From: Paracamarosporium sp. OC-R06-R3
Taxonomy: Eukaryota; Ascomycota; Dothideomycetes; Pleosporales; Didymosphaeriaceae
Direction of reading: 5' to 3'
DNA length: 64,000 nucleotides
Assembly: GCA_019828545.1 (NCBI GenBank)
Contig: JACVRA010000086.1
Coordinates: 340,503-404,502, forward strand
Part shown: piece by piece, positions 1 through 64,000 of the stretch
How positions within the stretch are numbered: position 1 is the stretch's first letter
How the letters are laid out: the number at the start of each line of letters is the position of its first letter
The notes under the pieces: generated by a model
What the model saw: only the letters and a program-made list of their open reading frames with translations
Told to the model about the DNA's origin: nothing
Database searches by the model: none
Position numbers and translations under genes: made by a program

Positions 1-182
1 CTCTCGGACTAAAGTTGCAAATCCGAGCACTCCGGCTCGGACAGCCACACCACCATTCTTATAGCCGCAGGTCGGTGGACAAAAGAGCTCAAATCGACTC
101 AACTCAAATCCAACTTCCAACAAGTAGTGCAATAAATACTTCATTGCTATCTTAGCATACTTTTTTAGACCCTTTGTTATTT

Positions 183-1617
183 ATGAGGACAATGATCTCC
201 AAACGCGGCACCCTCAGCGCATCCGACCTCGACGTACCCTGGCGCTACGTCGACCCAGGTCCAAGAGGACGCTACGACCCTGATACAAATCCTACTGGCG
301 TGATAACACAATTGACGAGTGCAGAAAACTACTTGGTTCAGAAGGAGCTCGCTGAGTATATCAAGGCAAATGTTGAGATATCTGAGCAGGCGCTTGGCTA
401 TAGCTTTAGTACTGCGGGCGGGCAACGGCTCCCCTCCGCGATAGCAGCGCATTTGAATGAGCACTGGAAGCCGTGGAAGCCGTTGAGTGGGGAGGACATC
501 AGGGTTACCGGGGCGGCAACGGCGCTGCATGAGATATTGGGGTTCAGCCTTGCGGATGAGGGACAAGGTGCGTTAGCTTTCTATTGAAGCAAGCACGTAA
601 GTTTTCAACTACTTATAGTTTTAAAGGCATCATGACGAGTAAGCCTTACTACGGCCGCTTTGAACTCGACTTTGGGCTCAAGGCTGGGTTGAAAATAGTC
701 GCTGCAGACACACCACTAGAGACGTGCTTGCAGCCCGACGTCGTCGATGTCTTTGAACAGACGTTGCAAAAAGCAGATGCCGATGGTGTAGAAATCAGAG
801 CCTTGCTCATCATCAATCCGCATAATCCCCTGGGTACGTACTCTCACTGTCGATCCAGCGAATGTACCGTAGACTCACAACGCCTAGGCCGATGTTATCC
901 CAAAGAGACCCTCATCGCGCTCATGAAGTTCTGCCAAAAGCACCGCATCCACCTGATTAGCGATGAAATCTATGCCTTGTCAGGCTTCGACTCTACCGAG
1001 CCTGGTGCTCACCCTTTTACGTCCGTCCTCTCACTGGAGCCTCATATAGACGAGAGCCTCTTGCACGTCATCTACGGCATGGCCAAAGACTACGCTGTCC
1101 CTGGTTTGAGACTCGGCGTGCTGATCACACGTAGTAAACCTCTACTCAAGACATTCAGATCTGTAGTTCGATTTCATAATCCCTCAGGACCTTCGGTCGC
1201 CATCGCGACTGCCATGTTTGAGGACCGTGTATGGATGCGGTCGTTTATAAAGCTAAGTCGGGATCGTCTAGGTGAAGCGTACGCGTACTTCACCGAGAGG
1301 CTTTCACAGATGGGTGTGAAGTATCTGTCTAGGGTGAATGCGGGTCTTTTCGTGTTTGTTGATCTTTCGCCGTGGTTGAGTGAGGACGTGGGGCAGGGGA
1401 ATGCGGCGAGGGAGCAGGAGTTGGCGCAGCGAGCGCTGGGAAAGGGGTTGTTCCTGCAACCTGGTGAAGAGCATGCGTTGGAGCCGGGGTGGTATAGGTT
1501 GGTTTATACGTTAGAGAGGGGCGTGTTGGATGAAGGCCTGAGGAGGTGAGTGTGTTCACTGTTGTACAAGCATACATGCTGATCATGAATAGGCTCGAAG
1601 AGGTCCTCAAAAGTTGA
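183..1617 (+). CDS. PLP-dependent aminotransferase class I/II, ACC synthase-like
   Basis: Likely exons 183-567, 627-833, 888-1545 and 1593-1617, giving about 424 residues. The introns are 59, 54 and 46 bp with GT-AG ends. The second is a multiple of three and reads through, but removing it restores the expected N-P-L-G-x-C-Y-P stretch. The last intron adds a short LEEVLKS tail. Family marks seen: SDEIYALSGF (the Asp/Tyr that contact the cofactor) and YGMAKDYAVPGLRLG, whose Lys should form the Schiff base with pyridoxal phosphate. By family this is a fold-type I cytosolic enzyme; fungal members resemble ACC synthases but many act as aminotransferases or in secondary metabolism, so the substrate is unknown. 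The start is the first ATG; another lies three codons downstream (192). Confidence 0.85.
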
Positions 1618-2525
1618 AGTTCCTCACAGGCATTAAAGGGTATTGTTTCAAGGTGTGGCGAACATCGGTCAATGTAATCACTTGGAAGAACTCCATGCTG
1701 CGTTGAAAGATCGTGTGAATACTCTCCTGTGCTGCACTTTGCTTGATGCTAGCATAGCTCGTTTGACAATTGCCATGTTTTCCCTTAGCCATCGGAAGCC
1801 AGCGTGCCGCTCATTCACAGTTTTTGGTCGCCGTCGTCAGCTCGACCGTTCAACTAAGCCTCTTGTTTCGAAACGCTATGTTTGGGTTGAGGGCAGCTTC
1901 TGGCATTACTTCGGGTCTTGTCTAATGCATTCTCCACTATTGGCCAGCACAGCACAAGTTGCAGGGCGAAAGACGTAGACCGCGTAATCACCGCTTGGCT
2001 ACTGGTCTGTCTGGGCCCCAGCAATGATGACAGGGCTGGAGTTCGCAGGGTTAGCAAGGGCTTAGATGAAAGAAGCCCCACTGGTAACGTGAAAAGCACA
2101 CGCGGTCACCGGGAAGGTTAGCCGCTTCAGGACTGGAGCCTTGGCAAATACGACGACGCTTGCAACGTTTTTCGAGTTCTTGACGAGTAACTTCATAGCT
2201 AGTCATGGCGAGTGCTGAGCGGCTGGTCGGTAGTGGCGTTCACGCTTGAGAATGCGGGTGTCGTGAAACAGCGTCATCTCGGGCCGCAGACATACCCCAG
2301 CGAGCCTCCACAATGACGGTTTATCTGCGATAACCTACGCGTCCAGATTCGCAGCGCCCTGTAGATAGATGCTATGGAGTTCAATATAAAAGCAAAGGGT
2401 CGCAATGGCAATGATGGCCATCGGATTCACTCACTGTCTTTCCATCCTAGCACACACAATCGCTTCAGTTGTACTCCCATTCTTTTCGAGCTTTTACTTG
2501 ACATCCAGCCACTAGTCAAACCAAG
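1618..2525. other. Intergenic, no supported gene
   Basis: About 0.9 kb between the aminotransferase and the dioxygenase. Short open frames on both strands overlap each other and show no motif or plausible splice extension. The last 150 bases include the likely promoter and 5' leader of the dioxygenase gene. Confidence 0.5.
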
Positions 2526-3711
2526 ATGCGATTCACTCAGACCATCCTTTCAGGCCTGACCCTCCTGTCGACTATCTCCGCGCACCCAGGGCATGATATC
2601 ACTCAGGAAATTGTCGAGCGCCGCGACTTTCTCAACTCCGTGAAGCGCACTGATTTGAGCCACTGCGCCGAAAAATTGAAGGCTCGCGGTGTCAGCAAGC
2701 GTAATGTTGCACGTCGAGAGGCTGCTCTGATGCAGGCGCGTGCGAAGCGTGGCTTGAAGAAGCGCGATCTCGACACGGTCATTGCCACTGACCACAATGC
2801 CACAAGCCAAGGCTACACCTTAAACACGGACGCTGCCACACTGTTCAGTGGTAACAGCTCCTGTGTTTTGACTCCCGAGGTCACCCAGGGTCCGTACTAT
2901 GTCGGTGGCGAGTACGTTCGTCGCAACATCATCGAAGAACAGGAGGGTGTAGACACTGTGATCGACTACCAGGTCATCGACGTCGACACGTGCGAACCTG
3001 TTACTGGCGTCTACCTTGAAATGTGGCACTGCAACTCCACAGGTGTCTATTCCGGCATCGTTGCCTCCGGAAATGGTAACTCCTCTGATGAGAGCAACAT
3101 CAACAACACCTGGCTTCGCGGCATCCAGAAGACCGACAGCGATGGAGTTGTTCAGTTCGAGACCACCTTCCCTGGTCACTACACCTCCCGCGCCACCCAC
3201 ATTCATTTGATGGTGCACACGAACGCCACGCTATACAGCAACGGAACTCTAGGTAACAACGTGACCGCCAGCCACGTTGGCCAGGCGTTCTTCGACCAAT
3301 CTTTGATCTCCGCGGTTGAATTGACCGAGCCGTACAACACGAACACACAGGAGCTGACCCTCAACGCCGACGACTCCATTCTAAGCGAAGAGACTGCGAC
3401 CGATGGTGTTGACCCATTCCATGAGTACACGCTGCTTGGTGACGTTGTCTCCGATGGTATCTTCGCTTGGTTGGCTTTCGGAATCAACTCCACTCAGACT
3501 CAAACTATTACTCCTGCCGTAAGTTTCTCTACCCATTCAGATCACTGTTCAAGAAGTTTACTGACTCCGACAGGCTTTCTACTACGCCGAGGGTGGTGTT
3601 GAAAATGAGAACTCTGGTATGGGCGGTGGCATGGGCGGCAGTCCCCCTGACGGCTCCGCTCCCAGTGGTGTTCCCAGCGGTTCCGCCCCTGCTGCCTCCA
3701 GCACCGCTTAA
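2526..3711 (+). CDS. Secreted intradiol ring-cleavage dioxygenase
   Basis: Two exons, 2526-3518 and 3574-3711, with a 55-bp intron; about 376 residues. The N-terminus (MRFTQTILSGLTLLSTISA) is a clear signal peptide, followed by a Lys/Arg-rich stretch that may be a propeptide. The core has GPYYVGGEYVRRNI and, later, GHYTSRATHIHLMVH, supplying the two Tyr and two His that bind non-haem Fe(III) in this family. The chemistry expected is ortho-cleavage of catechol-type aromatics, here outside the cell. The C-terminus is Gly/Ser/Pro-rich and low in complexity. Multiple N-x-S/T sites fit secretion. Such extracellular members occur in plant-associated and wood-decaying fungi; the true substrate is not readable from sequence. 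Confidence 0.92.
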
Positions 3712-5488
3712 GTGAATTTGGATGGATAAGGGTTACTTGTACGGCTTTAGAGGTTCCCGTTTGGCGTTTACTCTAAAGGTCTATCGTTTCGTTTTCCTGT
3801 ACATATGAATCATTCCGTTCTTGTTCTTTGTTTGGCACTGCATGCCAAAAGCATCTCTTAACACTGAAGTTGGTCCAAGGGCTCTTCCTAATCTTGGGAG
3901 CAACCCTTTAGAAATATGTTGATATGTAGACTTGATAGTCACAACGAGCAAAACCAAGTCATAAAATAAGCTTATGCTTCACTTAAGCATTTGGTTTGTT
4001 CTTGATATCGTGATTAGATCTCGGACAGGGCGACCGCAATCAGGCAGTGGAAAAATGCGGTCCTAACTCTTTAGCGCAATCACAATACATGTAGGATTCT
4101 TTTATTCCTGTTTCTAGGATGCATCCATATTGGCACAATATTTACCAATTGCTATTGGATTAATCAAGCGTCTGTTCGGCACTCATGGGCCCCTCTGCTA
4201 TGACAAGAGCCATACTAGAGTGTCGCGAGTAGACCGCTGGATTATTATCCAAAATGCGATCACGCTGTGGCTTGAGATGTGACTGCAAATTGCTTACTCG
4301 CAGAACACTTAATTAGATGCGGCCTATGGGGGAAAAGGTTCACGTGCCCGAAGTCATGGCTCCGCAGTCGCAAAAATCAATTAGCAAGGTTTCACAGAGC
4401 GCAATGCTCGACATACACTAGAACATGAGGCCTTCCAATGGAAATTCACTTGGAGTCAACGCCAAGATTCACTGTCTTAACTGTCCTCAGGCGACCAAAG
4501 AACAAGAATGATGCCGTATATCAACATGGACAGGATCACAGTGAAGTAGAGGCGGTTGTGTACAGTAAATCACCTTCTGCAGATTCTGTGAGCGAAGCAA
4601 GGGCTGGAGGTGGCACGTAAAAGTAAAGGTGCTCAAGGTTTGAGGGCGTGCAGGGCGGAACCAATGAGGCTAGGCTGACGTAAAACGAAGCTGACCAAGG
4701 GAGCCCCCTGACCTCTCTGTCTCAGCATTCCGCTATTCAATTATATGATTAAAGCCACTACATTTCTTCAAGTCGCATTGTATCACAAGGAGTCAGAGGT
4801 CTGACTGCCGTATGCCACCATCCCATCATCTGGCAAGCCCACGATAATATGGGACGTCTCGTGCAGCCTTTACCATCGTGCCAACAACGAACCGCTTTGC
4901 CGCTGACTGTGAGCTCGGCGTGCTCTGCTGACCACTTCTCAGCTCTAGCTGAGCGCCTCTTCACTACAATTTGCCTTTCATCATGTGTTCCAAGCACTTG
5001 GTTCTCACCGAGTGTCATAGTTAGCCCAGACGGAAAGAATGTGGCTGGCTTGGCCGCCAATTATTCGATGCGTAATCAGCCCCAATCGGAACGCTCAGGT
5101 CTTGAGATGGCCGTGAGTGTTTTTTTGCAGTCAAAGGGCTGCGATCTGCCTGCCAGGGTTGTGCCGCCCACAGCCTCTCCGTCTGCCTCAGTTTTGCGCC
5201 TCAATCAATTCTGTTTCAGCCGCTCAGCCTTTGATCTTTTGTAATGTTAAAGCGGTCAACAAACCTCAACATCTTCAGCTGTCCGTTATGAATAACAATC
5301 TCAGTATTCCCTACATGTTCTTGAACTTGTTTTGATCATTAGTTTTGCTATCGTACGATTACACGAGTATTGACTAAAGAGCTGTCGCTCCGCACCTTGG
5401 CCATTTATCATCTAAGCGTGAATTCTGGTATTCATAAAGACCTCTGGAGATCTTTGGTCCTCTATCATATTCCTCTTTGTCGATAACC
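3712..5488. other. Intergenic, no supported gene
   Basis: About 1.8 kb. Only short unconnected open frames are seen. The first part is AT-leaning 3' flank of the dioxygenase. No terminal repeats, tRNA-like structure or coding motif was recognised. Confidence 0.5.
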
Positions 5489-8037
5489 ATGGGACCTTTG
5501 CTCCGCCGAGAGCACCTCGAACGAACATCCATCCTCAAAGACATTCTAGACCATGTCGACGAGTACGCCGCTGAATATGACAAGATTGACTACGCCACGT
5601 TGAAAGATGATGTATTGAAGCCGGTCATAGCCGAGACATTTGACCCGGAAACCCAGATCCGTGGTTTTCTTCGAACATTCCAACACACTTTGGTGTACAA
5701 GCTGGTAAGTAACTTCAAACTATCGTGATTTGCGTTTATGACTCACCACCTATTAAGGCAATCGACAAGATCAGAAGTGAAGATCTCAAGCAGCAGATTG
5801 CTGATTTCGTAGAAGGAAACGATGCCAAGACCGTCGTTGACGGCAAGGGATTCCAGGTTGACCTTCATAAAAGCCCACCAGTCCAACATCATTTCTCATT
5901 GATCAGTGAGCTGAAGAAACTCTTTGTCTGTTCTGGTGATTTGAAAGCGGCGATCAGCGATGTCTTCCATCCGAAACACAAACACGTGAAAAACGTACCG
6001 ATTCTTTATGAGGATGCCAAAGATACTAAGATCGTGGAGGTAAGTAGATGCCATCCGGTTCCACCTTCATCTCCGTTTCCATATCTTATGCTTTGTCTTA
6101 CATTTACCATATGTTGTCATTTTCTCGCTGACATCGTCGTAGTGTTATAGCGAAGTTCCCTTTTCGAATTGGGGCCAAACGGTTTCGAACTCGCCGAAGT
6201 TCACCTTTCTACCCACTACCGTTCGTGGGGTTCAACGAATCGTGCAGTTCGCAATTGCCAATAATTATCGTGTTCGATGCGCTGGGTATCGCCATAGCTG
6301 GAGCCCTATATTTGCACAAGACAACGAACTCTTCATCTCATTCGTCAACCTAGAAACTGTCAATACGCTACCAGACCCAACGTCGCTTATACCAGGGGAG
6401 TATGATCCGTCGACGGTTTCGGACCTCAAGACGATTGAGCTCAAAGAAGAGACTGTACCAGGAAAGAAAAGACTGTGTCGTGTTGGTGTCGCAGTTACGA
6501 ACGAAGAATTCAGGCGCTGGGCTATCGCGGGCAATGCGTGGTCCTTGCCCGCTGATGTGATCCTAGTTGAGGTAAGTCATTTACCAGCCCTTCGCAGCGT
6601 GCGTAAAGCTCCAGATCTAAATCAACCAGGTGACCATTGGAGGTGTGAACGGGCCTATCTGTCATGGAGCCGGTATCACTCACAAAACGTTGTCCGATTA
6701 CGTTCGACGGCTGGAATATGTTGACTGCAATGGCAAACTTCAAACCGTTGACGACCCTCTCTACATAAAGGCAGCAGCAGGTGCCTTCGGCTTACTTGGT
6801 GTCGTGACCCACATCACATTTGAACTCGATGCCATGACTTATGCAGTCATTGTAAGTCTCACCTCTCGCCAAATCAAGACCAGATATTGATACCAGCCAG
6901 AAACCACTCAAAGAGGATGTCGGCTTGGGTGTGCCGCCCATAAACAAAAATGACATTCCTGTAGCACTCCGAAGCGAATGGTTTCATGCGTCCGACGCAG
7001 ATCAACAATTGCTGTCTGCTACGGAAGACTTCAAACGACGAGCTAAAAATGATTACTACAGCGAGTAAGTGAAGAAGCACAATCATATGTAAAAGCCTTG
7101 GGGACTGTGTCGCCACTTCTGAGGCAGCCCAAAGCCCACCTTCTCTTTTCGTAGGATTGTGCCTATGGCAGGGACAATAGCTAATTCGCATAGGTGGTTT
7201 TGGTTCCCATATCAGAAGAAAGTGTGGACTAACACGTTCAACACCACGACCGATCCGACGGGTGCTATCGACTACCCCGATGAGAAAGGCGTCTTTTTAC
7301 AGTGGGTACAGAACTGGCTAGGAGGAGTTGTAACTACGAACCCTTTCTTCAACGCGATACCAGGTTACTGGCAAGCCCAGCTTCTTGCTACCCTTGCAAT
7401 GGCAACGCTTCCACCGACATTTGGCGAGAACAAAGCTCCTACTTACAAGACGTTCCTCCCAGATGCCTTGCATTTCCGACGGGGAATACAAAACATGCGC
7501 GTTCGCGATATTGAACTCCAGATTCCGCTTCCGCCAAGCAAAGAGGATCCAACAAAGCCAGACTTTAGCATTGTGCAGCGTGCTTGGTGGGATGTTATCA
7601 AGCTTGTTTACAAAGACGCTGATACCGGGAGCGATCCGTCTTCGGCAATGCGTGTCGCGCTTGAGATGCGTCTCATGGCGGGAAGCGATATTCTTATGGC
7701 GCCTCAGAAAGGCAACGATCTAGGCACCTTGTCTATTGAAGTCCTCACATTGCCGGACGCTGTTGCTGATGACGAGTGGCACGACTTTGCCCAACGAGTC
7801 ATTGACATCTGGATGAGCTATGGAGGCAATACAAGGCCACACTGGGCGAAAGAATGGGATAATTTCAAGTTCCAGGGTCAAGAAGCAAGAAAATATCTGA
7901 AGGAAGTCGCCTACAAAGATCAGATTCCGGAGTTCCGAGATATGCTTGGCAAGATAGGACAGCAACAGGGCTGGACGCTCAAGCAGCTACAGCAGAGGTT
8001 CTCCAATGAGCTCTGGGATAAGTTGGTGTACGAGTGA
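5489..8037 (+). CDS. FAD-linked oxidase, aldonolactone oxidase-like
   Basis: Six exons: 5489-5704, 5758-6039, 6143-6571, 6630-6851, 6901-7064 and 7155-8037, about 731 residues. The central part matches the PCMH FAD-binding fold: FLPTTVRGVQRIVQFA, then RCAGYRHSWSPIF, whose His-Ser is where aldonolactone oxidases attach FAD covalently, then VTIGGVNGPICHGAGI. The C-terminal half resembles the D-arabinono-lactone/gulono-lactone oxidase substrate domain, including HPLAK-like text near the end (RPHWAKEWDNF). About 200 residues precede the FAD domain and are not recognised, so the protein is longer than classical ALO (about 500-550 residues). No signal peptide is evident. The likely role is oxidation of a sugar lactone or related alcohol with O2. 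The splice site before exon 5 is the least certain. Confidence 0.82.
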
Positions 8038-9037
8038 TGCGATTCCCGTGGGCGGTGTGTCTTAAGAGTTATGCGCTGAAGACCTCGGATATGTTGTCTT
8101 GAAGTACGTCAAACAATGTACATCAGTAAGATTTAACATTTTTGGCGGGTTACTTACCCATCCTAAACGATATACTTATTCTTTTGGAGCGGCGGTGTAG
8201 CCTCAGGCATCTGAAACCAGGTCTAATTCCTTGCCAACGTATACCTTGGTGATTTTGTGTACGTTACCTATCATCATGCTTTAATAACGGTCTTGTTATC
8301 ATTCGATCATCTAGCCCTCCGCTAAATCGAAGCACGTTAGGTCTCAACATGGGTGCAGGTTGCAATTTTAAATATGGACCCACAACCCTTGACCCGAAAG
8401 AGCAGAATAAGGCCTGCGATCGCGACGCTTCCTATACTAGGCACACCCGTGACGAAAGCTGTGTGGGTACCCCTGTGCTAGAAGTGTTCTCATTGTCATA
8501 CCCAACGACCGCTGGTCCGGAGTTTGTCCCTATTTTCGCACGGCTTCTCCTTTTTCTTTGCAGATATTGGACCGCCGCCTGTTATCGATGTAGAAATGCC
8601 GATGATCTACTGATTTGACCATCATAGTCTTGGCATTAATTGGACACTATGCCACACCGCCGTAATCTAGTGCCCCACTCAGTCCACGGAGCCCAACGGC
8701 TATCATGGGCAAGTCTTCTTTGTACGGTTAAAGGCCCTTGTCAGCATTTGATCTTCACTGGATTACGCAGATTGTTGTTGAACGTGTTCTTTATATATTG
8801 GCTGCGCCTGCTCTTCTGTGACAACTTATAGTGGTAGCTACTACAGAAAGGCTGAATCTACGACATACAACTATATTCAAGATAGGGAATTCGCGGACAC
8901 ATATTGTGTCTGTTCCGATTGGGCTTCATACGCGAATCGACTTTGAGGTCGAATATTGTCCAGACTACGAATAGTCGTCTGATCAAAACAAGACCAAGCT
9001 GTGTCAACACAGGGCCATCTTTCAAGGAGTCCACAAC
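8038..9037. other. Intergenic, no supported gene
   Basis: About 1 kb between the FAD oxidase and the P450. Small open frames only. The segment next to 9038 should hold the P450 promoter; no clear operator was recognised. Confidence 0.5.
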
Positions 9038-10748
9038 ATGACACTAGCAACGATCTTTTATCAAACTGCATCTCTACTTCTGACATTTGCTGTAAGGCCC
9101 TCTGCATTGTTGCAATGATTTCTAACTTTCTCAGTTTCTCTATGTTTCCCTTCGTATATTCTACAATCTATTCTTCCATCCACTGCGTTCCTTTCCCGGT
9201 CCGATATATGCTCGCGCTACCATATTAGCATCCCAAAGGCAGACCTTGAAAGGGAAGTTCCCGTTCTGGTTGCACGAATTACATCTCAAATATGGACCTG
9301 TCGTCCGATACGCGCCAGAAGAGTTGTCGTTTATTGATTCAGCAGTGTGGAAAGAAGTGTACGGCCACCGGATGACTGACCTGTTCACAAAACAAAAGAC
9401 TTTCTACGGCCCAGATTACTACGGGAATCCGCCTGGATTGATTCGCTCAGACAACACCTCCCACGCACGCCAACGAAAACTAGTAGCGCATGCATTCAGC
9501 GACAGAGCCCTGAAAGAACAGGAACTGATCCTCAAAGGGTATGCGAAACTACTCGTCAAGCAGCTTACCCAGTTTTCTCAAGAGCACGGCGAAGTGGATA
9601 TGGTGAAATTCTATAATTTCACCACATTTGATATCATGGCAGACCTCACCTTTGGCGATTCCCTTGGTCTCCTACTTGAGTCAAAATACACTCCTTGGGT
9701 TGCAGCACTATTTGGAAGTATCAAGTTACTAACTTTCGCTGGCGTGGTGAAACGATGGCCGTTGTTGGATGACTTATTACAACGATATATGCCGAAACAT
9801 CTCAAGGAGAAGAGAAGGCAGCATTTGCTGTTTTCAAGCGAAAGGGTCGACAAGCGACTACAGAGAAAGACCGATCGTCCGGACAGTAAGTTATCAAGCT
9901 TAACCTCAAACAGCACGATCACTAACAATTTAGTTTGGACGCATGTCATGAAGAACAGTGAAGACGAAAATGGCGAAATCAACGGCCTACTTCCCTCGCA
10001 GCTGCATAGCAATGCCGCGACTTTCATGTTAGCTGGCACCGAAACTACAGCCACCGAACTGAGTGGTATTACATACTATATCAATCAACATCCTGAGAAA
10101 CTAGCACGTCTAAAGAAGGAAGTTCGCGATGCTTTTACCTCCCTCGATGACATCACCATGACAAAGCTGTCGCAACTGGAATACCTCAATGCGTGTATAG
10201 AAGAGGGTTTGAGGATATATCCTCCTCTCCCCGGATTGATACCAAGAGAGACACCTGAGACGGGTGCCAATATTGCGGGTAGATGGATTCCTGGTGGGGT
10301 AAGTTAACTTTCGGATTATTTTCCTTCCATGGATCGCTGACGCTCATATCCTTATTGTAGACCATCGTTTCCGTTGCGCACTACGCAACATATCACTCGC
10401 CGTACAATTTTAAAGACCCTGACTCTTTCGTGCCAGAACGCTGGCTACCCGAAGGACAGAAGGACTATGGATCTGATAACAAGGAAGCGGTCAACGCGTT
10501 CTCATATGGCCCAAGGAACTGTTTGGGCAAAAAGTGAGTTCACTCGTTTTTATTATATGTGCTAGCTGGATGGTTTGCTAATGATAAATAGCCTCGCATA
10601 CCACGAAATGCGACTTGTGCTGGCGAGTATGATTCTTAGCTTTGATATAGAGCTGTGTAAAGAGGCGAGGGATTGGATAAAGCATGACAACTACATTCTT
10701 TGGGCGAAGCCAGAATTGAAGGTGAAGCTTACACCTGCCGGGAACTAG
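9038..10748 (+). CDS. Cytochrome P450 monooxygenase
   Basis: Five exons: 9038-9091, 9135-9885, 9934-10298, 10361-10533 and 10592-10748, about 499 residues, normal for a microsomal P450. The first exon (18 codons) and the start of exon 2 give a hydrophobic membrane anchor followed by HPLRSFPGP, the usual proline hinge. The I-helix reads AGTETTA (about 302-308), the K-helix EEGLR, the PERF-type region FVPERW, and the haem loop [12 protein letters not shown] with the thiolate Cys near 444. The first intron is short (43 bp); the second (48 bp) is in frame and reads through. The family resembles fungal P450s of secondary metabolism or detoxification; the substrate cannot be told. It is convergent with the pectin lyase, 147 bp away. 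Confidence 0.92.
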
Positions 10749-10895
10749 CGGATTTGTAAGTGGGCCGTAGTCTGTGGTACCAGTACGTGTCAGAAATCTG
10801 TTCTCCACGAACGACCCATTCAACAGCACATTCTCAGCTCTCGGCATTTCTTCATTTATATCGCGATACTTGTATGTATCCCAATTGCATATCAT

Positions 10896-12184
10896 CTACA
10901 ATGTGTTGCCTGCAGAAGCCGGGACCGAGCTAGCGATGGAACTCGCCGATGCAGCCGCCACAATATTCTTCTTACCAGAGAACAAACTCAAAAACGAGTT
11001 GTCATTGCGACTAAATGAACCTGAGTTCGAGAAGCTGTTGGGTACGCAGTTTCGACCAAGATATGCCGCACACTGGCTAACAGTGCTTGCATCAGATGTT
11101 ACAATTCGACCGACAAAACCGGACACCAGAGGTGTGGGCACGTTGGTGAATACATTGCCTTCGAAGAGACCCATGCCCGACTTGTCACCTTCAATGAGGT
11201 GGCCACTGTTAGAGGAGAAGACGTTATTTACGGCGTGGAAGAGCGTATTTCCTGAGAGAGCGGGACTTCTTCCTGAAGTATAATAGAGATGGTTCTCTGA
11301 TAGAATGGTCAGCTAAAGTGAGGTTAAGGAGTGAGGTAGGTGTACTGTAGAATGTAATTTGGTCGCTGGACCCGACAAGCTCAAGACCCCAATATGTGTG
11401 CCCATCACAAGAGGCAGAGTAGGAGGTTTTGCCATCAATGAAGCTGTTAGAGATGGTGATACCGTTGCTAGCACCAGTGCCGAAGCTGTAATGCTGCCGA
11501 CCAAGGCTAGATGTCTTTGCGCTCATTAGCTCGCACAATCACGTACAGGACTACACTACACTTACAGTGACGTGGTCAATCCAGATGTTGGTGGAGTCAG
11601 AGATACTGATAGCATCTCCACCCCATACATACTTCGGGTTTAAATTTGTGATCTTGGTGATAATTAGATTCGACTCCACCGTGATGCTTAGATCTTACCT
11701 TGATATTCTGGATGATGATGTTCGACACACCCACAAACCGTAATCCTTTGCCATTAAGCGTAGCTCCGTTCTTCCCAACGAGGGTTTTGTTAGATTTGAC
11801 TTGAATGCCCAGATAAGCAGCCTTGTCGATGGTTACACTGTAAGTTGCCTTGGATCCGCATCCACTGAGTGTGTTAAGCAAAGCCTGACCGCCGTTGTTC
11901 GGCGTGCAAGGGTAGGCATCGCAAGCTGCGTAGGTTGCAGTACCTTCCGTACCCGCAAAATTGAACGTGCCAGAGATGACAATGTTTTGTGGCGAAGAGG
12001 AAGTGAGATAGGAGATTAGCTGCGCAGTGGTAGTAGGGTAGACAGTGTCAGCGCTCCCTCCGCCAGTAGCACCCGAAGCAAAGCCTATAGGAGTACCTGA
12101 GTAGACGGCACGTTTTTGGATGGCAGAGTTGGGCAAGGTAACGGCAGTGACCAGGCTAATGAAAGGTAGAAGAAGGAGCTTCAT
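10896..12184 (-). CDS. Secreted pectin lyase (polysaccharide lyase family 1)
   Basis: Minus-strand exons 12184-11699, 11652-11566, 11514-11346 and 11296-10896, with introns of 46, 51 and 49 bp; 380 residues, the usual size. The signal peptide is [15 protein letters not shown]. Family text in order: [79 protein letters not shown] and [10 protein letters not shown]. Together these fit pectin lyase rather than Ca-dependent pectate lyase. The expected reaction is beta-elimination in methyl-esterified homogalacturonan, breaking plant cell-wall pectin. Its divergent upstream neighbour is a Zn2Cys6 regulator, about 1 kb away. A plus-strand frame over the last exon is a shadow. Confidence 0.93.
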
Positions 12185-13181
12185 GATGACTATTATGGTG
12201 GACAACTGAGCAATGCGGCAAAGACCTGAGCCAAACAGCTGTTTTTCATCTGGGAAAATCACAAGTAAAGGGTCCCGTCTTTTTATATCCGTGATAAACT
12301 TCTTTGGTCCCATTATCCGCATAGGCCCTTGACAACGCGTTATTAGACGGACAGGAGAAGCCTCCCGACAACAGGATCAATTCCAAACTTCTTGTTGAAT
12401 TATTCCGTTAGTAAGAATGTAGGTTCAACGAGACCCTCGACATAGGCAACACCGTGGTAATGGCACTGAAGATTTGACAAATCAGCATGATGTTGTGCAT
12501 GCCCGCAATCTCATAAGTCCCGGGTAAGGGTGTACCAAGAAAACCGACGCATAGTTCCCAAATTAATCAAACAGAATGATCTGCACGCATAGGAAAGTTC
12601 GGGTTAACCTTCGCCGCGACGGACGTCATTCCGGTGCAAAACAATCCGGACTTCGCGAAAACGATTGTCACGGGCACGTCTTCCACCGTTACAACATCGG
12701 CACTAGGACAATATATGGCATTTCTGGCGACTGGTGGACCGAAAGAGCAGTACCTACCACCAACCATTTCATACTGACCGGGGTCAACGACACTACTGAG
12801 TCGCCAAAAGTAGTTTCGACCTGCAGCAGGCTAGCACTTGATCTGATCTCTAGTAACGATTTCGACAAGATGAGAGTACTAACCCTACCAGAAGTGCAAG
12901 GTTCTCCTCACATTATATTGAAGCAGGAAGGTTTCGGCATAGCAGTCTATCAACGCGTGTAGAAGGCCACGGGCCTTAGATCCATCTCTTTATCCATCTA
13001 TGTATTCACAATTACTCTCGGGGCGATTGTCGATAAGTCGTATTAGATCAAGGGGCAAGTGGTGCGGCCTCGAAGTGGTCTGTTTGTCCATAGTCCCAAA
13101 AGGAAGTACCTCGGCTCCGACGGCTTTGACGGCCAAAACAGCGATGCGCTACTGTCGACACGGCCGTGGGGATGAAATGCT
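12185..13181. other. Divergent intergenic region (pectin lyase / Zn2Cys6 factor)
   Basis: About 1 kb shared upstream region of two divergent genes. A 128-codon plus frame (12576-12962) has no recognisable motif and is not accepted. It should contain both promoters; no specific operator was identified. Confidence 0.45.
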
Positions 13182-14987
13182 ATGCCACCTGTTGCCTCTA
13201 ATCGGCGAGGGCGCCGCATCTCATCCAGGGCATGCGACGCATGTCGCTCTCGCAAGGTGCAATGCATCGTAGAAGGAGACAACCAGGTCTGCAACCGCTG
13301 TGCAGCGAACGACATTGACTGCACGTTTCTTAGCCAGCGCAAACCGCGCGGGCCTCCACCACGGTACACCTCTTCTTGCTCGCAATGGAAATATTGTGCT
13401 GACTTTTCGTGATGGCCATTCAATACATTCGCTGTACCGGTAGGCGACCTGTCCCTCGCACACTTCTGTGACCCATCGGTATCACGAAGCATAGTGCAAG
13501 ATTATCTCGACCTCGTATACCCGCTCCTTCCTCTCGTCCACCGCCGTACCTTTCGCGCGCAATTTGAAACCCATACAAATGTCGCAGAACATGATCCGGC
13601 CTTCTTCCGGCTTTGCCTCTCCCTATGTGCGGTGACGGTGGCATCACTCCCAAAGAAGTTCAACGAATACAGTAGGGGAAGATATATGGACATTGGTGCT
13701 ATGGTCGACCGAGCATGTCATCTAGTGTTGCTCAGTAGGATCTCTACTGAGCCTTTGTGGCAAGACCAGCCGTCCACTAGCACTGCCATTGTCTCCATCT
13801 TGCTTGCTACAGCGAGCTTGTACGCCGGGCGGGCGAATCAGGGATGGGGGTATACGATTGAGGCCATCCACTATTTTCGTGCACTTGGACTCTATCGATC
13901 GGAAAGTTACGAGCATTTACAGCCACTGGAACGCGAGTTCTGCAAGCGAGCATTTTGGCTCCTCTATATTATGCAAATCCATGATCGTCTTTCAGCCGTC
14001 ATACCTCGTACTGGCCTTAGTTTCGATCCGTTGCGGACTGATTGGCAGTTCATGTTTCCCCAAGAACTTGACGACGAAGACATAATCAATCCAGTTGCTC
14101 TAGTCACTGGTACACGAGTTTATTCTGGACTGCCAGTAATCTCTGGCTTCATTGCTTTAATCAGGATCTACTTGTGCATCGTAGATCTTCTCTCCTGTGG
14201 ACTTCCGGGCTTCTATCCTCCTGTTTATGCCACGAGCTTCAGTAGTGTCCGCGCTCCAACCCACACGAGCCAATCCCCTGGCAATGTAGCATCGGATCCG
14301 ACAATGAGCCTCAATACCTTGCTTCGCATCGTTAGAAAAGTACAGACTGCTCTTGGGCAGCTTCCCGATGAACTAAGCATCTCGACGCAGCCCCAAACAC
14401 CCGATGGTCGATCATCCGATTCAGCGCTACTAGAGAACCAATTCAACATTATGAAAGCGAACATACACATCACGAGCCTCTACATACAAAGTACCATCTT
14501 AGAAGCATGCTCCAGCGTTTTCACTCAATCAAATGGAGACATGGCGGGGTCGCCTTTGGAAACTGGATCCAGCCCTGGAGCTCCGCCTCAAACGCAGATA
14601 TGGGTGTACAGGAAAAGCATCGCAAAAGAGCTCCTCGACGTGCTCAACTTCTGTTCTTCGAGGAGTCTCGAAGCGAATGGACAGTCCGTGGTAAGCGCAT
14701 CTATCGTACAGTGTGTTGTTATACCCACGATTAATCCCGATCCACAGATTGTCAAGATTCGCGAGATCGCGGCTACGTTGCTCAACAATGACGACGATTC
14801 TGAGGCATCTTCTGAACAAGAAGAAGAATCACGGCGATATGTTGCACAGTTTGCCAGTATTTTAGCAAACATAGACCACTTGGGCCAGGCCATTATGATC
14901 GCACCCGAGTCGCCTAAGGAATCCGTACTGCCAAAAACTTCGAAAAAGCGCGGCCGAAAGAAGAGAACATTAGAAGGAGTCACATGA
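13182..14987 (+). CDS. Zn2Cys6 fungal transcription factor
   Basis: Best model: exons 13182-13395, 13444-14690 and 14748-14987, about 566 residues. The N-terminus has the zinc cluster CDACRSRKVQC followed by CNRCAANDIDC (about residues 18-45), binding two zinc ions with six Cys. After a variable linker comes the fungal-specific regulatory domain, starting DYLDLVYPLLPLVHRRTF. The C-terminus has an AT-hook-like KKRGRKKR. The first intron is uncertain: a 48-bp intron (13396-13443) keeps a coding-looking stretch GDLSLAHFCDPSVSRS, while a longer alternative would delete it. The second intron (57 bp) is in frame. It should act in the nucleus. Divergence from the pectin lyase makes it a candidate pathway regulator, by inference only. 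Confidence 0.87.
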
Positions 14988-15135
14988 TGTATTTTACAAA
15001 ATTACATAACACCGCCGAATATTCTTTATTTATTCGAAGAACTTATCATACATGTTTTAAATAGACTTGTATCTACTCATCTGGATCATTTAGAGCAGGA
15101 CAAGGCACCAATACCCAGAAGATCAGACCCGCATA

Positions 15136-16047
15136 CTAAAGCAATGGAATTCCTCTTTCCGTCTTCCTCACTGCCCTCAACAACAACCCCGGGTGCACAA
15201 TCGCCATAATCACCACCACCGCAAACATCAGCGACGCATCAAAGATGTAAATAAATACCTCCGTCTTGTACAAATGTCCATTTGATCCTTCCGTAAATTC
15301 GGCCAACCGAAACACACTTCGCACAACAATAAGTCCACTCACAGCATAAAGCATCCACATATACCTTCTCCAACTCTTATGCGCTATTGACATCTCTGTT
15401 GGCTGCAACACCAATCTCCGATGAAAAATCGCCACGCTTAAGATGAACACCGCGAAGGCACCGAGCTGCACACCCAGCCCCGCAACAACGATGGTGTTTC
15501 CTGTTTTGAGACCTGCCGGGTCGCCGCTAGCTTGCATTGCCGTGCCCATCATTTGCGTAATGAAGCTCCCAATGTCGATGAGGACGTATATCTTGGTCGT
15601 CCAGCGTGGGGAGAGGAACGCATGCTCTGTGGCATCGAGGGCACGCACGAGGCGGCCGAGAGTCATGTAGATGGATGCAGCGAGGAGAGGGGCGGACGCG
15701 AGGATCAGCATGAGTTGGATAAGGTAGGGGCTGCCGTTGCGGATGTTGGAGTGGGACCAGGCGCGGGCGTAGTAGCCGGCTGCTTCGCCTGAGGAGCGAT
15801 CAGTGAGTATTTGTAAAGTTGTTCGCATTGTTATCCATGGTTGTGGTATTAAGCAAGAATGAATAAACATACCAGCGCAGCCGAGCACAAAAGGTATGAA
15901 GAACCATGCGCGAAGTGGTATCAACATGCAGAAATGCACAAGACCTCCAAGGCCAAAGAGAACAAGGAAAGCATAGCCTGCCGGGGCCGATGGGGTATAA
16001 GGGTAAAGGTCGAAGTCGGCTTCGCCTCGGGAAGTTAAGATAGCCAT
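15136..16047 (-). CDS. RTA1-like seven-helix membrane protein
   Basis: Two exons on the minus strand, 16047-15873 and 15788-15136, with an 84-bp intron; about 275 residues. The sequence is almost all hydrophobic helices. Family marks include YTPSAPAGYAFLVLFGLGGL, WFFIPFVLGCAGEAAGYYAR (spanning the intron), SIYMTLGRLVRAL, PRWTTKIYVLIDIGSF and VRSVFRLAEFTEG. These match the RTA1 family, whose yeast members affect resistance to 7-aminocholesterol and movement of phospholipid or long-chain bases across membranes. The natural substrate here is unknown. It lies tail to tail with the Zn2Cys6 gene (148 bp between stops). Confidence 0.88.
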   Translation of the reverse strand: MAILTSRGEADFDLYPYTPSAPAGYAFLVLFGLGGLVHFCMLIPLRAWFFIPFVLGCAGMFIHSCLIPQPWITMRTTLQILTDRSSGEAAGYYARAWSHSNIRNGSPYLIQLMLILASAPLLAASIYMTLGRLVRALDATEHAFLSPRWTTKIYVLIDIGSFITQMMGTAMQASGDPAGLKTGNTIVVAGLGVQLGAFAVFILSVAIFHRRLVLQPTEMSIAHKSWRRYMWMLYAVSGLIVVRSVFRLAEFTEGSNGHLYKTEVFIYIFDASLMFAVVVIMAIVHPGLLLRAVRKTERGIPLL

Positions 16048-17637
16048 GGATTTTGTTGCTTGAGGGTGAAAGAGCGTATGAAATGAAACATGTCGAAGTC
16101 ACTGGTGCACCAATCTATTAAATAGCACAACAACAAATGCACACTTGTTCCCAAAAAGGAAATGCTTTCGAATACGCTCGATTTGCGAAAGAGAAAACTG
16201 ACATTAGAAACAATGACGCGTGTGTGGAATGCCATTTTCGGAAATAGTGGCAGGGGTAGACTGGTGTTGGAGACATGTATTAGCGCCGAGATACGCGAGG
16301 AGCGGATACGCGAGTATACGATGCGCTAGCATGTGTCAATACCATTCATCGTCAAAATGATTGTGGAAAAGCTCTTCGTACAAGGATTGAGATTACAAGG
16401 CGGTCTTGCTAACCTGGTATGGACCCGAATTAGGGCTGGTGGGTTGTGCGTCATGGTCGTGATATTAAAGGTTTTAGCAATATTTTTTCGTTATAACTGC
16501 ACAAAACATGACCGTGAGATGAAGTTAACAGAATTATCTTCGCCAATGAGGACAGGGCAGCATAGAAAAAAAAAATCAAGGTATTCACCATGTCAAACTC
16601 CTTCGTAAACAAATGATCCAGAACCAACAGTGCAAAAAGACATTTCATTCGGCTGTCCTTACACATAGCTGATATTTGCGGCTCCACCAGGTCAAAAGTT
16701 CATTAGCAGGGCATACATACCAAAACCAATGTCGTCTTACCGACGTACTGTCTACCTTCCACTAAGAATCTGGTATCAACAGGGAACCTGCAAATTCGTC
16801 TGCTTCGTCCGAATAAATACACACTGCGAATAGGATATCATGCAACGAATAAAACAAGGCAAAAGAAAGAAAAAGGCCTGAGTTTGTCGTTGGCCACTGA
16901 GGACAATATCCTCGAATTTGTTGCTTACCACCATATAAGACGAACATTAGCATAGCAATTCAAAAGTATCATCGTCAGACTAGCGGTTTCTATATGAGCT
17001 CTTCTTACTAGTGCTAGTAGGTGACTGGTTGCCAGAGAAAGTCGGCCCGGAAGCTCCAGTGGTAGACGCGCTGTTGTTCAAGGCTTTTAGTCTGGTCAAC
17101 TCAGCAGTGCTTGGGGAGGAAGTCCGTTCATGGAAGCAATGCTATAATCAGGACCATTGCTGAAGAACGTATGGAAACTTAATGCCACCTGACTTTGTGT
17201 AGCTCATACCGCCACGAAGTTGGCGTACCTTTAGCCGCAGTTTTACTTTCACAATGCAATTGATAAACAATTTGAAGCTGTGCAAGTAGAAACACATTCG
17301 GAAATCGCAAGTGAGCATGAACGGTGTTGAGATGATTTTATATAAGAAAAGTCGCTGTCCGTAAAAGAGCAGCTTCTAGTAAGGGGCTTGCTTGTTGCTG
17401 ATGAACGTACGTCGTTTCCATACGATGTATGATTATATATACGTATTCGGCGTGATTTGCGTCTTTTGAAAGGGCAAACTGTACAAGGTTGAAGGCAAAC
17501 ACGGGGCGCGACACAAAACGTTAGACACTGGTCCCGGCTAGTCGGTTATTGAACGCCACAATGTGGCGTGTGCTTGAGCTTTCGCAGATACGAGAACTAC
17601 GCTGCATCACGTCGGCTTTAACCTCCAAAGTGTCTCA
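16048..17637. other. Intergenic, no supported gene
   Basis: About 1.6 kb, rather AT-rich, between divergently oriented genes. Small frames on both strands lack motifs. No tRNA or transposon end was recognised. Confidence 0.5.
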
Positions 17638-18969
17638 ATGTTGTCGCGGCGTGTATTACAGCGAATTACCGACGGGGCTCTTCTAGGAGTGAGCCATTGG
17701 CCCGCGCCAGCTTTCTGTGCTGCCATAAAGTGCACTGCATACCTCCCATGTCGACCTGCTGGAGCTCTCGCATTTAGATGCGCATCCTCGTCCTCGTCCA
17801 CGAGATGGAAAACACGGCAGGGCAATGACTTCTTCGCCAAAGAGGCAAGGGTACAAGGTTTGAAGAGTCGTGCCGCCTTCAAACTTCTTGAGGTATGCGA
17901 ATTACGCGGCAGCAATAGAGAGTCGATGCTGATGTGCCACAAGTTGAACGAGAAGCACAAACTGTTCAAGCCCGGCCAAACGGTGGTCGATCTGGTATGT
18001 CACATTGCAATCAAGACTGTCGCAAGCGCTGACAACTATCATAGGGCTTTGCACCCGGGTCGTGGTCTCAGGTTCGCACCTTCCTTTCACCCGCCACCGT
18101 TGCGCCTTCCCTTCTGACATATGCCTAGGTTGCCGTGAACAAAACCACACCCGGCGGTCGCGTTGTCGGAATCGATCTAATACCTGCCCAGCCTCCCCGA
18201 GGCGTCTCGACAATCCAAGGCAACTTCCTCTCTCCGACTATACAAGCCGAAGTCCGAGCCTACGTGCAAGACCCCGATCTCGGTCGCCCTCGAAGGCAGG
18301 TCTTATCACACAAAGATGATGGGATGACGGAGGAAGAACTAGATGAGATGGAGCGAGGCTACGTTGATATTGAGCGGCATGCACACCTCGAAGGAGTTAG
18401 CACAGAGACTATCGGACAGCCAGGCAAGGAGCAGGACGGCAGTGAGAAGTTGGAATCGAAGCTCTCAGTGCAGGAAAGAGACAAGCGCCAAGGGAGAGTT
18501 GTGGACGTAGTGCTTTCAGACATGTCAGAACCCTGGGACCAGACCACTGGATTTTACAAAAAGAGCTTGAGTGACCCGTATTTCAGGTTGATGAACACGT
18601 CCGGTATTGCATTCAAGGATCACGCCGGCAGTATGGTAAGGGGTTTAAGTTTCCTCGTCAGATCTTGGGCTAATAGACTGGCTAGGATCTATGCATGGCA
18701 GGCTTGACTTTTGCATTTGATACACTTCACACCGGTGGCCACTTCCTCTGCAAGTTCTACCAAGGACCCGAAGACAAAGCGCTCGAAACGAAGTTGAAGC
18801 GCTTGTTTGCGAAGGTGCATCGAGAGAAACCAGACTCCTCCCGAAGCGTACGTTTTAGAGACCCATTTACTCCCTGTAGCTAATGCGATATCAGGAGTCC
18901 AAAGAGGGATACTTTGTTGCATTGCGACGCAAAGAAAGTCCGACAAAAGAAGAGGTTTTTCGAGAGTAG
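17638..18969 (+). CDS. MRM2: Mitochondrial rRNA 2'-O-ribose methyltransferase, FtsJ/RrmJ family
   Basis: Six exons: 17638-17892, 17944-17994, 18045-18071, 18129-18635, 18686-18847 and 18895-18969, about 358 residues. Exon 3 is only 27 nt and encodes GFAPGSWSQ, the core of the AdoMet-binding motif. A Ser/Arg-rich N-terminus suggests mitochondrial import. Motifs in order: SRAAFKLLE (first catalytic Lys), VVDLGFAPGSWSQVA, VVDVVLSDMSEP (catalytic Asp), and HTGGHFLCKFYQG (Lys) with ESKEGYFVALRRK (Glu), completing a K-D-K-E tetrad. Yeast Mrm2 methylates a uridine in the peptidyl-transferase region of mitochondrial 21S rRNA. There is a long acidic insertion between about 110 and 200 compared with bacterial RrmJ. 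The call is firm; the exact target nucleotide is inferred from orthology. Confidence 0.92.
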
Positions 18970-19882
18970 GGCATCACCAATTGCGGCACAGTTGTCAGCA
19001 CTACAAACGCGGACGAGGCAAATGACGCAGTCTACCAATCGTCGGGAACAACCATCCGAAGTGAGTGGTAGATGTTGTGAGCAGACAGGGGTGGCAGCCC
19101 GTGGAAAGCACGTTGGATTACGCCCTTGCACTTTTATATCAACGCCAGATGGAGGCTCGCTCTCATAGCCCACGAAATGAGCGGTTCCAGAAAGTTACAC
19201 ACGGCCGTGCTGCAATGTCGTTTGGAGGATACAATTTGAAGGCCACGGCAACGTGCGGACACGAGTCAGGACTTTGCAAATCGCGCCATTATTCTACGCA
19301 GGACACAGGGCAGCCACCAGAAACGCAAAATGCGCGAGCGAGCCGGCCCTCAACCAGCACCCGTGTCCCTAGGCGGGCGGTTGGCGAGCGTGACATTGGC
19401 GCTTGCACGTTTGGATGCTGGATCAAGGGTCCTGTGGCACGATGGATCGGTGGGAACGGTTGAGATGACCAGCTACCGACGGCGGCCTGGAAGTTGCCAC
19501 CTTGGAGCCAGACGATAGATGCAGTGGTGTGCCGTGTGACGGGCGAGCGAGCGGCGTGGGGACCTTGGTCGGGAACGAGTGACAGGAACAGGCTTCACCG
19601 TTCGTGTGAGTGGGCGGGCGGTGATCCCGGGCGCGGCATTTCACAGGATGCAAATGGGCCCTTCTGTACGGCCAGGGCTGGGAGCGAGACGAGTATTAAC
19701 GGCGTCCCACCGGGCCATGTGGCTGCGGTACGGATCTGGATGCGGCCCAGCGTATTCTCCGTAGCGTAGTGGGCCAAGGCGGGCAGGGGTCGACCAGGTG
19801 CCTCTGTGCATGCGTGGAGGCGGGCAGGCATTCGACGAGGCGTGGCAGGCCGTCTCGTCGCGCTGCTCGCCGGGGCGGCGCG

Positions 19883-19920
<38 letters not shown>

Positions 19921-20130
19921 GGCGGTGATGGCTCGTCGCGGGCCCAAGGTGAAGGGAGGGCGCTCTAGGAGACGCCGGGGTTTCGCCCGGGGCAGTGGCG
20001 CAGTTTCTTCGCTGCTTTGACCCAACAACCTTATCACACACCGCACGTTATTCCTTTCTTTGATCATCCCATCCCCCCAATCAATCTAAACCGAGCTGTG
20101 CGACGTACCCAATGACTGGCAGCGCCCGCC
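18970..20130. other. GC-rich upstream region
   Basis: About 1.2 kb, GC-rich, upstream of the SSXT gene. Several open frames exist only because stop codons are rare in such composition. It contains a GTC microsatellite (listed separately). Confidence 0.5.
19883..19918. repeat. (GTC)12 microsatellite
   Basis: Twelve perfect GTC units lie about 210-250 bp upstream of the SSXT gene start. Open frames across it would give Val or Asp runs and are treated as artefacts. Confidence 0.95.
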
Positions 20131-20153
20131 ATGGATTACCAAACGTTCAATAG
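20112..20153 (+). promoter_or_regulatory. Overlapping upstream ORF at the SSXT gene start
   Basis: An ATG at 20112 opens a 13-codon frame in another phase that ends with TAG at 20151-20153, beyond the main ATG at 20131. If the transcript includes it, scanning ribosomes would pass the main start, which could lower translation. This is read directly from sequence; the effect is inferred. Confidence 0.5.
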
Positions 20154-21408
20154 TCCCCAGCACCTGCCGCCCTCGTTCGGCGGGCCCTTCTCCACCTCCT
20201 CAGCACCCTCGCATTCCCCGCAGCAGGCTCAACTGTTCCAAGAGCCGCAGGCCCGGCTACAGCAATCGGCCAGCGCGCCCTTCCCCTACCAGCAGTTTGC
20301 CAATGGCCAGCCCGCCGCCTTTCCGGTTGCGTCCCAAGCGACAGGTGGCGCCGTGATGCAGCCCGGAGGCCTGTCGCAGAGCCAGCTTCACCAGGCACGA
20401 GGTAAGCGCGCCGCTGCCTGCCACCACCACCCCGTCCCTCTGCTCTGCCCGTGCCCCCAGCCCAGCTTGCCCATGCCGTCACGCTGATCCCAATGAAGCC
20501 GCCGCGCTGCAGCAGCAGCAGGGCCAGGCGAGCCCCTACTCGAGCGCGCCCTTCGCGCAGACGCTCGCGTCGCCCGCCCACCAGCAGTTCGTCCAGAACC
20601 GTCAGACGGCCTCGCCCGCCCAGGCCCAGCACGCCAGCAACACCACCGCCTCGCCGTATGCCACGCCCCAGCAGTCCCACTCGCCCAGCGTGCCCGCCTC
20701 CCAGGCCATGAACCCGCCCGCCAGCCAGCCCGCGACGTCGCAGCCAATGGCCGCCCAGACGCCCGTCAAGCCGCAACCCCCGTCGCCCGTCTCGCCCGTC
20801 GCACACGCGCGCGAGAAGCAGCGCATCGACACGCTGCTCGAGATCAACCAGGTGCTCATCCAGCAGGTCATGGAGTTGTACGAGCAGGGCAAGGCCGGCC
20901 ACATCGGGCCTGCGCCTGACACCAAGCAGGACGGCGAGAAGCCCCAGCAGCCCTCGCCAGAGTACAGAGAGTGAGCACCGCCGTCCCCGCTGCCACGACG
21001 CCTGCTAACCCTCCCAGCTACATGCGCCGGCTGCAAGCCAACCTCGCCTTCCTCGCGCAAAACGCCGAGAAGCACACCAAGCCTAACCAGAACATAATGC
21101 CCGGACCGGCCATCATGGTTGCGCCGGCATCGCCAGACGAGCTTGTGAAACTGTACTCAAGACTCCAGAACCTCTTTCCTGGTTGGAAAGGCGCCCCTAA
21201 CAAGCCGTCACCCGGCCCACAGCGCCTGAACTCGACATCCTCGCAAGCCAGTGTGCAAAGCGGCATGCAACCGCCAAACAGTGCCGGTCTTCAGAACAGC
21301 ATGCAACCACCCAACAGCGCCGGTATGCCACCCAACATGCAATTGCCCAGCAACGCAGGTGCCGTGAACAATGCCATGCCCAACAACTTCCAGCAAACCC
21401 CTCAATAA
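20131..21408 (+). CDS. Gln/Pro/Ser-rich SSXT (SS18/GIF-like) protein, putative chromatin coactivator
   Basis: Three exons: 20131-20401, 20499-20970 and 21018-21408, about 377 residues. The N-terminal third is rich in Gln, Pro, Ser and Ala. The central segment EKQRIDTLLEINQVLIQQVM, then, across the second intron, YMRRLQANLAFLAQNAEK matches the SSXT pattern (helix, short spacer, Y-x2-x-LQ-x-NL-x-L-A). The C-terminus has short repeats of GMQPPNSAGLQN type. SS18 in animals and GIF in plants are SWI/SNF-associated coactivators, so a nuclear chromatin-remodelling role is likely but not proven here. An overlapping uORF precedes the start. Confidence 0.8.
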
Positions 21409-22608
21409 CCCGCTTCACGTTATCTTCACCGTACATGAGCAGCATACCACACTGTACTTCTATAATGTCCTTGGTCACGACATAGAGCATCTGGCGCACT
21501 GTTTTTCCTCCCTTCATCTGCGGCGTGTACAAAGGCAAGAATCAGTATCAAAATCGAATCCATGAATAATCAGGTGTCTCGGGCAAATCAAATCAAATCA
21601 AATGAGCGAAAATGGCGGATAGCAAGGCAGGGATTTAAAGTTCTTTTTGGGAATCCGGGTGTTTTTGCTTGGGTGGATGGCTGGGTTGGTGTTTTTGGGT
21701 GGGTCTGCGACTTGTTGTGATAGGAAGCCTTTTTATTGTTTTGAAGAGCGGGAGGTCTACGTAAGATACCAATTTGTACAGCCTTTGAATTGGGTTTCGG
21801 TATGATTGGTTTGTTGATTGGTTGATTGATAATGAAATGCGTTTCTCTCGGTTGGCAGAAATTGCTCTATGCGCCTTTCAGTCCCATATTTGTTCTCCAC
21901 GGCACTTGTTACTATCTTGCGGACGAACCAACGAACCACACGGCGGGCCATCGACCAAAAACATCCATATAACGTATTTATACTTTTCATTTCGTATCGT
22001 CTTGTGTCTCTTAGCTAGGTAGCTTAGCAAGACACTCCCATCACCCATCATCATATCCCAGCTCTCTACCTCATCCACTTCGTACCCACGCCACGATCCC
22101 CCCTTCATCCAAAGTACCCAAACGCCGCAAAACCCCACATTCTAAATGCGCCCATAACCCAAGATCCATCCTTCATTTCATTCGCGATTCGCTCTTCCCC
22201 GCACAAGCTGCGCCCGTAACACCTGCACACGCCGCATATATATATTCCTAACATTGAGATAAATCAGAGCGGGATTTCCCGCGCACGCACGCACGCATAC
22301 GATGCTGGTTGTTTGTTTGTTTGCATGCAGACAAGTAAAGAAAAAAAGATGGGGAAAGAGGGTATTGATCGCGGCCGTATCGACAATCGAGGAAATGAGT
22401 GGAAGAAGGGAAGACTAAAAGGTGTATGTGAAGACCGGGCTTCACGTGTAGAATGTACAAGAAGAGAAGAGAAGAGGTAGTTGGTTGGTTGGTTGGTTGG
22501 TTGGACGGATGTTCGTTTCTCAGAACGGACGGACGGAAGGAGGGAAACCGACGCTGGCGTCTAGGGTGGTAAAAATGTAGTTTGGAAGGTGGAAAGACGG
22601 GCGCTCGT
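21409..22608. other. Convergent 3' flanks with simple repeats
   Basis: About 1.2 kb between the stops of two convergent genes. It holds an AATCA-type run (about 21584-21605), a short GCAC run near 22282, and a GGTT run (about 22480-22504). No gene is supported. Confidence 0.6.
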
Positions 22609-24086
22609 TCATACGGGGGAGTCTAGCTTTGCTTTTTCGCGGTTTGGCGAGCGGGAGTGCGGGCGTTCGATGGTCTGCAGGATGGGTCTGCCTTCGCGGC
22701 GGGGCGTCTCGTCGTAGGCCCAGTTTGTGGCAGAGGTGACGATCTTCGTGCAGATGGGGTCGATGTGTTGGACCCAGAGGGCTGCGGCGCGGTAGAGGAG
22801 GTAGTAGAAGACTACGATGGCGATGAAGAGGTGCGTCGTTGTGCCGCGCTGCAGGTCCATTTGCTGTCCTTTCTCGTTCCTGGGCGGATTCATCGCGGAA
22901 GGGAGGTACACCATCCATGTTAGCACCGACTTGATGAAGGTGTTGTGCATGAGGTAGACGGGGAAGCTGACGCGGCCGAGGAAGTTGAAGATCGGCGAGG
23001 AGAGCACGCGGCGGGCGTTTCGCGAGAAGAAGATGCCGAGCAAGACGGTTGAAGCGCCTACGTGGTCCCAATATCGGCGGACGTCGGATTTCTCGACGGT
23101 GATGGACTGCATGAAGTGCGACATGGTGTCGGACCAGTGCGCGTTGTGCGGTGAGTCTTGCGGGTAGCCTGCCATAAACATGCCTGCAATGATCATCAAG
23201 GCTGGGACGGGTGCGGGGAGAACTGAAGTTGCCGTGTCCTTGTAGTGGTTGTGCAGTTCTGCGACGAACATGCCGAAGACGATGTTGAGACCTTTCAGGG
23301 CGCCCACAGCGAGTCCTGCATTGTGTTAGCCCGAGCGAATTCCGTCTTAGATCTTGTTAACTTGCCCTCTCCAAGTTGCCAGAAGTACAGGTATAGCACA
23401 GCGTATACCAGAAATCGTGCCTTTGGCTTTACCAAGACTGTAGCGAACATAGTCATGTAGACCAGCATACTGCCCTCCAAGAAAAGATGCAGCGTCCATT
23501 GGGTCCCGTCGTATTCGTCCCACCCAATCGTCCAGGTATCCACCTCAGCTTTGACCAGCGAATTGAAGGCAGCTCCAAATGTAGCCTCTTGCCGATGCCA
23601 GCCCTGCCGGATCCATGTCGAGTCAACATGCTTGGTCATGTGGTATGCGTTGATATTGGCAAGGAACCATGTTAACGCCGTGGCGATCATTGTGGGGAGG
23701 ATTAGCCTGCCGGACCGGGCAAGCGCACTCCTAGCGATGCCGTTGAACGCTGCATCCGTGTTGCCAGCCCGCGACCGCCCAATTGGCCCTATCGAATTTA
23801 CATAACCTGTTATGAGGAAGAAGAGCGCCACAGCAGAGCGCCCGCCGACGGCGAGACGGAAGAAAGGCAGCTGGAACAAGTGCGGTGCGGTCCTGGAGTC
23901 TTGTGCCGGCGAATGTAGCCACGGGACGAAAGCTGTGCACAGATGGCCGCAAACAACCATGAAAGACGCAACGCCGCGAAGGCCCTATCGCAACATGAGG
24001 CGTCAGTCCGGTCTTACGGTTCGACAGGCTGGGGGCTGCAGCAGTTGAGAACTTACGTCGATCCAGTTAGCGTCGCGTGGGGCCAT
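22609..24086 (-). CDS. Acyltransferase 3 family membrane protein
   Basis: Minus-strand exons 24086-24057, 23984-23366 and 23315-22609, about 451 residues. The tiny first exon (10 codons, MAPRDANWID) joins GLRGVASFMVVCGHLC, giving the family's D-G-L-R-G opening and the conserved His. About ten hydrophobic helices follow, with LITGYVNSIGP, FLEGSMLVYM and FLGRVSFPVYLMHNTFIKSV, the last matching the family's F-x-G-x-x-S-F-x-x-Y-L-x-H pattern. The second intron begins GC rather than GT (23365-23364, GCAAGT) and ends AG; using it keeps the frame. Members transfer acyl groups to sugars or other cell-surface or secreted metabolites; the acceptor is unknown. Confidence 0.87.
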
Positions 24087-26939
24087 TCTGCAGTCAATGA
24101 CTCGGTGATTGTGCAGAGGGTGCGGAGGTGAAGCGAAGGTAAATTGTATTGTATAAACTCAGGACAAACAAGAAAATACAAAGTCTAGGAGATAACGAGT
24201 GTGACCAGGGGCATCGCCGCGAATTGTTCCACGTCGGTAGGTGTAGGAGGGCACTGCCGTCGGGTGCGTGATGCAAGGTACCTGGAAGCAAGGTTGAAGT
24301 GTAAGAGGAAGTGTGGGAACGGCGGGGAAAGAGTGACGGGAAGGAAGCGGTATGAGAGGGCGGAAACAAAGCGACGTCGAGGACAGCATCGGTTTATAGA
24401 GGGAGCATCTCGCGAGTGGATATCCAGCACCGTAGTGCGTATGTGCCCACAGGACATGCTGCCCCTGCGCTCCCGTCTCCGTTCCGAGCACTGGGCAGTC
24501 AAGCTCCATGCCAAGAGCGGCGGTGGTCTTGGCGGCTCCCTTTGCGAATGCTTTCGCGGCGGCCGCACGCCGTTGACTGCATCGACGACGCGGGCTGCCG
24601 TGGCGTGGAGCGGGCGGGGAAAGCAAGCGTTGCGGTAACGAGGGCGACCGAGGACGCCATGGTGCGGTAGCCATGGCTACAGGCCGACGTGGACGGGCAG
24701 ACCCTCTCGAAGACGAAGAACACAGCTGTCGAGAGGAGCGGTGCTGTGCCACGCCACATTCCGATGGAGCAGACCCCTAGTTACGTTCCTCGTCGTTCGC
24801 TGTCGCTGAGACACCTCGTAGAAATTGTCCGCTGTGCGAAGCGTTCCCCGAGCACACTGCACGTCCCCGGACTCTGGAGCAACGTTTCCGTATTGAGCAA
24901 ACGCGCCTGATATATCTGTTTCGAAACCCGCTCCGCACGCATGGCCACCGTTTATTTCCATGCGACTTCTTTTCTGAGCCGTTCTGTGGTGAGCCATACG
25001 CGTCATCGCTTTGTGACGCGGCATAATGCTCGTAGCACCAGTCCCCATCTTGGATGCAACGCCACAGCCGGCCAAGCGTTGCGACTCCGACGGACAAAAT
25101 GCACTCTTCCCCAAGTCAGGCCAGGGCGTAAAAGGGAAATTCGTGCCATTACCCTGGCTCGCCTTGCCTCGACGGACTTTGCTATGTGACAAGGTTCCTG
25201 GCAGGCACCCGTGTTGTAGATTGCCTGCTCGGAAGCTCGCTCGCACCGCCACGTGATACCAGTTCGCGTCCAGTGGCTGCGGGTGCAACACCAGAGGGCC
25301 GTCTGAGCCGATTACCATGGTACAAGTGCGAGCGGAGCTCTTGGCGTGCCCTTTGCTGCGTTGCGCCAGCTCGTGCTATCACTCTGTTGCTGAGCAACCG
25401 CTGCTAAACCTCCAGAAGCAACAAGGCCCTTGCCGACAAAGTGCAATCCAAAGGCTCCCGAACGCTTCGCGGGATGATGTATCGTCGTCCCCAGCCCTCC
25501 AAGACCAGCAGCAGCCTCGCTGAGACTCGTGTACCCAAAGCTTGCGCAAGCCTTCCGAGGTCGACGCGGCTGTGGCCGCTGTCTTTCGCGCGTCAACGCG
25601 TGAAGTCTCCCGTAGCTGTTTCACCGGTATCCCAAAGCGCGGCAATGACATGCCAGGGGACATCTATATTTGCACCATCTGTCCCGCCGTATAACGTTCG
25701 GAAGATGCGGCAGCTTTGTGCTTTCTTGAGCATTCCCCTCCTGCTTTCGTGCTTCTGTGCAAGCCGCGTGTGGAAGTAGACTCAGTTGCGCACCTTGTAC
25801 CCCCCTTTGCGTCCACATCTGGGACCTTGATCAAGACATTCGCCAGTGCAACGACTGACGCCAGCAAAACGAAATCTTCAGACGACAGCAACCTTCAAGC
25901 CCCGCTCCGGTCAGTAACGCCCAACCTGCCGATCCAACATGCTTGATCCGGCGCATGCAGCTCGCCATCACAAGGGTTCCTGGGCATGGGCTTTCCTCCT
26001 ACCTTGTGACTGTTGTAGAGTTTTCGGTCTCGAACAAGCTGCTCTTATGCATCAGCAGAGCCGGCGAACCAAACGGGCCCAAGTGACTCAGGCAGCCGAC
26101 AGGTGACTGTGCACTTCTCAGCAGGAGGCTTGGTGGTCGTGAGAGCCTCGTGCTTGGCCACTTACACCGTAGGGTAGGCTGTGCAGCAGCCCTTTGAGCT
26201 AAATAGCGCAGGGCATCCGCTGAACTACACGGCGACGAGAAGAGGTCAAGCAAAGCACTGCGGATGCACAACACGATGGATCCACTGCTCGGCAATCGTG
26301 CCTCGCTCGCTCGCGGTGGGGGCCGAGGCGGCGCGGGGAGCTGTGCTGGAGGATACGGTGTCGTTTCGACGGCCAGCTCCACGCAGGCAGCCTTCTACGG
26401 CGTGGCCTGTGGCGATCTTGGTCTATATAGACCGGACGATGGCGTTTCGCAGCTGAGTGCTACCTTCGTCCGTGGAGTGTCGCCGTCCGAGTCGTCGTCG
26501 TCGTCGTTCGCGCGTGCATCCAGCCCTGTGACGTCAATCAGTTGACCAGGACCTGCTCCACCAAACCTGGCAGTCTCAGATCCTTGGTTTCCGCATGGCT
26601 CATATTGAGCCTGCCGTCGCCCGCAGCTGAGGAATTCCAACCCTCCCTATAATACACCTTACGCCGTCCTGCGAACGGGCGCATCTCACTACCCAACGCG
26701 GTGCTCTTCGCTGCCGCCGCCAATCGCCGCGCTTGCCATCGGCTCCCGCGCCCCTCCGCCCAGCCTCGACACACGCCGACTGGCCAGTAGACGACCCTGC
26801 GAACGCTGCGTCATTGCGCTGCCGCCTGCCACCCGCCATCCTCAGCCCACCACATCCATCCTGCACCCGCCATAGTAGACGGCACCATCGCGACACGCCG
26901 TCTGCTCTACCCCGCTGCCCGATCCCAAGCCTGTGCGCC
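24087..26939. other. Long divergent intergenic region, no supported gene
   Basis: About 2.85 kb, GC-rich, between two divergent genes. Many frames of 60-210 codons occur on both strands but overlap one another, have unlikely composition and show no domain. The right end (about 26.6-26.9 kb) is CT- and C-rich, like a fungal promoter and 5' leader. A non-coding RNA or an unrecognised spliced gene cannot be ruled out. Confidence 0.45.
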
Positions 26940-29619
26940 ATGTCGACCATATACAGAGAGCGCGACCGGGAGCGCGACTGGGAAACCAGCTCCCACGGAG
27001 GCCGCAGCTACACTACCGTGAAGCGCTACAAGATACCCGACAGAGCCCTGGAAGAAGACAGCTACGAGTCCGAAATGCGTCTTGTGCACCGCCCGCGCCA
27101 CGAAGACATCGAGGAGCGCAGAGAGGTGCGGAAATACGTCGTCGACGACCGCGACGACCATCGAGATCGCGAAGTGCGAGAATACCGCTTCGTCGAGCGC
27201 GAGATCGAACGCGACCCCTCACCCCGCCGCGAAATCCGCGAGTACCGCATCGAGCGCGAAGTGGAGCGCTCACCGTCCCCGCCGGCCGTCAGGGAGTACC
27301 GCGTGGAACGCCAAGTAGAGCGCGAGCGCGAGATCGACCACGATCCGTACCAGCTCGAACGTTATTCGAGGTCGACGGAATTCTTTCGTCCAGAGCAGTC
27401 CCCACCGCAACCTATCATTATCCGCAACGAAGCACCACAGCCCATCATTCTTCAAGAATCTGCTCCCCAGCAGGTCATTATTCGACGAGAAGAGCCGTCG
27501 TATGAGCTTGTGGAGCGTACCGAAATCGCCGAAGACCGACAGCTTGCGCGACGCGAGCCTCGCAGAGAGGAAGACTACTACTACGAGCGCAAGGTCAAGG
27601 AGATTGACCGCGGTGGCCGCCGTGAGGAAGGCTACTATGACGAGCGCGAATACGGCCGCGGCCGCTACCACGACAGAGACGCGTATAGCGACGACGATGT
27701 CGTCTTCATCCATAAAGAAAAGGATACCTGGAGTGGCCGTGATGCAAGTCCTCACCACCGCCGCCACCTCGCTGAAGGTGTCATCGGCGGGGTTGCCGCA
27801 GCCGAGCTTATTAGGCGTCGTCGAAAGAAGGAGGGAGAAGACCCCGGCCATCACCTCCGTCAAGTAGCCGGCTATGGTGCGCTGGGGGCTGTAGGCGCAG
27901 AAGCCATCAGCCGCTACAGAAATCGCTCCCGTTCTCGATCCTGGTCGGGCGACCGAGGCCGCAGGCACAGGAGCCGGTCCTCGTCAAGAACGAAGAAGCT
28001 GGGCACCCTTGCGGCTGTTGCTGGTATTGGAGCTCTGGCATACGCTGCAGGGAAACGTGGAAAAGGAAACCAGACTACTATCATAGAAGATCGCCGTAGC
28101 AGGTCCAGGCGTCGAAGGTCTTCTCGCTCTCGCTCCAAGTCTGTCAAGAGTGAAGGCTCACGAGGCAGGTCCGAGAGCAGACACATGAGTCCTGAACATC
28201 GCAATCGGCGTGCCGCACAAGTCGGTTTGGCGAGTGCAGCAGTGGCTGGTATCGTTGAACATCAGCGCAGCAAATCACGTGAACGAAAGGGTGAGCGAAG
28301 CCGCAGTCGTGTTCGTCAGGGCATCCCAATCGCTGCTGCTGGCGTTGCTGGGGCGGCTGTGACGGGGTTGTACGAAAGACACAAGGGTAAGAAGGAGGCC
28401 AAGGAGTTGTCTAGATCGAGATCCAGGTCAAGATCCAGGTCGGTACGTTCTGGGAGACGCGGAAGCACAGCTGGTGACGCAGTCCTTGTAGAGTACGGTA
28501 TTGATCCTATCTATACCGATCGTCCGTCGAGTCGTCGCTCTCGCGACTACGACGATCCGGCAGACCACAGACATCGACGTCGAAGCTCGTCATCTTCTTC
28601 AGATGGTGGGCGGCGACGCTCTCGATCGAGCCGGAGCCGGAGTAAGAGCCGGACACGAAAGGCGGCAGAGACCGCTGCAGTTGCCGGTGTAGCCGGTTTG
28701 GCTGCTCATGAGGCAGCCAAGCGGCGAGAGAAAAAGAAGGCTGAAAAGGAACGACAACGTAGGTAACAACGCACACAGTCAAGGAAAACCATTCTGAAAA
28801 TCTACAGGACAAGAAGACTCAGCCTATTCCACTGGTAGCTACAGCCCTGGGCCTCCAGGCGCTGACGACCCCCAATATTTTCCTCAAACGAATTACTTCC
28901 CCCCACCCCCAACCCAGCCCGTAGACTACAACAACAATTACCCTCCATACAACCCTGCCGATTACCCCCCTTCAAGCAATGGGTACCCACCAGCAAATGG
29001 CGGCCACATCCAACCACCCTCAGACTACACACCCCCACCTCCTGAGCCGGGTAACCCATACGCCCACCAAGACCCTCGATACCGTCGCCCGGATGATAAT
29101 GTGAGTGCTCGCGATCCTCCCCTTCCAGAGCACATGCAAGCACGTGGTGGGTCCAGGCTTTCGCCTGCCCATAGAGTTAGCCCGGCTAACACTACGACCC
29201 ATTCAGATCGTCTAGGCGCGCACCAACTCCATCCCCACGACAACGGTGGCATCCCGCAGCACCCTTCTCCCATTCATTCTGTCTCTCGTTCGAACGAATC
29301 CCCGCTTGCACCTGAGCCGGTGAAGCCTGCCTCGGAGAAATCAGTCATGTTTGATCTGCAACCGCAGGAGTTTGAATTCAATCCTGAGGGCGAGAAGGTG
29401 GAGGAGCGGACCAGGGGGAGGGACAAGGATGGTGGGCGGAGGAGGGATAGGCGCAAGGATAGAGACAAGGACCGCAGGAAGAGAGACGAGTCGCCGGACT
29501 CAGACGCCTCGGATGCTACCATCGAGCTTCCCCCGAGATTCGACGAGCTGGGGCGCGCTCGCGAGCAGGATCCGCTCGCGCAGAAACTCGAGAGCGTGCT
29601 CTCGGGCTTGTTTCGGTAG
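26940..29619 (+). CDS. DUF3824-like Arg/Glu- and Arg/Ser-rich protein
   Basis: Two exons, 26940-28758 and 28808-29619 (49-bp intron, donor GTAGGT), about 876 residues. Residues 1-270 are highly charged, with repeated R-E-x-R-E-Y-R and V-E-R units. The middle alternates RS-type tracts (SRSRSWSGDRGRRHRSRS) with small hydrophobic Ala/Gly segments such as LAAVAGIGALAYAAGKR and AAVAGVAGLAAHEAAKR, which look like glycine-zipper elements. The C-terminal part is Pro/Tyr/Asn-rich, followed by a conserved-looking VMFDLQPQEFEFNPEG and a charged end. This matches a fungal-wide family of unknown function (DUF3824). RS tracts suggest RNA-linked or phosphorylation-controlled assembly, as inference only. Confidence 0.85.
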
Positions 29620-30619
29620 CTTGTGCTTGTGCTCGGGCTGCTTGTCTGTTGGACCTGCTTTTCCTTTCTTCCTTACTTCTCCAAGTCTCTTCTTTTTTCC
29701 CCTTTTCTCTTTATCAGGCGTGTGCTTTTCGCTGTTCCCTGCCTGCGTCTCGGATCGTCTTGTCTTGTCTTGTCTTGTCTTGGTATACGAGCGGCATTCC
29801 CCCGTTGAATCGTTTTTGCCCGTGTGTGTTTTTTTTTCTTTGGATGGATCATGGGTTGACTTGGTTTGGCTTGGTTTGGTCTGGCTTGGGCGGAGAATAA
29901 ATAAATACCCCGGCGGGAGAGATGCAGGGGTTTAACGACGGTTTACGACGTTTATGTAGTGTAGTGCTGGTTTTGGATAATGAGTAATGCGAGATATTTA
30001 TATGTATGTTTATGTATGGGTGTGTGTGTGGTTCGGGGATGCGATTTGTGCTGTGAGTGTGATTCTTGTATGGATGGGATGGGAGGTGGGTGAATGTGTG
30101 CTTGAGGGGTATGGTATTGCTCTGGGATTGTGCAGTTCACAATTAGATCTCTAAGTCGTAGTAGATATCCCAGAGACTAACCATACATGAGACTGTATTC
30201 TTACCTTGTAGAATCCTCGAATTGTAGTAAGTATCCTATGTAGTGAGTTTTACCCAGAATACATAGCACGAAAAGCAACCGTACACAGGCTTGTACCCGT
30301 GCACTGTACCAATCGCTAGCTGTGAATTTTACGATGTATCCACCGTCACACTATATGCTGTGTTTCCTCAGCCTACCCCGACGAACCAGTAACGATAAAA
30401 ATACCTGGTAAAAGAGGGAAGTTGGATCTTCTATTGCTGAGACGGCTTCACTTCTGTTACTTGTTCGGTTATGATGTCACTCACCTTCACCTATGTGCTT
30501 TCCTTGTCTAGTAAGAGTCACCGTAGCTACGGAGCTAGTTTATAAGTCAAATGAGAGACTAATTATTTTCCTTCTACTCAGTTGTACCTCGCCTCCAACA
30601 CGAACCCAGCTGCGATACA
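29620..30619. other. Intergenic with simple repeats
   Basis: About 1 kb. It includes five TCTTG-type units near 29757-29782 and T/G-rich runs. No gene is supported. Confidence 0.5.
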
Positions 30620-31521
30620 ATGGCGTCAGGATTTCTGGCCTTGCCCGGAGGTAAGTAACAGCTATGCTTCTCAAAGATTATAGTGGTTGTTTTACTGATT
30701 GTGATGTTTTATAGAGCCTCGCAATCGCATATATCAATTCGTCGCTGAACACGATGCGAAAGTGAAGAGGATCACAAGCCGGGAAGAAATCGCTAAGGAC
30801 CTCCGCGCTCGGAACAACCCGATATTCAAATCGCAGATCGAATCGATCCCTAGTTACGCGACACTGACACATGTTTGTCGACAAATTCGAGGAGAATACC
30901 TACCATGTAAGTCAGTGACGAACGCATAGTAGTCGCACAAGTTAACGGATTATCTCAGTGTTGATTGCAGAGCGGAAAGCTAGTACACCCGAGACACTTT
31001 TTACGGTGCATGCGCACTACGACGATATTGTAAATTCTTCTGGTGCCTTTTTCGAAAAGTACATTCGTGACTTCAAGGTCGAGAGGCTTTCGATTCACGT
31101 TTGCAACTTCGGCCAGTGGTATGGTACAGTTGTCGACTTGCTTCCAATCCTACGTGCGCAAGCTTCATGCTATCCTCTTTTCTCTTTTCAATGCATTGTG
31201 AACAAATACCGCTACTTGGACGAGATCACGTTTGAGGATTACCTGCTTTTCAAGCGGCTTGTGGGCTATACGAATGGGAACTGGTTGGCAATGATTTGCG
31301 AACCCATATCGATCGATGCCATTCTGTTCGAACTTAACTCTAGAAAAATCGAGATTGTCTTGAAGCACGACTGCATCACATATCTCGATGTCGAGAAGGA
31401 GAGTGAGGTGCGCGATTTCTTGGAATACTTGAAGGTCAGGACAGATCCACCAGCCTTTTGGACACTCGTTGGTCTCATCGAAGACACTACGGTTACGGTG
31501 TCCCGATCGGTTGCCCCATGA
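30620..31521 (+). CDS. F-box-like family protein, copy A (function unknown)
   Basis: Three exons: 30620-30650, 30715-30906 and 30959-31521, about 261 residues. The first intron interrupts LPG-E, giving LALPGEPRNRIYQFVAEHD, which resembles the short F-box-like start (L-P-x-E-x-R-N-x-I-Y) of large dothideomycete families. Then TLTHVCRQIRGEYLPLL, and a C-terminal part with VDLLPILRAQ. It has a tandem neighbour with the same intron positions (31955 onward) and a distant relative at 62362-63284. No enzyme motif is seen. An SCF-type adaptor role is only a guess from the N-terminus. Confidence 0.82.
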
Positions 31522-31954
31522 AGGAGTTTGAGGATGAGCAGGAGTATGACCGGATCAGCTAGATATGATCGGTTGTCAAGATCAAAGACTATTTGCATAT
31601 TGAACAGAGGGAAAGAGGCATGAGTGCAACCAAGGTCTTCCAATACAAGGTAGCATTGGGTATTTCATTTCACTCAATGGCATTCAAGAAAGGGACTTGA
31701 TATAGCTGTGCTCTTTCTCAGCTTAGGTATACGTTCAAATCATGAAAAGTTTACTCTGTTATTCTCATTATTCAGCAGTCGCTGGGTCGTTGCACGTTAT
31801 TTTAATCATCACGCGCCCTTTCCTTGTTTACAGCAGTCACGTGGAGGCCAATCGCCCGCGCACAAGTCGAAATTACAAAATACAAGTTTTTGTTTTTGCT
31901 TTCTTCCATCTGCTTACTTGCGTCTTTTTACGGCACAGACACGGCGGCAACACA

Positions 31955-32865
31955 ATGGCACCCCACTTTCTGAATCTCCCTGGGGGTAAGTGGCAGTTAT
32001 GTGCCAATAGAGCAAACTGTGGCACCTGTTATTTTGACCTCGATATCTTTTAGAGTTGCGCAACCGCGTGTATGAGCTTGTGGCCGCGTACGATGCGGAA
32101 GTGGAGAAGATCAAGACCCGGAACGAAATTGGCCGCTGCAAAATCGAGCGCATCCATGAGGAAACACTCCAGTTTCCGATCACGAGTATTCGAGAGAAAG
32201 AACGCTTGCGGGACATGATGGATGAGGAGACGATCAGAGAGCACTCCAAGTCAGCTACCAGTTTTGCTGGACTAACGCGTGTCTGTCGACAAATTCGTCA
32301 GGAGTATCTACCGAGTAAATAAACGATTCGATTCAATGATCACTACCAATCCTAATAAATGGTCCCAGTACATCTCGCGCAGCGAAACCCTGATCTCGTG
32401 CATGCGGACTATGACGACCTCGCAGATATTCCTGCGATTTTCCTCGACAGACCTACCGTTGGTAATCGCACCCGACACATCAAAATTCAAGTCCGAAACC
32501 ACGGGCACACCCACGATTCCGATGTCGACCTGCTCCCAATTCTGCGTGCACAGGCTCGTGCAGATGATTTCCGCTGCTGGATCATCAAGGAAGGACGTCT
32601 CGGGAAACGTCTCTACTCTTCCTATTGGTTCTTGGTTCGGCTCTTACAACACGGGAACAAGAAATGGCTGATGATGCTCCGCAAACCTGTCTGCACCTTT
32701 GAAGCCATTCTCTGCAAGCTCAACTCCAAGGAGATGAAGATCGTTTTGAAGAGCGGGCACGATACTATCGGCTTTAACAGCGGTTTTTCTTTCGACTTGA
32801 GATCTTCGGATGGGGTGCGCGATTTCTTTACCGTGGCTCTTGGCGTAACGCGCCCCCCACCGTAA
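31955..32865 (+). pseudogene. F-box-like family protein, copy B, 3' end disrupted by a transposon
   Basis: Exons 31955-31985, 32054-32314 and 32369 onward. It is parallel to copy A: LNLPGELRNRVYELVAAYD, LTRVCRQIRQEYLP, VDLLPILRAQ. In exon 3 the native sequence stops at the TA at 32829-32830. The remaining codons and the stop at 32863-32865 come from the terminal repeat of the inserted element, so the current product (about 262 residues) ends in transposon-encoded residues. The original 3' end lies beyond the element (34957-35033). Whether the chimeric product is made or works is unknown. Confidence 0.82.
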
Positions 32866-32874
32866 TGCGCCACC
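32831..32874 (+). repeat. Left terminal inverted repeat of the Fot1-like element
   Basis: 44 bp, beginning CCGTGGCTCTTGGCGTAACG and ending GCGCCACC. It is identical to the reverse complement of 34911-34954 and supplies the last codons and stop of the disrupted gene copy B. Confidence 0.95.
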
Positions 32875-32918
32875 TCAACAAAACGCGTCAGTTTTCAACA
32901 CGCAATATTTCAGCCAAT

Positions 32919-34793
32919 ATGGACCCTATCGACGCTGCAATTGAAGCTATTGAATCGCGAGAGCCTGGAGAATCTTTCAGCTATAGAAAGGTTGCAAAAG
33001 AATATGGCGTTACCCGATCTACGCTTACCCGAAGACACAAGGCGATTTTAGTACCCTATCCAGTCAAGGCGAACAATCAACAAAAGCTCACCCTCCAGCA
33101 AGAACAGGAGCTCGTACGCTATATTGAGCAGCTTACACAGAGAGGTCTTCTACCTACACGACAAATGATTCAGAATTTCGCAGCCTCTATAGTCAAAACT
33201 AGCGTTAGTATAGGCTGGGTTGATCAGTTCGTCAAGCGGAACAGCGCCTCGCTCATATCAAGATGGACGACTGGGATTGATAGCAATCGCCACAACGCTG
33301 ACTTAGAGGCAAAATATAAGCTCTATTTTCAACTTCTACAGCAGAAAATTAGCCAATACGATATCGAGCCTTGTAATACGTACAATATGGACGAAAAAGG
33401 CTTCTTACTTGGCATTACCTCTAGGTCAAAGAGGATCTTTAGCAGAGCTATGTACGAGCGTAAGGAAGTAAGGCAGGCAATCCAGGATGGAAGTCGCGAG
33501 TGGATTTCACTGCTGGCCTGTATATGCGCCGACGGATCAGCTCTAGACCCAGCGCTGATCTACCAGGCTAGCTCAGGAGGCCTACTATCAAGCTGGGTAG
33601 AGGATATCAACCCAGAAGACCACTCAGCCTTTATCACCTCGTCGCCCTCTGGCTGGACGAATAACGATATCGGACTTGCCTGGCTCGAGCAGGTATTCGA
33701 TCGCTGTACAAAGAAGAAAGCACGACGCTTATACCGACTTCTTATCCTCGATGGCCATGGATCTTACGTTACTATAGATTTTATCAACTACTGTGATTAG
33801 AATAGGATACTACTTGCTGTCCTACCTCCTCATTCGACGCATACGCTGCAGCCGCTCGACGTCTGCGTCTTCAAGTCTCTCTCTACTGCCTACTCAGCTG
33901 AGCTATCAGCTTTCCTATATAGAAGCCAGGGGCTAGCTCCAGTAGCTAAGAGAGACTTCTTTAGTCTATTCTGGAAGGCCTGGCAAAGCTCTATCGATCA
34001 ATCTCTACTCCTTTGAGCTTTTGAAGTAACTGGTATCTCGCCTCTAGAACCAGAGGCTATCCTTAAGAGGTTTACTAAACCTAGTCAATCTGACCAAGAA
34101 TCAAGAGAAAGCTCTACCTCAGTACTCAGCGCGTCAGACTGGAGGAAGATTGACCGGCTTCTTAACGCTGTAGCAGATGTAGGAGGTAGTAATAAGGCAA
34201 AGAAGCTAAGCCGTACAATCTACTTAATCTCTGTCCAAAATCAACTACTCCAACACGAAAATCAAGGCCTAAGAGAAGCTCTAGTAACTAAGAAGAAGCG
34301 CTAGAAGCAAGGCAGAGCTCTACCTCTCAAGAAACCTCATAACTATTACGGAGGCGCGATTTTCTGGTCACCTAGTAAGACGCAGAGAGCACGTGATCTC
34401 CTACAGCAGAAGGAGGCTCATGAGCAGCAGTTACAGGTTCAAAAAGCTAAGCAAGCTGAAGCTAGGAAGGCTAGCTAGCAGATGAAAGCTAGGTTACTAC
34501 AAGAAAAGCGCGTTGCGTGGGCTAAAGCTCAAAAAGCTCAAGCAAAGGAGAAGGCTAAACAGGCAGCTGAGCAAGCTTGATCTTAGAGAGCTTGAAAAGC
34601 TCAAAAGCAACTTCAGGATCGTATCAAAATTGCTAGAAAAGGAAAGAAGAAATCGTCAAGGGCCTCTAGGAAAGCTACTAAAGAGAGCCTACCTGCGCGC
34701 GCAGCTATAGATAGTCCTAAAGCTCTAGAGGGTACTACACCTCTACAATCGCGTAGAGGCCGCACAATCAAAACACCAAGTAGATTTCTATAG
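32919..34793 (+). pseudogene. Fot1/pogo-type transposase with seven internal stops
   Basis: One reading frame of 625 codons from ATG 32919 to TAG 34791-34793, interrupted by TAG or TGA at 33798, 34014, 34302, 34476, 34578, 34584 and 34593. The N-terminus has the Pipsqueak/CENP-B helix-turn-helix (SYRKVAKEYGVTRSTLTRR). The DDE region shows YNMDEKGFLLG (first Asp), LLILDGHGSYVT (second) and, after the first stop, HSTHTLQPLDVCVF (third). The tail is Lys/Ala-rich. The frame is otherwise open and without deletions. All stops are TAG or TGA, as expected if C-to-T changes hit Gln, Arg or Trp codons, fitting repeat-induced point mutation. It is non-functional as it stands. Confidence 0.9.
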
Positions 34794-34910
34794 TTGCAAT
34801 AGCTAGGATTAATTTTTAGGCCCCATAGAGCTCTCTACCAAAAGATCTTGCGATAATAGCTATTTTTGCAGGTGCTGCAGCCTCGAGGAGCTCCCTAAGC
34901 TTTTGGTGTT

Positions 34911-34954
34911 GGTGGCGCATTACGGTGGGGGGCGCGTTACGCCAAGAGCCACGG
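34911..34954 (-). repeat. Right terminal inverted repeat of the Fot1-like element
   Basis: 44 bp, the exact inverse of 32831-32874, followed directly by the TA target copy at 34955-34956. Confidence 0.95.
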
Positions 34955-34956
34955 TA

Positions 34957-35033
34957 CATACTTGGGTTTGAGAGAAGACCATTTGTATGGCCACGGTCCG
35001 AAGATGCCTACCTTTTCCCTTGTACACCGTTGA
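34957..35033 (+). pseudogene. Severed 3' end of F-box-like copy B
   Basis: Directly after the right TA, an open stretch runs in the phase left at 32830 and ends with TGA at 35031-35033. It starts YLGLREDH, comparable with the C-terminal part of copy A. It is now separated from its gene by the transposon. Confidence 0.75.
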
Positions 35034-35410
35034 AGACACCCATGATAAAAACGATTGTAAGTTGTCTACATTAGAATTTTCCAACCGGTTTTTGTCTTAC
35101 CGATGCTGAAATAACACAATGTGCTTCAGAATTCGTTAGATTATGCTCGGGACTATGTAGGTTAGGTGGCGAAAAGTTTCTCAGAAGCATTCGATATGGT
35201 TAAGTTTGACTAAAGAAGGTGAAAGGTAGGGTACATCTTCTTTTCGAATGCAAAGCGCTTTTTGATAGCTAGTTCAAAGCATATCAACTCTCCACTATTG
35301 TGTCTTGCGAATGATACTTTCTCTGAAATTGAGATACAAGTTGGGCCCACAGGAAGAATACATCAATCACGCTTGATTTCTTGGACGCAAGAAACAGAAC
35401 ACCATTGACC

Positions 35411-35710
35411 ATGAATCATAATCCCCTCTCCAATCTCATGACCCGGAACGACATTGAGTGGATGCAGATGTTAAGTGCTACCCCTCGTATATTGAAGGCT
35501 GTTCGCTACGGTGTTGGTCCGATCGGGTTCCCCTTCTTTGACATTGTCCTTGAGCAGGGTTTTGTCACTACCCAACTCACGGACGATGAGAAGATTACTG
35601 AATTCCTTGATGACATGTCTTATGGCATCCTCAACTTGAATCACGGCGGCGACATGTTTCGTCTCATTGTTCACTTCAATGGCAGGGGCATCTCGGTGCG
35701 AATTGGCTGA
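35411..35710 (+). CDS. Hypothetical protein
   Basis: A 99-codon frame starting MNHNPLSNLMTRNDIEWMQM and ending FNGRGISVRIG. No family is recognised, and no signal peptide or membrane helix is seen. It lies between the disrupted F-box-like gene and FEN1 in sequence with few other coding signs. It could be the remains of a larger gene. Support is only an open frame with reasonable composition. Confidence 0.35.
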   Translation: MNHNPLSNLMTRNDIEWMQMLSATPRILKAVRYGVGPIGFPFFDIVLEQGFVTTQLTDDEKITEFLDDMSYGILNLNHGGDMFRLIVHFNGRGISVRIG

Positions 35711-36597
35711 TCATTGCTGCTCGCATACCATTATGTGGTTATGGAGAGACGGAAAATCTGCAAGACGAAGATCTGTCTTTGCAGATTTGTATTGTCTTCA
35801 TACTACTGACCACAAGTATTCCGACAGTGCCATTTGCTGAAAAGGGTCATATGCTTCATTAGCCAGAACCAAAATAATACTTTGAGCACTCCATGCTTCC
35901 CAGTGATATTACAAGGTCCCATAATATCATCCGAACATACAGCGCTTGCAGGCTGAGATGTTGGACTTTTCACAATGGGATCTTTGAATCTATACAATGC
36001 GTCATAAGTATATATACCACACGCGGCCTCACTTACTCTTGCCTGCATTGTGCCTCAAGCTCTTAAACCGAACGGACCAAGTCTTGAATGATTCCTTCTC
36101 TAAAACCTCCGATTGGACGTTGTACACTACACCATTAAAACCAATAACAAAAGCTTACACGGCGAAATACATCTTCGCTCTAAGAGTTCTTGAGGACCAG
36201 ATACCAAGCCCAACACCCATGCCCTTAATGCCCTTAATGCGGTTGATAGCACTGTGTCTTGTCTTTGAATCAAAGTCAGTGCTTAGATGTCTGAAGGTCT
36301 GATGATTGTGGTCTGTGAAATTGGTATCTTCAAATTAGGCATGTAGTCCTAGCGCATGGAGCGCAAAAGATATAGCATCCTAGCAAGTCCTTTGACTATG
36401 ACCATCCATACTCAATGAACATCTCCCGAGGTATCTCATCTGTAAGATGCTCTGTAACGCCGCTATAACGCCGTGTTTGCCATGCGCATGCCCACTTTTC
36501 CTATCCATTCATGCAACGCTCCATTCGCAGCTGTTTCGCCCCATGCCGTATAAGTATGCCAAAGTATCCAGTGTCCCTCACCTTCCACTCGTCTCAC
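35711..36597. other. Intergenic, no supported gene
   Basis: About 0.9 kb ending at the FEN1 stop. The AT-leaning sequence has only short frames without motifs. Confidence 0.5.
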
Positions 36598-37878
36598 TCA
36601 AGCACCACCCCTCGCCTTCGACTTAGCAGCCTTCTTCTCCTTCGCGTCCGCCTTCTGCTTCTTTTTCTTTTCCTCGAGCTTCTGCTCAGCCTTCCTCTTC
36701 AGGCTCGCCTTCTGCTCCGCCGTCTTCTCAACCGGCTTGAAGAACCCTTCTAACCTCGACTGCTGCGCTGTCTTTAGATTCTTCTGTAACTTGCTAGCAC
36801 CACTTCGCACGCGGTCCTCATTGAAGTGCTTCTCTTCGACCAAGAACTTCACGAGACCTTCTACATCTGGAGCATCCCACTTGAAGTCGCATTCGGGATC
36901 GTCGGCGGGACGTACGTCGGGCTCAAGGAAGAGGAGGCGTGCGTCGGCGAAGGGCCAGTCCTCGGGTATAGTGTACTTTGAGCTAGTATTCATGTGTTCG
37001 ACGACCTTCTCGAGGGTGCCGTGTTCGCGGATGAGTTTTAGGGCGGTGGAGGGACCGACACCTTTGATGGGGTCGACATAGTCGCAACCGAGAAGGATGC
37101 AGAGGTCGACGAACTATTCGTTCAGTTAGTATTTCACTGGGTGTTGAGACTAATCAACAACATACCTGCTCGCGCTTCATGCCTAGTCCCTCGAGCACTT
37201 TGTCGAGATGAATCTCTAGAATTGGCTCTTTCCGCTGCTCACTGAACGTGAGATGCCTTAGTAGAATCGGCGCATTGAACGTCAAAGTGTCCATATCCTC
37301 ACTCGCAGCCGCATACACCTTCCCACCCCGCGCCAGGATCGCACACTGTGCCTCTGCCTCCGTCGGCGCCACAATATACGGTATACCCATAAGCTTGAGC
37401 AATCGTCGACACTCCTCGTTATGCTCACGCGTGACCCTGACCGTCCGCCTCGCGAACTTCTCGACATCCTCTGCGGTACCAGTTTCCTTTGCTTCCTCAG
37501 CAGCAGCATGCGCCTCCGTCTTGCGCTGGAATCGTTTCGCCAGCTCGCCGGATTTGAGCTTCGGAGGCGCGCCATCGAATACGTAGAGCGGTTTTATGCC
37601 GTTGTCGACCATGCGGAGTGTGCGGTAAAAGAGACCTATAAGGTGGGATGTGGTTTCGCCAGATTCGTTCATGAGTTGCTGCCCGTCGGAGCGTACGGCG
37701 ATGAGAAAGCTGTAGATGCTCATTGAAGCGTCCTACACGCGTTAAAATCCTCTTTCAACCCTTTCAAGCATATACTTACTATCGCTACTTTGCGGCCGAA
37801 ATGCTGTTTGATCTCACCCGTTTTGATAGCATCGGGCGCATGCTCGCTGATGATCTGGTACAGTTGTTTAATACCCAT
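36598..37878 (-). CDS. FEN1: Flap endonuclease 1
   Basis: Minus-strand exons 37878-37780, 37732-37166 and 37113-36598; introns 47 and 52 bp; 393 residues. The start [19 protein letters not shown] and [18 protein letters not shown] are the XPG N-region with its metal-binding Asp. [18 protein letters not shown] and [12 protein letters not shown] form the XPG internal region with further acidic ligands, and [18 protein letters not shown] is the helix-hairpin-helix with the last Asp pair. QSRLEGFF (about 340-347) is the PCNA-binding box, followed by a Lys-rich nuclear tail. It cuts 5' flaps in Okazaki-fragment maturation and base-excision repair in the nucleus. All key residues appear present. 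Confidence 0.97.
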
Positions 37879-38355
37879 TGTGGCTCTTGCTTCGCACCGC
37901 CGAACTGCGGGTTCTCTGAATCAAAGGTGTGTTTTTGCAGAGACTTGAGGTCGAGACGCGGTGATTGTGGTGGGCGAAGGCTGGGCGTGGTCGACGTCAC
38001 GTCCCCGACGCGAGACGCGAAATCACCCGCCATCCACTTCCAGCCCTAAATTGCTTGGCACTGCACATTGCACGTTCTTGCACGAACGTGGACCGAAATA
38101 GTTCACGGAATGCATGTTCAGTATAGTTTTGCAAATATCAGTAATCTTTACATTGCCGAAAGAGATGCAAATACCGAGTTCATCGTTCATTCGGAAGCGT
38201 TTAGGGCGTTTGGATTGGCTCAAAGAAGCCGCGGCTCGCGGCTCACGGTTCGGTAGTGACGTGGGGCGAACTACATCCTCGCTCTACATATACTTGCTCA
38301 CTGTTTGGATTCGTTGCTTTTACCTTGAATTGCTTCTTACATTCTATTCTACACT
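37879..38355. other. Divergent promoter region (FEN1 / glutaryl-CoA dehydrogenase)
   Basis: About 480 bp between two divergent start codons. It should serve both genes. No confident element was identified. Confidence 0.5.
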
Positions 38356-39792
38356 ATGTTCAGACCAGTTTGCCGGCAGGCCGTAAGGCAATTGTCTTCT
38401 ACAAACCGTGTTGCAGTTGCGGGAAAACGCCACTTGCACGCACCCGTACCATTCGACTGGAAGGATCCTCTCGGAGCCGCCAATAACTATACTGAAGAGG
38501 AATTGGCCATTGCTGAGACTGCGGAATCATATTGTCAAGAACGCATGCTACCGAGAGTGCTTGGTAAATCTGCTTGGTGTTACTGTGAAGCACATCATCA
38601 CTAACCTAGCCATGTAGATGCATATCGGAAAGAGGACTATGACAGGCAAATTCTCACAGAAATGGGAGAACTAGGTCTGCTGGGAGCAACGATTCAAGGC
38701 TACGGCTGTGCCGGAGTCAGCAGCGTCGCTTCTGGATTGATCACACGAGCAGTTGAGAGGGTCGATTCAGGGTATCGGTCCGGCTACTCGGTGCAGAGCG
38801 CGCTCGCCATGGGCGGCATCGAAGAATTTGGAACCGAGGAACTCAAAGAGAGACTCCTTCCGCAGATGGCCAAAGGCAAACTTTTGGGATGCTTCGGCTT
38901 GACGGAGCCCAACCACGGCTCTGACCCTGGGTCCTTGGAGACTGTGGCGAAACCACATCCGTCAAAGAAGGGCGTCTATCTGCTTTCTGGGTCGAAGACG
39001 TGGATCACAAACTCGCCCATTGCCGATGTGCTCCTCGTATGGGCGAAGCTGGAAAGCACGGGAAAGATCCGTGGATTTGTGATAGAGCGTGATCAGTGTC
39101 CTCCTGGAACACTCGAGACACCACCGATCAAGAACAAGAACGGATTGAGAGCTTCTATAACTGGAATGATCCAATTAGACGAATGCCCCGTGCCAGAGGC
39201 GAACATGTTCCCAGAAGTCGAAGGTTTGAGGGGTCCTTTCAGCTGTTTGAATTCTGCGAGATATGGTATTGCTTGGGGAACTATAGGCGCTTTGGAGGAT
39301 TGTATTTCAAGAACAAGAGAGTATGCATTGGAACGGAAGCAGTTCAAGGGCAACCCAATAGCGAAGTACCAGCTCGTGCAGAAGAAGTTGGCGGATGCAA
39401 CAACAGATGCGGCATACGGTATTCTAGCAGCCTACCAGGTGGGACGATTGAAGGACGAAGGCAAAGCAGCACCCGAGATGATCTCCATGATCAAGCGTCA
39501 AAACTGTGACAGGGCCTTGATCAACGCGCGAGCGTAAGTAAACGTGCAGAGCGTTAGTGGGTTTCACTGGCTGACTTGGGTCCAGGCTGCAGGAGGTGTT
39601 TGGTGGCAACGCTGTGAGCGACGAATATGGCATTGGCAGGCACGTGGCGAATCTCTTTGTGACCCAGACGTACGAAGGACAGAGTGATATCCACTGTAAG
39701 TGTTCTATGGCGCGGTGTCGGGGGTAGTGCTAACTTGGCCACCAGCTTTGATCCTAGGTAGAGCTATCACAGGCATTCAAGCATTCTGTTGA
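38356..39792 (+). CDS. Glutaryl-CoA dehydrogenase, mitochondrial (acyl-CoA dehydrogenase family)
   Basis: Four exons: 38356-38563, 38618-39533, 39586-39695 and 39746-39792, about 426 residues. A basic N-terminus ([20 protein letters not shown]) suggests mitochondrial import. Family text: [58 protein letters not shown] (FAD contact), the catalytic Glu in [20 protein letters not shown], and [16 protein letters not shown]. The D-S-G-Y-R pattern separates glutaryl-CoA dehydrogenase from other acyl-CoA dehydrogenases. It oxidises and decarboxylates glutaryl-CoA to crotonyl-CoA in lysine and tryptophan breakdown, passing electrons to ETF. The length is normal. Confidence 0.93.
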
Positions 39793-40493
39793 GTGGGTGC
39801 CTTTGAACATTGGTCAACGATAACTGCGAGGGGTCGTTTGTGTAGCCAATATGTACTCTCAAGCGTTGGCCTGCAGCTGTCGTATATGTCGTGCATGCAA
39901 AGCGCGATAGAAATAGGAAATAGTGCATGCGAGTCGAGCAGTGTCAAATTTCGAAACCTGGTGCGTTTGCAAGAGCCGTGATAGCCAGCGTTTGTCAGTC
40001 GATGGGCACAAAGTACGCAGCATGACCAATACATGGTGAGAGACAGGAGCGCGCTGTAGTGAAAGTCAGCCTTCCAGCGGCCGCTAGACCTTCTTTCGAC
40101 TTCGATGAGTCGCCACCTGCCGCACTGCAGCGGTCAGGACGTCGGTGAATAAATTTGCGGGCTGTGACGGCCGGCCTGTCTCGCCCGCGCCTCGATTCCA
40201 ACTCGTGATATAATTCCTCGCCTCTCCGACTGTCGCACACATCTACTGCCCTGCTTCGACCCATCGTCGTCCTCCAGCTTTAACTCGATCCCTCTGCGAG
40301 TTACCGGTACGTTGTGTAGCGGGGGCGGCGCGCCTTCTGCTGATACGCCCATGGCCACGCCGCACAGGCTTGGGGCCGGGATCAAAGCGCTAATCTTGCA
40401 AGCAGCAGCCCACTTCTCCTTCAACCACCGAGACTCGCTCAACTTTGACGCTTACACCGTCCACCTCACACACCACACACCACACACCACACC
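39793..40493. other. UBC4-type gene upstream region
   Basis: About 0.7 kb. The last 30 bases before the start are a CACAC/CACAC-C run (about 40464-40492), typical of unstructured fungal leaders. No gene is supported. Confidence 0.55.
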
Positions 40494-41397
<904 letters not shown>

Positions 41398-42640
41398 GAA
41401 TGGCGCTGACGAGTTGTATCACGGTTCACGATGTATGTGAGAGCGCAACGAGACGGAGATGGAAGGAGAGGATGCACAACATGGCGGACACATGACGGGA
41501 GTTTTCATGCGACTGTCGAGCAGACGGTCTTTCATTGTTCACTCTATAGGTGTTCCTTTCTTACCAGTTTCCCATGATGCATACGTGGGTTTTGTTTATA
41601 GGCGTGAGGGTCCGGAATCGCATGACTAGATCACAACGTGGTTATGCTGGCTGCTTTGCTGTGATGCGTTGTAGTGCCTTGTGTTGATCGTGATCCAGTC
41701 ACACGCTGGCTATTTGTATTTCAGCTTCTGCATCCTGCCACCTTGTCCATGTCAGTGCTTAGAAATACGTCATGTGAAGGTCACACATGTCTTTGCACAG
41801 AGTCCACGCACATATTCCATCAACTGAGAGAAACACGCAGCGAAATCTGCTTTTTAAGAATCATTCATTTTACATGTTACCCTGTATGCAGGGCGGAATT
41901 CTATGACAGGTACCTACGTGGAGGCAAGGGGTATCCTACCGCCATATGCTTCGAGGACCTAAAGTGCCGTATACTAATGGTTGTTATGTACGTCTGCGGA
42001 CGGTGTACGTATGCGTGCGCACCGGACGAGATGTGTTGTACAGTGGTTATTTACATTGTATGGTTGGATGGCATGTATGCTGTTTACATGTCGAGATGGG
42101 TTTGATTTGGGTTGGTATTTGGGTGTTGGACGCTGTGTTCGCGTCTCGCCTCGCCTCGTTTCGTGTATCGATATAGAGAAGCTCTGGGTCGGGTTGTTCA
42201 TTCGGCTCTTTGGACTAGATGTCCTGAGAGAAAGGGAGGGAGGGAGAGGTGGATTACGACCGTGACTCTCCGCTGGATAACCTAGTGTGGTTTATCTCTG
42301 GGCGTGCACCTACTAGCGTCGAGACCGATGCAGATTGTTGGTGTGTGCACTCAGTTCAGATTCTGATGGCTGTTTGGTTGCAGGCTCATCGGTGTTCTGG
42401 TTGAGTGCGGTTGTATGACAGCTGAACTTGTAGTGAATGTAGCGGATAGCGCACGCCGGTGATTCTCTTTGATGCAAGAGGGCTTTGCTTCTACTCTTGT
42501 CCCTACGGCGCTTTAGATGTGCTGTTCTCCCGGTTCTTTCAGCCGTCGCCGTAATCGTCGCTAGCTCCTTCCGTTGCGGGCCGATCTGGCGGAGAGTTTG
42601 CGTTTGCGGTCATGGTCTTGTTGTAGGCATTGCCTTCTGC
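41398..42640. other. Convergent 3' flanks
   Basis: About 1.2 kb between the stops of the E2 and poly(A) polymerase genes. Only short frames without motifs are present. Confidence 0.5.
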
Positions 42641-44429
42641 CTACTTCCCGGGCTTTGACTCGCGTGGTTGTAGTGTTTCTTCGTGTTTGCTCTCGCGGTT
42701 GTCCGTGGCCGCGGCGGCCAATGATTTCTGCACTTGTTGCTGTACCCAGCGGCCGTGGTCGGCAAGGTGATCGCGGCGAGATCGGTCTCTGGCGTATATC
42801 TGGCCTACTAATGGAGCTAAAAGGCTGGGCCTGCTGTTCGAATTGAGATTGTTGATCATTTCGGTGGTAAGGTAACGGAGAGTCGACTGGAGGTGCAGGA
42901 TGGATATACTTTTGCGACCCAGGTCGTTTGTTTCATCAGCAGGGTCGCGTAAGCAGAGCATCCAGTCTGGTAGGGGTTTAGTTGTTCCTTCCTGTTTGTT
43001 TTGCTTAGCTTGTGTCCTCAGGTAGCAAAGAGACTGACTGCGTAGACGTACGACTATTTTCGCTCTGGCGGTATTGGTGAGGACTGGGTTTTGCTTTTTA
43101 TCAAAGTACTCGGGAGGAGCTACAGAGACGCCGTATTCCCGGGTCTTGAAGTACGCCCAAAAATACAAAAAATTTACAAGGGCACCAGCCGCATCTTTCC
43201 TCTGGTTAGCCTGGTTTTGTAAGCTCGCGACTATCATCATGAAAATGGTGTAAGACCCGAATCCTCCCCAGAAAACATCCGAAAGTCCCCTTTGATCAAA
43301 CATAGTCCTGACCACCGCATACACTTGTCGTATATATGGGTATTCCGTCATGTACTGTTTCATGGAATCTCTCGACTTGGCAGTACTATTGGATAGAACG
43401 ATTTGTACATCGAGGCCCGAACTACGATCCAGAAAACTGAGCAAGGGATAGCGGGCATGCCGCAAGACGGGTAACATATATTTTTCTGCCGAATCGTTGT
43501 TGCCGCCAAAGACCTTGTAGCGAAGTCTGTACAAGTCCTTGTATAAACCACTCCGCTCTCCGGGTGTTGGTGGTTTTTCCAACGCGGCTTGATCTATGTA
43601 ATCGCGACGAATCATTCGAAGGTCAATGTCGGAAGTAGCTAGGGCCAGGCCTGTTCGCTCTGATCCAAACACCTCGAGAACATGGTCTGGAAAGCACTGG
43701 CGCACATCGACACGCACTTGCTCCACAAGGTTCTTCCGCGCAAATGCTTCGGGTATGCTGGGTTTCGCGTATTCGTAGAATCCACTGATCTCTTGGTTCA
43801 GCCTGTTTGAGCATTAGTAAATGCGTGTTAAAGTAGATAATAACCTCGTACCTTGACATGGCTTCCAACTCTGGTCGCGACGACTTTGCAGCCCAGGGAT
43901 AATTTTGCTCGGGAATAAGCACTGGTGCTGGGTGCGGTTTCACGACACGGCCAGTATACTCTTCGCCTTCATCAAAGGCGTGTCTGGTCCTTAGCAATAG
44001 CTGCTTGACGAATCGCACAGACTCCTTGCCCTGAACTGCAAGGCGGGGTCTCTTTGATCTTCGCCACTCTTTGTTTTGCTCCGCCCCATCCTTTAAGATG
44101 TCCAGCTTCTTCTTGGCCTGTGAACTTTGTTCGGGATCATGAAATCTGATCTTCACTCGTGCGGACGATGCCGGGGCCGAAGAATCGGGGGATGTTGAGG
44201 AGCCATTGGGGGATTTGATGTGCGTCGGCGCAGGTTCGTACGCAGAAGACGACGAATTATATGGAGCGACGAAATGCTGGTATAGAGCAACGGCGGGAGA
44301 GAAGCGGTTCGGGGCGCGGCATATGGGCCGGACGCGATGGATCTTCATGGGCAGCCCGCTGCGAGGGTGGCGGGCAGAGCACAGTGGTGGGCCAGTTGGT
44401 TGCAGTTGCGAAAATCTAAGTACCGCCAT
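42641..44429 (-). CDS. Non-canonical poly(A)/nucleotidyl transferase (pol beta-like)
   Basis: Two minus-strand exons, 44429-43852 and 43802-42641, with a 49-bp intron; about 579 residues. The first 190 residues are basic and variable, beginning MAVLRFSQLQPTGPPLCSA, which could be a mitochondrial presequence. The catalytic core has VFGSERTGLALATSDIDLRM (the G-S helix and D-x-D near 239-251) and GLDVQIVLSN, giving the third carboxylate. The later GGFGSYTIFMMIVASLQ resembles the PAP-associated domain. Relatives add nucleotides to RNA 3' ends (TRAMP Trf4, Cid1-type or mitochondrial enzymes). The base used and the compartment are not certain. Confidence 0.82.
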
Positions 44430-45301
44430 AGAAGGTCTTCGTGATGCACGTTAACGCTCGAACGCGCCAAGCCGCCACGCTGCTTCGGGCAAGCTAAGAG
44501 CGAGACGCGAAGCAGTGCCCCGCGGTGGGCGCGTTCTGTCCTTGTTCTTGCATGCTGGCTGTTGCTTGCTGCTCCTCCCATGGCCTGGTGATAACAGGGA
44601 ACGGATCCCGACGCGCTGTACACAGGGCGAGGTTCTGCGGAGAGTGCCGCCCCATGATCCACGGTGGGGTGCGGAACCTAGAATACATTACCTGCTCCCT
44701 CCCTGGCTGTCGCCTGTCAGGTTTGATAGCACGTGCACGCATTGGCTGCTGCCGGCCAGGATACGGGCCTAGACCTAGGCGCTGCTGCTCCCGCAGGCTC
44801 AGGCACCGAAGGACCCGGCTACGTCATTATGCTATAACCTCTCGAAAAAGTCCTTCTTGAAAGCGTGTGGCCGTCGCCATGCAATAGTGGGTCGCGTAGG
44901 CTGCGTGCACAATCTAATCCAGCACTGTCAATCCGGGCCCAAGCTCTGCGACGCCGACTGACGTACCGGTGTCTTCTACTCAAGCTGCTTCCTGCGCTGT
45001 TGTGCCAAATACACACCCCACCACGCCCATCCACAACAACAGGCACGGCTCGCCCGCCTCCCTTTCTCTCTCTCTCTCTCCCTCTCTCACCTCCCCCTCC
45101 CTCACAAAAGGTGCCGCCTCCCAGGTAAGCTCTACTACGATCGGGGCACAGCCCAGAAGCTTCTGCGTGTGCCGACCGTTCACTTGACGCGCCCGATCCA
45201 CGTCCCTGGCCATTGAAACTCGTTACACTACTCCACCACTTCACTTGCTGACCTACGCTCGCAGCGCCTGACGCTCGACACTCAACCACCTTCCGCGAGC
45301 C
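44430..45301. other. Divergent promoter region (poly(A) polymerase / TPS2)
   Basis: About 0.9 kb. It contains a CT-rich tract (about 45060-45105), a common fungal promoter feature, upstream of the TPS2 start. A CCCCT core in that tract could be a stress-response element, but one copy in a CT tract may be chance. Confidence 0.45.
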
Positions 45302-48285
45302 ATGTCTCCTGCTACGCGGCCAGCACAGGGCGAGCCTGAGCCGGTCGACGATGCCTCTCACATGTCGCACCCCGCGCTCCAGCCCTCTGTCACCGATGTT
45401 CCCGTTACACCAGGTGTTCACTTATCTGGTCATTCCGCCTATACCAATCCTACAAATGGTCAGCAGGACACCACGCTGCCGTTCGACCCAGACAAAACTA
45501 CGCCTGGCCCGTCTTGGAGTGCCAATTCCTACTTCTCTCCAAAGCAAGAGGACCGTGCTTCTTCACCGACCGAGGCCGCAGCCGGCGCGAAATCTGGTGA
45601 AGAGCTATTGCGAAGGCTTAGCGGAGTTCAAGACCCCTCCACATCCCATAAACAGGATTTGGCCGATGTCGACCCTCGCGCTGCCCATCCCGAGCTGAAT
45701 CTTAGCGGACGCGTCATCAGCGCAACCTTCGCTGTGCCCTACAACATTGCCTACGCCCCAGGCCAGGACTTCGAATTGACCCCTCGCCGCGGCACCTCTG
45801 CACTTTTCGATTCCTTCTCTTACCTCGCGTCATCATCGTCTCCCTGGAACCACACATTGGTGGGATGGACTGGGGAAATCCGCAAAAAGACCACCGAAGA
45901 GACAGCAATCGATGCTGCTCTTCAACCGTCGGGCAACAAGGCTTCTGCTCCAGTCCCAGTTGACGGTATACCGCCCCCGCCTCCTCCACAAGAACAGAGT
46001 ATACGAATTGGCCGCGAAGACCGAGGACGACTGGAGGTTCAGCTAGAGCGCGACCATGGAGGCAAAATTGTACCCGTTTGGCTGCCTGATGAATGGGACG
46101 AGAAGAAAGATGAAGTGATTCTGAAAGAGCAGGGCCGGTGGCGCACGTATGCTGAGCACGAGCTATACACGCTTTGTCACTACAAGCAGAACGAGCCAGC
46201 AGATGGCAGAGCTGCTCGCAAATCGTGGGCTGACTATTACCGCATGAACAAGCTCTATGCGGACCGCATATTGGAGCTCTACAAACCAGGCGACATCATC
46301 ATTGTTCACGATTTCTATCTGTTCCTGTTACCCAGCCTTCTGCGTCAACGCCTCCCGAACATCTACGTCGGTTTCTTCCTCCATGTGCCATTTCCGAGCA
46401 GCGAGTTCTACCGTTGTTTGAGCCGGAGAAAGGAGATTCTCGAAGGTGTCTTGGGGGCCAATATGATTGGTTTCCAGTCTTACAGCTACTCACGGCATTT
46501 CTCGTCGTGCTGCACGCGTATCCTTGGCTTCGATTCTTCTTCAGCTGGTGTCGATGCGTACGGAGCTCATGTTGCCGTAGACGTGTTCCCTATTGGTATC
46601 AATGCGGCTAGCACACAGAAACAAGCCTTCGGAGATCCAGTCATCGAAGAGAAGATCAAGGCCATCAAGGACATGTATCCCAACCAAAAGATTATTGTTG
46701 GGCGAGATAGGTTAGATGCAGCTCGCGGCGTGTTGCAGAAGCTTCAGGCTTTTGAATTGTTCCTCGAGAAGTATCCAGAATGGCGAGACAAGGTTGTCCT
46801 GGTACAGGTCACCAGTCCAAGCAGTATTCACGCTGGTAAGAAAGCCGACGATGACGAAAAGATGATGAACAAACTCTCGGATCTCGTAGCTAGAATCAAC
46901 GGGACTTACGGTTCGCTCAGCTTCACGCCAGTACGGCACTTCCCCCAATACCTTGAGCGGGAAGAGTACTTTGCTTTGCTCCGGCTTGCAGATGTCGGGT
47001 TGATCACTAGCGTTCGCGACGGCATGAACACTACGAGCCTCGAGTATGTAATCTCTCAGAAGGACAACTGTGGTCCATTGATCCTGTCCGAATTCTCTGG
47101 AACCGCTGGCTCGCTCAGTGGAGCATTGCATATCAACCCCTGGGATTTCAATGGCGTTGCAGAAGCGATCAACAATGCTTTGACAATGTCCCCGGAGCAG
47201 CGCAAGACGGACTTCGAGAAGCTGTACAAACATGTCGTTTCCAACAATGTCCAGACCTGGTGCAACAATTTCTTGAAGAGGCTCATGACTAACTTGTCCT
47301 CGTTCGATCAATCGTTTGCAACACCAGCGCTTGATAGAGCTAAGCTGTTGCAGCAGTATCGCGATTCCAAGAAGCGCCTGTTCATGTTTGATTACGACGG
47401 TACACTGACACCTATCGTCAAGGACCCAGGACAGGCAATTCCTTCGGATCGTGTCACACGTACGCTTAAGACGCTTGCGGCAGATCCGGCGAACAACGTT
47501 TGGATCATCAGTGGCAGAGATCAGGCATTCCTGGATGAATGGATGGGTCACATTACTGAGCTCGGACTGAGTGCCGAACACGGTAGCTTCATGCGCCATC
47601 CTCGTTCGGATAATTGGGAGAATCTCACTGAAAAGACCGACATGAGCTGGCGATCCGAGGTGTCGGAGGTCTTCCAGCACTATGCGGACAAGACTCCCGG
47701 TAAGCAGCCTTGTTCTCTGGCGGTATGCAATGCTAACATGTCAAAGGCTCGTTCGTCGAGACGAAGAAGATTGCTCTCACGTGGCACTATCGGCTCGCAG
47801 ACCCAGAGTGGGGTGCTTTCCAGGCACGAGAGTGCCAGAAGCATTTGGAGAAGACAGTTGGGAAGAAGTTCGATGTGGAGGTGATGACGGGTAAAGCCAA
47901 CCTCGAAGTCCGTCCGCGGTTTGTCAACAAAGGCGAAATCGCAAAGCGGCTCGTGGAGGAGTATGGCGAGGAGCCGCCTGAGTTTGTACTCTGTCTCGGA
48001 GATGACTTCACGGATGAAGGTGAGTCTAGTTCATTCTCTTTGTGCAACGATATCCTAACATCTGTAGACATGTTCCGGTCGCTGCGGCAATCGAAGCTGC
48101 CTGTAGACCACGTCTTTTCCGTCACTGTTGGCGCCAGCTCCAAACAGACCCTGGCAAGCTGGCATCTCCTGGAACCGTCCGACGTCATCTCTTGCGTCTC
48201 CCTGCTCAATGGGTCGGCGGATGCAGGCAACGTCGGTGCGATCGCGGTAGTCGATGGTGGCCCAGTGCCCGAGGCTAGGATCTGA
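45302..48285 (+). CDS. TPS2: Trehalose-6-phosphate phosphatase (GT20-like plus TPP domains)
   Basis: Three exons: 45302-47699, 47747-48019 and 48068-48285, about 962 residues. A Ser/Pro-rich leader of about 130 residues precedes a trehalose-phosphate-synthase-like domain (IIVHDFYLFLLPSLLRQRLP, IYVGFFLHVPFPSSEFYR, LADVGLITSVRDGMNTTSLE). The C-terminal HAD-type phosphatase has FDYDGTLTPIV (nucleophile D697 and D699), WIISGRD and LCLGDDFTDEDMF. In yeast Tps2 the GT20-like part is not catalytic and the C-terminal domain removes phosphate from trehalose-6-phosphate; the layout fits this. It makes trehalose for stress tolerance and controls T6P levels. The acid residues look intact. A 322-codon antisense frame (46712-47680) is a shadow. 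Confidence 0.95.
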
Positions 48286-49295
48286 GGATACAATACCCAT
48301 CCCATTTTACATTTTCCCTTCACGAAACCATGAGCATGGATAGAGCACATGCCATGAGGTTGGAAGCATCGGTCACGGCGCACGGGCGACATAGTACATA
48401 GAAGCATGCATGAGCACAAAGAACATCAAACAAGGCTGCGGGGAGGGTTTGTCATGCCAGCCACATAATTATAGCGCAGGCTAATCCAAAACTGCGTTCC
48501 CATGGCCTCGGTCGCACAAGGGTCGTGTTTCGTGATCTGCATTGACGGGTGTCCTGTTTCTCATCTCAGGCTCGGCTCTGTCAATGCGCCCCTGGGAAAG
48601 AGACTGCCGAATTGCGGCACGTTTTGGGAGCTGGAGCCGGCTAGGCGATCCTTCAACGTGGGAGAACTGACTCGGGCACGTTGATGAACTGCAGATGCAT
48701 GCTCGCCACGCCAGATGTGCAGTAGCCGCGTGCCGGAGGCTTCTGGAGGCGTTCGGATGTGATGGATGCGCATGCTACCTGCCGGATGAAGGCTGCACGC
48801 CAGCAGCGTCTGGAGTCAGAAACGCTGGAGAAATCCCGCGTCTGCGCCTGTGGAGCCGGCAGCAGGGCTGGATCCAGGCAAGCGGCGATGCCAACGATTC
48901 GAGAAGGCTTGCGCCGGCGAGAAATGGCGTCGCATCGACGAATCCCACCCGTCCAGACCCTCTACCCCTGCCTAAGTCTGCTTAAGTCTGTTGCGCTGCT
49001 GCACGCTCGTCGCTATCCAGCCCTTATCCTCCGCTCGTTCCTGCCCCTCTGACTTCTGCGACTGCTTCACCCATATACGCTCGTTCTCGCCGTCCCTGCT
49101 GCCTCCGCTTCACGAGTGTGCTCGCCCTGCCCAATCCAGTCGCGATCGTCCTGGAAACCTGACAGCCGACACCGCCTTTGCGTCAGGTCCGAATTTCCCG
49201 GTTCCCTGCAAGTCGCGTGGTATATACCGGCCCAGCCGCCCAGGCCTCTGCCATCGACACGCAAACGCACACGTTCTCTACACATAGTAATCACA
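48286..49295. other. Intergenic, no supported gene
   Basis: About 1 kb between TPS2 and a small conserved-looking gene. The right half is C/T-rich, like a promoter and leader. Confidence 0.5.
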
Positions 49296-49594
49296 ATGGG
49301 TTTCTTCGAAAAGCTCCAAGCCAGTAAGTTGTTCCGGCCATCGACTGCCAGGCGTGACGTGATGGCTGACGGGCACCAGGACTTGAGCTCTACCGCCTCG
49401 AGCAGCGCTACACCCGCCGCGAGAAGCGTACCACCTTCGTCAGCGATGCCCAGTACGTCGACGGCGAGTACATCAGCGCCTCCTCGCCCACCTCCTCGAC
49501 CAACTCCACCTCTACCGCCGCCAGCCGACGCCTCTCCAAGATGCCTTCTGTCCGCATAAGGGAGTTCGGCCGCTCTACCGCCGGCCGCTCGTAG
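49296..49594 (+). CDS. Small basic protein of unknown function, 80 residues
   Basis: Two exons, 49296-49323 and 49380-49594, joined across a 56-bp intron (GTAAGT...CCAG). The product starts MGFFEKLQARLELYRLEQRY and goes on with TRREKRTTFVSDAQYVDGEY, then a Ser/Thr-rich stretch and MPSVRIREFGRSTAG near the end. The first part would form a charged amphipathic helix. It reads as a real gene: splice sites are good and the start codon has a good context (CACAATGG). No function is known to me. It is too short and too split to show as one open frame. Confidence 0.72.
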
Positions 49595-50607
49595 ATTGCT
49601 GCTCGCCGCGGGTTGCCCACAGGAGATGTGAGGGAGAATGCGCCGCTCGTGGGGAGGTTTCGAAGCGAGGGCGAAGAAAGTGAGGAGACGAGCCAACAGC
49701 AGAAGCATATAATGTTACACCAACGATCTACAACAGATGCATCGGCTAGTACGACTATGCCACATGTATTGCGGGACACAGCATGTGTTCGGGAGCCCTT
49801 GGAGGCATACCGCGCACACACACATCACCTACGAAGATACGGGCACCGACCCGACTCGAACAATGACGTTACGGACGCACCATTCAAAAGAAAAATTCTC
49901 TCGTGGACACTGCTCGACCTGTGGAGAAGCGCAAGCAAAATACCAACGGGAGGCTGTTCATGTTCTTACATTCCTTCATCACCTGTTTTCTTTTCAAATA
50001 ACAATACCCGTTTTTCTTGTGTTATAGTTTAGCATACTGAAGCATTTACAATGGCTATGCATGGAGTGGAACTCGTGAGCTTGCTCCGTTTTTAGATTTT
50101 GGCACTTTGGTTGCGGTGTATGTAAGACTACCAGACCAGCCATAGCAATTGATATCATGTCTTAAAACTTAGTCTTTATTCTCAATGCATTTGCGAATTG
50201 AGTCCATTTTGGGCTTTGTATCATGATGCTTTACCTGACGTACTTCATTTGGAATTACCAGTATTGTTTTCCAATTTCTGTTCAAACTCGAGTATTTTGA
50301 TAGAGGCACTCCTTCCCCCATGCACACTGTAGCTTCCTCTACTTCCTCTATCGTCACCCCCAGCATTGTACCTTCTTTCCTTGACAACACCAATAAACAA
50401 CCAAACACACGCAAGCTCCCGTCTCCAACTTCCATTCATCACTTTTCCTACCTACACGCACGCACCATTCTACCAATCGATTGCTACGCAACAAATTATA
50501 ATTGTCCATCATCCCTCTCAACATTGACAAGCATAGTCCCCATCCAACTCCTCCTCGCCCACGGCCCACTCTCCCCAGCGTACTACAGTCCCCCCGTACG
50601 CTCGTGC
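49595..50607. other. Intergenic, no supported gene
   Basis: About 1 kb with short frames only. From about 50320 the sequence is C/T/A-rich and could be the leader of the next small gene. Confidence 0.45.
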
Positions 50608-50883
50608 ATGACTTGCGGCGGCGGCAGTGAGGGAGGTTGTGCCGGTGGAGCTACCGGATGTGCGGCTCCTAGTGCTACTTGTGGTACAGCTGCTGCACCT
50701 GTCTCTTCCGGTGGTGCGGCTCCTATCGCTGCTTGTCCTCCTCCGCGGTATCAGTCGCCTCTGAGAAAAGATCCGGAGCATTGGCAGAAGAGGAAGGAGA
50801 AGGTTAAGCGTGGGAAGAGTAAGGCGAAGGGGAAGGTAAGGGGTGTGCTGGTTAGGGCGAGGTTGATGAAGGCTGTCGTCTGA
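50608..50883 (+). CDS. Small Cys/Gly/Ala-rich protein with basic tail
   Basis: A 91-residue frame starting MTCGGGSEGGCAGGATGCAA, with six or so Cys in Gly/Ala/Ser/Pro context, followed by a strongly basic tail (KRKEKVKRGKSKAKGKVRG). The same frame is open upstream to 50320, but that part looks like leader sequence. No signal peptide is present at this start. No family is recognised; metal binding by the Cys is possible but unproven. Confidence 0.5.
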   Translation: MTCGGGSEGGCAGGATGCAAPSATCGTAAAPVSSGGAAPIAACPPPRYQSPLRKDPEHWQKRKEKVKRGKSKAKGKVRGVLVRARLMKAVV

Positions 50884-50976
50884 GCGAGACGTTTTGTGTT
50901 CCACTGAACGAACCTCTTCCCGCGAGCGAACAGCAAAGCCGTTGTCTGCGTCCAATCTCAACGAAATATCAGACCG

Positions 50977-51240
50977 ATGTCGAGGAGAAGTAGCAGCAGG
51001 CGCACGTCGACGACCAGCTCGCAATACCTAGAGCCGGATTTCAGTCGTTGGCCGGGCACCTACGTTATCCCTGGAACCTTTGTGTCCCCCGTAGAAAGGC
51101 AGAAGAACAGCGTTGGGAACCAAGACGCTTGGGAGAGATACAAGGACAGGTTCAAAAAGCTGTGGGCTCGCGTCCACACTCATCTGTGCAAAAAGTCTAA
51201 AGAGAAGACGTCTAAGCCGTCAAATGAGCGCATTCAATAA
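50977..51240 (+). CDS. Small hypothetical protein, 87 residues
   Basis: Single-exon frame starting [20 protein letters not shown], continuing with [20 protein letters not shown] and ending in a Lys-rich helix-like part. It is hydrophilic, with no signal or membrane segment. Its neighbour 94 bp upstream is also a small basic protein on the same strand. No known family is recognised. Confidence 0.5.
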
Positions 51241-51683
51241 TGTTAGTGGAGGAAGTGGAATCTTTTTCCAGTCGACTCACTACACCATCTCGATCGACGT
51301 GCCAATCTGCATCCACACTCCTACTTTCGACTCGGCTCATACCTCATGGCCCGATGAACAAACTGATCCACGACTCGACAAAGGCCACACCAGCACCTTG
51401 GAAAGCTTACTGCCGAGTTCAAGCTCAGAAGCCAATGTTACCCAAACAACAAAACGTCCCAAGCAGAGAAGGGGGGCTTTTGTCATACGATTCAGAACGA
51501 AGATTCATAAACTTTCACAGCATTTCAAGCTCTACTGAGCCAGGCTTCGACTTTTATTGGTTTCGCAAACGTCAATGCACAGAAGGACGCTGGAAGTCGG
51601 AACTCATTCCGGGCGGAACGGAATGCGCACGGACACATGCGACAGTCGATCTCCCCGTACCTGCAGCTGACAAGCTTCATACA

Positions 51684-53639
51684 ATGCTGGCCAGGAACGC
51701 TCGCGGAGCTTTCGTATTGCTTCGAAATCGTCCGTACATATGTCAATCATGCTTGCGCCACGCAAAGAGCCTGCCGCTGGCTCATCGACAAGCCCCCAAG
51801 GCGAGGACTATCCAGACAGCTACCGAGCCACCGTCGAACGATGATGCGCCGTTTCGGAAGGTCCTCAAAGATGCCGCCAAAAAGAAGAAGAAAGATAATC
51901 GCGCAGCTAACGGGACGTCGAAGAAGTCCTCAAAGGCTCAGGATCCCCGACTAGAGAAATGGGAGCTGACGGTCGGCATTGAAATCCATGCGGAGCTCAA
52001 TACTGCCAGGAAACTTTTCTCGGACGCTGCAACGTCTGCCAATGCCACACCGAATACGCACGTAGCATTGTTCGATACCGCCTTCCCGGGAACCCAACCT
52101 CACTTCCAAAGGGAAACGCTCCTACCGGCATTACGCGCAGCTCTGGCTCTGAACTGTGAGGTCCAGCACAGAAGCAGCTTCGACCGGAAACACTACTTCT
52201 ACCAAGATCAACCTTCGGGTTATCAGATTACACAGTACTATGGTGAGCTTCTATGGGTTTGATTGTGCGACACCGTAGACTTAACAAGCCACAGAACCGT
52301 TTGCCAGAGATGGCCACATTACCCTCTATCCTCACGATTTCCCTGCCGGCGCCTGTCCCGAAGATGGTCCTGTTACAATTGGTATCAAGCAAGTTCAGAT
52401 GGAACAAGATACTGCCAAAACCGTTCAACAACCGCCATCGACCCATCTTCTCGATTTCAACCGTGTGTCGCACCCTCTTGTCGAAATCATATCGCTTCCT
52501 CAACTGCATAACCCGGTTACCGCGGCGGTATTTGTGCGTAAGATTCAGACGATTCTGAAGGCAGTGAATGCTGTCACAGCCGGCATGGAGATGGGAGGAT
52601 TGCGAGCTGATGTCAATGTCTCGGTCAAAGAGAAAGCCGGAAACTCGACGAGTAACATACATTCGTACCATGGTGTTGGGCAATTGGGACAGCGGACAGA
52701 AATAAAAAACCTGGCAAGTGTGAAGGCTATTGAAGATGCCATTATTGCAGAGCGCGACCGTCAAATCGACCTCATCGAGAACGGCGGCGTTGTGGAGGGC
52801 GAAACACGAGGGTGGACCTTGGGTAGCAAGACAACAAGGCGACTGCGAGGCAAAGAGGGTGAGATCGACTATCGATACATGCCCGATCCAGATATTGCGC
52901 CAGTGTTTATTGGAAAAGATCTCGTCAACCACTTGCAAAAGACTTTACCTGCCCTGTCGGATGAGACAGTGAGCACTCTGGTCGACGGCACCACCTATAG
53001 GTTGACGGCCAAAGACGCCAACACACTTATCCTTCTCGACGATGGCGATAGGCTCGACTTTTACTTCGATGTCGTCGAACACCTACGAACTACCTTCTCC
53101 GAACAACCGGACGTGCTGACCCGGGTGGGCAAAGTTGCCGGTAATTGGTGAGTCCAACTCTGGAAGCGGCTATGGCACGTGTCGATATCGATGTCTTACT
53201 AACACTGCCCGTGGCTAGGGTCCTGATGGAGCTCGGAGCCCTCTTCAAGGACGAAGACTGGTCTGCGACAAAGGTTACTGCCGATCAGCTTGCGTCCATC
53301 ATCGCCCACATATTACGCAAGCAGATTACAGGATCTACCGCGAAACGGCTTCTTTCGATGAAATTCGAAGGCGAGGTCCGCTCTGTGGAACAAATCATCG
53401 CCGACGAAGATCTGTTTCTGCAACCACTGACGGGCGACGAGTACCTAAGCCTTGCCCAAAGTTTATTAGAAGAGAAAGCAGATATGGCGAATGATATCGT
53501 GAATAAGCAGCAACTCGGGAAGATTAAATGGTTCGTGGGGCAGATGATGGCGCGTAGTGCGGAGGGCACTGTGGAGCCCGCTACCGCTGAAGTTGTGCTG
53601 AGAGAAGTATTACACCTGCCTCCAATGGAGCAGAAATAA
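51684..53639 (+). CDS. PET112: Glutamyl-tRNA(Gln) amidotransferase subunit B, mitochondrial
   Basis: Three exons: 51684-52242, 52295-53147 and 53219-53639; introns 52 and 71 bp; about 610 residues. A basic leader of about 85 residues gives way to [20 protein letters not shown], then [55 protein letters not shown] and [18 protein letters not shown], all GatB marks. The C-terminal YqeY-like helical part ends [20 protein letters not shown]. With GatA (and GatF or GatC) it converts Glu-tRNA(Gln) to Gln-tRNA(Gln) in mitochondria. The family call is firm; the long Lys-rich leader ([12 protein letters not shown]) is unusual. Confidence 0.96.
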
Positions 53640-53713
53640 AGCGCCCCTACGAATTAATCCAATCGATCACTGGCTGTGCCACCGGTCATAAGAACCGCTA
53701 ATACAATGTGACG

Positions 53714-56650
53714 ATGCCCGTTTGCATTTCTCCCCCGTTCGCCACCCCAACAAACCCCGTGCTGAACCATGGACGCGACTTATCTACCCACAATACTAAT
53801 CCCCTATGCTCAAACAGCTATCCCTCCCAACTGCAGCGACACCCCTCCACTACCCTCAACAATACAATGCCACACCCACACCATCCGCGTCCCCCACACC
53901 AGGGCCCATCCATCACCGAAACAAACCCCCAAGAAGCAAGACTCCAGCACGAAATACTAAAACTACTTGATTCTCGGAAACCAAAAACGCTGCACATACG
54001 GCAGCGACACCAATCTGCCGTGTGCACACGCAGACACGGGTCCAACGTCGCGGGCAAATACGCAGAGTGCAGGGCTGTGCTAGGCGCCGTGGTGCGCGAT
54101 TTGGGCGTTGTTGGAGAAGGTGTGTTTGAGGGTGTGGCTGGCGGGATGGGTGGTCAGGAGGAGAGGAGGGAGGGTCGGAAGGGTTGGGAGGTTGGTAAGG
54201 TGAGGAGTTCTGGGGAGAGGAAGAGGTGGCTTGGGGCTGTGGAAGAGAGGGTTAGGAGGACGGGGAGGGTTTGTCGTGGGGAGGGGGTGAGGGGGGGAGA
54301 GGAGGAACGAGAGGGAGGTGGTGAGAGGGAAGAGGGGTTTGGGCGTGGGGTGCAGAGTGAGGCGGTGGTGAGGCGTAGGAGTGCGAGGTTGGAGCCGTTT
54401 ATGGAGCGGTTGGCGCAGAGGGCGAGGGAGGGGGGCATCGAGTATGGCGCTATTGTAGGGGAGAGGCTATTGCATCCTGGTGTTGCTGGGGCGCCGAGGG
54501 GGAGACTGGGTGAGGTGTTGACGCAGCGGGGTCAGGGGAGACAGCTGGAGGACCAGAGTCAGGGGGGAAACGACGAAGTACGCCGTTTGCCGTCTGTGGG
54601 GGGTAAGAGCGCCGTTTCTGTGAGGCATTCGATTACTACGGCTGGCACCGAGAATGTGTTCAGGAGTATGAGGTACATGGTTTGTGGGATGTCGTATTTG
54701 AAACACGCTGTGCCTTCGAGGAAGGGGAAAGAGAATGCGGCGTTAGGTGGGACTGGGCACAGGGATATGTTCTCTAGGCAAAGAAGTCAGTCTGCGGATG
54801 CGAGGGGAGGGTCCAGCTCAGACAAGCAAAAGTCAAGGGCTACAACGAGTGGACTTCCGGCTGAAGTTATGGCTGGATCGTTTGGTAATGACCCTTCGCA
54901 GGATGCGGGGAAAGATGAGAGGAAATGGTGGCCGACGTTAAGAAACTCCAAGATTACTCCGTGGACTTCTCAGTTCAAGACGAAAGGTTTGGATAGCGCT
55001 GTGAGCGACACACATCATATTGGATGCGCACCAGGTCCGTCGACTAGAGCGACTACACTGGACGATGCTTCTAGGCCCGAGGCGAGCTTCTGCAGCTGCT
55101 GCTCGCCATCCTGTTACAAGTCGCAGACAAAAACCGTCAAGCCTCCTGCTGCACCACCTTCGAACCCTCCAAAACCAACGGTCGAGACACCAGTCCCTAC
55201 GATCAATTATGCTACCTTCCCGCCAGCCCGCGGTGGCCGTTCACACTCTTCGCTACCACGAGCCCTTGAATACGGTGTTGTCGACCCTCTCGCACTTCAC
55301 TTGAAGAAGAAACTTCTCACTTCAGCGGACGCAAATCTCGCCAACACATTGCTATCTATATGCAACGATAACGACAGATCTCCACTCAAGCTAGATACTC
55401 TGGTCTTGGACGATAAAAGAATACGAATCGAATGCTCCGAGCGTCTTGACCACATCTCCCACATTGCTGCTGCGGCTGCCAGGGCGAAGATCCGCAGAGA
55501 GAAGAAACGAGCTGCGCTGCAGGCGTCGATAAAGGTGCCTAGCCATACTATAGAGACAGCGCAGAAAGTGCAATTGCGGAGGGTAACGATCTTCGATGTG
55601 GATTGTAGAGCTATGGCATTGAGACGGCCTGGACGGCCGAAGAAGGTTGGTGTCCAGGAGGGATTGAAAGAAGAGCAGGATGTCCAGATCCGAGATCTGG
55701 ATGCTACGGCGATCAGAACAGAGAGACCTTTGACCACACCGTGGGAAGCCGCATGGCATAGGGACCTTCCTTTCAGAGCGCGGACAGATCGCGTGCAAAC
55801 TCCGAGTGTACGTTCGGACGCTGAGTCGGTGCCATACTCGCTTTCGAATGCGGTGCTTGCTGAGGAGCGTGTGAGGGGTCCGACGCTTCCTTGCCTAGAG
55901 GCATCTGAGAGTCTACCTACGTCTCGAGTCATCGATGCAGCAATCTTGCACCCTCTATGTCTGAACCCTGTAACACCTCCACCAGCACAGAGTACTATCC
56001 CGCCGTTATCACCGCGGAAGCTGGGAAAATTACCACCGTCCTCGCCGGCTCCAAGCTTCTTACCGATTCTGACGAACCAGAGTACTGGTCCGAAAATCCA
56101 GTCCCAGAGCCCGGTAGCTGGAATCGCAGCGTACGACACGGACCACGCTCACAAGGAGCCTACCAGAACGACTTCGTCAAGTAGCGCATTTCCGCAAGCG
56201 ATCGGTGCACACCCTTCAACGTACGACGACAACGACAACAACGAAACGCTCTATAGAACCTCAAATATGGAGGCTGCGAAAGTCTCGCATAGGACCGCGC
56301 CTGCTATCTCCCCCCGTTGGTCCCGCCCCTCATCCACCACAGCAACTATTGGTACAAAACCACCTGTCGCGCGCCACGTTTCAGTCCAAGCATCCAGCAG
56401 TCCCAACATCTCCTCTTCAGAGCCTGGAGATGATGGAACGGTCGACGAGCTGCATCAATCGACACATGCATTTGAGAAGACCCGGAGAGTGGCACCGCCG
56501 AGGAAATGCAAAGTAGTGACAGTGGGAGAGGCTAAGAGGGCTACGAGTATGGAAGGTATTGTGGAGGATGGGGTGGAGAGATTGGATTCTGCGACTAGTA
56601 TAAATAGATGTGTAGGTTCGAAGGTGGGGAAACCCGGATGGAGCAGATGA
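53714..56650 (+). CDS. Long, mostly disordered protein of unknown function
   Basis: A single open frame of about 978 codons from ATG 53714. The first 350 residues are rich in Gly, Arg and Glu; the rest is Ser/Pro/Thr-rich. The region around 520-690 looks most structured, with YGVVDPLALHLKKKLLTSAD and ERLDHISHIAAAAARAKIRR, followed by RRPGRPKKVG, an AT-hook-like sequence. No enzyme domain is recognised. The G-rich first part (54.1-54.5 kb) has skewed strand composition, so the true start or an unseen intron there is uncertain. The AT-hook suggests a nuclear role, as a weak inference. Confidence 0.68.
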   Translation: MPVCISPPFATPTNPVLNHGRDLSTHNTNPLCSNSYPSQLQRHPSTTLNNTMPHPHHPRPPHQGPSITETNPQEARLQHEILKLLDSRKPKTLHIRQRHQSAVCTRRHGSNVAGKYAECRAVLGAVVRDLGVVGEGVFEGVAGGMGGQEERREGRKGWEVGKVRSSGERKRWLGAVEERVRRTGRVCRGEGVRGGEEEREGGGEREEGFGRGVQSEAVVRRRSARLEPFMERLAQRAREGGIEYGAIVGERLLHPGVAGAPRGRLGEVLTQRGQGRQLEDQSQGGNDEVRRLPSVGGKSAVSVRHSITTAGTENVFRSMRYMVCGMSYLKHAVPSRKGKENAALGGTGHRDMFSRQRSQSADARGGSSSDKQKSRATTSGLPAEVMAGSFGNDPSQDAGKDERKWWPTLRNSKITPWTSQFKTKGLDSAVSDTHHIGCAPGPSTRATTLDDASRPEASFCSCCSPSCYKSQTKTVKPPAAPPSNPPKPTVETPVPTINYATFPPARGGRSHSSLPRALEYGVVDPLALHLKKKLLTSADANLANTLLSICNDNDRSPLKLDTLVLDDKRIRIECSERLDHISHIAAAAARAKIRREKKRAALQASIKVPSHTIETAQKVQLRRVTIFDVDCRAMALRRPGRPKKVGVQEGLKEEQDVQIRDLDATAIRTERPLTTPWEAAWHRDLPFRARTDRVQTPSVRSDAESVPYSLSNAVLAEERVRGPTLPCLEASESLPTSRVIDAAILHPLCLNPVTPPPAQSTIPPLSPRKLGKLPPSSPAPSFLPILTNQSTGPKIQSQSPVAGIAAYDTDHAHKEPTRTTSSSSAFPQAIGAHPSTYDDNDNNETLYRTSNMEAAKVSHRTAPAISPRWSRPSSTTATIGTKPPVARHVSVQASSSPNISSSEPGDDGTVDELHQSTHAFEKTRRVAPPRKCKVVTVGEAKRATSMEGIVEDGVERLDSATSINRCVGSKVGKPGWSR

Positions 56651-57834
56651 TACGGTAGAGGTTGAGGGCAGGGTGCCGACGAATTGGTGATAGTTGATTC
56701 TGGTGGTGTTCGGTTGTGTAGGGTGATGGTTAATGATGGAGGCGTTGTTGATGTCGAGTTGAATAAAATTTACCAAGTACAACAACGGTTCACAGCGGGT
56801 GATGAAAGTTCCTGGACACTTCAACAGGCGTAAATATCGCTGTGTTACCCCAGGATATACAATACATAAGCCGATACTGCGTAAGATGATGCTGGTTAAG
56901 GCTTTTCCCATAGAATCGGTCTCCATGTTGTATTACCCTGGCGTAACACAGCGACGGAAAGCAGATGAGAGAAGTTCAAAAACTACAGTCACCCATTACA
57001 GCTTTTAATCGTCCTGGCCGCACCCGTGTCAGGAGTATAATTGCGTGATATATCGTTCCTGAGCGAAACTATAGCTAAGGGAATGGGCTTCGCCAAATCA
57101 GCGGGGAAAGAAGACGCTGTTGAACTTGGCTTCAATTTGACATTGTGAAAAGACATAGGGGGTGCAGAATGAGTTGCAGCTTCGGCGCCAATGAAATACT
57201 ACTGCCTTTATCGTCTTTTTACTTATTGATGGGACGGAGCTGGGTCTCACCGCCTGACTACTAGCGTAAAGGTCCTTCGTGGGCCAATCCGGGTTGAAGA
57301 CATTGTCAGATGGGGAGTTTGATTGGGGCGGCACATCTGTTAGCCATAACGCAGGTGTCATAAGGGTGACTCATGGAGAACAGAAATTTGATGCGTTGAA
57401 TACAACCACTAGGCTCGTCATCATGCCAGGAAAGATCGGGTCGTTCAGACTTTGATATTCTGTCGTGAAATAGTTCATCATTTCGTAAGTTCGAAGCTAT
57501 CCACCTAAGGGCTGACCCACCAATTTGTTGAGAAGGCACCTGTCATAGACCTTGACGGGCAAGAAAGCTCTTGCCCTATAAGGAAAGTTACAGGAAAGTT
57601 ATGTAGGTGCTTATATATGTTAGGAAAAGTTCGGCGTAGGCCTGAGTACAAAAGCAAATACAAAAAAGAAAAGGGTATTCCCCTGGGAATCGGCACAAAA
57701 AGAGCGTAGTAAAGAAAGGAGCAAAGAGACAGGAATGTGATCTTCCTCCATTCTCACAAGCAATTTGTTTACCCAACAACCCGCTTTGTATGACCACCAT
57801 CGCATCGTGCTCTCAACATACTTCACGCCCCTTC
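56651..57834. other. Intergenic, no supported gene
   Basis: About 1.2 kb between the disordered protein and the HeLo gene. It contains one inverted repeat (56837-56954). Short frames only. Confidence 0.5.
56837..56954. repeat. Imperfect inverted repeat, about 30-bp arms
   Basis: The left arm begins TCGCTGTGTTACCCCAGG at 56837. The right arm ends at 56954 and is its near-perfect inverse. About 60 bp separate the arms. It could be a short MITE relic or a hairpin; no target duplication is evident. Confidence 0.7.
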
Positions 57835-58629
57835 TCACCAACTGAATGTTCCTCCAGTGGCGTTGCCAAGCTGGAGGCCTTTGTTGCCACTGCCTGAAAA
57901 GATAGTGTTACCATGGTGAATCGCATCGCCACTTGTCGCCACCTTCGTGATTGCTTGCTCCAACGGTTTGTCTTGAGCTGCGGCGATCTCTTTCAATACA
58001 GAGATGCTTTCGCCCTTACCTTCGCCTCCCACAATCTCCTCTACTTCTCTGTCGCAAAGCAGGCGCTGATTCGGCTGAGTATCCGGGAAGAGAGCACACA
58101 AGCCTTGGAGCAGATCATTGATATCTTTGATGAGTTGTTCGAACTGCTTCTTCTGAAACAACGCCCACTTTGTCTTTTTTAGGATACCTGGCTTAGATCG
58201 GTTTTGGCGATGGATGGCCAGCTCTTACATCTTGTTGTGCAGTCTCTTCATTGCCGGATCCAGGTGTGTCTGCGGGTCGTATACGGCAAGGCTTCCGTCC
58301 TGAGACGCCGTCTGACTCTTGTATTCGTCCGATACTCCTTGTGCTTTTTGGAATAGGGTTACAAGCTGCATAAGCAAGGCCTCCGCCTGTTCGGTTGCAT
58401 CTGACCCAAAACGCTCCTGAAGCGACTTCGTATCTCCATCCTCATCCAGACCTACGGACTTGCCCCACCTCGACAAGCGAAGTTTTGCGTTGTCAAGTTT
58501 GAGCTGGCATGTTTGGAAACTCTCTCCGAAATCGTGGCTGAGCTGGACGAGCTCAAAGCAGTCGAGTGCGACGTTGAACAAGCCAGCGAGGCCGAGGGCA
58601 CCCAAGGTAAGACCAACTACCTCTGCCAT
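57835..58629 (-). pseudogene. HeLo-domain cell-death effector with C-terminal amyloid-type motif, one internal stop
   Basis: A single minus-strand frame of 264 codons plus stop, from ATG 58629-58627 to TGA 57837-57835, interrupted by one TAA at 58227-58225 (codon 135). The first part, LGALGLAGLFNVALDCFELV and CQLKLDNAKLRLSRWGKSVG, is a HeLo domain as in HET-S. After the stop the same frame goes on with text that fits the second half of the domain (ILKKTKWALF, then LIKDINDLLQGLCALFP). The last residues GNKGLQLGNATGGTF form a motif with a G-L-Q-L-G core, matching one in the neighbouring NLR. No GT-AG intron keeping phase could be found around the TAA. HeLo proteins act on membranes in fungal cell death once their motif is templated. 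This allele may be dead, truncated or read through. Confidence 0.75.
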
Positions 58630-58770
58630 GTCGGTTCAGTGAAATGGAGATGAGTATGATGGTAAAGGCGAGAAAGCAAGAAGAGATACAAAAAAGTGGA
58701 GACGAGTATGATGGTAAAGGCGAGAGAGTAAGAAGAGATACAGAAAAGAGATCAGGAGATGTGCGCATTT

Positions 58771-58946
58771 ATCAACAACTGAGACACCAGCCAAGTTGGG
58801 ACGGTTCAGCATCACGCGAGGAGTGCAGCCATATTCTATTATACAATCCAATGGCGCACTGCAGCATCTCGACCACATTTGAATGTGGCAGCATATAGGT
58901 CGGATATAACTCTGGCTCTATCTACGTCGCTGCAGCCAGTAAGGTT
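58771..58946 (+). repeat. Tandem unit 1: decayed copy of NLR promoter and first exon
   Basis: 176 bp. It starts ATCAACAACTGAGACACCAG, as do units 2 and 3. Its ATG at 58851 opens a 15-codon frame (to 58898) resembling the NLR start (MAHCSISTTF) but stopping before the motif is complete. It ends with a relic of the exon 1 donor. Confidence 0.85.
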
Positions 58947-59112
58947 ATCAACAACTGAGACACCAGCCAAGTTAGGACAGTTCAGCATCATGCGTGAGTG
59001 CATCTACGTTCTGCTACATAATCTAATAGCGCATTACAATATCTCGACCACATTTGCAGGTGGCGGGAACTAGGGGTTGCAGGTCGGATACGTTGCTGTA
59101 GCCAGTAAGGTC
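58947..59112 (+). repeat. Tandem unit 2: decayed copy of NLR promoter and first exon
   Basis: 166 bp. The NLR start codon position reads ATA (59036-59038). A TAG replaces the Arg codon just before the GLQVG text, which is otherwise still legible. The changes are G-to-A and C-to-T, as RIP would leave. Confidence 0.85.
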
Positions 59113-59293
59113 ATCAACAACTGAGACACCAGCCAAGTTGGGACGGTTTAGCATTACCCGCGAGTGCAGCTACGTTCCACTACACAATCCAATGGCGCAC
59201 CGTAGCAGCTCGACCACATTTACAGGTAACGGCAACCGGGGGTTGCAGGTCGGATCCAACTTCGGCTCTATTCACACCTACGTAGCCGGTAAG
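59113..59293 (+). repeat. Tandem unit 3: intact NLR promoter-proximal DNA, first exon and donor
   Basis: About 181 bp, the copy used by the NLR gene. It contains the ATG at 59192, the motif-coding exon to 59288 and the GTAAG donor. Intergenic duplication with units 1 and 2 is clear by eye. Confidence 0.85.
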
Positions 59294-61587
59294 AGCCCGT
59301 TTCGGATCGGCCAACCCTGCCTAACTCTCTGCAGAGCGTCCCGAGACTCCACCACAGCCATCATGCTTCGTGCCGTTCCGTCGCAACTCGGACTTCATCG
59401 AGCCCGTGACGCCGCTAAAGCGGATACACTACCTATGCGCTATGCCAGGATATCGAGTTGCGCTGGTGGGCCTGGGTGGTTCAGGGTACGTTTAGCAGAA
59501 CTCTCAGGCCGGGGCGTGCACGTAACACATGACACAGGAAGTCGCAGCTAGCTATCGAGCACTGCTACCGCACTGCTGAGAAGTCGCCGAAGCCGTGGGT
59601 ATTCTGGGTACACGCCAGCGATACAGTTCGACTTGAGCAGAGTTTCCGCGATATAGCAGACCAGGCTAAGATACGTGACCGAAAAGACCCCCAGACAAAT
59701 GTGTTCAAGCTAGTGCACGACTGGCTCCGCGATAAGAAGAACGGGCCGTGGCTCGTGGTGCTTGACAACGCCGACGATGCTGCCGTGCTCTCTTCGCCAT
59801 TGGGTAACAGCCAATACAACGACAGCCTCAATACTCCCAAGCAATCTCTGTCCCAGTATCTGCCCTCATGCGATCACGGCTCAGTCCTCGTGACGAGTCG
59901 GACAAGCCTCGCGGCGAGGAAGATCGTGGAGAGAGGAGATATTGTAGAAGTCGGGCCGATGGATGATACGGCTGCACAGGATCTTCTGCGCAAGAAGCTC
60001 CGAGACAAGAGCGAGGACCTCGCCGACCTAGCAGCTGAACTGGATCGTATACCGCTCGCTCTTGTGCAGGCAGCCGCATACATTGAGGAACGAGCGCCGC
60101 GATGTTCGGTGCAGCAGTACCTTGCAGAGTACCGGCAGAGCGATAGCAGGAAGACGAAACTGCTGACCGACAATGATATCCATGACAAACTAGCCAGTAA
60201 ATCTGTCCTGACAACATGGCAAATATCATTTGACCATTTGCGCACCATCCGAAGCTCAGCAGCTGATCTGCTGTCGCTGATGAGCTTCTTCGCCCCACAG
60301 GGGATACAGGAAGCTCTACTCCACAGCAAGGGCAACGTGGCTGATGATAGTTTTGAGGACGATATTCTGGCTCTCCGCAACTACTCATTCATCACAATCA
60401 CTGCAGATAAAAACACGTTTACGATGCACAGCTTAGTGCAGCTAGCCATGCGCGAGTGGCTGGAAACTCAAGGCCACGTCGATAAGTGGAGGAAGAAGTT
60501 CATTTCCAATCTCTGCGAAGCGCTGCCTACGGGAGAATACAAGGACTGGGAGAAGTGCCGGACGCTGTTTCCGCATGCGAGGGCGGCATTGTCACAGCGG
60601 CCGAAAGACAAGCAGTCGCTTAATCAGTGGGCGCTCTTGCTGAACAATGCGGTGTCGTACGCATACACACAAGGAAGGGCAAGTGAGACAGAGGACATGT
60701 CGATGGCGTCGATGAAGGGTTGGGAAGAGGTGTTCGGAGAGGAGTCTGTGGAGACGTTGGGCGCCATGGACATGGTAGGACAAGCAATGCTACTCGGAGG
60801 CAAGTATAACGAGGCCGCGTCAATGTGCAGGCAGACGCTAGCGCTAAAGGAGAAGGTGTTTGGGCTTGAGCACCCAGACACGCTGGTGAGCATGAATAAC
60901 CTAGCAGGAGCGCTGAGGAACCAGGACAAATACGAGGAGGCTGAGTTGATGCATAGGCAAACGCTAGAGCTACAGAAGAAGGTGCTTGGGCCTAAGCACC
61001 TAGACACGCTGATGAGCATGAATAACCTAGCAATAGTGTTGGGGAACCAGGACAAGTACAAGGAGGCTGAGTTAATGCATAAGCAAACGCTGGAGCTAAG
61101 GAAGAAGGTGCTTGGGCCTAAGCACCCAGACACGCTGGCGAGCATGAATAACCTAGCAATAGTGCTAGGGAACCAGGGCAAGTACGAGGAGGCCAGGTCG
61201 ATAAATACACAGACGCTGGAGATATGTGAAGTGCTTGGGTTTGAGCATCCAGACACGCTGATGATTGTACGCGACCTCGCCAACATATTCGCAATGCAAC
61301 ATCGCTATAACGAATCTCTTGCTCTATACGAAAGAGCATGCACTGCGTACGACACTGTCCTTGGAAGCGATCATTCGAAAACCCGTGCGTGTCGCCGGGA
61401 CTATACTGAAACCAAAAAGCGTGCAGCTACCCACACAAATCGAGCATCGTGGTGTATGAGGTTGGCAATGATCTGCTTTAGTAGCTCAAAAACCTCTACG
61501 AGACAGGGAAGGTACGCAGGACGTCGTTTAAATCGGTGTGTAGCTGCTAATCTTGGTTCAGAATCCCATCATGGGAGTAATTCTTGA
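59192..61587 (+). CDS. NLR-type receptor: amyloid-type motif, NB-ARC, TPR repeats
   Basis: Three exons: 59192-59288, 59335-59485 and 59538-61587, about 765 residues. The N-terminus is a short motif, GNRGLQVGSNFGSI, close to the one ending the HeLo protein. A Pro-rich linker (ERPETPPQPS) and VPFRRNSDF follow, then the NB-ARC domain: Walker A GLGGSGKS (78-85, split by the second intron), Walker B WLVVLDNADD (154-163), GSVLVTSR, and the GLPL-like IPLALVQAAAYI. The winged-helix part has MHSLVQLAMREWLE. From about 490 on come TPR repeats of about 42 residues (A-x-x-M-x-x-Q-T-L-x-L-x-K-K-V-L-G). Known relatives form ligand-triggered oligomers that template an effector. The last 70 residues are unlike TPR and may hide another intron or be altered. 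Confidence 0.88.
60898..61275 (+). repeat. Near-identical 126-bp coding repeats (TPR)
   Basis: Three successive units beginning at 60898, 61024 and 61150, each starting with AACCTAGCA. The first two are 126 bp and very similar; the third is shorter and diverges in its second half. They encode NLR TPR units. High DNA identity suggests recent duplication or gene conversion. Confidence 0.85.
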
Positions 61588-62361
61588 TCTCGTAACAGAA
61601 ACCTAAGTCTAGCCTGAAGGAGGTTTGAGGGAAATAGCTTCTCAGCTTGTAGTGAGCTGAGTCAAGTCTGGCTCAGAGAGAGTCATGGAAAGTACCTTGG
61701 CATCTTGATATGAAAGGTTGATGGTTTGATGGTTCGATGGTTCGACGGCTCAATAGGCTGGAGAAGGTCTGATAGTTTTGCAGCTACTACATCTGCGAAA
61801 TAGAGGTTACTAGGAGTCAGAGCGACGTACGGCGTGAAGTGGGAAAGAGTTGGCACGCTGCTAAGCAGAGGAAACGAGGGGGAGCATATCTCCGCGTTCC
61901 TTCTTACTCCGCACGTGTCTACGCCACCAATCAAAGTTATTCAAAACCACTATTGAGAACAGCAAATGCTTTTTCGTCTACAGCTATAACCTTGCACCTC
62001 CTTTGTGTGATGACTAAGCAATTAGCGTTACAAGGACAAGCAAACGCGTACGTAGGGTAATAGTATAGTAAGCTAGGCAGATCGTCCAGCGCAAACGAGT
62101 CATATGTGAGATAGGCCTTTGTCTAGCGACCCGAGCTAGGTTGCGTAGGTATGGGAAAAATTCGAGCGTCTAGCACAGCTACAAGCCTAATGAATACACT
62201 GGAAAGCCGTAAGCTTGGTTTGCACTTTGATATCTATACTTGCACTAGCTAAGGTTGAAAAGTATTTCAATAAGTTTTACTATCTAAGGTGGTCTCGCAT
62301 GAATTTGTGGGCCACAGCACACACAAAGCTTACAATAACTTCCTAGCCTAGTAGCAAGGCT
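61588..62361. other. Intergenic, no supported gene
   Basis: About 0.8 kb between the convergent NLR and F-box-like copy C genes. AT-rich in part, with no motif. Confidence 0.5.
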
Positions 62362-63284
62362 CTACGGCTTATGACTCCAAAGACGGTTGCATGTGAAATT
62401 GTTTATGCGAAACTCGCCGAATTTCGTATCCTCCCATACAACCCAAGTGTACTCCCCGTCAGACCATACAGGTCCCAACGCCAGATTCTCAAGTAGATAA
62501 CGCTGAGAATCCACTGACGCGTCAATCAGGTCACGGTTCAACGCGAGCCTCGTACAATCATGCTCAAAATCGTAGCAGAGTGCGTTTAACTTGCAGGGTG
62601 TCTCTCGGAGCACCGCCAACCACTGCGCGCAGTCGTGTCGTAGAAGCCTATCAATCTTTGCCTTTGGATTCCCATAATTTCCGAAAACCGGTTGCGTGAG
62701 GATGGGTCGACGCGGCGTCTGCTCAATCAAGCCAGTTTTGCATTGGAACTGGTCAGGAAATCGGGCTTTTGCTCGCAATATGGGAAGAATGTTAATCGCG
62801 GATGTTTTCTCGTGACAAACTAGATGGCCATGAGAGTGTTTGTGGTAAATAGTGGGTACGCGAATTTCGAGATACACAACTAGAGCGAAGTTGAAGATTG
62901 GAGGGCTATCTCCATCAATGAAATCTTTGATGAAGTCGTCAAGATCAGCAAAACGTACCGATACACGGCCATTATGCTGATATACTGTGATATTATCAGC
63001 TAGTGATTTAGGCTCTCTTTGAGAATTTACTGACTAGAGAGGTATTCCATCCGAATTCGATGGCACGTATGTGCCAAGCCGTTGTAAGTCTCCTCGTCAC
63101 CTTCCCTCCGGCGTTTGATCATGAGTGTCTCACTGTTGTCTAGAGCGTGGTAGTGGTAAATGCGGTTCCGGATCTCTATATGTTATTAGCATATTTTAAT
63201 GCAGCAGTGCACAAAGTACTACTTACCTCCTGGCAACTTCAAGAATCCCCAGTCTTCCACATTAGGTTCCTGTTTCGTGTCCAT
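62362..63284 (-). CDS. F-box-like family protein, divergent copy C
   Basis: Minus-strand exons 63284-63227, 63175-63035 and 62984-62362; introns 51 and 50 bp; about 273 residues. The first intron splits LPG-E as in copies A and B at 30.6 and 32 kb, giving WGFLKLPGEIRNRIYHYHAL. The second intron falls after EYLS, again the same place as in A and B. LAHTCHRIRMEYLS and INILPILRAKARF match VCRQIRxEYLP and VDLLPILRAQ in the others. It is a distant paralogue. The role is unknown; the second donor (GTCAGT) is weaker than usual. Confidence 0.78.
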
Positions 63285-64000
63285 TGTCTCGCGTAATGAT
63301 TGTCAAATTACTAGTAGTTTCTTAGAAAGATAAAGATTAAGAGCAAGAGCTTCTAAGCTGTTTATTATGAAAGATATAGGCAAGTATAATATATATAGAG
63401 AAAGCACTCTCTTAACTAATGCTAAATTAGTAGTATATAGTGCTAGTGCAACTTGGAATTATAGAAGAAATATCAAAAGAGCAAGATTAAAGGAAAAAAG
63501 TCAAGAGAATAAACATAAAAATAGAATGTTTAGCTATAGCACTAAGCTTGCTGAGAAGACAAAGCAACAAGCCAATACTTCTAATGTAATTTAAGACAAT
63601 AGTTAGAGGTTAATAGTCAAACTATAAAAGGAGCTTTGTTCCACTAAAAATAAGGCTGTTATAGGCGAGCCCTCGCCGAGTACGAGGGATGCACGTACTC
63701 ACCCTTTGCTTCCGTCCCAACTTTCACGGGCATAATACCCCAGCTCTTTGATTGAAAATAGAAACCTTACTTACTACCCCAGCACAACCTTTTTTGATTA
63801 AAAATAGAAAACTTACTGGGCGAGCCCTAAAGGAGTACTTGAATAGGTGCCGATGGAAGTTATAAATTCTAGCTACGGAGGTGTGACGGAGTAGAAAGGC
63901 TAGTTAAGGGACCCTTTTCTTGTTCTCTTGGTATACCTTACTTAGTCTAGGCTAGAGCATAGCCCTAGCCCTTTACAGAGGCTATCTATGCATTAGGCTC
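63285..64000. other. AT-rich, repeat-like tail of the window
   Basis: 63290-63660 is strongly AT-rich, and its one open frame (63367-63594, 75 codons) has Lys/Asn-biased composition without a motif. 63660-63830 holds two direct repeat pairs: GCGAGCCCT at 63665 and 63820, and TTTGATT(G/A)AAAATAGAAA at about 63747 and 63793. From about 63879 a TGTGACGGAGTAG sequence could be the edge of a retrotransposon LTR. These are likely remains of mobile DNA; no gene is supported. Confidence 0.4.

What the first reader, a model, noticed from the sequence alone, without database searches (positions are those of the whole stretch)
57835..61587. Head-to-head HeLo effector and NLR sharing a G-L-Q-(L/V)-G amyloid-type motif
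Seen: the minus-strand HeLo protein ends in GNKGLQLGNATGGTF and the plus-strand NB-ARC/TPR protein begins with GNRGLQVGSNFGSI, with start codons 562 bp apart. Known: in fungal NLR/effector pairs (NWD2/HET-S and the PP-motif system of Chaetomium globosum) a receptor N-terminal motif folds as amyloid and templates the effector's C-terminal motif. PP-motifs have a G-x-Q-x-G core related to animal RHIM. Inferred: this is a PP/RHIM-like cell-death module, here joining a HET-S-type HeLo domain to a TPR receptor.
Basis: partly seen in the sequence, partly recalled or inferred. Interest (0 to 1): 0.92.

Follow-up and report, generated by a model that had tools for sequence, protein, structure and literature searches.

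The report
Broken fungal amyloid cell-death gene pair
A fungal immune receptor sits head-to-head with a cell-death gene that shares its amyloid-type tag, a pairing already known from other fungi, but here the cell-death gene is cut by a stop codon, so the switch is probably being lost.

Summary
The pair is real. On the minus strand lies a HeLo (HET-S-type) gene; 562 bp away, on the plus strand, a P-loop/TPR NLR gene. Both carry the PP amyloid motif (Pfam Ses_B; below cut-off on the HeLo side). Ses_B scores above noise at only three places found in the 43-Mb assembly, all within about 1.4 kb here.

(1) The HeLo frame has an in-frame TAA (58222-58224, codon 135) that removes the rest of HeLo and the motif. 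All 111 aligned relatives have a residue there, no Met follows it, and none of 25 tested introns that skip it is convincing. (2) The NLR's motif is its own first exon, tandemly triplicated; the two upstream copies carry stops. (3) A second HeLo copy about 5.5 kb away has no motif.

The architecture is not new. PP was defined in 2012 on HeLo-PP genes next to PP-NB-ARC-TPR genes in Arthroderma (PMC3321046). Of 111 HeLo hits, 89 carry Ses_B, and 12 share a contig with a relative of this NLR.

Verdict: a new member of a known kind, with the effector most likely lost and the receptor frame still open. Amyloid formation is inferred, not shown.

The parts
57835..58629 (-). HeLo-PP effector gene, one exon of 265 codons including the final stop, interrupted once
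   Evidence: PF14479 105.4 + 48.6 bits on the parts either side of the stop; gene reading; most listed relatives are about 264 aa long
58222..58224 (-). in-frame TAA stop (codon 135) inside the HeLo domain
   Evidence: all 111 aligned relatives have a residue at this column, 104 of them the same one
57838..57909 (-). PP (Ses_B) motif at the end of the HeLo frame, downstream of the stop
   Evidence: Ses_B 19.6 bits, below the 23.2 cut-off; second-best place in the genome search, 21.3 bits
58768..58944 (+). decayed copy 1 of the NLR 5' segment + exon 1 + splice donor; TAG in the motif frame; keeps VGYNSGSI
   Evidence: repeat families D3, D4, D7; unit alignment
58944..59110 (+). decayed copy 2 of the same unit; no ATG, TAG in the motif frame; still scores 19.2 bits for Ses_B
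59192..59288 (+). NLR exon 1 (97 bases), encodes the PP motif
   Evidence: Ses_B 31.9 bits, above cut-off; gene model; starts of relatives' proteins align
59289..59334 (+). NLR intron 1 (GTAAG...CTAAC...CAG), model
   Evidence: two predicted relatives (P0124, P0130) carry an insertion at this place that looks like a read-through intron
59335..59485 (+). NLR exon 2: linker and first half of the P-loop
   Evidence: collinear with P0112
59486..59537 (+). NLR intron 2, model
59538..61587 (+). NLR exon 3: rest of the nucleotide-binding domain, DUF7779, TPR array, stop
   Evidence: whole protein 63% identical to P0112 over 716 columns, no frame break
60801..61224 (+). 126-base (42-aa) TPR repeats, 79-83% alike at DNA level
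   Evidence: repeat family D1; TPR_12/TPR_10

Best explanation
This is a locus of the known PP-motif NLR/HeLo kind, in a Pleosporales fungus, caught after loss of its effector. In intact systems of this kind the receptor is thought to oligomerise on ligand binding through its nucleotide-binding domain. Its N-terminal PP motifs then stack into an amyloid seed, which templates the PP motif at the end of the neighbouring HeLo protein and releases HeLo as a membrane-permeabilising cell-death domain. In this genome the receptor gene still has an open frame, but the HeLo gene stops at codon 135, so it would make a 134-residue stub without the rest of HeLo and without the motif. A second HeLo copy about 5.5 kb away has no motif, and two extra copies of the receptor's motif exon have decayed. 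Shown here: genes, motif class, stop, duplications, linkage in relatives. Inferred: amyloid fold, templating, cell death, loss of function.
For: Ses_B in both genes and at no other place above noise except a decayed exon copy beside them. HeLo by Pfam and by match to solved HET-s/S chains. Receptor collinear with relatives, no frame break. In one search, 89 of 111 hits carry PF17046. In one search, 91 of 111 HeLo hits have GxQxG in the last 50 residues against 0 of 426 background windows; 83 of the 120 listed NLR hits (of 770 found) have it in the first 60 residues against 10 of 1275. Linkage: comparing all 111 HeLo hits with all 120 listed NLR hits, 12 HeLo hits lie on a contig of the same length as an NLR hit, in each case with the same species name; five of those contigs are under 100 kb. 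Stop: codon 135; 111 of 111 aligned relatives have a residue there. No Met after it in frame; of 25 frame-preserving GT-AG removals (40-200 bases) the only one with a consensus-like donor is 180 bases and takes 36 positions conserved at 90% or more. The only other DNA match in the assembly is the 66%-identical partial one at C327:404605-405121. Published architecture and mechanism: PMC3321046 (section 8 read), PMC7885112 and PMC4344463 (passages).
Against: One stop in an otherwise open frame could be an assembly error or a recent or polymorphic allele; no reads were available. The HeLo sequence is not clearly decaying otherwise: its identity to relatives (best 61%) is like the receptor's (63%), and its 9 of 80 changes at near-invariant positions exceed the median of 1 but match other divergent members (up to 14 of 84). 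The HeLo-side motif is below the Ses_B cut-off and fails the relaxed PP pattern that the NLR side passes. Of the 12 linked pairs only 6 show GxQxG in both partners: two NLR proteins are partial without an N-terminus, one NLR has GIQVE, one HeLo has GLNLG, and two HeLo proteins as predicted lack a full motif. No amyloid or cell-death assay was possible.
Confidence: 0.78

Rival explanations
1. The effector is intact in the organism and the TAA is a sequencing or assembly error, so the locus is an ordinary working PP pair.
For: Only one lesion in 264 codons and no frameshift; same length as most relatives; receptor frame open.
Against: The sequence as given has the stop; the second HeLo copy nearby has no motif and two exon-1 copies are decayed, so decay is the local trend.
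Confidence: 0.15
2. The stop is skipped by splicing, so a shortened HeLo-PP protein is made.
For: The stop overlaps a GTAAGA string that resembles a fungal splice donor; 25 frame-preserving GT-AG removals exist.
Against: The one using that donor holds a branch-like site but removes 180 bases and 36 positions conserved at 90% or more; the 12 printed with fewest conserved losses each lose 13 or more such positions and hold no CTNAY branch-like site (the other 12 were not printed). No relative has a gap at the stop column.
Confidence: 0.05
3. The shared GxQxG segments are chance low-complexity matches, not a signalling motif.
For: The motif is short, and the HeLo copy scores below the Ses_B cut-off.
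Against: The only three places above noise in the genome search fall within about 1.4 kb; motif position is shared by relatives and 12 of them show linkage to the NLR family.
Confidence: 0.02

Closest known systems
HeLo-PP / PP-NB-ARC-TPR gene pairs of Arthroderma otae and A. gypseum (PMC3321046, section 8 read)
   Same: HeLo effector with a C-terminal PP motif, adjacent to an NB-ARC/TPR receptor with an N-terminal PP motif; the motif was defined on these pairs together with Goodbye-HeLo and sesB genes
   Different: Another group of fungi; here the effector frame is broken and the receptor's motif exon is in a partly decayed tandem array
HELLP/PNT1 of Podospora anserina and HELLP/SBP/PNT1 of Chaetomium globosum (PMC7885112, passages)
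   Same: PP motif, NB-ARC-TPR receptor, adjacent cell-death gene; prion formation and activation shown by experiment there
   Different: Effector there has a HeLo-like (HELL) domain, here HeLo PF14479; no further Ses_B-bearing partner found in this genome
NWD2/HET-S of P. anserina (PMC4344463, passages)
   Same: HeLo effector and NLR divergently transcribed, frames about 0.6 kb apart there, 562 bp here; one partner is a pseudogene in some strains
   Different: HET-s motif (two repeats), NACHT-WD receptor; there the receptor is the pseudogene in het-s strains, here the effector is the broken gene
HeLo-PP proteins of Pleosporales and a few other fungi (hits, e.g. Pyrenophora, Alternaria, Paraphaeosphaeria)
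   Same: Same domains, similar length and motif; 12 linked by contig to relatives of the same NLR
   Different: None is interrupted at this position in the alignment

Membership tests
PP-motif NLR/HeLo amyloid-signalling pair | PP (Ses_B) motif at the NLR N-terminus | tested here: met
   31.9 bits against cut-off 23.2; passes the relaxed PP pattern
PP-motif NLR/HeLo amyloid-signalling pair | PP motif at the effector C-terminus | tested here: inconclusive
   19.6 bits, below cut-off, fails the relaxed pattern, but second-best place in the genome search and aligned with relatives that pass
PP-motif NLR/HeLo amyloid-signalling pair | HeLo domain in the effector | tested here: met
   PF14479 in both parts; PDB 2wvn match of the first part
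[quoted passage not shown]
   Below Pfam cut-off on exon 3; P-loop readable in the spliced protein; many listed relatives carry PF00931
PP-motif NLR/HeLo amyloid-signalling pair | TPR array in the receptor | tested here: met
   TPR_12 215.6 bits; 126-base repeats
PP-motif NLR/HeLo amyloid-signalling pair | adjacent genes in this genome | tested here: met
   562 bp between start codons
PP-motif NLR/HeLo amyloid-signalling pair | gene pair conserved in relatives | tested here: inconclusive
   12 of 111 HeLo hits (27 with a species name) share a contig length and species with a listed NLR hit; distance and orientation were not seen
PP-motif NLR/HeLo amyloid-signalling pair | effector translated through to its motif | tested here: not met
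   TAA at codon 135
PP-motif NLR/HeLo amyloid-signalling pair | motifs form amyloid and cross-seed; HeLo kills on activation | not testable with these tools
   needs peptides and cells
HET-s/HRAM pair | two HET-s-type repeats at the effector C-terminus (PF11558) | tested here: not met
   No PF11558 match in the window proteins scanned or the genome (that search had no positive control)
Animal RHIM | homology or shared fibril fold beyond the GxQxG core | not tested
   Only the core is shared; partial RHIM-PP cross-seeding is reported for Podospora HELLP (PMC7885112, passages)
Sigma-motif pair | NACHT_sigma motif | not tested
   No such family among the Pfam hits; the genome was not searched for it

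The most novel reading that the evidence does not exclude
The receptor's amyloid motif, carried on its own small first exon, evolves by tandem exon duplication and replacement: the exon in use reads VGSNFGSI (0 of 120 listed relatives), while a decayed upstream copy keeps VGYNSGSI (7 of 120). The switch of motif, the loss of the matching effector and the loss of the motif from the second HeLo copy would then be linked steps in breaking or re-wiring a prion-like signalling pair.
Probability: 0.15. Interest if true: 0.5.

Novelty: new member of a known kind. Interest (0 to 1): 0.33.

Why it matters
As a type, the pair has been known since 2012, so it adds a member, and the searches outline a HeLo-PP family, mostly in Pleosporales by the species named, with linkage to PP receptors. 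The more useful part is the decay. In Podospora the receptor nwd2 is a pseudogene where HET-S has become HET-s (PMC4344463, passages); here the effector is the broken gene and the receptor frame is open. If resequencing confirms the stop, the locus allows a test of how such pairs come apart and whether an orphan receptor is kept for another partner.

Tried and rejected
Looked for another PP partner in the genome (for example a Ses_B-bearing lipase): none above noise. Looked for HET-s-type motifs: none, but that search had no positive control. Tested splice bypass of the stop: none convincing. RIP as cause of the stop: dinucleotide indices of the HeLo gene do not show it (TA/AT 0.61, (CA+TG)/(AC+GT) 1.37). 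Relaxed selection on HeLo: inconclusive; dN/dS between the two HeLo copies is 0.39/0.70, codon-position differences 71, 54, 83 over 206 codons. Co-evolution of the two motifs across pairs was not computed; only 6 of the 12 linked pairs show GxQxG in both partners. No structure was predicted. The first linkage count used 24 of 27 named HeLo hits (Xylaria, Lasiodiplodia and Fusarium left out) and 36 of 120 listed NLR hits; one search repeated it on all 111 and all 120, with the same 12 HeLo hits.
Full report
What is there. The window comes from a 43-Mb fungal assembly (G000, contig C327). One GH16 gene on the same contig, about 3.8 kb beyond the window, is 89% identical to genes of Pseudopithomyces chartarum and Kalmusia sp.; with recalled taxonomy this places the fungus in Pleosporales. 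Two genes are divergently arranged. The minus-strand gene (58629 to 57835) encodes HeLo: PF14479 at 105.4 bits before and 48.6 bits after an in-frame stop, and the part before the stop matches the solved HET-s/S HeLo chains at E 1.9e-22. The plus-strand gene has three exons in my model (59192-59288, 59335-59485, 59538-61587) and encodes 765 residues: PP motif, P-loop domain, DUF7779 and TPRs.

The shared motif. The PP motif is captured by Pfam Ses_B (PMC8086366, passages). It scores 31.9 bits in NLR exon 1 and 19.6 bits, under the 23.2 cut-off, at the HeLo end. A six-frame search of the genome at E up to 10 gave four places: 34.2 (NLR exon 1), 21.3 (HeLo end), 19.2 (a decayed duplicate of exon 1) and 13.4 bits (noise on another contig); the same lax search rang in 1 of 14 control genomes, under the cut-off. 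So the match is not chance, although the HeLo-side copy is the weaker one: it fails a relaxed form of the published pattern that the NLR side passes.

The missed lesion. TAA at 58222-58224 closes the HeLo frame at codon 135 of 265. In an alignment of all 111 hits every relative has a residue at that column, 104 the same one. There is no in-frame Met after the stop. Of 25 frame-preserving GT-AG removals (40-200 bases) that would skip the stop, one starts at a consensus-like donor; it holds a branch-like site but would remove 180 bases with 36 positions conserved at 90% or more. The 12 printed with the fewest conserved losses each lose 13 or more such positions and hold no CTNAY site; the other 12 were not printed. 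The simplest reading is a nonsense mutation; an assembly error cannot be excluded without reads. Signs of wider decay of the HeLo frame are inconclusive: 9 of 80 near-invariant positions are changed, against a median of 1 and a maximum of 14 of 84 among 91 near-full-length relatives, and identity to relatives (best 61%) is like the receptor's (63%).

The neighbourhood. Upstream of the NLR start lie two further copies of a unit made of 5' flank, exon 1 and the first bases of intron 1 (58768-58944, 58944-59110), 79-83% alike, differing mainly by transitions (21:6, 28:9, 29:6). Both have a TAG in the motif frame. Copy 1 keeps VGYNSGSI, found in 7 of the 120 listed NLR relatives; the live exon reads VGSNFGSI, found in none of them. 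Two predicted relatives (P0124, P0130) carry an insertion at the place of intron 1 that looks like a read-through intron, so a motif-only first exon is probably shared by at least some of the family. Beyond the window, at C327:404605-405121, lies a second HeLo copy (66% DNA identity; PF14479 101.7 bits). Its frame departs from the family before the motif and has no Ses_B match. About 1 kb further is a HET-like frame (PF06985 22.3 against 22.5).

Relatives and pairing. Of the 111 HeLo hits, 89 carry PF17046 in the precomputed Pfam column and 91 have GxQxG in the last 50 residues, against 0 of 426 background windows. The NLR search (first 170 residues) gave 770 hits, 120 of them listed; 83 of those 120 have GxQxG in the first 60 residues, against 10 of 1275 background windows. 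All 12 are among the 27 HeLo hits that carry a species name. Six of the 12 pairs show GxQxG in both partners; in the others a protein is partial or the core is altered or missing. The remaining named HeLo hits may have a partner outside the 120 listed, or none. This shows linkage; distance and orientation in relatives were not seen, because no DNA of relatives was found.

What is known. PP was defined in 2012 from HeLo-PP genes next to PP-NB-ARC-TPR genes in Arthroderma, with Goodbye-HeLo and sesB genes (PMC3321046, section 8 read). PMC4518210 (passages) again mentions PP as a single copy in HeLo proteins. PMC9815663 (passages) found its PP motif in 296 NLR sequences, with effectors both pore-forming and enzymatic. 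PMC7885112 (passages) shows prion formation and activation for Podospora HELLP/PNT1. PMC4344463 (passages) describes nwd2/het-S as divergent with about 0.6 kb between frames, and nwd2 as a pseudogene in het-s strains. I searched for reports of a broken HeLo effector (20 of 41 papers listed) and of motif-exon duplication in fungal NLRs (20 of 34 listed); no listed title reports either. Only listings and passages were seen, and most subscription journals are not held.

Mechanism and verdict. By analogy with the tested systems, an intact pair would work by receptor oligomerisation, stacking of PP motifs and templating of the effector's motif, which frees HeLo to permeabilise membranes. In this genome the last step most likely cannot occur, because the effector stops before its motif and the only other close HeLo copy found has none. 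The receptor is then an orphan, at least for PP-tagged partners. The finding is a new member of a known kind, with an unusual state of decay; interest is moderate.

Noticed in passing
beyond the window: G000:C327:404605-405121 (L013 about 1103-1619, minus): Second HeLo copy of the same family, 66% identical DNA, 11 residues missing in mid-domain and no PP motif
   Followed up: partly
L013:2577-3695 minus (G000:C327:406079-407197): HET-like frame (PF06985, just under cut-off) near the HeLo copy: a small cluster of incompatibility-type genes
   Followed up: no
window 58768-59110: Two decayed tandem copies of the NLR's motif-coding first exon with its flank and splice donor
   Followed up: partly
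P0028 (metagenome protein, 421 aa, 1450-base contig): Uninterrupted TPR-HeLo-Ses_B frame: either a real fusion of receptor repeats to the effector or a gene-prediction artefact
   Followed up: no
P0034, P0044, P0063 (Ophiobolus disseminans, Alternaria burnsii, A. alternata): HeLo proteins linked to an NLR relative whose predicted ends have an altered or missing PP core: gene-model errors, or effector decay elsewhere too
   Followed up: no
window 34001-34500 and 62001-62500: RIP-like dinucleotide bias (TA/AT 2.33 and 1.48)
   Followed up: no
own genome, e.g. C113:13902, C244:92176, C99:38720: Other NLRs 53-58% identical to this one, several with in-frame stops; no Ses_B match was found at these places
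   Followed up: no
P0110 (Lasiodiplodia theobromae): HeLo protein outside Pleosporales with a PP-like end (Ses_B 19.2 bits, below cut-off)
   Followed up: no
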